A stretch of 38,797 nucleotides of DNA. Origin: a virus. The stretch lies in IMG/VR virus record IMGVR_UViG_3300042392_001559, positions 1 to 38,797 of that record; one strand, 5' to 3'. The notes under the pieces were generated by a model that did no database searches, was not told the origin of the DNA, and was given only the letters and a program-made list of their open reading frames with translations. The first letter of the stretch is position 1. The number at the start of each line of letters is the position of its first letter. The position numbers and the translations under genes are program-made. This document shows, piece by piece, positions 1 to 38,797 of this stretch.

Positions 1-99
1 CAGACCGGGACGCAGCCGATGCCGCAGCCAGTGCCGCAGCCAGGACCGCAGTCTTGGCCGCAGAAGGAGCCGCAGCCTGGGCCGCAGACTGGGCCGCAG
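1..99. repeat. Terminal overlap, copy 1 (identical to 38699-38797)
   Basis: These 99 bases are identical, base for base, to the last 99 bases of the window. The repeat lies inside a protein-coding repeat region, and one reading frame crosses it in register. I read it as the overlap of a circular assembly rather than a physical terminal repeat. The exact length of 99 is also a common assembly k-mer size, which is an inference. A real short direct terminal repeat is possible but would split a gene. Confidence 0.93.
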
Positions 100-275
100 C
101 CGATGCCGCAGCCTGGGCCGCAGCCTGGGCCGCAGACAGAGCCGCAGACGGAGCCGCAGCCGGTGTCGCAGCCAGGGGCGCAGACGGAGCCGCAGCCGGT
201 GTCGCAGCTTGGGCCGCAGCCCGAACCGCCCAAGCCCAATGGTTGCGCGAGAACACCAAACCCAACTTTGCCTAA
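1..275 (+). CDS. Ala/Trp-rich repeat protein, 3' part (5' part at 38323-38797)
   Basis: The frame starting GAC at base 3 continues the gene that begins at 38323. Joined across the 99-base overlap it gives a protein of about 216 residues. This part is almost wholly alanine with regularly spaced Trp, Asp, Glu and Gly, as expected for a long amphipathic or coiled helix. It ends with a non-repetitive tail (AQAQWLRENTKPNFA) before TAA at 273-275. The underlying DNA is a CCGCAG-type repeat with a 36-base direct repeat near 143 and 179. The next gene starts one base after the stop. Function is unknown; the N-terminal domain is described in the 38323 entry. Confidence 0.85.
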   Translation, partial: DRDAADAAASAAARTAVLAAEGAAAWAADWAAADAAAWAAAWAADRAADGAAAGVAARGADGAAAGVAAWAAARTAQAQWLRENTKPNFA

Positions 276-276
276 C

Positions 277-486
277 ATGAAACCACGTCGTAAAACCTAC
301 CCCGCCAGAGAGTGCGACCGCACCCTCGAATGGCAAAACCGTCGTCTAGCTGGGATACGCGCCCACAAGCCTGGACACGCTGACAAAACGCTGTCCTACC
401 ACCGCCAACTCTTCAAAGACCTGATCGGCGGATTACTCCTAGCGGCCATCTGCATCATTATCGCAATTTTAGCACTAGCATTCTAA
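277..486 (+). CDS. Small C-tail-anchored membrane protein
   Basis: This is a 69-residue protein. The start is the ATG one base after the stop of the Ala-rich gene. The same frame is open further upstream, but only as a Pro-Gln shadow of the GCC/GCA codon repeat. The N-terminal two thirds are very basic and polar (MKPRRKTYPARECDRTLEW). The last 22 residues form one hydrophobic segment (LIGGLLLAAICIIIAIL) reaching almost to the C-terminus, so it is probably a tail-anchored inner-membrane protein with its basic domain in the cytoplasm. No family is recognised. Confidence 0.6.
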   Translation: MKPRRKTYPARECDRTLEWQNRRLAGIRAHKPGHADKTLSYHRQLFKDLIGGLLLAAICIIIAILALAF

Positions 487-490
487 AGCC

Positions 491-667
491 ATGACAACAA
501 AACGAGGTGGCGCACGCATAGCGCCAGAGTCGGAGCGGCGAGCAAAGCTTGCTAAACTGAAACACATGCTAGGCCAAGGCTACGGCATGGAGATCGCCTG
601 CAAACGAGCGGGCACGACGAGCATCACATCCCGTAAATGGGCGAAGGAATTGGGGGTCAAAATGTAA
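491..667 (+). CDS. Small basic protein with HTH-like C-terminal half
   Basis: This is a 58-residue basic protein starting MTTKRGGARIAPESERRA. The second half (LKHMLGQGYGMEIACKRAGTTSITSRKWAKEL) reads like the helix-turn-helix of resolvase/terminase-small-subunit-type proteins: a glycine-containing turn followed by a candidate recognition helix with basic residues. It lies five bases after the preceding stop and just before the 673 gene. A DNA-binding role is an inference from this pattern only. Confidence 0.5.
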   Translation: MTTKRGGARIAPESERRAKLAKLKHMLGQGYGMEIACKRAGTTSITSRKWAKELGVKM

Positions 668-672
668 AACTT

Positions 673-957
673 ATGGAAACGACTACCTCAAACAAAGCGG
701 CCCCGGCAGTTGACCGTGCAGCGCCTTGTTCGCCAGTTGGCCGCGTGGAGTGGCAAGCTGCAAACCTACACCCATGCGACGGCAGCGGATCAACCGTCAA
801 AGCATGGCAACTACGCGTAAACGGGAGAGTGGTCTTGAATGCCGTGGCAATGACGGACATCCACGAAGCCGTGACCGCAGAGGATCGCAAACTTATCGGG
901 CAAGCGCTCGCGGAGTATCTGGCGAACGACCAAACGCAGCAACCCCATAGGGCATAA
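673..957 (+). CDS. Hypothetical protein with METTTSN start
   Basis: This is a 94-residue protein. I chose ATG 673 because its first 21 bases (METTTSN) recur exactly at the start of the gene at 1401, which marks a conserved gene start. The middle (WQAANLHPCDGSGSTVKAWQ) contains no recognised motif. The C-terminal half is acidic and helical. It follows the 491 gene by five bases and belongs to the run of small accessory genes. Function unknown. Confidence 0.5.
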   Translation: METTTSNKAAPAVDRAAPCSPVGRVEWQAANLHPCDGSGSTVKAWQLRVNGRVVLNAVAMTDIHEAVTAEDRKLIGQALAEYLANDQTQQPHRA

Positions 958-970
958 CCACGAAAGAATA

Positions 971-1396
971 ATGAAGACCAAACGACCCGCGCCGAAGCGC
1001 AAAGCTAAGAATACGACTGGCAGCCCTGTGGCTTGCCAGCAGCGCCCTTGCTCGCCCTCTTGGGTGAGTCTGGGGAAGAGTTGGCTGCATCAACTCCTGG
1101 CGCATTATGAGAGAGTCCCACGATCCATATCTCGCTACACGCTTGAAGCGCTTGGCGTCGCACGTGTGGACTTCTATTCTGTAACGAGAGGCAAGATACA
1201 ACACTGGTGCGCGGAAGGTAAAGGTGTCCTCGCAAACCCCTCGACGCTGCAAGCATTCGCCGAAGCTAATGGCTGTAAAGACTGGGCAGCGATGAAGGCA
1301 TGGCTGAAGGCTCACCACGAAATGCCATTTCACGGGCTGCATGTGACTTGGGCGAACGATCCGAGAAGTGGCGGCCTAGACAACACTCAAAACTAA
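971..1396 (+). CDS. Hypothetical basic protein, 141 aa
   Basis: The protein has a very basic first 16 residues (MKTKRPAPKRKAKNTT), then a region rich in Trp and His, including LHQLLAHYERVPRSISRYTLE and a segment with CKDWAAMKAWLKAHH. The basic head suggests nucleic-acid contact. No family is recognised. The opposite strand and the other + frame over 893-1342 are also long open frames, so the coding assignment rests on strand consistency and position. The next gene begins four bases after the stop. Confidence 0.45.
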   Translation: MKTKRPAPKRKAKNTTGSPVACQQRPCSPSWVSLGKSWLHQLLAHYERVPRSISRYTLEALGVARVDFYSVTRGKIQHWCAEGKGVLANPSTLQAFAEANGCKDWAAMKAWLKAHHEMPFHGLHVTWANDPRSGGLDNTQN

Positions 1397-1400
1397 CTCT

Positions 1401-1700
1401 ATGGAAACGACTACCTCAAACTCAGCAGCCCCATCTGGTCGCCTGCATCCGCCTGTTCGGCGTTGCTCGGTATGTGGATGCTCAAAGCTCTTTTACGGCT
1501 CGAAGCCCAAGAATGACTCCGGGCCGGCGGATCATATTATGCACTGGAATGCCTGGGAAAAGAAAGGATTAACTCCGCCGCACGAAGTGCAAAGGGGCAG
1601 TCAGCCTCGCTATGTCTGTGCCGGTGGAGGCAAGCCATACGTCGAAAGTGCGCCGAACGATCAAGCTCTGCCAACCGAAGGGGCGGCGCAAGACTCATGA
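1401..1700 (+). CDS. Hypothetical protein with Cys pairs, METTTSN start
   Basis: The 99-residue product starts with the same METTTSN leader as the 673 gene, encoded by identical DNA. After it comes RRCSVCGCSKLFYG, a CxxCxC cluster, and later a single Cys in RYVCAGGGKPY, compatible with a small zinc-binding knuckle. The C-terminus is polar and low-complexity. It overlaps the next gene by four bases (ATGA). Function unknown; a zinc-ribbon accessory protein is the most one can infer. Confidence 0.5.
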   Translation: METTTSNSAAPSGRLHPPVRRCSVCGCSKLFYGSKPKNDSGPADHIMHWNAWEKKGLTPPHEVQRGSQPRYVCAGGGKPYVESAPNDQALPTEGAAQDS

Positions 1701-1975
1701 AAACAGAATCAACTACATCCGCCCCGAAGGTTGGCAGCAGTGCCATTGTTCGGCTTTCGTTGAAGTGTATCCTCGCGCACTGCCCGCACTGCGGTAAGCC
1801 GGAGATACCAGCAATCACCCCGCGCACTTTATATACATGCGGGTCATCCGATTACGACCAAAGACCAGGGACATTCCGCGCAGGACAACACTGCCATCGC
1901 CCACCGGAAATGCCCTCCGAGGGTTGGCCGAACGCAGAAGCTAGCGCCAGCCTCCCCGAGCTGGATACCGACTAA
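1697..1975 (+). CDS. Hypothetical protein with CxxC motif
   Basis: The start is the ATGA overlap with the preceding stop. The first residues (MKTESTTSAPK) echo the METTTSN leaders of the two paralogous starts upstream. The core contains CILAHCPHCGKPE, then single cysteines in YTCGSS and GQHCHRPPE, giving enough Cys/His ligands for one zinc ribbon. The C-terminus is acidic. It shares its gene-start style and Cys-rich character with the 1401 gene, so the pair may be diverged copies. Function unknown. Confidence 0.5.
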   Translation: MKTESTTSAPKVGSSAIVRLSLKCILAHCPHCGKPEIPAITPRTLYTCGSSDYDQRPGTFRAGQHCHRPPEMPSEGWPNAEASASLPELDTD

Positions 1976-1999
1976 ACTACACACAATAAACACACAGCC

Positions 2000-2119
2000 A
2001 TGATAACAGAATCCATCATCATCGCGTTAGGTATGATCATCTCGACTATCATTTTTACCGATCGTTACTGTTCAATGAGAGAATGGATGCACATCCATTC
2101 GGACAATTACAGGGAATAA
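2000..2119 (+). CDS. 39-aa single-pass membrane peptide
   Basis: ATG 2000 follows the leader ACACAATAAACACACAGCC; almost the same leader precedes the 2146 gene. The product starts MITESIIIALGMIISTIIFT, a single hydrophobic helix, followed by a short polar tail with Cys, His and Trp. This looks like a small phage membrane protein. Its role (superinfection exclusion, lysis accessory) cannot be told from sequence. Confidence 0.45.
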   Translation: MITESIIIALGMIISTIIFTDRYCSMREWMHIHSDNYRE

Positions 2120-2145
2120 ACATCGCCTAACAACACAATAAACAC

Positions 2146-2559
2146 ATGAAAGAACAAATCGAAAAACTGAAAGCGGAACTCCGCGAGTTCATCGAACTGT
2201 CGAAGACGATCACGCTGGGGAAGTGGGAAAATGCAAGTAGGTCAGAGACAAGTGACATTATTGGCAAAGATGATATTTGCGGAGGTGTTTATGTCGCGTC
2301 TGTATCGCGAATAGCATGGGGGGCAATGTATTCCGAGCGAGGTGATGCTAACGCCACCTTCATCGCTCACAGTCGCAACATCTCGCCAGCTATGGCGGAG
2401 TGTTTGCTGGTGGCGGTGGAAGGGTTGGAAATTGTAGCTTTCATTGAAGAGTGGCAGGCAAAAGCTAATAGCTATTCAACAAACAGAGATTTGAGTTTCA
2501 ATGGACGAAACGCCTGGGAAAAACTAGACCAAATCATCAACCTTTGGAACCTGAAATGA
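2146..2559 (+). CDS. Hypothetical protein, 137 aa
   Basis: The protein opens with a helical segment (MKEQIEKLKAELREFIEL) followed by a mixed alpha/beta region with GGVYVASVSRIAW, ATFIAHSRNISPAMAE and VAVEGLEIVAFIEEW. The segment 'FIAHSRNISPAMAECLL' resembles phage proteins of the ead/Ea22 type that carry an 'FIA.AR...P.ML' motif near the C-terminus; that is a family impression, not a proven match. It is encoded just after the repeated AATAAACAC leader and overlaps the next gene by four bases. Confidence 0.6.
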   Translation: MKEQIEKLKAELREFIELSKTITLGKWENASRSETSDIIGKDDICGGVYVASVSRIAWGAMYSERGDANATFIAHSRNISPAMAECLLVAVEGLEIVAFIEEWQAKANSYSTNRDLSFNGRNAWEKLDQIINLWNLK

Positions 2560-2723
2560 AACTGACAACAGAACAACTAAACGCGCTCATCGCTTATATC
2601 GACGCGGCAATTGCTAACGCTATAGACAGCGGAAACTCGTCGGATGGTGGACTTGTATCCTCGATACAACGACATCAAGCTAAAGAAAAACTCATAGACC
2701 AACTAACAAACGATGACACCTAA
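2556..2723 (+). CDS. Hypothetical protein, 55 aa
   Basis: This small acidic helical protein starts MKLTTEQLNALIAYIDAAI, with a C-terminal helix rich in Gln and Lys. The start overlaps the previous stop (ATGA) and its own stop overlaps the next start by eleven bases, so it sits in a tightly coupled chain. No family is recognised. Confidence 0.5.
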   Translation: MKLTTEQLNALIAYIDAAIANAIDSGNSSDGGLVSSIQRHQAKEKLIDQLTNDDT

Positions 2724-3168
2724 CACAACCCCCGACTACGGCGAGCCGTGGCACAATAACGGATTCGGCTTTATCAGCAGCCTGAACGGCTCTAACCAGT
2801 TTTTCTGTGAAGCTTTCAATGAGAGTTATACATCTCGCATCATTTCCTGCGCCAATGCCTGCGCTGGCATGGCTGATCCGGCGAAGGAGATTGCAGCCAT
2901 GCGCGAGGCGCTCAACCTGCAAGGCTATAAGCTCGCCGGATTCGAGGCCGAAGTTGCTGGCCTTCGAGCTGAGAACGAGGCGATGCGCGAGGCTATCGTA
3001 GCGGCAGACAAAGCAATACGAATGCTAAACCACGAGGGCATGTGCTTTTGTGACGCACAATACGCGACTAACGCGGGGAGCCATCCGAGACATTCCGACG
3101 AATGCGTTCAAACAAACGTCGCCCTCGCCAAACTCCAACCCTACACAACCCATGACACCGACACCTGA
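2713..3168 (+). CDS. Ead/Ea22-type accessory protein
   Basis: The product has 151 residues. The N-terminal half (PDYGEPWHNNGFGFISS...RIISCANACAGMADPAKEIAAMREAL) matches the layout of lambda Ea22-like early proteins, where a 'RI..CVNACAGI..P' motif follows a small beta domain. A coiled coil follows (LRAENEAMREAIVAADKAI). The C-terminus contains Cys and His (CFCDAQYA...HPRHSDEC), possibly a zinc site. It overlaps both neighbours and is a likely non-essential early protein. Confidence 0.65.
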   Translation: MTPNTTPDYGEPWHNNGFGFISSLNGSNQFFCEAFNESYTSRIISCANACAGMADPAKEIAAMREALNLQGYKLAGFEAEVAGLRAENEAMREAIVAADKAIRMLNHEGMCFCDAQYATNAGSHPRHSDECVQTNVALAKLQPYTTHDTDT

Positions 3169-3346
3169 AAGCGACCTCGCTGCAAAACAAGGCGATTACC
3201 TCAAAGGTCCAGCGGGATACCCAGGAACCTACGGGAAACAGCTTGTTGACCTTGACGTTACCAGCCGTCTTGAGCGCGAGCGTGACAAAGCTAACGCCGA
3301 TAGACTGCGGTTGAGGGAAGCTTTTTACAAAACCTGGACCGTGTAG
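3152..3346 (+). CDS. Small coiled-coil protein, MTPTPESD start
   Basis: This 64-residue protein has a start region (MTPTPESD and about 20 upstream bases) nearly identical to that of the 3394 gene. The core is short and polar, then a charged helix (SRLERERDKANADRLRLREAF) resembles RRLERERDKARAAL in the next gene. The two are shuffled paralogues of phage small proteins carrying an 'LERERD' coiled coil. Function unknown. Confidence 0.55.
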   Translation: MTPTPESDLAAKQGDYLKGPAGYPGTYGKQLVDLDVTSRLERERDKANADRLRLREAFYKTWTV

Positions 3347-3393
3347 CAATTATTCACGCCAAGCCCTCACCAAACTCCAAACCTACACAACCC

Positions 3394-3738
3394 ATGACAC
3401 CGACACCTGAAACTGACGCCTACATTGGCGAACAAGACGAGGACAACATGACCGAGGGAGAAATTGCCATGTGCGAGCTCGCCCGCCGCCTTGAACGCGA
3501 GCGAGATAAAGCTCGCGCAGCCCTCTCGGGCCGGACCGTTTCTTGCCCCAACTGCAACGAAGCCGGTAGGACCATTGAAGCCATGCGCGAGGCTATAAGG
3601 GAAGCCATCACAGCTATTAATCGACTTATGGCAGCTACCACTGGAGGCTCTATCCGTTTTGGCATTGCTACCCTCTCTAAACTCCACCCCTTTATTGCTA
3701 ATGTTTCACAGCCTAGCGAGGAACATAATAAAGCATGA
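3394..3738 (+). CDS. Coiled-coil accessory protein, MTPTPETD start
   Basis: The 114-residue product has an acidic N-terminus (MTPTPETDAYIGEQDED), an 'RRLERERDKARA' coiled coil, a single Cys pair (SCPNC) and then a helical region ending in a polar tail. It is preceded by a copy of the leader CCTACACAACCCATGACACC also found at the 3152 gene. Its stop overlaps the DUF1376-like replication gene by four bases, so it is probably co-translated with the replication genes. Confidence 0.55.
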   Translation: MTPTPETDAYIGEQDEDNMTEGEIAMCELARRLERERDKARAALSGRTVSCPNCNEAGRTIEAMREAIREAITAINRLMAATTGGSIRFGIATLSKLHPFIANVSQPSEEHNKA

Positions 3739-4394
3739 ACTATTACCCGTTTCACCCTGGCGATTATCTCCGAGATACGGCCCATCTTCAGCCGCTTGAA
3801 GACCTAGCCTATCGTCGTTTGCTCGATTTATATTACCTCTCTGAGACTGCTATCCCATTGGAAACCCAGCAGGTTAGCCGTAGGTTAAGGTTAGGTTATA
3901 GCGAGGTTATTGCAGTGCTCAAAGAGTTCTTCATTTGCACCGAAAATGGATACATTCACAAGCGATGCGATGCTGAGATAGCCAATTATCACTCACGTTC
4001 GGAGAGATCACGATGCAACGGCAAGCTCGGTGGCAGGCCGAAGAAAACCCAGCAGGTTATTCTAGCTAACCCAGAGCTAACCCAGACAAAAGCTAACGTA
4101 ACCCAGACGAAAGCTAACCATAACCATAACCAGAATAATACTTCCATAGGTTTCACAGAGTTCTGGAATGCCTACCCTCGAAAGGTTGGCAAAGGAGCAG
4201 CGGAGAAGGTTTGGCAGAAGCTCAAACCTGAGACTGCCACGATCTTGGCAGCTCTAGCTTGGCAGACCAAGCAAGACGCATGGACAAAAGACGGTGGGCA
4301 GTTCATCCCCCATCCTGCGACCTACCTGAGCCAGAAACGCTGGGAGGATGAGAAGCCTGCCACAGCAACAGCCCAACAAAGAATTAGTCTATGA
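3735..4394 (+). CDS. YdaU-like (DUF1376) replication protein
   Basis: The product has 219 residues. Residues 1-85 carry the DUF1376/YdaU signature: MNYYPFHPGDYLRDTAHL, then a Leu/Tyr-rich helix (LAYRRLLDLYYLSE). In this family the domain is winged-helix-like and occurs in phage replication initiators placed upstream of a DnaB-type helicase or loader. The middle is low-complexity with repeated QTKAN units around residues 113-135. The C-terminal domain (FWNAYPRKVGKGAAEKVW) is typical of the same proteins. The start overlaps the previous gene and the stop overlaps the helicase. It probably marks or opens the origin and recruits the helicase; no origin repeat was found inside it. Confidence 0.85.
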   Translation: MNYYPFHPGDYLRDTAHLQPLEDLAYRRLLDLYYLSETAIPLETQQVSRRLRLGYSEVIAVLKEFFICTENGYIHKRCDAEIANYHSRSERSRCNGKLGGRPKKTQQVILANPELTQTKANVTQTKANHNHNQNNTSIGFTEFWNAYPRKVGKGAAEKVWQKLKPETATILAALAWQTKQDAWTKDGGQFIPHPATYLSQKRWEDEKPATATAQQRISL

Positions 4395-5644
4395 GTCTCC
4401 AGACCGCCACCGAAGAGAGCTTGCTGGCGACGTTTGCCCAGGATGCCGACGTACTCAAGAGCAGCCTGCACAGCGTGACGGCCGACATGTTCAGCCCTGA
4501 GAATCGCCCTTTGTTCGCCGAACTGGTGAACGCCATCGGCAGGGATGAGCAGCCTGATCTGCTGGTGACGACGGCAAAGCTGCGCGATAAAGGCGTTTTG
4601 GAGCAGTTTGGCGGAGCGTCGAAGCTGACTGAACTCTGGACTACGCCTGTTTTGCACAGAAATGCGCCAAATTTCATTCGTAATCTTCGCCAAGGGTATG
4701 AGGTGCGGAAACGTATCGAGACGCTTAAAAAGGCCACAGAAACGCTAGAAGTAGCGGCAGCATCTGGAGGTGATGCAGTGGCTGCAATCGCTGAGGCTGA
4801 AAACCTACTGTCAGAAGCTGGTAAGATACCTGGGAAGGTGTTAGCATCAAAGTCCATGTTTGCCCTAGCTGGCGAGATCGTGGATGAAATCGAATACCGC
4901 TCGAAAAATGGTAACGCGCTGGCAGGTATTAGCACGGGATTCCCGACGATCGACGCTAAAACTCATGGGATGCAGCCGGGAAAGGTTTGGGTCATCGCTG
5001 GTAAACCTGGAGATGGTAAAAGCGTCTTGATGCAGAACTTCCTAGAGACTGCATTGGAACAGGGAAAGAAAGTGCGGATTTACCCCCTAGAGATGAGCCA
5101 ACAGGAACAAGCTTACCGCATTCTGTGCAGCCAAGGCAACCTAGACAATCAAGCGGTTTGGAAAGGTTTAATGAGTAGATCCGAGCAACAGGCGCTTATC
5201 GAAGCCATTAAGCGATTGCACCAAGCTAAAGCTGAGATCGTGGATATTAATGGAGCCACAGCAAGCGACATCCTGAACGATATTGAGCAGAGCGATGCCG
5301 ATGTTGTGATGGTCGATTACCTGCAACTCATGGAGGACGAAGGCAGGAAAGGAGCCACCAGAGAGGAGTTAGTCGCTAGTATCTCCAGGAGGCTAAAGCG
5401 AACCGCAATTAAGGCCAATAAAGTCGTTCTAACTGCCTCACAATTAAACGATAACGGGCAGCTACGAGAGAGCAGAGCGATAGGCCAGGACGCTGACCAC
5501 ATCCTGCTACTCAGCAAGGTGGAGAATAACGATGAGAAGCGCCTTCTCACTTGCGAGAAAAACCGCACAGGCGAAAGGTTTTGGCAACTTGAGCTAGACT
5601 TCCTGGGCAGATACTACAAGTTCAGAGAACCTGCACAATTCTAA
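4391..5644 (+). CDS. dnaB: DnaB-like replicative helicase
   Basis: The 417-residue protein has the two-domain DnaB layout. The N-terminal helical domain (EESLLATFAQDADVL...MFSPENRPLFAELV) occupies about residues 8-110, followed by a linker and a RecA-like motor. The Walker A is GKPGDGKS at 204-211 and the Walker B is VVMVDYLQLM. A downstream ASQLNDNGQLRESRAIGQDAD segment matches the usual 'SQLSR..R.P.L.DLRESG.IEQDAD' motif. The protein should unwind the fork as a hexamer using host polymerase and primase, since the phage encodes neither. The start overlaps the initiator gene and the stop shares a base with the next. Confidence 0.93.
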   Translation: MSLQTATEESLLATFAQDADVLKSSLHSVTADMFSPENRPLFAELVNAIGRDEQPDLLVTTAKLRDKGVLEQFGGASKLTELWTTPVLHRNAPNFIRNLRQGYEVRKRIETLKKATETLEVAAASGGDAVAAIAEAENLLSEAGKIPGKVLASKSMFALAGEIVDEIEYRSKNGNALAGISTGFPTIDAKTHGMQPGKVWVIAGKPGDGKSVLMQNFLETALEQGKKVRIYPLEMSQQEQAYRILCSQGNLDNQAVWKGLMSRSEQQALIEAIKRLHQAKAEIVDINGATASDILNDIEQSDADVVMVDYLQLMEDEGRKGATREELVASISRRLKRTAIKANKVVLTASQLNDNGQLRESRAIGQDADHILLLSKVENNDEKRLLTCEKNRTGERFWQLELDFLGRYYKFREPAQF

Positions 5645-6009
5645 TGAAAGCATCCATCACCATCGGAGGTCATAAGGTATCAGTCATGTGGGCAGATATT
5701 GAGGACTATGGCACCTACTGCCATGATTCTAGCGTCATAGCTCTCAATTCTAACCTAAAGGATGACCCAATTACCGCGATGACGACGATACGTCACGAGC
5801 TGATGCATGCAGCTCTAGCAGTCTCAGGAGTTGGTTTCGGTGTCACGCCAGAGCAAGAGGAACAGATTGTTCGTTGCATGGAATCCATTTTTTTCCCAGC
5901 GTGGGAACAACTCCAGGCGGATGGCTTTAAGTGGGGCAAACGTGCAGAGAAGCGACAGGCTAAGGCTAAACAGAGAAAGAAAGTGAAGAAAAGTAACATT
6001 AGCATTTGA
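5644..6009 (+). CDS. Small HExxH zinc-peptidase-like protein
   Basis: This 121-residue protein contains IRHELMHAAL with HELMH at residues 51-55, the zinc-binding motif of gluzincin/ImmA-like peptidases. It is followed by an acidic helix (TPEQEEQIVRCMESIF) that could supply the third ligand. The C-terminus is extremely basic (KRAEKRQAKAKQRKKVKK). ImmA-type proteins cut repressors, and an XRE gene lies just downstream, but this protein lacks other ImmA landmarks. Alternatives are an SprT-like DNA-protein crosslink protease or an inactive structural relative. Confidence 0.7.
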   Translation: MKASITIGGHKVSVMWADIEDYGTYCHDSSVIALNSNLKDDPITAMTTIRHELMHAALAVSGVGFGVTPEQEEQIVRCMESIFFPAWEQLQADGFKWGKRAEKRQAKAKQRKKVKKSNISI

Positions 6010-6034
6010 CTATCTGTTACCTTTTGTTACTATC
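5993..6034 (+). promoter_or_regulatory. Candidate promoter with TGTTAC operator half-sites
   Basis: TGTTAC occurs at 6015-6020 and 6025-6030, exactly ten bases (one helical turn) apart. Its inverse GTAACA lies at 5993-5998. A TTGACT box (6006-6011) with a weak TACTAT (6028-6033) sixteen bases on could be a sigma-70 promoter overlapping the repeats. This stands just before the small XRE cassette, where an autoregulated operator would be expected. If used, transcription would start near 6040, favouring the internal ATG 6058 for the next gene. Confidence 0.4.
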
Positions 6035-6036
6035 TC

Positions 6037-6237
6037 ATGCAACCAAATCCAAACACAATGAAAGCAAATTTCCAAATCGCCATCGAAAACGCCCTCGCTA
6101 TGTACGCTGAATCTCTTGGCTGCACAATCAAGCAAGCCGCTGAATACTACCGCGACAGCGAATCAACCCGCGAGTGCATCCAACTGCTTGTACTCGCTCA
6201 AGCCGATCCAAAGAAACTGAAGGATTTCGCAAAATGA
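6037..6237 (+). CDS. Hypothetical protein upstream of the XRE regulator
   Basis: The product is 66 residues from ATG 6037, or 59 residues from ATG 6058 (MKANFQIAIENALAMYAES), which lies behind an A/C-rich leader and suits the candidate promoter better. It is a helical protein with a C-terminal acidic/Lys tail. It overlaps the XRE gene by four bases and is probably co-expressed with it. No family is recognised. Confidence 0.5.
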   Translation: MQPNPNTMKANFQIAIENALAMYAESLGCTIKQAAEYYRDSESTRECIQLLVLAQADPKKLKDFAK

Positions 6238-6413
6238 CCGCCAACGAATACAAAGCCACACGCGAGCGGCTGGGGATGACCCAAGCCGCTCTTGCTGATG
6301 TTTTAGACGTGAGCCGGAAAACTATCAACCAACGTGAATCCAGCGGCCTTATCACCAAGGAAGCCGCTATGGCTCTAGAATTGCTAGAACTACAAAGGAA
6401 AGCTAAACGATGA
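6234..6413 (+). CDS. XRE-family helix-turn-helix regulator
   Basis: This is a 59-residue single-domain protein. TANEYKATRERLGMTQAALAD, VLDVSRKTINQRESSG and ITKEAAMALELL are the successive helices of a Cro/CI-type HTH, including the usual 'LGMTQ..LA..L.VS..T....E.G' pattern. The start is the ATGA overlap, which trims the longer open frame to the natural domain boundary. It probably binds the TGTTAC repeats about 200 bases upstream. Without an integrase, lysogeny cannot be claimed. Confidence 0.85.
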   Translation: MTANEYKATRERLGMTQAALADVLDVSRKTINQRESSGLITKEAAMALELLELQRKAKR

Positions 6414-6745
6414 ACAAGAAACAAAGAATCCTCTATTGGGAAGCGGTCATAAAGGCCATTATAGCCGACCACAAGGCGCTGGATAAAGCCTGCACTAACG
6501 CAATGAAAGCGGGCACGCTAGAAGTTGATGGGCCACTTTATACGGCAATCTGGAAGAGTTTTGATGGCCTATTAGGACATATAGATCGATCTGACTGGCT
6601 GTATTGGTTCATTTACGACAATGACTGCGGGAAAGCAGGCAGAGCGGCGAAAGTAGGAGAGCGGATGAAACTAAAGCCAATCCGAACACCAAGGCAGCTG
6701 GCTAAATTAATCACCGAACATGAAGGAGAAAACTATGGAAGGTAG
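6410..6745 (+). CDS. Hypothetical protein, 111 aa
   Basis: A mostly helical protein with an aromatic patch (DRSDWLYWFIYDNDCG) and basic N- and C-terminal ends. It is translationally coupled to the XRE gene by an ATGA overlap. Its last codons overlap the Shine-Dalgarno and start of the next gene by eleven bases. No family is recognised; its position suggests part of the regulatory cassette. Confidence 0.6.
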   Translation: MNKKQRILYWEAVIKAIIADHKALDKACTNAMKAGTLEVDGPLYTAIWKSFDGLLGHIDRSDWLYWFIYDNDCGKAGRAAKVGERMKLKPIRTPRQLAKLITEHEGENYGR

Positions 6746-7196
6746 ACTGAAAACCGATAGCACACCGAGCAGCGGCGACAAGGTGCCAGAAGACGTGAAA
6801 CAAAGTGTCTTAGCTGCACTACGCTCAGGGACAGGCATGGTAGCCGTAGCAAGTGACCATGGCCTTTCTACGCACACTGTAGCAGCGATACGAGATCGAG
6901 CGGAAGAGAGCGACCCTAGCTTCAACCTGACCGCGTGGAAGAAGAGCACGGCTGCAACTCTGAGCCGATTCGTGAGCAAGGGAGCGAGTAAACTAGAGGA
7001 GCAGGTGGAGCAGATACCACTGGCTAGTTTACCCATCGCCATCGCCATTGCCATTGATAAAATCCAGGCGCTTCACGATCAGCCCCAAACCGTGGTCGAA
7101 CACCGACTTCGCGTTGATCATCAGGCAGTTAACTCCCTTTTTGACGCCAACAACATCGTTCTGGACGCAGAGCTTGTTGAGACTGATGAGGCTTAA
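6735..7196 (+). CDS. HTH protein, possible small terminase-like subunit
   Basis: The product has 153 residues. I chose ATG 6735 because AAGGAG at 6723-6728 sits six bases upstream, a good ribosome site. Residues about 20-55 form an HTH (VKQSVLAALRSGTGMVAVASDHGLSTHTVAAIRDR). The rest is helical, with LPIAIAIAIDKIQALHDQPQTVVEH, a pattern often seen in small-terminase-like phage proteins in which a DNA-binding head precedes an oligomerisation helix. No other TerS candidate lies near TerL, which starts 3.3 kb downstream. It could equally be a transcription regulator. Confidence 0.55.
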   Translation: MEGRLKTDSTPSSGDKVPEDVKQSVLAALRSGTGMVAVASDHGLSTHTVAAIRDRAEESDPSFNLTAWKKSTAATLSRFVSKGASKLEEQVEQIPLASLPIAIAIAIDKIQALHDQPQTVVEHRLRVDHQAVNSLFDANNIVLDAELVETDEA

Positions 7197-7214
7197 CTAC
7201 AAACAATAAGCGTA

Positions 7215-7352
7215 ATGCAAAGTCCATTAGATGCACTTAACACCATGACTATCAACGAACTGAGCTCTAGCGCCCTAGCTGAGTCTCAACAAGGTAAGCT
7301 AGCTGAGTCGCAAGATGGGGGGAGGGGGTCTAGTTTTTCACGAAGCTTTTAA
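7215..7352 (+). CDS. Possible 45-aa peptide with LAESQ repeats
   Basis: A short frame from ATG 7215 to TAA encodes MQSPLDALNTMTINEL, then LAESQQGKLAESQDGG and a Gly/Ser/Phe tail. LAESQ is encoded twice. The G-rich tract at 7317-7328 lies inside it and encodes the Gly-Gly-Arg-Gly stretch. No Shine-Dalgarno is evident. It fills an otherwise empty 200-base gap, so it may be a true small gene. Confidence 0.35.
   Translation: MQSPLDALNTMTINELSSSALAESQQGKLAESQDGGRGSSFSRSF
7317..7328 (+). repeat. G6-A-G5 purine tract, partner of 9864-9877
   Basis: A run of six G, one A and five G. The complement of this 12-mer occurs exactly at 9866-9877. The pair is inverted and brackets the tRNA-like/RNA island. 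Two G-runs alone do not make a quadruplex. Confidence 0.7.
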
Positions 7353-7396
7353 AAGTCGATGAGTCCACCTCTGTAGAATTTTTTCACTAAAGCCCT

Positions 7397-7597
7397 ATGT
7401 CGCCCACTCTCCAGACTCGCTGTGGCCTCTTGCTAGAGGAGTGCCTTGTTGTTATGGATCTCCTTCGCGAGATGCCTGACGAAGTTGATACTGAGCTATT
7501 TGTTGAACTCCAGGAGGACATTGCCGATGTTTTGGACGAGCTAGAACTGCTTGCAAACGCCAAAAACCAGCCAAGAGTGACGCATGGAACAAACTAA
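7397..7597 (+). CDS. Acidic helical protein, 66 aa
   Basis: A strongly acidic helical protein, from CLVVMDLLREMPDEVDTELF to EDIADVLDELELLANA. It overlaps the following gene by fourteen bases. There is no recognisable family; acidic small phage proteins are often inhibitors or DNA mimics, which is speculation here. Confidence 0.55.
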   Translation: MSPTLQTRCGLLLEECLVVMDLLREMPDEVDTELFVELQEDIADVLDELELLANAKNQPRVTHGTN

Positions 7598-8102
7598 AGC
7601 CATAAGTATCGAGGACTTCGCCGCGCTGCATAGCGTCACGGTGGAGTCGGTGAAGGAAATGAAGCCACAGCTAAAGCAAGGCCGTCACTGGGTCATTGGT
7701 CGCTACAAAAAGACGATGCTAACTCCTGCCGGTCAGAAGAAGGCACTGGAGTTATTAGTGATTGATAATGCCACGGTGGAAGCTCCCGAGGCTTCTCAAC
7801 TTCCGATGGGAAGTCAGGAAGTGGATATGGTTGAGCCTCCGGTCACTGATGTGCCTCCTGAGTTGCCTCCTGTTGCGCCACAGAGCGGTTTAGAGCGGCT
7901 TCTGAGTGAATCGGATACGGCGACAGTGCTGGTGACTAGGATGCCAAATTTGAAGCTTCTGAAGGTCAATTACAAAGGTGAAGAAAGAATTTGCAAATGT
8001 CGTGACTCTCGCTATTTCGTGCCTGGCATGGTGATCCCGGTTCGTCTTGATGGCGACACTTTGGTTGCCAAGTTCCAGCCGAGAAGGTTGGGTAAATTTT
8101 GA
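7584..8102 (+). CDS. Hypothetical two-domain protein
   Basis: The 172-residue product has three parts. The N-terminal 60 residues (ISIEDFAALHSVTVESVKEM...TPAGQKKALELL) look like an excisionase/MerR-type winged helix, in which a partner recognises DNA. A Pro/Glu/Val-rich linker spans about 65-105. A C-terminal beta-rich part (LVTRMPNLKLLKVNYKGEERICKCRDSRYFVPG) may be a small OB- or SH3-like domain. It is the last protein gene before the tRNA-like island. The DNA-binding assignment is an inference. Confidence 0.55.
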   Translation: MEQTKAISIEDFAALHSVTVESVKEMKPQLKQGRHWVIGRYKKTMLTPAGQKKALELLVIDNATVEAPEASQLPMGSQEVDMVEPPVTDVPPELPPVAPQSGLERLLSESDTATVLVTRMPNLKLLKVNYKGEERICKCRDSRYFVPGMVIPVRLDGDTLVAKFQPRRLGKF

Positions 8103-8116
8103 TCTTTGATAACTTT

Positions 8117-8189
8117 GAGCACGTGGCGAAATCCACCACGGAGCAGCCTGCAACTGCTCACAGGGAAAGTTCGATTCTTTCCGCGCTCA
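8117..8189 (+). tRNA. tRNA-like element 1 (73 nt), anticodon uncertain
   Basis: The acceptor GAGCACG (8117-8123) pairs with CGCGCTC (8182-8188) with one A.C mismatch. A T arm GAAAG-TTCGATT-CTTTC spans 8165-8181. An anticodon-like hairpin GAGCAG-CCTGCAA-CTGCTC (8141-8159) has a seven-base loop; by position the anticodon would be TGC (Ala), but base 33 is C, not the usual U. The D arm (GCGAAATCCACCACG) starts like a Leu tRNA but lacks GG. No CCA is encoded. It is flanked by AACTTT and TAATTT, as is element 2. It could be a divergent tRNA or a decayed one. Confidence 0.5.
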
Positions 8190-8306
8190 CCTAATTTCCG
8201 CTTAATCTGAGATGCTGGCGCTTTGCGGAATGGCACAAACAGCTAGCAGCTCTAGTGACAGCCCTTCACGAAACCGGCTCGGTTAGAGTATGGGCAATAC
8301 AACTTT
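8190..8306 (+). other. Spacer between tRNA-like elements 1 and 2
   Basis: I see no convincing gene here. A 24-codon frame exists but has no ribosome site. The 3' end carries the ACAACTTT leader that also precedes element 1. With the two elements and the stretch 8410-8526, this makes the 424-base gap between the 7584 gene and the exonuclease. Confidence 0.4.
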
Positions 8307-8409
8307 GAGCGCGTGCTGGAACAGGTAAACAGCGCTGTTAGCTCGGCGGGATAGCGTTTTAATGGCTAACAAAGCAAATCCCTTGCAGGTTCAAATCCTG
8401 CCGCGCTCG
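8307..8409 (+). tRNA. tRNA-like element 2 (103 nt), non-canonical
   Basis: A perfect 7-bp acceptor (GAGCGCG 8307-8313 with CGCGCTC 8402-8408) and a perfect T arm (GCAGG-TTCAAAT-CCTGC, 8385-8401) are present. A first D-arm-like segment (CTG-GAACAGGTAAA-CAG, 8316-8332) is followed by a second (TAGCTCGGCGGGATAGC, 8339-8355), so the middle is about 25 bases too long. GTTAGC (8337-8342) can pair with GCTAAC (8365-8370), but no canonical seven-base anticodon loop forms. It is flanked like element 1, so the pair looks duplicated. It may be a chimera of two tRNAs, an inserted tRNA or a tRNA mimic. Confidence 0.5.
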
Positions 8410-8526
8410 CTAATTTGGCATACTCGATGATACGCGTGAAAGTGTTGAGGATTGCACCGATGAGAAATTGCGGTCTATCCTTAGTGTTTGGAGAAGCATC
8501 AAAGCTGTAGCAAAAGGAGATTCAAA

Positions 8527-9159
8527 GTGATTATTCATAACAATATTGAGCAAGGCACGTCCGAGTGGCATGCAATTCGCAAAGGCAAACCAACAGCTTC
8601 CAATTTTTCTAAAATTGTAACAGCGGCCAAGTGCGAACTTTCCAAGTCAGCCGATGGTTACATTAATGATCTGATCGGTGAGACGTTTGCCCCTGATTTT
8701 GAGCCTGAATTTCAGGGAAATTGGATGACTCGCAGAGGAACTGAACTTGAGCCGCAAGCTCGTCTTGCATTTCAAGCTTATACAGCGCGGGATGTTGAGC
8801 AAGTTGGTTTTGTCACTCATGACAACGGCATCTTAGGTTGTTCGCCGGATGGGTTAATTTTGGAGGCTGGGCAATACGTTGCCGGCCTTGAAATTAAATG
8901 TCCAGCGCCTGGAACACATGTTGAATATGTGCGAACGGGTGGATTGCCTGACACCTATAAGCAGCAGGTTCATGGGGCAATGGTTGTTACTGGCCTTCGC
9001 CAATGGCATTTTTGGAGCTACTTCCCAGGTATGCAGCCCCATTATGTTCTTGTCACTTGGGACGATTATACTAGCAAGATGGCTGAGACGTTGTTTAAAT
9101 TCTGCGAGCAATATCAAAAGGTTTACAACGAAGTCACTCCTAAGCTGAAAACCAATTGA
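8527..9159 (+). CDS. YqaJ-like (lambda exonuclease family) recombination exonuclease
   Basis: The product has 210 residues from GTG 8527, chosen because AAAGGAG (8513-8519) lies seven bases upstream; upstream in-frame codons lack this. It has the PD-(D/E)XK fold of YqaJ/lambda Exo: IEQGTSEWHAIRKGKPTAS at the start, a CSPDGL motif (Asp108) and LEIKCPAP (Glu122, Lys124). A substrate-side segment (LPDTYKQQVHGAMVVTG) follows, where Gln is typical of the family. It resects 5' ends to make 3' single strands for annealing. Its partners, a Sak4-like ATPase and an SSB-like protein, are encoded 25 kb away. tRNA-like elements lie on both sides. Confidence 0.92.
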   Translation: MIIHNNIEQGTSEWHAIRKGKPTASNFSKIVTAAKCELSKSADGYINDLIGETFAPDFEPEFQGNWMTRRGTELEPQARLAFQAYTARDVEQVGFVTHDNGILGCSPDGLILEAGQYVAGLEIKCPAPGTHVEYVRTGGLPDTYKQQVHGAMVVTGLRQWHFWSYFPGMQPHYVLVTWDDYTSKMAETLFKFCEQYQKVYNEVTPKLKTN

Positions 9160-9176
9160 TCGTAGAGTGTATATGA

Positions 9177-9275
9177 GCCATCGTGTCGTAACCGGGAATG
9201 AATACCGGGTCTGGCAACAGACTGGTAACGTGCCGCTATCAGCGGAGGATACAGGTTCGACTCCTGCCGATGGCC
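9177..9275 (+). tRNA. tRNA-like element 3 (99 nt), non-canonical
   Basis: A perfect 7-bp acceptor (GCCATCG 9177-9183 with CGATGGC 9268-9274) encloses a T arm with loop TTCGACT (9251-9267, four pairs plus A.C). Between them are 67 bases. A D-arm-like GCA...TGC has a CTGGTAA loop (9214-9233), and CCGCT-ATC-AGCGG (9233-9245) is a hairpin whose loop has only three bases where an anticodon loop should be. About 28 extra bases (9184-9211) follow the acceptor. GTCTG-GCAA-CAGAC (9209-9222) can form a tetraloop hairpin instead. A canonical tRNA cannot be folded by eye. Confidence 0.45.
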
Positions 9276-9301
9276 CTTACCAAATAACTAACTAAACACT
9301 T

Positions 9302-9499
9302 TTCCTGCTGTGCCTATGCTGGCCGATACTAAAGCGCAAAAGGGCACTAACCTCCTGGATATTTCCAGGGGACTTTTGCGGCGGCAGGAACCCCTTTTCC
9401 CGTGCTGTCTTTTCTACAGCCAACACCGGGTCAGCGATCTAAACGGCCATAAGAGCCAAGGAGCGCCGGGCGGGAATCCCCTTTCCTCCTCTTGAGGAA
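9302..9499 (+). ncRNA. Structured RNA with nested stems and a possible pseudoknot
   Basis: An outer stem TTCCTGC (9302-9308) pairs with GCAGGAA (9384-9390). Inside, CGCAAAAG (9335-9342) pairs with CTTTTGCG (9373-9380), and CTCCTGGA (9352-9359) pairs with TCCAGGGG (9364-9371) around TATT. GTGCC (9310-9314) can pair with GGCAC (9343-9347), crossing the second stem as an H-type pseudoknot. Two further hairpins follow: CCCG/GCTGT with ACAGC/CGGG (9399-9430) and TTCCTC-CTCTT-GAGGAA (9483-9499). No good gene covers the region. With the terminator that follows, it looks like a discrete RNA of about 250 bases. I know no family that matches. Confidence 0.6.
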
Positions 9500-9500
9500 C

Positions 9501-9556
9501 CCTCTAGTCGGTGGCAGGTCGCGTGGACTCCATGGCAGACTAGAGGTTATTTTTTT
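9501..9556 (+). terminator. Strong intrinsic terminator
   Basis: CCTCTAGTC (9501-9509) pairs perfectly with GACTAGAGG (9538-9546). The intervening 28 bases can fold further, and TTATTTTTTT (9547-9556) follows directly. This is a long hairpin plus U-tract of Rho-independent type. It would end transcription of the structured RNA before the small genes at 9584. Confidence 0.8.
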
Positions 9557-9583
9557 GATATGCCCTACGGACTCCCAGGAGCT

Positions 9584-9766
9584 ATGAAGCTGATTGATAA
9601 CATCCGAGTTGCTGAGCAAGTCAGCGGTCAGATGACGTATCTCAAAGATGGCACTGTGGTTCAGCCGCTATATCCGTGTGCGGATCAGGACGGCTACAAC
9701 GGCGAGTGGCTGGTTTATGTGCCGAAGTCGGGTAGGTTTATTGTTCCACGGGAGGTTTTGCAATGA
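9584..9766 (+). CDS. Hypothetical protein, 60 aa
   Basis: I chose ATG 9584 rather than the in-frame ATG 9560 because 9560 lies directly at the end of the terminator U-tract. An AGGAG sits just before 9584, although only two bases away. The product (MKLIDNIRVAEQVSGQMTYL, then a compact beta-rich part) looks like a small SH3-like fold. It overlaps the next tiny gene by three bases. Function unknown. Confidence 0.55.
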   Translation: MKLIDNIRVAEQVSGQMTYLKDGTVVQPLYPCADQDGYNGEWLVYVPKSGRFIVPREVLQ

Positions 9767-9843
9767 TCGAAGGACTGTCCTTCTTTGACGTAGCTCAGAT
9801 CATGGTGATGACGGTGGTCTTTCTCTACTTGATGGAGAAGTAA
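9763..9843 (+). CDS. 26-aa membrane peptide with Shine-Dalgarno
   Basis: ATG 9763 overlaps the previous stop (ATGA), with GGAGG at 9751-9755 seven bases upstream. The product (MIEGLSFFDVAQIMVMTVVF, then LYLMEK) is one transmembrane helix with a short charged end. The good ribosome site, coupling and clean hydrophobic segment make it a believable gene despite its size. It lies between two structured-RNA zones. Confidence 0.55.
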   Translation: MIEGLSFFDVAQIMVMTVVFLYLMEK

Positions 9844-9863
9844 ATACTCTCTCTCTGCCAAGA

Positions 9864-9877
9864 CCCCCCCTCCCCCC
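9864..9877 (+). repeat. C7-T-C6 pyrimidine tract, complement of 7317-7328
   Basis: Seven C, one T, six C. Bases 9866-9877 are the exact complement of the G6AG5 tract at 7317-7328. The tract opens the non-coding zone upstream of the terminase. Confidence 0.7.
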
Positions 9878-9949
9878 ATGATAATGGTGGTAAGGAAAGG
9901 CGACCATCCAGACTTGTTTATCCTCGCACTGGAACTTGCGCCCCCAACG

Positions 9950-10196
9950 AGTCATTCCGTTTCACGCTACGGAAAGCACTGACTTTCTCACGGCCTGCAC
10001 ATCGAGCGTTGCTAGTGTCTCCACTTTGCTGTCCTGTTTTGACTGGACGTTGGACAAGTAACCAGTAAACAAAGAGACCGCCGTGTGCAAGAACGGCGGC
10101 CTCTAGTGGTTTGCTGAAGGACGGAACGCGTCCTTGCACGACGCAAACCTTATGTTTCCGGTAACATATCCACGCAAAACGTCAAGCAAGGCTTGA
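9950..10196 (+). ncRNA. Run of hairpins upstream of the terminase
   Basis: Successive stems can be read: AGTCA+TTCCGT (9950-9960) with ACGGAA+TGACT (9969-9984); ACTGG (10042-10046) with CCAGT (10062-10066); AGAG+CCGCCGT (10073-10084) with ACGGCGG+CTCT (10093-10104); GGTTTGC (10108-10114) with GCAAACC (10143-10149), enclosing AAGGACG/CGTCCTT (10117-10135); TATGTT/AACATA (10151-10168); TCAAGC/GCTTGA (10182-10196). Apart from a gap after the first stem they are nearly back to back, which is much structure for 250 bases with no gene. It could be a leader of the virion operon, a trans-acting RNA, or the pac/cos recognition region. Confidence 0.55.
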
Positions 10197-10226
10197 TTGA
10201 ATGTTTTTGCAGGTATCGTTTTTCCT

Positions 10227-10508
10227 GTGAACAAAGACCCCAGACTAGCAAGAGCGGGAGTTACTGGCTACAACAAGCCTAAACGCACCCCTAGCCACCA
10301 AACGAAAAGCCATGTTGTCGTTGCTAAAGAGGGCAGCCAGGTAAAAACCATCCGCTTTGGACAGCAAGGTGTTAGCGGCTCACCTTACAAAAAGGGAGAA
10401 TCTGAGTCTGACCGCAACAGGCGGGAGTCATTCAAGGCTAGACATGCCGAGAATATCAAGAAGGGCAAGATGTCAGCAGCCTATTGGGCCGATAAACAAA
10501 AGTGGTAA
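10227..10508 (+). CDS. Small basic phage protein upstream of TerL
   Basis: The product is 93 residues from GTG 10227 (NKDPRLARAGVTGYNKPKRT). An in-frame TTG at 10197 lies at the end of a hairpin and would add ten unlike residues. The family is recognisable from many phage genomes: a KPKRTP.H.TKSHVVVAKEG core, then IRFGQQGVSG and a C-terminal RRESFKARHAENIKKGKMSAAYWADK block. Its function is not established. It is very basic and sits immediately before TerL, so a nucleic-acid or packaging role is plausible. Confidence 0.75.
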   Translation: MNKDPRLARAGVTGYNKPKRTPSHQTKSHVVVAKEGSQVKTIRFGQQGVSGSPYKKGESESDRNRRESFKARHAENIKKGKMSAAYWADKQKW

Positions 10509-10511
10509 AAT

Positions 10512-12161
10512 ATGTTTCAGCTCGAAGTCAACAAAGATAATCTAGGCCAATACCGGCCAACACCTCATCCTATCCTCGTAGCTCCATCTACCAAGACGAT
10601 TGCAGCCCTGATAGAAAAGGTAGGCATAGATGAAGTTGCAAGGCGTCTCCAGCTGCGAGAGGATAAAATTCTGGCGGAGAGAATGGACCCCTATAGGCAT
10701 GGCTACGAGCCGGATCACTGGGCGACTGCCGACACTCTACTGTCTAGTCCTAATGTAAATGAATTACTTATCCTGGGAGGAAACAGAGCCGGGAAATCCG
10801 AGTATGCCGCTAAACGTGTCGCTCAGGTGCTAAGTCGCTACGCCAACAAGCGGGTATGGTGCATCCACACAACGAACATGAGCAGCGTTCAGATGCAACA
10901 GCCGTTGGTCTATAAATACCTGCCAGCGGAGTTCAAGACGGCGAAAAAGACGAAGATAACCAATGTTAGTTTCACCCAAAAGAACGGCTTTTCTGAAAAT
11001 ACGTTTGTCTTGCCTAACAAAAGCCAGTGCTACTTCCTGAACCAGTCTCAGGATATTAAAGTTATTGAAGGTGGCGAGATTGACTTCCTTTGGATCGACG
11101 AAGAAATCAATAACGACTGGCTGAAAACGCTTCGCTTCCGGTTAGCCAGCCGTAGCGGCAAAATGTTACTAACCTTTACGCCCATCTCTGGCTATACTAG
11201 CGTGGTAAAGGAGTATATGGCAGGCGCTTCTATCACAGATTGGAAGCCTGCTAGCCTACTCAAGGATGCAATTAACGTCCCTGGCGGTGATAAAGGCATG
11301 ATGCCGCACGTTGCGAAGTGCCACAAACCCAACGGCAGGGTAATGTGGTATCACTCTGAACTCAATTCATACTCTCCTTTCTCCGAAATTCAGCGTGCGC
11401 TACATGGCAGAACCAATTATGAGGTCAAAATTCGTGCTTATGGCTACGCGGAGAGCTTGGCAGGCTCTCAATTCCCTCGTTTCGGGTCGTGGAACGTCAT
11501 TCCTGACGATCAAATTCCACAAAACGGCACAAATTACATGGCCGTTGACCCCGCAGGCGCTCGAAATTGGTTCATGCTGTGGCTTCGCGTGGATGAACAC
11601 GGCAGGAAGTTCATTTACCGCGAGTTTCCTGACATAAGTTACGGCGAATGGGCAATCCCAGGAGACAAATCCGACGGAAAACCTGGCACAGCGCAAAGAA
11701 ACGGAGCTGGAAGAGGTATTGCAGACTACAAATCACTCATTCGAGAGCTTGAAGGCCGCGAACAAATCTCAGAACGGTTCATTGACCCAAGAGCAGGAGG
11801 CACACAAGCCATAGGGCGAGATGGCGGAACGTCTCTCATCGACCTTTTGCAGGAAGATCCTGATCCGATGTGGTTTACACCAGCCGCAGGAGTGCGAGTT
11901 GAGGAAGGCATCAGCATTATCAATGATTGGTTAGCCTGGGACAAAGACCAACCCTTGCTTGCTCTCCACAATGAGCCTAATCTCTACATCAGTGAAAACT
12001 GCCGTAACCTTATTTACTCAATGCGTGAGTGGACAGGAGCTGATGGAGACAAGGGAGCAACCAAAGACCCGGTTGATGTCCTTCGTTACCTTGCGGTGAT
12101 GAATCCTGTGAATGAAACGGTGTCGAATTACCAACCACAAGGCCAGATTGGAAGCTATTAA
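10512..12161 (+). CDS. terL: Terminase large subunit
   Basis: The 549-residue product is a packaging ATPase plus nuclease. The Walker A-like GGNRAGKS is at residues 89-96 and the Walker B FLWIDEE at about 192-198, followed by the coupling segment LLTFTPI. The C-terminal half starts the RNase H-like nuclease with MAVDPAGARNWFMLW (first acidic residue) and later has ERFIDPRAGG and a late Asp in KDPVDVLRYLAV. It cuts and translocates DNA into the prohead together with the portal that follows directly. The stop is directly before the portal ATG. Confidence 0.95.
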   Translation: MFQLEVNKDNLGQYRPTPHPILVAPSTKTIAALIEKVGIDEVARRLQLREDKILAERMDPYRHGYEPDHWATADTLLSSPNVNELLILGGNRAGKSEYAAKRVAQVLSRYANKRVWCIHTTNMSSVQMQQPLVYKYLPAEFKTAKKTKITNVSFTQKNGFSENTFVLPNKSQCYFLNQSQDIKVIEGGEIDFLWIDEEINNDWLKTLRFRLASRSGKMLLTFTPISGYTSVVKEYMAGASITDWKPASLLKDAINVPGGDKGMMPHVAKCHKPNGRVMWYHSELNSYSPFSEIQRALHGRTNYEVKIRAYGYAESLAGSQFPRFGSWNVIPDDQIPQNGTNYMAVDPAGARNWFMLWLRVDEHGRKFIYREFPDISYGEWAIPGDKSDGKPGTAQRNGAGRGIADYKSLIRELEGREQISERFIDPRAGGTQAIGRDGGTSLIDLLQEDPDPMWFTPAAGVRVEEGISIINDWLAWDKDQPLLALHNEPNLYISENCRNLIYSMREWTGADGDKGATKDPVDVLRYLAVMNPVNETVSNYQPQGQIGSY

Positions 12162-14285
12162 ATGAATAACAAATACAACACCAACGGCGATAAGCTCACG
12201 TTTTACCAGGACAAGCCCGACGTAAACGAGCTTTCTAGCGAACTGACCCGGTGCCTCTACACGACTGCCGATCTGGAGAGGCTAAAGAATGCCGATGACA
12301 TCCGTTTTTGCCGTTGGTCTGGCCAATCTGACGACGGTAAAAAGCACTCTGAGAACCTGCCTAACAATCGGCAAGCTTTCCCATTCGAGGGAGCTTCCGA
12401 CGTTCGCAATCGCTTAGTCGATTCGACAATCAATGAACTTTCCTGCCTGCTAACAACAAGTTTCGAGCGTAGCCAACTCAGCGTCACTGCCACAGAGTTT
12501 AACGACATGGCACAGGCTTCGGCGGCAAATACGCTGATGAATTGGATCACGCAGCAAAAGCTTCGGGCCGATATTAGCCGAGAACAGGAGCTGGGCGCAC
12601 AGTATGGACTACATTACGGCTGGATGATCTACTACGTTGGATGGGATCAACAGCTTGGCACTCGCTTCCAGTCCATCTCCATGGACGAAATCGCGGCGAT
12701 TGCACAGCAAATGCCAGATTCGAGCCTTGCTGACCTGCCTAACCTAATCATGAACAAAGAGAGCGCTGATTTAGCCGCTCAGTTGATTACGGCAGCCATT
12801 CCACAATACAGCGTAAAAGATGCCAAGAAGCTGGTGAACGAACTTCGAGAGTTAGGTGTTGGTCAGATTGAGGAAACCTATGTCAGACGCAACCTTCCGA
12901 GTGTTACAGCTCTAAAGCCGTTCGATGAAGTAGCTTTCCCACCCGAGACGATTGATCTGCAAAGTGCCCGAGTCATTTTCCGCCGTGTTTACATCACAGA
13001 AGTAGAATTACGCTCTCATGTTAAAGATAGCGGATGGGATGAAGAGTTTGTGAACCAAGCGGCTAATACTGCTGGCAAACAATCATGGTATTCTGACCCT
13101 CTCGACACGATTACCACCCTGGGAGCAGCGCCAATCGTCCGCCAGGATAACCTGATTGAGATCGTTTACGCTTATGCTCGCCAAATTGGGCCTGATGGCG
13201 TCCCTGGTATCTATTGCACGGTATTCAGCCCGCTAGTCCAAGAGGGACTCTATGCCAAGCATGAGCTTCTAGACTATGCTCACGGTGACTATCCTTTCGT
13301 AGAGTTTCGCCGCGAGGTTGTGCGCCGTCCCATTACTGAGAGCCGGGGTATCCCTGAGATCAGCATGACTGACCAGGACGAAATCAAGGCACAGCACGAC
13401 AGTGTGCGTGACAGAACAGCTTTCGAGACGCTTCCACCTCTGAAAGTGGTCAAGCGAATCGGACAAATCAACAAGATTGGCCCTGGCGTTCAGCTTCCGG
13501 TCACTCGACCAGATGACTATTCTTGGCTAGAAGCCCCAGGAAGGGCACCGACGACAGCATTCAACCTGATTGAACGCGTTGAAAACAATCACGCTAATTA
13601 CTTCGGGCTAAATCGTCCGACAGTGATGCCGATTAAGTCGCAACTTACGCAACAGCAGTTGGTTAATAGATGGCTGAATACCTGGGGCCGTATTTACTCC
13701 CAGATGTTCGCCCTCTGCCTGCAATACATGCCACCCGAGGAGATCATTCGAGTGACTGGAGTCCAGCTCAATCAGAACGCTACAGACATCGCAGGAAACT
13801 TCGATTTCTTGATTCGTTTCAACATCCAGACGCTGGATAACGATCTGGTTGCCAAGAAGTTGCAGGCAATCTCACAGTTTGTTGTTCCTCTCGATGCAGG
13901 TGGAGTGCTTAACCGCAACAAGCTGATTCAGATGATCATTGAAGCCGTTGCCCCAGAGGCAGCCAGAGAGCTTATCGTGGATCAATCTGCCGCCTCCGAG
14001 AAGATGTTCAGAGAAGTTCAGACTGACATTGGCATGATGATGCTTGGAAACGAACCACTCTATCGTGAAAACGATCCGACGGCACAAGCTCGCCTGCAAT
14101 ACACGCAGGATGTCATCGCGAAAAATCCGAAGGCTCAACAGGCTGCTCAAGGAGACCCAATCTTCCAAGCATTGCTTCAGAACTACGTGAAGAACCTGCA
14201 AATGAGTCTCCAACAACAGCAAAACGCAACCATTGGTAGGCTTGGCGTGACTCCGGTCAGTGAACAAATGAATCAACAGGCATGA
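12162..14285 (+). CDS. Portal protein (head-tail connector)
   Basis: At 707 residues this is the size of long podoviral/P22-type portals. It follows TerL with no gap. The N-terminal part has FPFEGASDVRNRLVD, a signature of these portals near the wing domain. A long helical stem and crown region follow, with a Gln-rich C-terminus (MSLQQQQNATIGRLGVTP). It forms the dodecameric ring through which DNA is packed and ejected. The assignment rests on size, order and this motif. Confidence 0.9.
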   Translation: MNNKYNTNGDKLTFYQDKPDVNELSSELTRCLYTTADLERLKNADDIRFCRWSGQSDDGKKHSENLPNNRQAFPFEGASDVRNRLVDSTINELSCLLTTSFERSQLSVTATEFNDMAQASAANTLMNWITQQKLRADISREQELGAQYGLHYGWMIYYVGWDQQLGTRFQSISMDEIAAIAQQMPDSSLADLPNLIMNKESADLAAQLITAAIPQYSVKDAKKLVNELRELGVGQIEETYVRRNLPSVTALKPFDEVAFPPETIDLQSARVIFRRVYITEVELRSHVKDSGWDEEFVNQAANTAGKQSWYSDPLDTITTLGAAPIVRQDNLIEIVYAYARQIGPDGVPGIYCTVFSPLVQEGLYAKHELLDYAHGDYPFVEFRREVVRRPITESRGIPEISMTDQDEIKAQHDSVRDRTAFETLPPLKVVKRIGQINKIGPGVQLPVTRPDDYSWLEAPGRAPTTAFNLIERVENNHANYFGLNRPTVMPIKSQLTQQQLVNRWLNTWGRIYSQMFALCLQYMPPEEIIRVTGVQLNQNATDIAGNFDFLIRFNIQTLDNDLVAKKLQAISQFVVPLDAGGVLNRNKLIQMIIEAVAPEAARELIVDQSAASEKMFREVQTDIGMMMLGNEPLYRENDPTAQARLQYTQDVIAKNPKAQQAAQGDPIFQALLQNYVKNLQMSLQQQQNATIGRLGVTPVSEQMNQQA

Positions 14286-14524
14286 ATGAGAAAGACGTAA
14301 TCGAAGCATTTACCTTTGCCAAAGGCCCGCAAGCTTTCTGGGACGCTCTAAACGCTGTCATCCAGAGTGAGCATAACCAAGCATTAGCCAACGTGCTGGA
14401 TGTCGCGAACACTGGAGAAACTAGGGCATATTATGCCGGTCAAATTGCCGCTTTAATCGATCTCAGAGCCATTCTACAAGAGTATAGCGAGCGAGCTGGC
14501 ACAGAGTTGAAATTCATCCCTTGA
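14282..14524 (+). CDS. Small protein between portal and scaffold
   Basis: An 80-residue acidic helical protein (EAFTFAKGPQAFWDALNAVIQ, then YYAGQIAALIDLRAILQEYSE). The start overlaps the portal stop (ATGA). Short proteins in this place are often connector accessories or scaffold helpers in podoviruses. No family is assigned. Confidence 0.65.
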   Translation: MNEKDVIEAFTFAKGPQAFWDALNAVIQSEHNQALANVLDVANTGETRAYYAGQIAALIDLRAILQEYSERAGTELKFIP

Positions 14525-14616
14525 TTGGGTTTTTCGCAGTACTACTTTTGGCTAGTTTCCTGGTTTCTCAAACCATGCTCTCGACCTCTGAGTGGTCATA
14601 AAACCTTCTGCCTGAT

Positions 14617-15642
14617 ATGCCCCAAAACTCCGAAGCGGTTAGTGAACCCACCAAAATCACGATGCCTAACAAACCAATCGACATTGAACAGTTGACCGGT
14701 TTGCTACGCCAGTCCCTTTTCGATGATATAGAAAAGCAGTATACTCAGGCTGTGACTGAGACGGAAACTGAAACTGAAGATAAAGATGATGCCGCTGAGG
14801 CTGAGTCAGAGTCTGAGGATACAGAGTCCGAAACTGAATCTGAAACCGAGACCGAGGACGCTGAGGAGGCCGACGAGGACAAGGAGACGGAGGAAGAAGC
14901 CGAGCAGACTCCGAAAGGTTTGCCCAAAGGTGTCCAGAAGCGCATTGATAAACTCACCGCGCAGAAAAAGGACGCTGAAAAGCAAATCCATGAGCTTTCT
15001 GAACGACTGAAAGAGCTTGAGTCATCTGAGCCGCAAACTGAAAAGCAAGTGGTTCCAGTTGGCAAAGACCTAAACCCGTATTTCTCTCTACAAACAGAGA
15101 AAGAGATTCAGGATGAAGTTAAAAATGCTCGACAGGTCAGACGGTGGGCTGAGGAAAATGCAGACGGTGCCGTTGTTCGTGGCAAAGATGGTCAGGAGAT
15201 TGAATATTCTGCGGAAGAAGTTCGCAAGATTCGATTGAACGCCATTGATGCGCTAGAAGAACACCTGCCAGCACAGTTTCAATACGTTGCTAATCGCAAG
15301 CAGTTTGATGCTGAAGCTGAAAAGGAATACCCCTTCTGGAAACAACGCCAAAGCCCTGAGTATCAGTTCGCTAACGAGCTTATTCGAGCCTTTCCCGAGA
15401 TCCAAAAGTTCCCAGATTTCAAAATCTCCATTGGAGATATGATCGAAGGGCGCAAGGTAAGGGAGAGCAAGAGCAAGAAGTCAGCGCAACCAATTAAACG
15501 GGCACCAGTAGCACCGAAAAGCTCATCTGCACCTGCTTCCGTTCCTTCCAAAGTCGCTAAGTCTAAGTTCGCTGAAGACAGCTTCCGCAAGTCGCCCAAC
15601 GAATCCAACTTGAAGGCGCTAATCGCTGAAAAGTTCCTCTAA
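14617..15642 (+). CDS. Scaffolding protein
   Basis: The product has 341 residues and a highly charged, low-complexity N-terminal third. Long Glu/Asp/Thr/Ser runs of the ETETETE type at about residues 47-90 are followed by a coiled coil (RIDKLTAQKKDAEKQIHELS). The C-terminal part is basic and Pro/Lys/Ser-rich. Position between portal and coat, acidity and coiled coil are what scaffolds of tailed phages show. It would direct prohead assembly and leave before packaging. Confidence 0.85.
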   Translation: MPQNSEAVSEPTKITMPNKPIDIEQLTGLLRQSLFDDIEKQYTQAVTETETETEDKDDAAEAESESEDTESETESETETEDAEEADEDKETEEEAEQTPKGLPKGVQKRIDKLTAQKKDAEKQIHELSERLKELESSEPQTEKQVVPVGKDLNPYFSLQTEKEIQDEVKNARQVRRWAEENADGAVVRGKDGQEIEYSAEEVRKIRLNAIDALEEHLPAQFQYVANRKQFDAEAEKEYPFWKQRQSPEYQFANELIRAFPEIQKFPDFKISIGDMIEGRKVRESKSKKSAQPIKRAPVAPKSSSAPASVPSKVAKSKFAEDSFRKSPNESNLKALIAEKFL

Positions 15643-15672
15643 CCAAAACTCAAGCAAAGAAAACAAACTACC

Positions 15673-16671
15673 ATGCCCGCTCTTTTTGAACGCTCTCAGG
15701 TCGGTAAGCGCCAAGACCTCGCCGACTACATTTCCCTTGTCGATGCCCGCGATACGCCCATCATCTCCATGATCCCAAAGGGCAACAAGCCCGGAAACAC
15801 CCTCCTGCAATGGCAGGCTGACAACATGCCAGATCCTGTAACCACTGGTAGCGTTGACGGTGTTGACGTTAGCTCCTACGAAAACTTGAATAGTGGTCGT
15901 GCTGTCCTGAGTAATCATATCCAGGTCTTCCAACGTGCTATCCGCGTATCTCCCCTTTCGGTGGACGTTTCCGTGGTTGCCGGTCTCCGCGATGAACTCG
16001 CAGGAATGGTTGCTAAAGGTATCAAGCTCCTGAAGCGAGACATGGAAGCAACCGTTTCCAGCGATAACGACGCTCGCGCTGATAATGGAACCAACTCTTA
16101 CCTGACTAAAGCTCTTGGCACGTTTATCAGCACCTCTGGCGGTTCCACTCTACAAGTTCCTGAGGATTACCGCACCCCTTCGGCAAGCATTAACACCACA
16201 GCTACGGCTAGCTTGGCTGAGTCTAACATTCAGGCTGTCCTGACCTCGATTTATGGCAAGACCGGCCAATTTAAGGAATACGACACTGTTGTCGGAACTA
16301 ACCTGAAGCGTGCCTTCAGCAACCTGTTGTTCACCACCACTCTGACCACTACTTCCACAGTGGGCGTGACTGGCTCCGGTGGCACTGCCATCCGCACCTT
16401 CAACCGCGACGCCAACAGCGATGCTTATATCGCCAGCGTTGACATCTTCGAAGGCGACTTCGGACGCATGAAGCTGCATCCTTCCCTTTTCATGCCAAAC
16501 GCCGACAACGGTTATGTGCTGGATATGGAACTTCTGGAACTTCGTTACACCAACCTCCCCGAGGTGACTGAGCTTCCTGACGCTGGTGGCGGTCCTGCCC
16601 GTCTGATCAAGGCCGTTGCTGGTCTTGTGGTCAAGAACCCCCTTGGCCTTGGCAAGTTTGATCCTGCCTAA
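15673..16671 (+). CDS. Major capsid protein, SU10/DUF5309 type
   Basis: The product has 332 residues. The N-terminal motif KRQDLADYISLVDARDTPIISMIPKG matches the DUF5309 (phage SU10 major head protein) pattern of 'R.DL...I..I...DTP..S.I'. The rest is Thr/Ser-rich beta with an HK97-like layout: an E-loop zone near residues 40-75 and a spine helix with MVAKGIKLLKRDMEA. It has the right order (after scaffold) and size for the shell subunit. No decoration gene is recognised next to it. Confidence 0.92.
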   Translation: MPALFERSQVGKRQDLADYISLVDARDTPIISMIPKGNKPGNTLLQWQADNMPDPVTTGSVDGVDVSSYENLNSGRAVLSNHIQVFQRAIRVSPLSVDVSVVAGLRDELAGMVAKGIKLLKRDMEATVSSDNDARADNGTNSYLTKALGTFISTSGGSTLQVPEDYRTPSASINTTATASLAESNIQAVLTSIYGKTGQFKEYDTVVGTNLKRAFSNLLFTTTLTTTSTVGVTGSGGTAIRTFNRDANSDAYIASVDIFEGDFGRMKLHPSLFMPNADNGYVLDMELLELRYTNLPEVTELPDAGGGPARLIKAVAGLVVKNPLGLGKFDPA

Positions 16672-16707
16672 TAGCTAGCGTCCCGTAACAAACCCTCTGC
16701 CATTACT

Positions 16708-17067
16708 ATGATTGAAAACATCCCCGATAATCTCCAAAGCGACATGCTGAAAGAGTTTAAGACCGGATGGAATTTCAGGAAAGTGATGGCAGAGGCGCGG
16801 GCGCAACAAGTCGGAAAGGTTAACAAACTTGAACACCGAAGCCTAGAGGGGCTAGGTCGTTTACGAATGCGAGTTGACCCAGACTCGTTTCATTATTGGG
16901 GCCAGCGTCTAGGCTACCAATGTTGGCAGGATCAAAGCTTCTTGCGTGAATACGAGAAGAAGAATGACTACTGCCGCGTGAACTCAAAAGGCACGAAGAT
17001 GCAATTCGGTTTTGATGCCGAACCGCCATCGACACGACATGTTAAATATCGTAAAGTCTTCGCGTGA
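16708..17067 (+). CDS. Virion-region protein, 119 aa
   Basis: The central segment WGQRLGYQCWQDQSFLREYEK and the basic C-terminus match a pattern seen in many podovirus-like genomes downstream of the coat gene, but I know no established function. The last codons overlap the next start (GTGA). It may be a minor head or connector protein. Confidence 0.6.
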   Translation: MIENIPDNLQSDMLKEFKTGWNFRKVMAEARAQQVGKVNKLEHRSLEGLGRLRMRVDPDSFHYWGQRLGYQCWQDQSFLREYEKKNDYCRVNSKGTKMQFGFDAEPPSTRHVKYRKVFA

Positions 17068-17828
17068 GAACGATCAACTTCAGCGACATTCTTTATCGAG
17101 CCGTAACACTCTGCGGCTTAGATCGTTCGGCCATCCAGGACACAACCTTCCGGATGGTGCGTGATTTCGCATCACAGCGCATTGCTCACATCTGGGAGCA
17201 AGAGCCATGGCCTGACATCGTGAGAGTCCAGGAGATGACTACCACGACAGACTCGGATGGCATGGACTACATCAACCTGACAAGCGCCATGGGCGACATC
17301 TTGCAGGTTTACTCACTCAATCCAAAGGTGACGGCTAGAGCTACACCAATCGCTTACTACCTAGACGACGACGGCACCAACCGCCGGATCATCGTCATGG
17401 ACGGCACAGCTCCCGTCTGGGTCGAATATCGCCAACCAAAGCCTGACCTTTTTGGCGAGTCCTACAGTGCCAACTCGACTTATGCGGTAGGGGCACAGGT
17501 TTACTTCGACACTGGCACAGGAACGGGTAGCTACATCCCTTCGACGACGGCAGCGCCTAACGGCAACTTTTACACCTGCGTCACAGCGACATCACAAGGT
17601 CAGTCTCCGCTCTCAGCGCCTAACAGTTGGGTAATCGTGAAGATCCCTTATTTTTGCGGTGATTATGTCACCAAGGCGGTATTCTCAGATTACCTCAGAA
17701 CTGAAGGCCAGATTGACAATGCCGCCATGGCTGAAGCTGAGGCTGAGAACGTCAAAATGCTGCAAATCGATCGAGTTCTTCGAGCTGAAGGACAGATCCG
17801 CAGAATGAACATGATCAACACCTACTAA
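17064..17828 (+). CDS. Head-tail adaptor with inserted CBM-like module
   Basis: The 254-residue protein starts at GTG 17064, overlapping the previous stop. Residues 1-130 look like the adaptor / tail-tubular-A class: a helical N-terminus (ILYRAVTLCGLDRSAI...FASQRIAHIWEQEPWP), then a beta part. At about 137-195 there is an insert of the type YAVGAQVYFDTG...GNFYTCVTATSQGQSP...NSWVIV, resembling small chitin-binding/CBM5-12-like modules with conserved Tyr, Cys and Trp. The C-terminus resumes a helical adaptor (FSDYLRTEGQIDNAAMAEAEA). It joins portal and tail, with the insert perhaps facing outward. Confidence 0.75.
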   Translation: MRTINFSDILYRAVTLCGLDRSAIQDTTFRMVRDFASQRIAHIWEQEPWPDIVRVQEMTTTTDSDGMDYINLTSAMGDILQVYSLNPKVTARATPIAYYLDDDGTNRRIIVMDGTAPVWVEYRQPKPDLFGESYSANSTYAVGAQVYFDTGTGTGSYIPSTTAAPNGNFYTCVTATSQGQSPLSAPNSWVIVKIPYFCGDYVTKAVFSDYLRTEGQIDNAAMAEAEAENVKMLQIDRVLRAEGQIRRMNMINTY

Positions 17829-17831
17829 ATT

Positions 17832-18095
17832 ATGAACTCAAATGTCCAAATTGGAGGCCACAGCGGCGCAGCCCTGGGCGTAGTCGTGGAAACTGGAACT
17901 ACTGCCGTCACTGGTAAGTTTTACGCTATCCAGGTTTTAGCTGAAGCTGAGTTCAGCACGCTGACCGAAAATGGTAAGACTGGCGATGCGATGACAGGCT
18001 TTGCAATTCCTGCCGGAACTATTATCTACAACGGCCTTGGTATCACTGCATTCACCCTAGCTTCCGGTAAAGTCAGAGCTTATAAGATGCAGTAA
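17832..18095 (+). CDS. Small beta-rich virion protein
   Basis: The 87-residue product has alternating Gly/Thr/Val strands (GAALGVVVETGTTAVTGKFY, FAIPAGTIIYNGLGITAFTL) and no long helix. It looks like a fibre-base or decoration-type domain. It shares its stop base with the following start. Many phages encode such a small jelly-roll-like protein next to fibre genes. Confidence 0.55.
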   Translation: MNSNVQIGGHSGAALGVVVETGTTAVTGKFYAIQVLAEAEFSTLTENGKTGDAMTGFAIPAGTIIYNGLGITAFTLASGKVRAYKMQ

Positions 18096-18457
18096 TGCAG
18101 AGCTTATTTCTAGCGTTAAGCGTTGGCAGCGGGAGCATAGTTGCCCCGCCTGGACCGCTTACGCCTCCGACCGTTGCGCCAGTTTTGTCAGTCACAACTC
18201 AGTTTGGTTCTTATACTGCACTTCTTGAGTGGACGGCTAGTGATAAAACAACTTCAGATGGGTTTGAATACATTGTGCAGGTGGATATTTCGAATGGCGG
18301 ATGGAATATCGTAGCAGGTGGACTTACATCGCTAAGTTACGAATATACCGACATGGGGGCAACTGGCCTGCTCTACAAGTTTCGAGTGTTTGCGCGTAAT
18401 AGCGCAGGTGATGGCCCTTACAGCAACGAAGTTTCAACCGTTCTTCCTGGCGAATGA
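18095..18457 (+). CDS. Fibronectin type III domain virion protein
   Basis: The protein has 120 residues. After a short hydrophobic head (MQSLFLALSVGSGSIVAPPG) there is a proline-rich spacer and one complete FN3 domain at about 28-118: VTTQFGSYTALLEWTAS (B strand Trp), EYIVQVDISNGGW, YEYTDMGATGLLYKFRVFARNSAGDGPYSNE. The YKFRVFARNSAGDGPYS block is the standard FN3 F-G end. In phages these domains bind carbohydrate weakly or space out fibres. It belongs to a set of three consecutive small fibre-like proteins. Confidence 0.85.
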   Translation: MQSLFLALSVGSGSIVAPPGPLTPPTVAPVLSVTTQFGSYTALLEWTASDKTTSDGFEYIVQVDISNGGWNIVAGGLTSLSYEYTDMGATGLLYKFRVFARNSAGDGPYSNEVSTVLPGE

Positions 18458-18612
18458 ATAACCTTTCCCTAGGTCTTGCTTTAAGCCTTGGCGCATCGTA
18501 TGTTAGCTCTGGGCCTCCGCCTCCTCCTCCGGGAGCTTCAACGTATCTCAGACCCGATGGTCTTTCAGTTTATCGGCGTCCTGATGGAACCTCTAGCTAC
18601 TTCAGACCCTAA
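18454..18612 (+). CDS. 52-aa protein with RPDG repeats
   Basis: ATG 18454 overlaps the stop of the FN3 gene and the stop shares a base with the next start. The head (MNNLSLGLALSLGASYVSSG) resembles the head of the FN3 protein. It continues with six prolines and three copies of a Tyr-x-Arg-Pro-(Asp-Gly) unit: YLRPDGLS, YRRPDGTS, YFRP. It is probably a tail-tip or fibre-end peptide. The hydrophobic head may act as a trimer or membrane anchor. Confidence 0.6.
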   Translation: MNNLSLGLALSLGASYVSSGPPPPPPGASTYLRPDGLSVYRRPDGTSSYFRP

Positions 18613-19769
18613 TGCCTGACATTACCGTATCTTCTGCCGTAGACACCATGATGCAGGCATCTAGCCAGCTTGGTCTGCGCAATGCTATCGGCCTTGGCGA
18701 CTCATCCACGCTTAATGTAGGCAGCACAGCGGGCACAGTTTGCGCCGGTGATGACTCGAGACTGAGTGATTCCCGCGAATGGACAGCTTCGACAATCTCG
18801 CAAGCTGAAGCTGAAGCTGGAACCAGCACAACTCGCAGAGCTTTTACAGCGCAGAGAGTATTCCAAGCTATTGCTGCATGGTGGGCAACCATCACAGATA
18901 CGGCACTTAGAACAAAAGCAGGATTAGGAGATAGCGCCACACGGAACGTAGGAACAACCGCAGGAACCGTGGCGGCTGGAGATGACTCACGGTTGACCAA
19001 TTCACGAACACCAACGGCACACGCTAGCAGCCACGTTAGCGGCGGCAGTGACGAGATCAGAGCGGCCACCGCTTCAGTGAATGGCCTGATGACGGCAGCC
19101 TTTGCGAGTAAATTGGACGGCATCGAGGCAGGGGCACAGGTAAACGTGGCAACTAACTTGTCTTACACGGCTGCAACTCGTTTGCTTGAATCGAGCACCG
19201 GCACCGACGTTACTCTCCCTCTTGTAACCTCTACCGCAGCCGGATTGGCACCACTATCAGGCGGTGGCACAAGTAACTTTCTCCGAGCTGATGGCACCTG
19301 GGCCGCACCTTCTGGCAGCTCTGGCAAAGTCCTGCAAATCGTGCAAGCCACTAAGACCGACGCCGCCACAGTGACAGGCACAACCTTTGCCAGCGTATTC
19401 TCAGCCTCAATCACTCCAACAAGTGCAACAAGCCAAGTCATCGTGATGGCTATGCTTAGCGCTGGAAACGCAGCCAGCAACATCGCTTTTCTTCGCCTAA
19501 CTAGAGCATCTTCAACATTGATCCAAGGCGACACGGCGGGAAATAGAACCAGGATCACGGCTAGTCAGTTGAGTGGAGCCACCAACATGACCACGGTGCC
19601 GATTCTCTATATGGATTCGCCAGCATCGACATCATCACAGACTTACAACATTGAACTGGCCAGCCACTCAACAGGGGCAGTTTATCTAAACAGGACGGCT
19701 ACCGATACGGACTCTGTGAGCTTTTCCCGTGGAGCATCGTCCATTATACTCATCGAAGTAGCACCATGA
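18612..19769 (+). CDS. Tail fibre protein
   Basis: The 385-residue protein has features common in phage fibres. GLGDSSTLNVGSTAGTVCAG and GLGDSATRNVGTTAGTVAAG are repeated, each followed by DDSRL. Then come HASSHVSGGSDEI, ASKLDGIEAGAQVN and LRADGTWAAPSGSS, the last usually preceding a C-terminal receptor-binding domain. The C-terminal 150 residues form a beta-rich head with no known family. It probably determines host range. Confidence 0.85.
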   Translation: MPDITVSSAVDTMMQASSQLGLRNAIGLGDSSTLNVGSTAGTVCAGDDSRLSDSREWTASTISQAEAEAGTSTTRRAFTAQRVFQAIAAWWATITDTALRTKAGLGDSATRNVGTTAGTVAAGDDSRLTNSRTPTAHASSHVSGGSDEIRAATASVNGLMTAAFASKLDGIEAGAQVNVATNLSYTAATRLLESSTGTDVTLPLVTSTAAGLAPLSGGGTSNFLRADGTWAAPSGSSGKVLQIVQATKTDAATVTGTTFASVFSASITPTSATSQVIVMAMLSAGNAASNIAFLRLTRASSTLIQGDTAGNRTRITASQLSGATNMTTVPILYMDSPASTSSQTYNIELASHSTGAVYLNRTATDTDSVSFSRGASSIILIEVAP

Positions 19770-20182
19770 TTTCTGATACTGACCTTCACAAAGCGGTAGC
19801 CTTAGCCTGCCCAGGTAGGCCGTTCGTGCTGAACCCTGAGACGTATGCCGGTCTAACCATGCTCGATGGTGGCATTAAACCAACGCTAGCACAGCTTGGA
19901 ACTGCTTGGGCTAATCGACCGCCTGATGCACCTCCTGCTATCTCTGTTACCATGGCGGCTTTGAGACTTGCTCTAGGCCGTGACATCTGCATTCAAATCG
20001 GCGCCTTCATCAATGCCGTTCAAGACGTGAATCAAAAGTTTCAGATGCAGACATGGTGGGATAAAGCTCCCACTGTAAACAGTAACCATCCTGTTGTTGA
20101 GCAGTTCCGTGTTGCACTCAACAAGACGCCAGAGCAGGTCAAAGGATGGTTTGAAGCAGCTTTCGCTATCGACAACCCATGA
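19766..20182 (+). CDS. Hypothetical protein before the lysis genes
   Basis: The 138-residue product is helical with a Pro-rich turn (RPPDAPPAISVTMAALRLAL). The start overlaps the fibre stop and the stop overlaps the next start. Its place between fibre and lysis genes suggests a fibre chaperone or virion accessory protein; no motif supports a firm call. Confidence 0.55.
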   Translation: MISDTDLHKAVALACPGRPFVLNPETYAGLTMLDGGIKPTLAQLGTAWANRPPDAPPAISVTMAALRLALGRDICIQIGAFINAVQDVNQKFQMQTWWDKAPTVNSNHPVVEQFRVALNKTPEQVKGWFEAAFAIDNP

Positions 20183-20412
20183 GTAATTTCATCAAGATCA
20201 GTTCCGCGTGGCTCACCGTAGTCGTTTCGTCACTAGGAACAGCCGCTTACATCACTTGGCTAGCTAGTGCTAAAGCTACCGCGATAGAAACGGCGCAACG
20301 CGACATCATATCGCTGCAAGACTCGGATAAACAGCAGAGCGCGATTTTGAACCGATTGGATGAGAGAACTGTCTTGATTCTGGAGTCGCTGAAGAGTTTA
20401 GCTAGGAAATGA
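20179..20412 (+). CDS. Membrane-anchored coiled-coil lysis-region protein
   Basis: This 77-residue protein has one N-terminal hydrophobic helix (WLTVVVSSLGTAAYITWLAS) and then an amphipathic helix (ETAQRDIISLQDSDKQQSAI). This is the layout of i-spanins and of some lysis regulators. It is directly upstream of the holin-like and endolysin genes, with ATGA overlaps on both sides. No lipoprotein o-spanin was found, so the spanin call is tentative. Confidence 0.6.
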   Translation: MSNFIKISSAWLTVVVSSLGTAAYITWLASAKATAIETAQRDIISLQDSDKQQSAILNRLDERTVLILESLKSLARK

Positions 20413-20621
20413 AAAGACCGAACTATACACCCCTGTTTTACCCATCGAAAAACATGAAAATCATCCTCTCTAAACTACGTGAAAAATCGACTTGGCTGGG
20501 CCTTGTCACGATCCTGACCGCTTTTGGCGTTCCTCTACCTGCCGAGATGTCTACCGTTGTCGGTGAGCTTGTGCAAGCTGCCGCTGGTGTTGCTCTAGTC
20601 GCTATCACTCCCAAGAAGTGA
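20409..20621 (+). CDS. Holin-like protein
   Basis: A 70-residue protein with two hydrophobic segments (STWLGLVTILTAFGVPLP and VGELVQAAAGVALVAI) separated by a short loop, a pattern shared with many phage holins that carry 'STWLG...TAFG'. An internal ATG at 20454 would give 55 residues; I kept 20409 for its ATGA overlap. Its stop overlaps the GTG of the endolysin. It should form the inner-membrane hole that releases the endolysin. Confidence 0.75.
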   Translation: MKRPNYTPLFYPSKNMKIILSKLREKSTWLGLVTILTAFGVPLPAEMSTVVGELVQAAAGVALVAITPKK

Positions 20622-21178
20622 CGCAATACGGCATCAAACGCATCCAAGAGAAGATTGGCACCACGCCTGACGGCTTCTGGGGACCAAAGTCCATTGCTGC
20701 GTGCCAGCGTTATTTGCGCTCGTTAATGCCGAAGCCTAACCCGTGGCCAAAGACTGACCAAAAGAGCCTAACCGAGTTTTATGGAGCCGCTGGAGATCAA
20801 ACAAAGCTAACCAGCATTAACGTCAATGGTCTAGGCATCGTGTTTAATGGCTCGCAGGTCTCCTGGATTCGCTGCCATCACAAGGTGGCGGATAGCCTGA
20901 AACGCATTCTTGAAGACCTAGCCAAAAGTAATCCCGATGTGTTGAAAAAATACGCCGGAGTTTTCAACGACAGGCCCATGAGAGGAGGTTCACTTCCTAG
21001 CCTACATGCCCGAGGTGCTGCGATTGACCTAGCTCCTAGCGAGAATAGCAATCACCGTCCATGGCCTACGTTTGCGACGATGCCTTTTGAGGTAATGGAA
21101 GCTTTTGCCAAAGAAGGGTGGCTTCCTGCTGGTGCTTTTTGGTCTCGGGACGCTATGCACTTCCAAGCAACGGCTTGA
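20618..21178 (+). CDS. Endolysin, M15-type D-Ala peptidase with PG-binding repeat
   Basis: The 186-residue protein starts at GTG 20618, overlapping the holin stop. Residues 1-35 are a peptidoglycan-binding-like unit (GIKRIQEKIGTTPDGFWGPKS). The C-terminal domain is an M15/VanY-type zinc peptidase: SLHARGAAIDLAPSEN supplies the HxxxxxxD ligands and DAMHFQ near the C-terminus supplies the final His. It would cleave peptide crosslinks in peptidoglycan. There is no signal peptide, so release depends on the holin. Confidence 0.88.
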   Translation: MTQYGIKRIQEKIGTTPDGFWGPKSIAACQRYLRSLMPKPNPWPKTDQKSLTEFYGAAGDQTKLTSINVNGLGIVFNGSQVSWIRCHHKVADSLKRILEDLAKSNPDVLKKYAGVFNDRPMRGGSLPSLHARGAAIDLAPSENSNHRPWPTFATMPFEVMEAFAKEGWLPAGAFWSRDAMHFQATA

Positions 21179-21207
21179 TTGAATCTAAACAAATGGAAAG
21201 TTAGACC

Positions 21208-23118
21208 ATGCCTAATACGCCATATCAAACGGATGGTGACTCGGGTTTTGTTGGCATGGCCAGCCGAGACAATCCGGTCAATATTCAGCCCGGTTTCGTC
21301 CAGTTTGCGAAGAATATTCGCATGGATAGAGGCAATGCAGCCGTTCGATCTGGCTGCAAGGATTTGACCCTTCCTAGCATCATTACAGGCAGCGTGAACT
21401 TTCGAGTCAGTTGTGACTTCCTAGCTACGGACGGCACTGAATACATCATCCTCATCGCGAACGATGGCCTTTATACCTACAACACAAGCACAGGCAACAC
21501 CTCCACCAAGTTCGCCTTTCCGAGTCGCACGATTAGCGGCACAACTTACGTTCGAGACATTGATGCATCTGATCCGTGTGATGCTTTTCAAGCTGCGGAT
21601 AAGGTTTACATCCTTCGCGGTTATAGCCGTAATAGCGTTTTTGATATCTCGTCTGGAGCGAACACCATTAGCCGACTTGGAACAACCGTCACGCTGAACT
21701 TTTACACCACTAATCCAGGTTATTCGGTTGGTGATGAGATCATCGTTTATTGCCCTGGGCATCAAGACATGTCAGGCTCCTACTTTGTTGAAAGTGCCAC
21801 CTTTGATGGAACCAACTATAAAGTGACCTATACAACGGTAGCTTCCGGCAACAAATCACACACAACCTTTACCTGTGTAGAGGCCAAAGCGGCTCTTGTT
21901 TGGAATGGCAGCACAGTCAGTGTGGTAGATCAAGCGACAGCGACTCAATACCCTTACCTAGAGGGTGGTGATGATGTTTGTATGCCTCCCGCTGACTTCG
22001 GCATGTATTTTCAGGGGCGAATCGTGCTTTGCGTGAGTCGTGACGAGATTGCAGCCTCGAACTACTATGAGCCTAACGTATTCGATGTCACTCTTGATCA
22101 GTTTCGCATCAACACCGGAGCCAATGACTATATTGTAGGCTTTGAAGCCTTCCAGGAAGACAAGTTTTTGATCTTCCAGCGGAATAGCATTTACTACGCC
22201 TACCTTCCACCTCCTGCCATTGCTGCCAGCATCGACAGAGGGATCAGCGCAGATTCATTCATTCAGACGCTCACTACCCAGTTTGGTTGCTCTGCTAGAC
22301 GCTCCATTCAGCTCGCTGGGCAACAGGTATTCTTCCTTTCTGACCGTGGAGTCTATCAGCTATCGCATACGTTAGATTTGAAGCTTATCGGTGATCAGAG
22401 ACCACTTTCTGAGCCTATCAGTGACCTAATCAACAGAATCAACGCCAATACGGCGAGCGGAGCTTGTGGGCTATTTTGGAACAATAGGTATTACCTAGCC
22501 GTCCCCATGGATGGCTCTACTGGTAACAACGCCATTCTTGTCTATTCGCTGCTTAATCAAGCCTGGGAGTCCATGGACACCTACCCTGTCCAAATGCAGC
22601 CGAAGAACATGCTGCAAGCTCTCAACCAGAACAGTAAGCGCATGTATGCCATCGCTGGAAGCCGCTATTTCTTGTTAGAAGAAACGAGCGTTGACCAAGT
22701 AAACGACGGAACCGGGACGCCAGTCCTAGGCACAGCACAGCTAGGCTCTACATCTCCAGGAACTTCAGCGGTATTCACCGAAGGCTCACTTAACATCCCG
22801 ATGGACGGTCAAATCCTGAGCCGTCGCTACAATTTCAAGACCTTCGATGAAAAGCGATTCAGCGGCTTACAGTCTGACTTTGTGCTAAACCAAGGCGATG
22901 ATGTTACGGTTTCCGTCGTTATTTCAAACCCAGACAGCACCTCTCAGCTCATTCGGTTCGCCTCGCAGGCTGACGAAGATAAGACGCTTCGCACTCGTAT
23001 TGCAAGACGTGGTTATGCCGCTGACATCCTTTTCCAGAGTAACGCAGGCCGACCGGTCTTGCGTTCCTACGCCATAGACGCTACCGTAGCCGGTCGAAAT
23101 CTCGTATCCGCCGAATAA
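21208..23118 (+). CDS. Tail nozzle / tube protein candidate
   Basis: A 636-residue protein with an N-terminus typical of phage nozzle-like structural proteins (GFVGMASRDNPVNIQPGFVQ, then FAKNIRMDRGNAAVRSGC). It is followed by repeated WD/beta-propeller-like segments such as YIILIANDGLYTYNTS, YILRGYSRNSVFDIS and YYLAVPMDGSTGNNAILVYS. An inserted beta module (TNPGYSVGDEIIVYCPG) resembles ones in the fibre at 23120. By size, content and position it is the best match for the T7 gp12 / P22 gp10 role. The name is an inference. Confidence 0.65.
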   Translation: MPNTPYQTDGDSGFVGMASRDNPVNIQPGFVQFAKNIRMDRGNAAVRSGCKDLTLPSIITGSVNFRVSCDFLATDGTEYIILIANDGLYTYNTSTGNTSTKFAFPSRTISGTTYVRDIDASDPCDAFQAADKVYILRGYSRNSVFDISSGANTISRLGTTVTLNFYTTNPGYSVGDEIIVYCPGHQDMSGSYFVESATFDGTNYKVTYTTVASGNKSHTTFTCVEAKAALVWNGSTVSVVDQATATQYPYLEGGDDVCMPPADFGMYFQGRIVLCVSRDEIAASNYYEPNVFDVTLDQFRINTGANDYIVGFEAFQEDKFLIFQRNSIYYAYLPPPAIAASIDRGISADSFIQTLTTQFGCSARRSIQLAGQQVFFLSDRGVYQLSHTLDLKLIGDQRPLSEPISDLINRINANTASGACGLFWNNRYYLAVPMDGSTGNNAILVYSLLNQAWESMDTYPVQMQPKNMLQALNQNSKRMYAIAGSRYFLLEETSVDQVNDGTGTPVLGTAQLGSTSPGTSAVFTEGSLNIPMDGQILSRRYNFKTFDEKRFSGLQSDFVLNQGDDVTVSVVISNPDSTSQLIRFASQADEDKTLRTRIARRGYAADILFQSNAGRPVLRSYAIDATVAGRNLVSAE

Positions 23119-23119
23119 T

Positions 23120-24448
23120 ATGCCAAGACTTCAATCAGGCGTCACGCCAGCATTCTCAAACGGTCAAACGTTAAACGCCTCTGACCTTAATAACCATGTG
23201 ACAGGAGCCTCACCGCTGCCTGATTTCATTGGTTTGCAGGATGGCCTAACAACTCCAGCAAGTGATGATGAGTTTCTCATCAATGACATTAGCGGAGCGG
23301 CGGTCAAAAAGGTGACTTTGGCTAACTTGGCAGGCAATCTTCCAGCTACAACAGCTTCAGAATTGACGGTCAGCACGAATGCACAGGTGACTGGCAACCT
23401 AACGGTCAATGGTAACACTACGATAGGCAATGCTGACACAGATACGGCGACTTTTAACGCTGCTACCACGTTTGGCGGTAACATTACCAGTAACGGCACA
23501 GCTACGCTAAATGGTGCCACAACGGTCAATAATAACACCACTCTAGGCCAAGCGGTAGTCACTGGCACTTACTCCAGAGCAACCACGACGCTGACCGTCA
23601 CTAAAACAGCTCACGGCCTAACAACGGGCAATACTCGCTGGTTTAATATCGAGAACAACACGGCGCTTTCTGGCAGCTATTCGGTGACAGTCCTGGGTGC
23701 GGATACCTTCACCATTACCGTGACGGATAGCGGGGCAACGTCTGGGAATGTTTCCTGGTATGAGCGAACTACTACGATCCAATCAACATTAGCTGGAACT
23801 CTCCAGGGTGACATTGCCGTTCAGACAAAAACCGTAGAGCAAGGCAGCGGTGACGAGTTTCTTGCTAAAGACAGCTCTGATTCCAACAAGCTGCGCTCTG
23901 TCTCTGGTAGCGTCATCAAAGCCTGGGCTAAAATTAGCCTCAATTACACAACCATCGAAGGCGCTGTGACCCGTGTGGGCAACACAGCGACGATTAGTTA
24001 TTCAAACCATGGGTTAAGGGTGGGGGACGTCATTTATACGACATCCGGCATTGCAGCAGGGTGGTATGCCGTAAACACAGTCCCAAGCTCTTCAACTTTT
24101 ACGGTTATTACAGCGGTAAGTGGGAGCATAACAACACCGGTAACAATCTATTGGTATAGACACGACATTCTTGCAGGAACGAATGTTTATTGTGCTTATG
24201 GCCAAAACAACGTCAGAGCTATTCAGGTTAGTTTCACCAACAAACCGCCAACGGCTAACAGTTACATCACTTCATTCAATATCTGGGGTATGACTGAGAC
24301 GGCATGGCCCATTCAAACATCTTCAGCATCTTACATCTCTAATTCACTCTATCAAACGGCTAACGGCTTCGGCTTCTGGCTAAACGATAGCGGAGGCGGT
24401 GGTGTAGGTTCAACCACAGGCCAAGTTGATTTCTTCTCTATCTGGTAA
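23120..24448 (+). CDS. Second tail fibre / spike protein
   Basis: The product has 442 residues. Residues 1-80 have a fibre attachment-like head with DEFLINDISGAAVKKVTLANL. At about 85-150 there is a beta-solenoid-like stretch of short Asn/Thr/Gly repeats (NLTVNGNTTIGNAD, TFGGNITSNGTATLNG). Two copies of a small module with 'HGL..G' follow (TVTKTAHGLTTGNTRWF and ISYSNHGLRVGDVIYTT). The C-terminus (TANGFGFWLNDSGGGGVGS) looks like a receptor-binding tip. It probably works beside the 18612 fibre. Confidence 0.8.
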   Translation: MPRLQSGVTPAFSNGQTLNASDLNNHVTGASPLPDFIGLQDGLTTPASDDEFLINDISGAAVKKVTLANLAGNLPATTASELTVSTNAQVTGNLTVNGNTTIGNADTDTATFNAATTFGGNITSNGTATLNGATTVNNNTTLGQAVVTGTYSRATTTLTVTKTAHGLTTGNTRWFNIENNTALSGSYSVTVLGADTFTITVTDSGATSGNVSWYERTTTIQSTLAGTLQGDIAVQTKTVEQGSGDEFLAKDSSDSNKLRSVSGSVIKAWAKISLNYTTIEGAVTRVGNTATISYSNHGLRVGDVIYTTSGIAAGWYAVNTVPSSSTFTVITAVSGSITTPVTIYWYRHDILAGTNVYCAYGQNNVRAIQVSFTNKPPTANSYITSFNIWGMTETAWPIQTSSASYISNSLYQTANGFGFWLNDSGGGGVGSTTGQVDFFSIW

Positions 24449-24786
24449 TGAAACCTTGGCAAAAAGCAGCATTCTGGCTGGCTCGTCACTTCAAAGATGA
24501 GTCATTCGAGGAGCTGCTAGCCTCATATTTCCACGATGGTTACGTTTTTTCCTCGCCCACCAGTTTCATTCTTATGCGTCCCGCTTTTTGGGATGGCTAC
24601 GGTCTATTTACTGAGGCAGACAAACCAAATGCATGGTTTGTTCACCTTGCTGCGGGGGATATGGTAGATATGTTCAGAGCGTGCCCCTTTCCTCTTGAGC
24701 ACATTGTTTTTCAGCGTCACGGGCAAGAAAAGTTCCATGCCTACAAGTTTAACCTTCTATCTTCCAAAATAAATGGGATCAAGTAA
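24448..24786 (+). CDS. Hypothetical protein, 112 aa
   Basis: A compact protein rich in Phe, Trp and His (FWLARHFKDESFEELLASYF, FVHLAAGDMVDMFRACPF). It starts with an overlap to the fibre stop and its own stop overlaps the next start by fourteen bases. It resembles small podoviral virion proteins found just before the internal proteins, but no function is established. Confidence 0.6.
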   Translation: MKPWQKAAFWLARHFKDESFEELLASYFHDGYVFSSPTSFILMRPAFWDGYGLFTEADKPNAWFVHLAAGDMVDMFRACPFPLEHIVFQRHGQEKFHAYKFNLLSSKINGIK

Positions 24787-25609
24787 AGCCGAAGCGCCCA
24801 AAGTGCCATCTTACTCTAGCCAGATGCGTAGCGCACTTAACGCGCAACAAAGAATTGCACCGCAGTTGCTGGCATTAGAACAGCAATATCAGCCACAGTT
24901 CACAGCTCTTAACCTTAGCGGCTTGCAAGGCGCTTTGTTTGGAACTGGTGATCAGCAAGGATACCTGGGCACACTCCAGCAGCTTGCCCCTGAGTATCGC
25001 CAGATGGAAGCAGCCGACACGGCAGCTTTACGAGCCGAAGAAATCAAGCAGCTAGGCCAGTTTGCGCCACAGTATGTGCAGACCTTCCGAGGTGCCGCAG
25101 GATCACAAGGCTTACTCTCTGGCTTGCAGCAACAGGCTGAACAAGACCTAGCCGCAGGCTCTAGTTTGACCCCAGAGGAGACTCGACAGGCACAGCAAGC
25201 TAGTCGTGCCGCCTTCGCCGGTCGTGGTCTAGGCTTAACGAATAGAGCGATAGGCTCAGAGATCCTGAATCAATATGGTCTAGGCCAGGAAAGGCTGCAA
25301 CAGCGTCGCCAGTTCGCAGGCCAAACGGCTGCACAGCTCGAAGGCTCTGGGATGCCTCAATATTATCAGACCATGATGGGAGGTGGCAGTTTGCAAAACT
25401 TGATGGCACTGACCGGCCAAGGGCAAGGATTGGTGGGCTATAACCAAGGGTCGAACTTCTTTAATCCTGAGAGCCAGATGGCTATGGACATCTCAGCACA
25501 AAGGACACAAGGTAAAGCTGCCGCAGGGGCTGCTAACGCGGCTAACAAGAGTGCTATGCTTAGTGCTGGGGCAGGCGCAGCGGTTACGGTTGGAGCAGTT
25601 CTCATCTGA
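24773..25609 (+). CDS. Internal virion / ejection-type protein
   Basis: The 278-residue protein is rich in Gln, Ala and Gly, starting MGSSKAEAPKVPSYSSQMRS. Helices include QQRIAPQLLALEQQYQPQF and QQAEQDLAAGSSLTPEETRQ, and a Gly-rich middle ends in a small hydrophobic C-terminus (AMLSAGAGAAVTVGAVLI). This make-up is typical of DNA-ejection proteins of podoviruses, packed in the head and inserted into the cell envelope. It is coupled to the next gene by a one-base overlap. Confidence 0.7.
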   Translation: MGSSKAEAPKVPSYSSQMRSALNAQQRIAPQLLALEQQYQPQFTALNLSGLQGALFGTGDQQGYLGTLQQLAPEYRQMEAADTAALRAEEIKQLGQFAPQYVQTFRGAAGSQGLLSGLQQQAEQDLAAGSSLTPEETRQAQQASRAAFAGRGLGLTNRAIGSEILNQYGLGQERLQQRRQFAGQTAAQLEGSGMPQYYQTMMGGGSLQNLMALTGQGQGLVGYNQGSNFFNPESQMAMDISAQRTQGKAAAGAANAANKSAMLSAGAGAAVTVGAVLI

Positions 25610-26412
25610 TGACTAAACTCGAAAAAACAAGGAAGCTGATTCAAGACGGCTTTCGGGCATTTCCTAGTGGCCTCGTTTGTTGGTCAGGCGGCAAGGACTC
25701 CATGGCTTTGCTGCACATCATGCGAGGCATGGGCATTAACCTGCCCGTGATCTTTTTCCGTGAGCCTTGGCAGCCGCAGAAATACGAGTTTCACGATAAG
25801 TTGATTCGTGACTGGCAACTGACCGTTTACTCTTGGCATCCACAGGAAAGCGCATTTCAGCAGGCTGATGATGAGTTTGAGGTTCAGAACGCTTATCAGC
25901 TCAATACTACACTGCTTACCTGCCCAACAGGTATCGTCGAACCAGTGGAAGGATTGCCTTGGGTTTGTGCTCTCGACATTGCCAACAGGCCAAAGCAGCG
26001 AGCAATCGAGATGCAGCACTTCCAAGCCCTTTGGATAGGCCACAAAGGGTGCGATTCTGACCCCATTCTAGGAGGTGATGCAGGCACTAGGATCGAAGCT
26101 AGATTCGTCCCTGGGCAATCCACAATGCTATTCCCTCTGCGTGATTGGACTCATGTAGACGTCTGGGAATACCTGGAATCCAATAACGTGCCCTATGATG
26201 AGCAGCGTTATGAAAAGACCGCTGAAGGCTGGGGTGAAAAAGCAGACAAACGGCATAACGTAGATTATGTTCATGCCTGCACTCGATGCCTTGATCGTCG
26301 CCAAAATGCGGCTAAATTCGTCTCATGCCCAAAGCTAGGAATGACCGTTGAAAACATTTCCAATCTTGTGCCCTGGGCAGTGCAAGAAAAGATCAGCTAC
26401 ATGCAGGACTAA
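25609..26412 (+). CDS. PAPS-reductase-family (PP-loop) protein in the virion operon
   Basis: The product has 267 residues. The PP-loop SGGKDS at residues 26-31 (LVCWSGGKDSMALLHIM) is followed by VIFFREPWQPQKYEF and a C-terminal DWTHVDVWEYLESNNVPYDEQRYEKT. The latter matches the 'PI..W...DVW.Y...N..P.N.LY' motif of PAPS reductases and CysD-like proteins. The tail has Cys pairs (CTRCLDRR, VSCPKLG) that could hold a metal or Fe-S cluster. The family activates sulfate or sulfur on adenylated substrates; relatives such as DndC take part in DNA phosphorothioation. Its place among ejection genes is unusual. The actual substrate is unknown. Confidence 0.88.
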   Translation: MTKLEKTRKLIQDGFRAFPSGLVCWSGGKDSMALLHIMRGMGINLPVIFFREPWQPQKYEFHDKLIRDWQLTVYSWHPQESAFQQADDEFEVQNAYQLNTTLLTCPTGIVEPVEGLPWVCALDIANRPKQRAIEMQHFQALWIGHKGCDSDPILGGDAGTRIEARFVPGQSTMLFPLRDWTHVDVWEYLESNNVPYDEQRYEKTAEGWGEKADKRHNVDYVHACTRCLDRRQNAAKFVSCPKLGMTVENISNLVPWAVQEKISYMQD

Positions 26413-26416
26413 TTTT

Positions 26417-26956
26417 ATGGCTACACCGTTCGGATCATATCGAGGAGGTTATCAGGCTTTGCCAGAAGGCTGGCTTCCAACCATGACGCAAGTCGGCGAG
26501 AACTATGCACAAGGCATTCGCGAGGTAACTCCTGTTTTAACTAAAGGAATCGGACAGCTCTACAAGTTTCTTGGCGTCACCAAAGACCCACAAGAAGAGG
26601 CCGATAAGCAACAGTTGCCAACCAATATGGCTCAATATGAGCAGATTGCTAAAATGGCAGGCGTTGAGCCAGACCCTTCTCTTTTAGAGAGATTCAGCAA
26701 CCGAGGGCAAATGAGTGGACAAGAAGCTAGCTTGCTCAACAAAAGCTTACAAGACGCCACAAACCAAGCTCTCCTCATCGACGAGTTGAGACGGAAACAG
26801 CAGGCTTTTCAGATGCAGCAGAGTGCCCTTCAGCGTGCTTCACAAAGCCAGGCGCTACAAAGCGAAAGAGATTTCATTCGGGCTGGTGTGGGCATTGCTC
26901 CGCTTGGATTACCTACTGGTAACGGCACAATGAATTCCGCTTTGTTTGGTCAATAA
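26417..26956 (+). CDS. Internal virion protein, Gln-rich
   Basis: The product is 179 residues from ATG 26417; the frame is open further upstream only inside the PAPS-reductase gene. The N-terminus (FGSYRGGYQALPEGWLPTMT) is followed by amphipathic helices (YAQGIREVTPVLTKGIGQLY, NKSLQDATNQALLIDELRRK, QQAFQMQQSALQRASQSQAL). Low-complexity Gln/Ala content and the place between ejection-type genes suggest a packaged ejection protein. Confidence 0.6.
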   Translation: MATPFGSYRGGYQALPEGWLPTMTQVGENYAQGIREVTPVLTKGIGQLYKFLGVTKDPQEEADKQQLPTNMAQYEQIAKMAGVEPDPSLLERFSNRGQMSGQEASLLNKSLQDATNQALLIDELRRKQQAFQMQQSALQRASQSQALQSERDFIRAGVGIAPLGLPTGNGTMNSALFGQ

Positions 26957-26967
26957 CGCTCACTCTT

Positions 26968-27957
26968 ATGGCCCTGACTCCCGAACAGTTGATGTATTAC
27001 ACGCAAGCAGGAATACTGCCACAGCAGGCTATGCCTGACGTTTCTGCGTATGCACAACCACCTATGCAGGCGACACAACCGCCGATGCAGCCGCAGGTTG
27101 AAAGCATTGAAAGCTTTAGCCCTCCGAGAGAACGCCAGAGATACGTGAATCTAATTGAACAGCGTTTCCAGGAGTTGGCTCAAAGTGTTGGCGGCGTTGA
27201 TCGAATTATGAGAGCAGGAATGGCTGATGAAGTTCGTCAGAAAGCCATGAAAGATGTAGAGATGCTCTATGGGCCAGCTCCTACACTCCCTCAACCTTTG
27301 CAAGTTCAGCCTATCCCTGGAACTAATCGCATTGCTGTTTCTGGAGGTGGTTTTTCAACCCCACAATTAATTGAGGCACAACAACAGCAAAGCTCAATGC
27401 AACTTGCTCCTGTTATTGGGCCAGATGGGCAACCAATTCCAGGTATGGGGATGACTCCAGGAGGTGAGATAAAGACCTATGAACCGGCAAGTAAAGCTGC
27501 TGAAATGCGAGCTAAAGCTGCATCTGAAAACATTGGTCTTGCTTCTGATGTGCTCTCTAGCGTCGATTCTTTGCTTTCTGATGAAAATGCGCTGCAATGG
27601 GCCGGAGGAATAACAGGCTCTGTTTTAGGCCGTATCCCTGGTCAAACAAGTGGCATTCGGCAGAAGATTGAACAACTCCGCGACCAGATTGGCCTTTTTG
27701 GCCGCAAAGCCATTGTTGGACAAGGGCAAGGCAGTATCTCTGACGCAGAACAAAAGATGGCAAAAGAGGCCATGGCGCAGATTGTTACAGAGGGAACTGA
27801 TGAACAGCTAATTAATAGTCTGAAAGCTGTTCGCCAAAAATTCGGCGGAATTCTTGATCGAATTCAGTCTGAGTCTGGCGGAGCACAACCACAACAACAG
27901 CCAGCACAATCCTCGGTCCAACGTCGCGTTTTCGTTCCAGGTAAAGGTTTCCAATAA
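26968..27957 (+). CDS. Internal virion protein, Pro/Gln-rich
   Basis: The product has 329 residues. A Pro/Gln/Met-rich N-terminus (PQQAMPDVSAYAQPPMQATQ) is followed by a helical region (LIEQRFQELAQSVGGVDRIM), and a later helical domain (LSSVDSLLSDENALQ, AEQKMAKEAMAQIVTEGTDE) has a short Gly-rich stretch between. The last segment (RRVFVPGKGF) resembles a C-terminal capsid-targeting or assembly tag. The DNA is clearly more AT-rich than the head genes. Ejection-complex membership is inferred. Confidence 0.6.
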   Translation: MALTPEQLMYYTQAGILPQQAMPDVSAYAQPPMQATQPPMQPQVESIESFSPPRERQRYVNLIEQRFQELAQSVGGVDRIMRAGMADEVRQKAMKDVEMLYGPAPTLPQPLQVQPIPGTNRIAVSGGGFSTPQLIEAQQQQSSMQLAPVIGPDGQPIPGMGMTPGGEIKTYEPASKAAEMRAKAASENIGLASDVLSSVDSLLSDENALQWAGGITGSVLGRIPGQTSGIRQKIEQLRDQIGLFGRKAIVGQGQGSISDAEQKMAKEAMAQIVTEGTDEQLINSLKAVRQKFGGILDRIQSESGGAQPQQQPAQSSVQRRVFVPGKGFQ

Positions 27958-27965
27958 TTTTCATC

Positions 27966-30900
27966 ATGCCAATCACGGTTTCTCTTCCGTCGCGTAATGT
28001 CGAATTGGAATTTCCCGACTCCATGACGGAGCAGGAGATTCAGCAGGCCATTGATAAAGAGTATCCGAGATCCGGCCAAGACGTAGCTTTTGAAGTAGAT
28101 CAAGCCACACAGCAATCTGTTGAGGGTGGTAACTTGGTGAATCCATTCGATCAAATGTCGAATGACGATTATATCATGTTTCGCAATCACTTGGCGCAGA
28201 AGAAAAGCTCTTTTGGTGACGCCTTGGGAATAGCTGTCGATACAGTCAAAAATATCACTGATGAAATTGGCACTGGTATTGGCGCAACCGCTTACAATGT
28301 AGCGCAAGGCAATGTTGGACAGGCTTATGAGTCTGCTAAACAAGGTTTAGTGGCTGGAACTGTTGGATTGGTAGATATTGCTGACAAGATTCTTAATCCA
28401 GTTCAAGAGATACCAAATAAAGAGGAGTTTCTAAAGCAGACCAAGGATCAGCCTACTGAAACGATTGCTGACGAAAGTAGTCCTTTTGGCCGCAAGCAAA
28501 TTCCTAACACAGAACAGGATTACGTTGCTCTAGTTGAGCAGCAAAAAGCTAGGGATCGTGATGCTACCAATCGCCTCTTTGCAATAGAAGCAAGCTTGCG
28601 AGGTGCGCCCATTGAAGAGGTTTCCCGTGCCTTTCAATATGTTGATCCTGGCTTACTCACTGGTGGCGCTTCCGCTCTGATTCGTGGAGGTGCTAAAACC
28701 TTGTTTAAGGCTGGCGCTAAAACCGCTGCACAAGCTGGTGCACAGACTGGCATTCAAACAGCGGGACGTGTGGCAGCTTCAACGGCTCCTGGGCCAATAA
28801 AACAAGCGGCTCTGACCGCCGTAGAGACTGGCGCAGGTGCAGCACAGCTAGCTGGCAGCCTCCCAGGTCGTGCCATTCAATTAACGGGTGATGTTATGGA
28901 GAACCTGCTTCCAGGCACAGGTGCTCCGGTCAAAGCGGTGGGTATAGCTGGCGGTTTAATGTCTGACCTTGGCGTCAGCGCGGCAGGACTCGCTGCCACA
29001 GAGAAAGCCGCTGAAGTGGTTAAAGGTGTCGCCAGAGCTGCCAAAGGTGAAGCTTCTCGCGTTGGTCCTTTGGAACAAGTAGCGATGAATCCGAGCGTAT
29101 CTCCGACAGCTCGAAAACTAGCCGCTGGCCTAGCTCAAGTTCAGCCGATCTTCGGCACTGCTGGCAGGATTGCAAGCCAAGCATTGAAAGAGGCAGGAGT
29201 TGGCGCAGCCGTTGGTGCTGGCCTTGGATACCTCGCAGAACGCAACCTAGAAGGCGCAGCCGCTGCCGCTGGTGCTGGCACTGTTTTCGGCGGAGCAACT
29301 GGCGTATTCAGAGGCACATTCAGAGCAGGTCGTGAAGCTTTAGGCTACTCCACAGAGCGAACCACAAGGCAAGCAACGGGTGACATCAATAGCTTCATCG
29401 CTGAACGTCCCGAGATGGAGCAAGCTGCCTGGGCGCAGACCATGAACAGATTGGCCCAAAATATCGGCCCTGAGAAAGCGGCGGCTCAAGCTGATGCGTT
29501 GCGTATCGCTGAAGCGAATGGCAGCAAAGTCAGGCTCGCTACTCCAGATGAAACGAAGCAATGGCAGAATCCTGGCTGGCTAAACATTGATGGTAACGGC
29601 CAAGAAATCGTTCTAAATCCTCAGCAAATCCTTGGGGATACCGCAGCGCATGAAACAGCTCACGTCTTGTTTGCCTCAACCCTCAACAGGGCATTCAGAC
29701 CTGAGATTGAAACGGCTATCTTTGGAACTGTTGACCCTGTAAACGGTGAGATTATCCGCCCCGGCTTATTTAGCGACCCTGACCTTGCTAAGGTAGCGGA
29801 TCAAATCGCCGATTCGTATGGCAATAATACAACCGCTTCCAATGAGTTCAGAGGCTATGCAAACCGTTTGCGAAACACTACGGACGCAGCCGCTTTATCT
29901 GAGGCTAGAACGCGTATTGCAGACGAATTAACCGCCACCTACACCGGCAAATTGTTTGGCCGTTTGCGCGCTGGTAGATTCAATCCTGACCGCCTACCGT
30001 TAGTTTATCGCCGCGTCCTAAACGGTATCGAGGACAGCATCGTCGATAAGCTGAGAACTACTCTTTTTGAGCAAGGTATGGACCTTGGATTCAATGCAGC
30101 TAGAGGAGCTTTTACAGATGCCAAAGGGCGTCTTGTTCGCATTCCAGAGCTAGACGCTATCATCAAAAAAGCCATGCAGCCAAGCCGTAAAACGGCTGCA
30201 CAGGCTAAGGTCAAAGGTAAACCTGACCTGATTCCAAAAAACCCCGTTGATCGTGCTATCTGGGCGCGTTCCTATGGTGGTGCTCGTGGAATCCTAAACG
30301 ATGACCTAACACCAAAGAGTGTCGCTCAGATGGAGCAAGAGAAGGTGGCACGCTGGCAAGACATGACTTCCAGGCTCTCAGCGTTGCCAGAGTCAGAGCG
30401 CACCGGCATCCAGTTCAGTCGCGATGCTAAAGGCAACACAGTCATGACCGCCAAGGGACAGCTAAGTGATGCCGCAATAAACCAGATCCTAAGCAGCAAG
30501 GCATTTGATCAGTCTAGCGTTGCTGTCTTGCGTGAAGTTTTAACATCTCTGCAAAACTTTGAAAAGGCTACTTTCGACACTCGTTACTACGGCGTTTATG
30601 ACCGTGGAAGAGGAAGCAGTAAGATGGTTGCTGGTGTTAAATCAGCCAGCCAAAATGAGATTCTACCTTACTCCGTAGAAGCCAACAGCCAACAAGGCGT
30701 CATCATTCGTGCGGTCGATATGACCGCTGTGCGTGACCGCCTGATGACTGCTCTCAAAAAGCCTCAATTCAAGTATTTATACAGCAACGGCGGAGAGGCA
30801 ATAAAGGACTTCAGAGCCTACCTGACCAACCTGACAAATATCAATGCCGTTCCGTCTGATATTATGTTTGGCGGTGGCCCTAAAGGCGCTCAGAAGCGAA

Positions 30901-33242
30901 ACCTATTCTATGATGCCCTTGGCTTCCGCTTGCGCAACAATGAGACGTTATTAAATGCGCCTGCTGATGTCATTTCCAAATCGCAAAACACCATCAAAAG
31001 CTACCGCGTTGAACGCTTTGCTAAGCTGGTCGATTCTGGCGAGCGTTTAGCTTTCGAGGAAGCCACAACTTTCGAGAGGGCAATGAAGAACTTCCAGCCC
31101 TCCGCTTTCGTCCGCGAGACTCTTCCCAACGGTGAGACGCTAACGAACCCAGATGGCTACCGCATCCTCAAGAAAACAGGTGGCAAACTCTTCCGCGTTT
31201 ATGACGATAATGGCGCTTTGCTAGGCATTAGCTCAAGCGAGGATGCTGCCATGAAGAAGGCGCAGAGTGATTATGCGAAGAAGGTGGAGAAGGAGTCTAA
31301 AAAACCTAGCATCATTGAAGCTCCACCTGTTGTAAGAGAGTTTGCAGATGGTTACAAGCTGACACAACCCGGTCTAATTCGTTTCCAGCCTGTTCGCGCT
31401 TACCACGGCACACCGCATAAGGTGGACAAGTTCACGACGGACAAAATTGGCACAGGCGAAGGCGCGCAGGCTTACGGGTGGGGGCTATATTTTGCTAAAG
31501 CTCGGGCTGTTGCTGAAGAATATCGAAAAACGCTTTCTACTACGATTACGGTTGGCGGAAAGCAGTTGCTTAAAAACAATCAAAAAATCACAAGCACTGG
31601 CGACAGTTATGTGGATAATTTATTGATTGCGCATGATGGTGATTTGGAGTCGGCTATTGCTTCTGAACGTGTTTACGCAGATTCGATGGCGGCACAAAGC
31701 AAGCAATCGCGCAAGACTGCAACAGGAGACCCTTATGAAATTTTAAACAAACTCATTGCTTTGCAGCAAAAGCAAAGTGTTGAAGTTCAAACCACAGGCA
31801 ATCTCTACACCGTCGAACTTCTGCCCGATGAAGCTGACTTCCTCGATTGGGATAAGCCGCTGAGTGAGCAGAGCGAGAAGGTGAAGGCGGCGCTTTATTC
31901 AGCTTATGAAGCCCGAGGCGTGGACACTCAACAAGAAAATTTTGGCTGGCAATCTGGCCAAATGGCTTATAAAGCCATGATGGACGAGGGCGCCCGTAAA
32001 GAGCAAAGGAAGCTCCCGCCAAGTAAGAGAAACAATGGCAGTCTCGAAAAGCAAGCTTCTGAATACCTCGCCTCCCTTGGCATCCCCGGCATCCGCTACC
32101 TAGACGGACAAAGCCGTGGCTCAGGTGAAGGCACTCACAACTATGTCATTTTTGATGAAAACTTAGTGAAGATCATCGAAGAGAATGGGAAACCGGTGGG
32201 TGAATCTCCAGCCATCAAGCGCTTTCAGCCTGTCTCACCCGAGCAGGATGCGGGTATCTTTGAACAAAAGGGGCTTGAAAATCATGTCTTAAAGCCCATT
32301 TTAGGCGCTGCTTTTACATTTAATCCCAAGAAAATAAATGAAAAATACATCAAACAAGCCAAAGAGGTTGCAGATAGGCTGGGCGGTGGAAGCGCCTTTA
32401 ACCCTAGCCGAAAATCAGGCGATGATGGCCAGGCGAGGGTCCAAATGGACGGACTCAGATCAAGCGAACTACGAACGAAACAGGAAATTGATGCTCGAAT
32501 CCTTCAAGATTCGCCAAACGGCGTAATTAAAGAAGGAGGTGAACATTTTAGTTTTATCCCCGATAATAAAGATTATGTAATTAAAGTTACAAAACCCAGC
32601 GAAACGGGAACATCTGGCTTTATAGTTGATGAATATGTTGCTCCTGGATTTGATCAAAAACAATTCAGATTCTTAAATTTCAGAAGAGCTTCAGTTTCTG
32701 AATATGTGGCAAGAACCGCTTTATTTTCTAAACTTTTCAATATTCCTTGGCAGGTTGTTGAAGTTGCTCAAGACGCTGATGGGCAACCCGTCATTTATTC
32801 AATGATGAAGAAAATCGAGGGAGAGAGATTGAAAGACACCAGTCCTAGCGATAGAAATGCCGTTGAAAAATTAATGGAATCCAAGGGCTTTAAGTTTCTT
32901 GGTGATAGTTATCTAACTTTCAGAAAAGGGTCTGAACCATTAGAAGGCATTACTTTTTTCAATGCAAAAACTGGAGTGCTCATTTCTGATGCTGAGCCTA
33001 GAAATTTTGTTCGAACGCCGTCGGGAAAAATTGAGCCGGTTGATTTAATGATCAATGTTTTTCCGACGGAATACAATATCCGCTTTCAGCCTGACTCCGC
33101 TTCCCCGTCCATCCTAAACGGCTCCAACGGCACCAGGATCATCAAATCTCCCTCAGGCAAGTTCCGTGTTTACTCTGCCACAGGCGCATTGTTAGGCATC
33201 CGGGACACCGAGGAAGCAGCCAAGAAACTAGCAACTAAATAA
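27966..33242 (+). CDS. Giant polyvalent protein: peptidase motif, ART-like and kinase-like modules
   Basis: The product has 1758 residues. Residues 1-35 are an ejection-protein-type leader (LEFPDSMTEQEIQQAIDKEY). About 200-460 is Ala/Gly-rich and helical, suited to membrane insertion. HETAH at 562-566 is a metallopeptidase motif. A long central polyvalent-type region follows to about 1060. An ART-like module has YHGTPH (1146-1151), YGWGLYFA (1170-1177) and HNYVIFD (1391-1397). A kinase-like module has an EGGEHF loop (1523-1528), VIK (Lys1540), DAEPRN (Asp1675, Asn1680) and VDL (Asp1693). RFQP recurs at 1139, 1419 and 1706. It is probably packaged and injected with the DNA to modify host targets; activities are inferred from motifs. 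Confidence 0.85.
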   Translation: MPITVSLPSRNVELEFPDSMTEQEIQQAIDKEYPRSGQDVAFEVDQATQQSVEGGNLVNPFDQMSNDDYIMFRNHLAQKKSSFGDALGIAVDTVKNITDEIGTGIGATAYNVAQGNVGQAYESAKQGLVAGTVGLVDIADKILNPVQEIPNKEEFLKQTKDQPTETIADESSPFGRKQIPNTEQDYVALVEQQKARDRDATNRLFAIEASLRGAPIEEVSRAFQYVDPGLLTGGASALIRGGAKTLFKAGAKTAAQAGAQTGIQTAGRVAASTAPGPIKQAALTAVETGAGAAQLAGSLPGRAIQLTGDVMENLLPGTGAPVKAVGIAGGLMSDLGVSAAGLAATEKAAEVVKGVARAAKGEASRVGPLEQVAMNPSVSPTARKLAAGLAQVQPIFGTAGRIASQALKEAGVGAAVGAGLGYLAERNLEGAAAAAGAGTVFGGATGVFRGTFRAGREALGYSTERTTRQATGDINSFIAERPEMEQAAWAQTMNRLAQNIGPEKAAAQADALRIAEANGSKVRLATPDETKQWQNPGWLNIDGNGQEIVLNPQQILGDTAAHETAHVLFASTLNRAFRPEIETAIFGTVDPVNGEIIRPGLFSDPDLAKVADQIADSYGNNTTASNEFRGYANRLRNTTDAAALSEARTRIADELTATYTGKLFGRLRAGRFNPDRLPLVYRRVLNGIEDSIVDKLRTTLFEQGMDLGFNAARGAFTDAKGRLVRIPELDAIIKKAMQPSRKTAAQAKVKGKPDLIPKNPVDRAIWARSYGGARGILNDDLTPKSVAQMEQEKVARWQDMTSRLSALPESERTGIQFSRDAKGNTVMTAKGQLSDAAINQILSSKAFDQSSVAVLREVLTSLQNFEKATFDTRYYGVYDRGRGSSKMVAGVKSASQNEILPYSVEANSQQGVIIRAVDMTAVRDRLMTALKKPQFKYLYSNGGEAIKDFRAYLTNLTNINAVPSDIMFGGGPKGAQKRNLFYDALGFRLRNNETLLNAPADVISKSQNTIKSYRVERFAKLVDSGERLAFEEATTFERAMKNFQPSAFVRETLPNGETLTNPDGYRILKKTGGKLFRVYDDNGALLGISSSEDAAMKKAQSDYAKKVEKESKKPSIIEAPPVVREFADGYKLTQPGLIRFQPVRAYHGTPHKVDKFTTDKIGTGEGAQAYGWGLYFAKARAVAEEYRKTLSTTITVGGKQLLKNNQKITSTGDSYVDNLLIAHDGDLESAIASERVYADSMAAQSKQSRKTATGDPYEILNKLIALQQKQSVEVQTTGNLYTVELLPDEADFLDWDKPLSEQSEKVKAALYSAYEARGVDTQQENFGWQSGQMAYKAMMDEGARKEQRKLPPSKRNNGSLEKQASEYLASLGIPGIRYLDGQSRGSGEGTHNYVIFDENLVKIIEENGKPVGESPAIKRFQPVSPEQDAGIFEQKGLENHVLKPILGAAFTFNPKKINEKYIKQAKEVADRLGGGSAFNPSRKSGDDGQARVQMDGLRSSELRTKQEIDARILQDSPNGVIKEGGEHFSFIPDNKDYVIKVTKPSETGTSGFIVDEYVAPGFDQKQFRFLNFRRASVSEYVARTALFSKLFNIPWQVVEVAQDADGQPVIYSMMKKIEGERLKDTSPSDRNAVEKLMESKGFKFLGDSYLTFRKGSEPLEGITFFNAKTGVLISDAEPRNFVRTPSGKIEPVDLMINVFPTEYNIRFQPDSASPSILNGSNGTRIIKSPSGKFRVYSATGALLGIRDTEEAAKKLATK

Positions 33243-33246
33243 CATC

Positions 33247-33393
33247 ATGCCCCTAACCAAAGGATACTCACAGAAATCATTCTCTAAAAACGTAAGCTCG
33301 GAGATGAAGTCAGGAAAACCGCAGAAGCAGGCCGTAGCGATCGCTTACGCAACACAAAAAAAGGCTTTGCAGAAGGCTGGAAAGCGTAAATAG
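33247..33393 (+). CDS. 48-aa basic phage protein
   Basis: A short Lys-rich protein (MPLTKGYSQKSFSKNVSSEM, then KSGKPQKQAVAIAYATQKKA) of a type common in phage genomes, with the shared core 'S.N...L...GKP..QAVAIA......A'. Its function is not known. It starts four bases after the polyvalent gene stop, so it closes the virion operon. Confidence 0.7.
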   Translation: MPLTKGYSQKSFSKNVSSEMKSGKPQKQAVAIAYATQKKALQKAGKRK

Positions 33394-33400
33394 CTCTCCT

Positions 33401-34135
33401 ATGCGGAAATTCATCTTCGCCACTGATTTGCATGGAGATCGGCAGAACTTATCTGCTGTGAAAATCCTTCGAGACTTCACTAGAGACTTCAAGCCTGACA
33501 TTCGTGTTTTCGGTGGTGATTTGTTTGATCTGCGACCACTACGCCGTGGCGTCAGTTCCGAAGAACAGTGCGAGTCTATGCAGGATGATTGGACGGCTGG
33601 CATGGACTTCATCCACAACTGGAAGCCAACTCACTTCCTAATGGGCAATCACGACGATCGTTTGTTCGAGCTAGCTGAGTCTAGCCTGGATGGCATTAAG
33701 GCAGACTATGCCCGCAAACTGTGTGGCGAGTTTACGAACCAGCTCCGCAAGCTGAAGTGCGACTGGAAACCATACCACAAGCGGCTTGGTGTCTTCTCGT
33801 TTGGTAAGCTTAACATGCTTCATGGATTTCATCACGGAGTCAATGCAGCTAAACAGCACGCTACCATCTACGGCTCTTGTTTGTTTGGTCACATCCATGC
33901 TTTTGACAGCCACACCTTTGGAGCTTATGCACAGCGACAAACGGCTTATTCTTCCGGTGGTCTGCTTAACGTAGATCAGGAGTATAACAAACGGCATACA
34001 TCAACGCTACGGCATGAAAACGGGTTCCTCTATGGCTTCCTACACAAAGACGGCGGCTTCTCAGTCCAGGAAGCGCGGCAAATCGGCAACGAGTGGCATT
34101 TACCGACCAACTTCAGAAGTTACCAAGTGGGTTGA
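33401..34135 (+). CDS. Calcineurin-like metallophosphoesterase
   Basis: The 244-residue protein shows the complete metal motif set in order: FATDLHGD (Asp9, His11), GGDLFD near 40, LMGNHDDR near 86, then a His near HGFHHG and FGHIHAFDSH. The spacing fits the Mre11/phage phosphoesterase class. Substrates in this superfamily range from nucleotides to phosphoproteins and DNA. Located at the head of the recombination cluster, it may trim nucleic acid, but this is an inference. Confidence 0.9.
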   Translation: MRKFIFATDLHGDRQNLSAVKILRDFTRDFKPDIRVFGGDLFDLRPLRRGVSSEEQCESMQDDWTAGMDFIHNWKPTHFLMGNHDDRLFELAESSLDGIKADYARKLCGEFTNQLRKLKCDWKPYHKRLGVFSFGKLNMLHGFHHGVNAAKQHATIYGSCLFGHIHAFDSHTFGAYAQRQTAYSSGGLLNVDQEYNKRHTSTLRHENGFLYGFLHKDGGFSVQEARQIGNEWHLPTNFRSYQVG

Positions 34136-34136
34136 T

Positions 34137-34352
34137 GTGCTGACGAGTGAGCCGCAGGTTGATCCGCCTAGCGCAGAATGGAAAACGAGGCAAGAGTTAG
34201 AGGTGATTACCGGCATGAAACGGTTCAAACTGATGACGCGTCTCCACCAAGGGATGGTATCAGGTAAGGTTGAGATGCGTAAGTTCCCGAAGGAAATGAT
34301 CACGGGATCTGTTAGGCACGAGCCGTTTTACAGAATAAAAGAAAATGTTTGA
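34137..34352 (+). CDS. Small winged-helix-like protein
   Basis: From GTG 34137, one base after the phosphoesterase stop, the product has 72 residues. An in-frame ATG at 34032 would add 35 residues but overlap the upstream gene by 104 bases; the added part is basic and low-complexity, so I prefer GTG. The core (EWKTRQELEVITGMKRFKLM, then TRLHQGMVSGKVEMRKF) reads as a wHTH with recognition helix and wing. Probably a regulator or DNA-binding accessory protein. Confidence 0.6.
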   Translation: MLTSEPQVDPPSAEWKTRQELEVITGMKRFKLMTRLHQGMVSGKVEMRKFPKEMITGSVRHEPFYRIKENV

Positions 34353-34399
34353 CCGCTAGGCTGACTGAATCTAGGCGCTGAACAACCGCGCCACAGCGG
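34353..34399 (+). promoter_or_regulatory. Small three-stem leader before the Sak4-like gene
   Basis: CCGCT (34353-34357) pairs with AGCGG (34395-34399). Inside, CTAG (34356-34359) can pair with CTAG (34371-34374), sharing two bases with the outer stem, and GGCGC (34374-34378) pairs with GCGCC (34388-34392). The set can be drawn as a compact three-way junction 19 bases before the ATG. It may be a translational leader; no U-tract follows. Confidence 0.4.
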
Positions 34400-34418
34400 A
34401 TAACAACAAACACAACAC

Positions 34419-35255
34419 ATGTTCAAGAAAGCAACAAAAGCGCAGGCTAAGGCTCGCCTGCTATTTAGCGGGGCCAGCGGCTCCGGTAAAACCATGGCTG
34501 CTCTCATGGTTGCCAGCGAATTGGGAAGCAAGATCGCGGTTATCGACACTGAGACAGGTTCAGTATCACTCTATGCCGATCTCTTCAACTTCGATGTCCT
34601 GGAGATGGGGCCGCCCTTTTCACCTGAGCGATTCACTGAGGCTATTGAAGCCGCAGAGCAAGCCGGTTACGATGTTGTCATCATTGACTCTATCACGCAC
34701 GAATGGTCAGGCCCAGGTGGTTGCTTAGACATCAAAACCAAGATGGGCGACCGCTTCCAAGATTGGGCTAAGGTGACACCTCGACATGACCGCTTTATTC
34801 AGTCCATGATGAGAAGCAAAGCTCACATCATCGCCACGGTGAGAGCTAAACAAGGTTATTTCATGGACGAGAAAGGGAAAGTGCAGAAAAGCGGCATGGA
34901 CCCACAGCAACGTGACGGCATTGATTTCGAGTTCGCGGTTTGCTGGAATATCAACGCACAGCACATGGCTGAGGCTCAAAAAGACCGAACACGCCTTTTT
35001 GATGGCAAGCCCGAGGTTATCACGGCTGAAACTGGTAAGAGATTGAAGGATTGGTTAACCGCTGGCAAAGAGCCAGAAGAACAGACGCAGGAGGCTCCAG
35101 TCAATGTTCGTGCTGTGATCCGCCAGCATAATATGGCTAAGTCTCTCGTTCCGCAGCTCCTGGAAAAGCTTGGCAAGCAGACCTTAGATGACTGCACTGA
35201 TGCAGAGCTAGTCCGCATCAAAAACTACCTAGAAGCTAAGGAGGTGGCAGCATGA
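34419..35255 (+). CDS. Sak4-like AAA ATPase (strand-annealing recombinase)
   Basis: The 278-residue RecA-fold protein has a Walker A GASGSGKT at residues 18-25, LGSKIAVIDTETGSVSLYAD after it, and a Walker B YDVVIIDSITHEWSG. This is the Sak4-type annealing ATPase pattern, a shortened RecA core without the C-terminal RecA domain. The C-terminus (RQHNMAKSLVPQLLEKLG) is a helical tail. Sak4 proteins need a cognate SSB, and an SSB-like gene lies 470 bases downstream. Together with the YqaJ exonuclease it forms a phage recombination set. Confidence 0.9.
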   Translation: MFKKATKAQAKARLLFSGASGSGKTMAALMVASELGSKIAVIDTETGSVSLYADLFNFDVLEMGPPFSPERFTEAIEAAEQAGYDVVIIDSITHEWSGPGGCLDIKTKMGDRFQDWAKVTPRHDRFIQSMMRSKAHIIATVRAKQGYFMDEKGKVQKSGMDPQQRDGIDFEFAVCWNINAQHMAEAQKDRTRLFDGKPEVITAETGKRLKDWLTAGKEPEEQTQEAPVNVRAVIRQHNMAKSLVPQLLEKLGKQTLDDCTDAELVRIKNYLEAKEVAA

Positions 35256-35335
35256 ATGAGCTTATCTCACAAATGGAATCAGCTGCTTACCACAGCAGCG
35301 CAGGCATCTCCAAGCCAGTCATCCGCTTGAACTGA
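35252..35335 (+). CDS. 27-aa micropeptide with perfect Shine-Dalgarno
   Basis: ATG 35252 overlaps the Sak4-like stop (ATGA). AAGGAGGTG at 35238-35246 is exactly complementary to the 16S rRNA tail, at an ideal spacing of five bases. The peptide (MNELISQMESAAYHSSAGIS, then KPVIRLN) has no transmembrane segment. Such a strong ribosome site in this genome is rare, so it is probably translated well. Function unknown. Confidence 0.5.
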   Translation: MNELISQMESAAYHSSAGISKPVIRLN

Positions 35336-35382
35336 ACTTGCCAGCGTGGGCAAAGAACAACAGTGAGATCATTGATTTTTAA

Positions 35383-35724
35383 ATGAGTCTTCCTCTCGCA
35401 GAATGGCGCTTTTTTGATGACCCGACTCGGGGGCATGAAAATAGGTTATGCTGGCTTTACCTGGAGATTATCAAGGTTTCAGTTCAAGACGCTGTAAAAG
35501 GCATTAAGGCTGGCATTGTTGACCCGGTAACGCTAGAGCCTATCTATGCACCCATGAAAGAAGATATGCTGGATTGGCAAACTGGTGCAGCGTTTTTACG
35601 GTCTTCAGCCTGCGCTAATCTGTGCGAGTATCTAAACGCATGGAGCAACGGCACCTTAAAACTGAACCCAGAAACTTTTGTCCGCGTCGTAAAGCAGACA
35701 ATAAAACAAACCAAACGAAAATGA
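35383..35724 (+). CDS. Hypothetical protein, 113 aa
   Basis: A Trp/Cys-containing helical protein (LAEWRFFDDPTRGHENRLCW, FLRSSACANLCEYLNAWSNG) with a basic tail (VKQTIKQTKRK). The start lies close to an A/T-rich leader and the stop overlaps the SSB-like start by four bases, so both are probably expressed together. A role in the DNA-processing module is inferred from place only. Confidence 0.55.
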   Translation: MSLPLAEWRFFDDPTRGHENRLCWLYLEIIKVSVQDAVKGIKAGIVDPVTLEPIYAPMKEDMLDWQTGAAFLRSSACANLCEYLNAWSNGTLKLNPETFVRVVKQTIKQTKRK

Positions 35725-35954
35725 GTAAACAGTACGATAATACCAACAGAGGCAGCTTGTTCGATAACGACAAGAAAGAGAAAGAGACACACCCAGACTT
35801 CACCGGCACAATCAACGTGGAAGGAAAAGAGTTTTGGCTTAACGGCTGGAAGAAGACCAGTAACGCAGGTAAACGTTTCTTTTCTCTTAGCGTGAAGCCG
35901 AAGGAAAAGCCTGCCGAGAAGCAGGCTGATAGCAGCGACGAAATCCCCTGGTAA
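35721..35954 (+). CDS. Small SSB-like (DUF736-like) protein
   Basis: The product has 77 residues. GSLFDNDKKEKETHPDFTGT, then INVEGKEFWLNGWKKTSNAG and KRFFSLSVKPKEKP match the layout of small phage OB-fold proteins in the DUF736-like group. It ends with an acidic tip, DEIPW, similar in function to the SSB tail that binds partner proteins. ATGA overlap sets the start. It probably coats the single strand made by the exonuclease and hands it to the Sak4-like ATPase. Confidence 0.75.
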   Translation: MSKQYDNTNRGSLFDNDKKEKETHPDFTGTINVEGKEFWLNGWKKTSNAGKRFFSLSVKPKEKPAEKQADSSDEIPW

Positions 35955-35962
35955 CAAACTTT

Positions 35963-36061
35963 GGGTCATGCCGCCGTGATTTCCAGCGGTGATGTTGTCC
36001 ACCATGTGCCACGGCTCTGGGCGGGACTGGATAGCGAAGACAGAGCATAGCGGCATGACCC
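35963..36061 (+). ncRNA. Three-way-junction candidate RNA or cruciform
   Basis: P1 is a perfect 12-bp stem: GGGTCATGCCGC (35963-35974) with GCGGCATGACCC (36050-36061). P2 is CGTG (35975-35978) with CACG (36010-36013), continued by GGTG (35988-35991) with CACC (36000-36003). P3 is CTCTG (36015-36019) with CAGAG (36041-36045), loop GC-rich. Junction bases CATA (36046-36049) remain. No coding frame covers it and no U-tract follows. It could be a leader of the 36077 gene, a free RNA, or a DNA cruciform such as an origin. Confidence 0.6.
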
Positions 36062-36076
36062 TCTTTCTATAAGAAT

Positions 36077-36310
36077 ATGAAATTCATTTTTGCTGATGAA
36101 GAAAAGCAGAAGTCTCCTGTTTTTGAAGATGTTGAAATCAATCAATTTTTTGTTGATGAGAGTGGCTTTTTTTGTCAAAAAGTAGATGATCGTTCTTATA
36201 TAGTCATCGCGGCTCCTGATGGTTCTCCATGGAGTCTAGCTTGCAAGCATAGTGTGGCCGGCACGCCAATTACTCGCATTCTCCCCAAGGTTAAACGAAT
36301 TGAATTTTGA
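36077..36310 (+). CDS. Hypothetical acidic protein, 77 aa
   Basis: Acidic protein rich in Phe and Ile (MKFIFADEEKQKSPVFEDVE), then beta strands (FFCQKVDDRSYIVIAAPDGS). Its DNA is distinctly more AT-rich than its neighbours, with oligo-T runs, so it may be a recent arrival. It lies right after the three-way-junction element, which could form its leader. No family is recognised. Confidence 0.55.
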   Translation: MKFIFADEEKQKSPVFEDVEINQFFVDESGFFCQKVDDRSYIVIAAPDGSPWSLACKHSVAGTPITRILPKVKRIEF

Positions 36311-36315
36311 CGCTT

Positions 36316-36519
36316 ATGGCAGGCAAGGGCGACACACCAAGGCCAATCGACTTGGCTAAATACGAGCAAAACTACAACAACATCTTTAGATCATGCCAAT
36401 CAACTCAAGAGCTAAGGGAGCCAGAGGAGAACGAGAGTGGCGCGACCAACTACGCAACGAAGGATTCGACGCACGACGAGGCCAGCAATTCAGCGGCGGC
36501 GCAGACTCTCCAGACGTGA
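36316..36519 (+). CDS. MAGKGD-type small phage protein
   Basis: ATG 36316 gives MAGKGDTPRPIDLAKYEQNY, a start shared by a common class of short (about 30-50 residue) phage proteins of unknown role. Usual members end near the segment NNIFRS. Here the frame stays open for about 40 more residues across the start of the resolvase gene (127-base overlap), so the C-terminus is probably tolerated low-complexity overlap. Confidence 0.55.
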   Translation: MAGKGDTPRPIDLAKYEQNYNNIFRSCQSTQELREPEENESGATNYATKDSTHDEASNSAAAQTLQT

Positions 36520-36827
36520 TATGCGATTCGCTCCCAGGTATCCACTGGGAGGTGAAACGAGTTCAAGCTGGCAATCCATACATCTGGATGGATCAAGCCG
36601 AACGAGACGCAGGCACGGAGAAGATGCCCATCGTGGCGCATAAACGTAACGGCAAGGGGTGGCTCTGTGTCATTCGCGCTGAAGACCTGTTCGCGTTACT
36701 GCGAGAGACTAACCAACCATTAATCACAACACATGCAACGAACGAACAAAGAGACGGTGAAAGCGCACATTCATTTAATGTTAGGCCACCTGCTAGGAGA
36801 CTGGGAAGGCAATCAAAAAGTCATTAA
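36393..36827 (+). CDS. Hjc-like Holliday junction resolvase
   Basis: The product has 144 residues. The PD-(D/E)XK nuclease core reads NSRAKGARGEREWRDQLRNE (helix with catalytic Glu), FDARRGQQFSGGADSPDVIC (Asp), IHWEVKRVQ (ExK), and then NPYIWMDQAERDAG and MPIVAHKRNGKGWLCVIRAE. This is the archaeal-type Hjc/phage resolvase family. It would resolve recombination or replication junctions before packaging. The last 30 residues overlap the next gene and look unstructured. Confidence 0.85.
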   Translation: MPINSRAKGARGEREWRDQLRNEGFDARRGQQFSGGADSPDVICDSLPGIHWEVKRVQAGNPYIWMDQAERDAGTEKMPIVAHKRNGKGWLCVIRAEDLFALLRETNQPLITTHATNEQRDGESAHSFNVRPPARRLGRQSKSH

Positions 36828-36933
36828 CTCGCTGCAATACGCCCTGAAGGCTGTGGATGCCTACAACCCACAGAAGACCCCGCTGCAAAAGCGGGTTTTT
36901 GCTCTCAAAAAGAAAGAAAAAGTAGAAAAGTAG
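36733..36933 (+). CDS. Hypothetical protein, 66 aa
   Basis: A helical His-containing protein (MQRTNKETVKAHIHLMLGHL) with a Lys/Glu-rich tail. It overlaps the resolvase by 95 bases in another frame. An intrinsic terminator lies in its last third, so many transcripts may end before its stop. It could have grown over a terminator, or the real gene could be shorter. Confidence 0.5.
   Translation: MQRTNKETVKAHIHLMLGHLLGDWEGNQKVINSLQYALKAVDAYNPQKTPLQKRVFALKKKEKVEK
36879..36900 (+). terminator. Intrinsic terminator inside the end of a small gene
   Basis: CCCGCT (36879-36884), loop GCAAA, AGCGGG (36890-36895), followed directly by TTTTT (36896-36900). The compact GC stem plus U-tract is typical of Rho-independent termination. 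It would close the recombination transcript. Confidence 0.7.
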
Positions 36934-36987
36934 AAAATTCCACTTGCTAATCATGGGAGCTAGCTAAGATGGGTCTCACACACCGAC

Positions 36988-37185
36988 ATGAACACCGACG
37001 AAACCATCAAAGTTGTATTTAACGCAATCATCAACTCTCGCGAGATGTTGGAAATGGTGGGCGATGTCGCCCGCAAGATGATTGATACCGGCTGTTCAAT
37101 CCCCCAAGAACTAGAAGATGTTTTCAACATCGAAGTCATCACCCGCCCTTCCGGCTCAAAATACGCTCGCGTAATGTTTGCCTAA
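36988..37185 (+). CDS. Hypothetical protein, 65 aa
   Basis: A small helical protein (MNTDETIKVVFNAIINSREM), with a C-terminal strand. It is preceded by ACACCGAC, also present before the 37215 gene. It is the first gene after the embedded terminator, so its promoter should lie in 36901-36987. No family. Confidence 0.5.
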   Translation: MNTDETIKVVFNAIINSREMLEMVGDVARKMIDTGCSIPQELEDVFNIEVITRPSGSKYARVMFA

Positions 37186-37186
37186 T

Positions 37187-37200
37187 CTCAACCGCCCACC
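37187..37200 (+). repeat. CAACCGCCCACC leader, copy 1 (also 37422-37435, 37720-37733)
   Basis: TCAACCGCCCACC stands between a stop codon and the next ATG at three successive gene boundaries. The distance to the ATG is 14 bases here and 3 bases at the other two. The three downstream proteins are not alike, so the conserved unit is the intergenic leader. Confidence 0.75.
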
Positions 37201-37214
37201 CAAACAACACCGAC

Positions 37215-37415
37215 ATGAGCGCCAAAACTGAATACATAACCAAACTCGCAAGCCGCATTGCCGAACACGCCGCGAGCCTGGAAATTCTCGAATCCGGCGG
37301 CAAAGTCGCTGGACTCTTCGATGAGTTTGGAGCGCCACCAATCGACGCAGAGTCAACAAAAGCTGAGATGCGCCGTATCATGGTCCTAATTTCCGAAGCC
37401 CTGGAAATCAACTAA
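37215..37415 (+). CDS. Hypothetical protein, 66 aa
   Basis: A helical protein (MSAKTEYITKLASRIAEHAA) ending in a second helix (ESTKAEMRRIMVLISEALEI). It is preceded by the repeated CAACCGCCCACC leader and ACACCGAC. No recognised family. Confidence 0.55.
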   Translation: MSAKTEYITKLASRIAEHAASLEILESGGKVAGLFDEFGAPPIDAESTKAEMRRIMVLISEALEIN

Positions 37416-37438
37416 TCCACCTTCAACCGCCCACCACT

Positions 37439-37714
37439 ATGACTACACTCCCTCACATCTCCGGCAAAATTATCGACGCCCATTACCTGGGCACTCATTC
37501 AGAGGCTCACTCGCAAGCGCCCGGTTGCCAGGTTATGGCCTGGCTGGTGCAAACAAGACGCAGGAGCAAATGGTATCCGTTTGGGGCTTTCGCCATCGTC
37601 GTCAATGGATGCAGTCATGGCATGGGAAAAATGACCGCCGAATCGTTGGCGTCGATCCACGATGATTTCCACGCTTGGGCGTCAGCTGTTCAAAAAGACC
37701 GATTTGTTGCTTAA
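37439..37714 (+). CDS. Hypothetical protein, 91 aa
   Basis: A His-rich, mixed alpha/beta protein (IDAHYLGTHSEAHSQAPGCQ, WYPFGAFAIVVNGCSHGMGK). The second leader copy lies three bases before its ATG. Histidines and cysteines are not in a clear metal-binding pattern. Function unknown. Confidence 0.55.
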   Translation: MTTLPHISGKIIDAHYLGTHSEAHSQAPGCQVMAWLVQTRRRSKWYPFGAFAIVVNGCSHGMGKMTAESLASIHDDFHAWASAVQKDRFVA

Positions 37715-37736
37715 CCTCCATCAACCGCCCACCTCT

Positions 37737-37997
37737 ATGACAGCCTACAGCACCACCGACCGCGCCCAGATCTTTGCTGGACGCACAGAAACCCACCGCG
37801 TGAACCTCATGCGGCACCGTTACGGCAACAACTACGAGCGGACACAGACCGCTTGGTTCGGCAGCAACGCCGACGCGGCAAAATTCGCCGCCGACAACGG
37901 ATGTGTGGTGAATTGTGACATGAGCAGCGAGTGGTATGCCGACCAAGCTTTTGCCAACCATGACGCCAAATTGGTGGCGATGATCACCCACGCTTAA
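37737..37997 (+). CDS. Hypothetical protein, 86 aa
   Basis: ATG 37737 follows the third copy of the repeated leader. I chose it over the longer upstream frame, which runs inside the previous gene. The product (MTAYSTTDRAQIFAGRTETH, FGSNADAAKFAADNGCVVNC) is polar with Cys and His. No family. Confidence 0.55.
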   Translation: MTAYSTTDRAQIFAGRTETHRVNLMRHRYGNNYERTQTAWFGSNADAAKFAADNGCVVNCDMSSEWYADQAFANHDAKLVAMITHA

Positions 37998-38003
37998 TTT
38001 ATC

Positions 38004-38138
38004 ATGCCGCCCAAGACCATCAAAGTAACTCCTGACTTGCACCGCCTCCTGCGAATCAAAGCCGCAGAGACCGGCATCAGTCTCCAACAGCAGGCCGAAA
38101 AAATCCTTCTCGCAGCCCTCAAAAAAAGCAAGCCATGA
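38004..38138 (+). CDS. Ribbon-helix-helix (Arc/MetJ-like) small protein
   Basis: The 44-residue product reads MPPKTIKVTPDLHRLLRIKA, then AETGISLQQQAEKILLAALK. A short beta strand, a first helix, a turn and a second helix give the classic RHH fold of small repressors and antitoxins. It is coupled to the next gene by ATGA, and that partner gene could be tested as its toxin or co-regulator. DNA binding as a dimer is the family property. Confidence 0.65.
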   Translation: MPPKTIKVTPDLHRLLRIKAAETGISLQQQAEKILLAALKKSKP

Positions 38139-38326
38139 CTTACGAAGAAGCTTTTCAGCTCGTCGAAGAACTGACAGAACTAGCCAAGAAACACAGCCAG
38201 CCTGAGGATTATAGCCCTGACTATTTAGTAGGCTATTTAAAAAGCCGCTTGGCTCAGACTATGGTTGAATGCCCTATGGCTAGAGTATCCACCGTCCGTC
38301 ATATTCAATATTTGAAATCACTATGA
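38135..38326 (+). CDS. Hypothetical protein after the RHH gene
   Basis: A 63-residue helical protein (MTYEEAFQLVEELTELAKKH, SRLAQTMVECPMARVSTVRH). Both ends overlap their neighbours by four bases. It does not resemble a known toxin family. Its coupling to the RHH gene suggests co-function. Confidence 0.55.
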   Translation: MTYEEAFQLVEELTELAKKHSQPEDYSPDYLVGYLKSRLAQTMVECPMARVSTVRHIQYLKSL

Positions 38327-38797
38327 AAACCATCGAAGACTTCTGTGATACCCACGATGCCTGCTCAAGGGGCAGGACCTGGGCCTTAGCCAACTGCTCG
38401 ACCATGCAGGAAGCTTGGGATACAGCCCCCGACCCCTCATGGGTTCTCTGGATCGCAACCCGTAAGGGCGTTCTGACCGACCGCGAACTTCGCCTGTTCG
38501 CCGTCTGGTGCGCTCGACAGGGGCAACACTTATTGACCGATCCGCGTTCGATTAACGCTATAGACGTATCGGAACGCTACGCTAACGGCGAGGCTACCGA
38601 CGAGGAGTTAGCCGCAGCCAGGGACGCAGCCAGAGCCGCCTTCTGGGCCGCAGAAGAAGGCGCAGCCTGGGCCACAGAAGAAGGCGCAGCCTGGGCCACA
38701 GACCGGGACGCAGCCGATGCCGCAGCCAGTGCCGCAGCCAGGACCGCAGTCTTGGCCGCAGAAGGAGCCGCAGCCTGGGCCGCAGACTGGGCCGCAG
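38323..38797 (+). CDS. Ala/Trp-repeat protein, 5' part, Imm5-like N-terminal domain
   Basis: The gene starts at the ATGA overlap, leaves the window end and continues at 1-275. Residues 1-85 are a globular domain: FCDTHDACSRGRTWALANCS, MQEAWDTAPDPSWVLWIATR, then LTDRELRLFAVWCARQGQHL and DVSERYANGEATDEELAAA. This pattern occurs in phage and bacterial proteins often annotated as putative immunity (Imm5-like) proteins, and they commonly run into Ala-rich repeats exactly as here. The rest has Ala/Trp/Glu units (WAAEEGAAWATEEGAAWATD) repeated in DNA units of about 24 bases. Function is unproven. Confidence 0.8.
   Translation, partial: MKTIEDFCDTHDACSRGRTWALANCSTMQEAWDTAPDPSWVLWIATRKGVLTDRELRLFAVWCARQGQHLLTDPRSINAIDVSERYANGEATDEELAAARDAARAAFWAAEEGAAWATEEGAAWATDRDAADAAASAAARTAVLAAEGAAAWAADWAA
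38699..38797. repeat. Terminal overlap, copy 2 (identical to 1-99)
   Basis: The last 99 bases equal the first 99. The alanine-rich frame is in register in both copies (base 38701 corresponds to base 3), so joining the ends keeps the gene intact. Confidence 0.93.

Follow-up and report, generated by a model that had tools for sequence, protein, structure and literature searches.

A structured-RNA family with a four-base-pair pseudoknot lying between the genes of uncultured phages

Comparative sequence analysis gave good support for a new structured-RNA family in phages, whose predicted fold consists of helix P1, hairpin P2, helix P4, an invariant U·G pair and a 4-bp pseudoknot. It is represented by domain 1 (9302-9390) of the window, which is the whole IMG/VR virus record IMGVR_UViG_3300042392_001559 of 38,797 bases. 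The element is a self-contained module located between genes, usually with one copy per phage record. We put the probability at about one half that the RNA is excised from phage transcripts and acts in trans. The novelty lies in the fold and the core of this RNA family and not in the general notion of structured RNAs in phages.

The window encodes a DnaB-like helicase, a RecE-like exonuclease, a terminase, a portal and a major head protein. The end of the exonuclease gene (9159) and a 68-aa ORF (9560) bracket the region 9302-9556, for which a first-pass annotation had proposed one discrete pseudoknotted non-coding RNA. Its view that the region contains no believable gene was borne out, since a 61-aa GTG ORF (9310-9495) crosses the conserved RNA core. 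The nested stems it described were present as well, and the minimum-energy fold of the window element contained P1, P4 and P5. The parts of domain 1 are the following:

9302-9390, plus strand: domain 1, whole RNA element, matched by covariance model R1, fold z −3.9, conserved flanks about 9296-9398
9302-9310, plus strand: P1 5′ strand, partner 9382-9390, compensatory changes at 7 of 9 pairs
9311, plus strand: junction U at the base of P1, opposite G9381 in a U·G pair, invariant in 64/64 distinct sequences
9312-9314/9321-9323, plus strand: P2 hairpin, loop 9315-9320, exchange between GCC/GGC and GUC/GAC
9317-9320, plus strand: UGCU of the P2 loop, 5′ strand of the pseudoknot, partner 9343-9346
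9335-9342, plus strand: P4 5′ strand, 8 bp with 9373-9380, compensatory changes at 8 of 8 pairs
9343-9346, plus strand: pseudoknot 3′ strand GGCA, immediately 3′ of the P4 5′ strand
9352-9359/9364-9371, plus strand: P5 hairpin of the minimum-energy fold, varying within the family
9373-9380, plus strand: P4 3′ strand, partner of 9335-9342
9382-9390, plus strand: P1 3′ strand, part of a new P1 in members found later

P1 closes the element and a three-way junction holds P2 and P4, while P5 varies freely in length and sequence among family members and the insert between P2 and P4 is freely variable too. Conservation reached at least 90% at 26 positions of the family and dropped to background about 6 nt 5′ and about 10 nt 3′ of P1; a U-rich linker on each side of P1 falls inside these conserved flanks. 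Family members measured about 90-200 nt. The window element is among the shortest forms, and the P2-P4 insert reached about 90 nt in other members.

Relatives of domain 1 were present in other phages (L-numbers denote the related viral loci or contigs compared with the window). A covariance model built from 11 sequences separated true from chance matches. On the window, model R1 matched 9298-9394 with 96.5 bits (E 9e-21; the window is a seed member), and held-out members scored 37-77 bits, which supports the model. Further members came from scanning 2.9 million viral contigs for the pattern of the conserved 5′ core and from two additional viral scans in which the first helix was relaxed; member counts from these scans are lower bounds, i.e. 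at least so many among the matches listed. About six unrelated chance matches of the 5′-core scan were recognised by the absence of the 3′ partner. The resulting alignment, A4, held 65 matches, 64 of them distinct, all from uncultured virus contigs.

Homologues with compensatory changes, whose absence would have spoken against the earlier proposal, were found in large number. With the structure held fixed, 95.7% of the cells in A4 were paired, and slid controls did not exceed 56%; changes on both sides were seen at 21 of 26 pairs, and double-changed cells numbered 239 as against 63 in shuffles. As a null, columns were simulated independently along the sequence tree (57 rows, 68 columns, 200 sets), and the summed covariation of P1, of P2, of P4 and of the 4-bp pseudoknot each lay above all 200 sets. 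Members that had been found by the 5′ core alone brought P1 sequences absent from model building, e.g. TTCGTCCCG/CGGGACGAA and CGTCACTCG/CGAGTGACG, and nearly all of these were fully paired; the P1 of L256 has one mismatch, and the rows of L238, L264 and L137 look shifted or cut solely because of the section printed. The family helices include G·U pairs, which, together with an orientation in the sense of the genes at nearly all loci (L140 being the exception), points to an RNA rather than a DNA element.

The pseudoknot that had been predicted exists, with another 5′ partner than the one assigned to it: the strand GGCA pairs with the P2 loop (9317-9320) and not with the first GUGCC. Its summed covariation was 52.5, compared with 0.3 ± 4.1 in the null, and it occurred across the family as UGCU/AGCA, UGCC/GGCA, CGCU/AGCG and CGUU/AACG, as well as UCCU/AGGA in the second copy of L163. 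This support holds at the level of the helix, individual pseudoknot pairs being without significance over all column pairs. When A4 was fitted to the covariance model, P1, P2 and P4 were favoured and the pseudoknot was not, because the model contains no pseudoknot. The crossing helix originally suggested, GTGCC (9310-9314) with GGCAC (9343-9347), showed no covariation in the family, with 153 of 200 simulated sets reaching as high a value, and we rejected this GUGCC/GGCAC register on the grounds of the tree-aware simulation.

One may ask whether domain 1, lying where genes are sparse, folds as it does by chance, a notion encouraged by the fact that the entire 255 nt were no more stable than shuffled sequences (z −0.82, 42 of 200 shuffles as good). 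We give it hardly any credence, and for domain 1 it is refuted by covariation, which was seen among the 64 sequences as well as in held-out members. Alone, 9302-9393 folded with −39.1 kcal/mol at z −3.9, and none of 200 shuffles equalled it. The low stability of the whole does not agree, on the other hand, with one discrete 255-nt RNA, and neither does the organisation of the region 3′ of domain 1, where the following parts lie:

9397-9476, plus strand: domain 2, stem-closed (UUCCCG...CGGGAA), homologues 94-99% identical and in sister contigs only
9483-9499, plus strand: small hairpin with a CUCUU loop, stem changed yet paired in L054 and L073
9501-9556, plus strand: terminator-like stem 9501-9509/9538-9546 with T-tract, kept in both L054 and L073, the latter with a paired base change

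The small hairpin (9483-9488/9494-9499), the 9-bp terminator stem and the T-tract were all as previously described; a simple scan missed the terminator because its inner part exceeds the 8-nt loop limit. Domain 2 alone gave a fold z of −0.25, and its structure is unproven since its homologues are confined to sister contigs. Two such contigs, L024 and L025, are 96-99% identical around the region and carry extra small ORFs. The ORF of L024 (2676-2954) separates domain 1 from domain 2 and that of L025 (3110-3468) separates domain 2 from the hairpin-terminator, which makes a single 255-nt RNA unlikely. Domain 2 is missing from L054, where domain 1, hairpin and terminator are all present, L073 has hairpin and terminator without domain 1, and domain 1 was found elsewhere without domain 2. 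These ORFs and partial sets indicate that domain 1, domain 2 and the hairpin-terminator are separable, so that what had been taken for an RNA of about 250 nt with a terminator at its end is better described as a row of modules. The small ORF of L024 ends in TAACTAA; in the window, a three-frame stop, TAACTAACTAA, stands directly upstream of domain 1 without an ORF and may be what is left of a cassette since lost.

For 9302-9390, the assignment as a pseudoknotted non-coding RNA of no known class held up, because compensatory homologues exist and known classes do not match. At gathering thresholds, Rfam 15 gave no match to domain 1 in the window or in 12 related loci, nor in permissive scans of three members, where permissive thresholds returned weak chance matches only. 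P1, the U·G pair, P2, P4, the pseudoknot between the P2 loop and J4 and the conserved core were all found, which places the element in the new family. The absence of a match extended to the covariance model of the pistol ribozyme in the permissive scans. The order of helices, which runs from hairpin loop through helix and loop partner to hairpin and helix, resembles that of pistol, with which the comparison was made through Rfam; the element, however, has an extra enclosing P1, an 8-bp P4, a 4-bp pseudoknot and a different core.

Few new RNA folds show both strong covariation and an invariant core, and those that do are often found to be ribozymes, sensors or components of RNA-protein machines. 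The RNA might be a new class of small self-cleaving ribozyme acting in cis on the polycistronic RNA of phages, with a putative active site formed by docking of the P2-loop pseudoknot against P4; we consider this rather unlikely. If true, it would add a new natural self-cleaving class, one that environmental phages carry as a single, exchangeable module. The compact pseudoknot, the invariant junction, the freely variable loops and the pistol-like helix order would suit such a role. Both ends, however, lie in the approximately 9-bp P1, which is atypical for a ribozyme ending at its cleavage site, no cleavage site could be assigned and no Rfam ribozyme model matched, even permissively. Precedents are the hammerhead ribozymes found in phage intergenic regions (PMC3088659) and the HDV-like theta ribozymes, pseudoknotted phage RNAs often located beside tRNAs (PMC10879173). 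Hammerheads differ from the element in core and topology and gave no match. Theta ribozymes form a nested double pseudoknot in which P3 is placed between P2 and the 3′ strand of P1, whereas in the element the loop partner directly follows the first strand of P4; we rejected an HDV-like or theta topology, as the helix order misfits, the nested double pseudoknot is absent and Rfam gave no match.

GOLLD and ROOL are structured RNAs of phages and prophages as well, often near tRNA genes, whose function is not established (PMC12286853). Both are far larger, GOLLD exceeding 800 nt in many members, and the element shares with these RNAs neither a sequence core nor a covariance-model match. The tRNAs and tRNA-like RNAs of the same phages have genomic slots and U-rich linkers in common with the element, which itself lacks a cloverleaf and a T-arm; ARAGORN made no tRNA or tmRNA call on the window element, introns allowed. 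Two other candidates were set aside: a readthrough or frameshift element, suggested by the position after stop codons, since these codons are not the same and none of the frames stays consistently open across the RNA, and a packaging RNA, since most members do not precede a terminase gene, although some do.

The element exchanges genomic slots with tRNA-like RNAs, one of which lies upstream in the same array:

9177-9277, plus strand: tRNA-like RNA, tRNA-Sec 18.9 bits (below threshold), T-arm-like CAGGTTCGACTCCTG

The window contains two more (8117-8191 and 8305-8410); the arms of these RNAs are odd or expanded and their tRNA scores low, and two of the three have a GAGC-type closing stem with ACUUUG in front. 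A group I-like intron in a split tRNA was considered, since tRNA-like halves are nearby, and rejected because these halves belong to stem-closed modules of their own. The slot following a gene that ends in KFQPRRLGKF is occupied by two tRNA-like RNAs in the window, by domain 1 RNA in L026, L029 and L054, by a different module in L065, by hairpin and terminator in L073 and by a tRNA-like RNA with a degenerate element copy in L075, and it is empty in L002 and L008. The copy in L075 (2569-2660) has kept P1 and a P4-like helix and is without P2 and the pseudoknot. For 9 of 42 elements a T-arm-like motif lay no farther than 400 nt away; the density of such motifs was 0.31 per kb near elements versus 0.008 elsewhere (about 40-fold). 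A second stem-closed module was observed in L065 (about 885-1000), L080 (about 7075-7180) and L106 (about 960-1065); it has a T-arm-like hairpin and a conserved AGTATCTCCGCAAAACCCAAGAAGCCCGG core, and its closing stem varies between phages with pairing kept.

Our preferred reading, excision followed by action in trans, would start with co-transcription of the element with phage genes. Excision might then proceed in a tRNA-like manner at the short U-rich linkers that flank the element, and the closed P1 stem would protect the released RNA. The stable folded RNA would act in trans, probably as a ligand of the ribosome or of a protein from host or phage. Action in trans fits the occurrence in single copy, the changing neighbours and the exchange with tRNA-like modules. 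Against this reading, most elements show neither a promoter nor a terminator of their own, and a clear tRNA-like neighbour was found at a minority of elements only. The element was carried by 34 of 43 viral records searched whole, 32 of them with one copy and two with two; L267 also has two copies. Neighbouring genes encode an Enc34-type ssDNA-binding protein, RecT, a RecE-like exonuclease, AAA_24, DNA polymerase A, terminase, DUF5872, a methyltransferase and in one case a GIY-YIG/NUMOD3 protein. The element spans dozens of unrelated uncultured environmental phages with different replication and packaging genes, and it points to a wider pattern in which uncultured phages keep interchangeable structured-RNA modules between genes.

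The position relative to genes could also be taken in favour of a cis-acting mRNA element, i.e. a block to 3′ exonucleases, an insulator of translation or a regulatory site for a phage protein. At least 17 elements start no more than about 20 nt after a stop codon, in L171, L047 and L163, where the next start codon follows the element after 7-20 nt, it occupies the entire gap, and a terminator follows slightly downstream in the window and in L054. A general gene-boundary element would be expected to recur, however, whereas this one is usually present in a single copy; its neighbours differ and the next gene is sometimes hundreds of bases away, so that we find a role in cis doubtful. A riboswitch-like sensor that couples a ligand to the downstream gene would find some support in the P1-closed junction and the loop-strand pseudoknot, which resemble aptamer domains; it is very improbable given that the downstream gene is not constant and that no recurrent expression platform was seen.

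The element itself recombines, as judged from P2-P4 inserts common to otherwise different members (L080 and L100; L098 and L181) and from L175 and L180, which have the 5′ half in common and not the 3′ half. In L186 (8883-9091), P5 carries four tandem copies of a repeat of about 32 nt, and the element begins 6 nt after the end of a gene resembling GIY-YIG/NUMOD3 homing endonucleases.

BLAST searches of cultured-phage and plasmid records with several members returned nothing or one short spurious match, and no paper with the core sequence was found in the open-access literature. A one-pattern scan of a genome collection gave two matches inside a coding gene of Oxalobacteraceae/Burkholderiaceae MAGs, which the covariance model rejected; in 398 genomes of the phylum of these MAGs two matches appeared, at E 0.004-0.01 per genome, i.e. 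at chance expectation. Relatives of the terminase pointed to no useful host. A Shine-Dalgarno-like motif preceded 5 of 39 start codons of the window, and this scarcity suggests that the host of the window phage initiates translation without Shine-Dalgarno sequences. A 1758-aa ORF of the window (27966-33242) gave a borderline match to the ADP-ribosyltransferase domain of polyvalent proteins (PF18760; 30.8 bits vs a cut-off of 31.2). A long non-coding stretch at 9840-10200 precedes the ORF at 10197, and parts of it are 75-78% identical in L042, L046 and L048.
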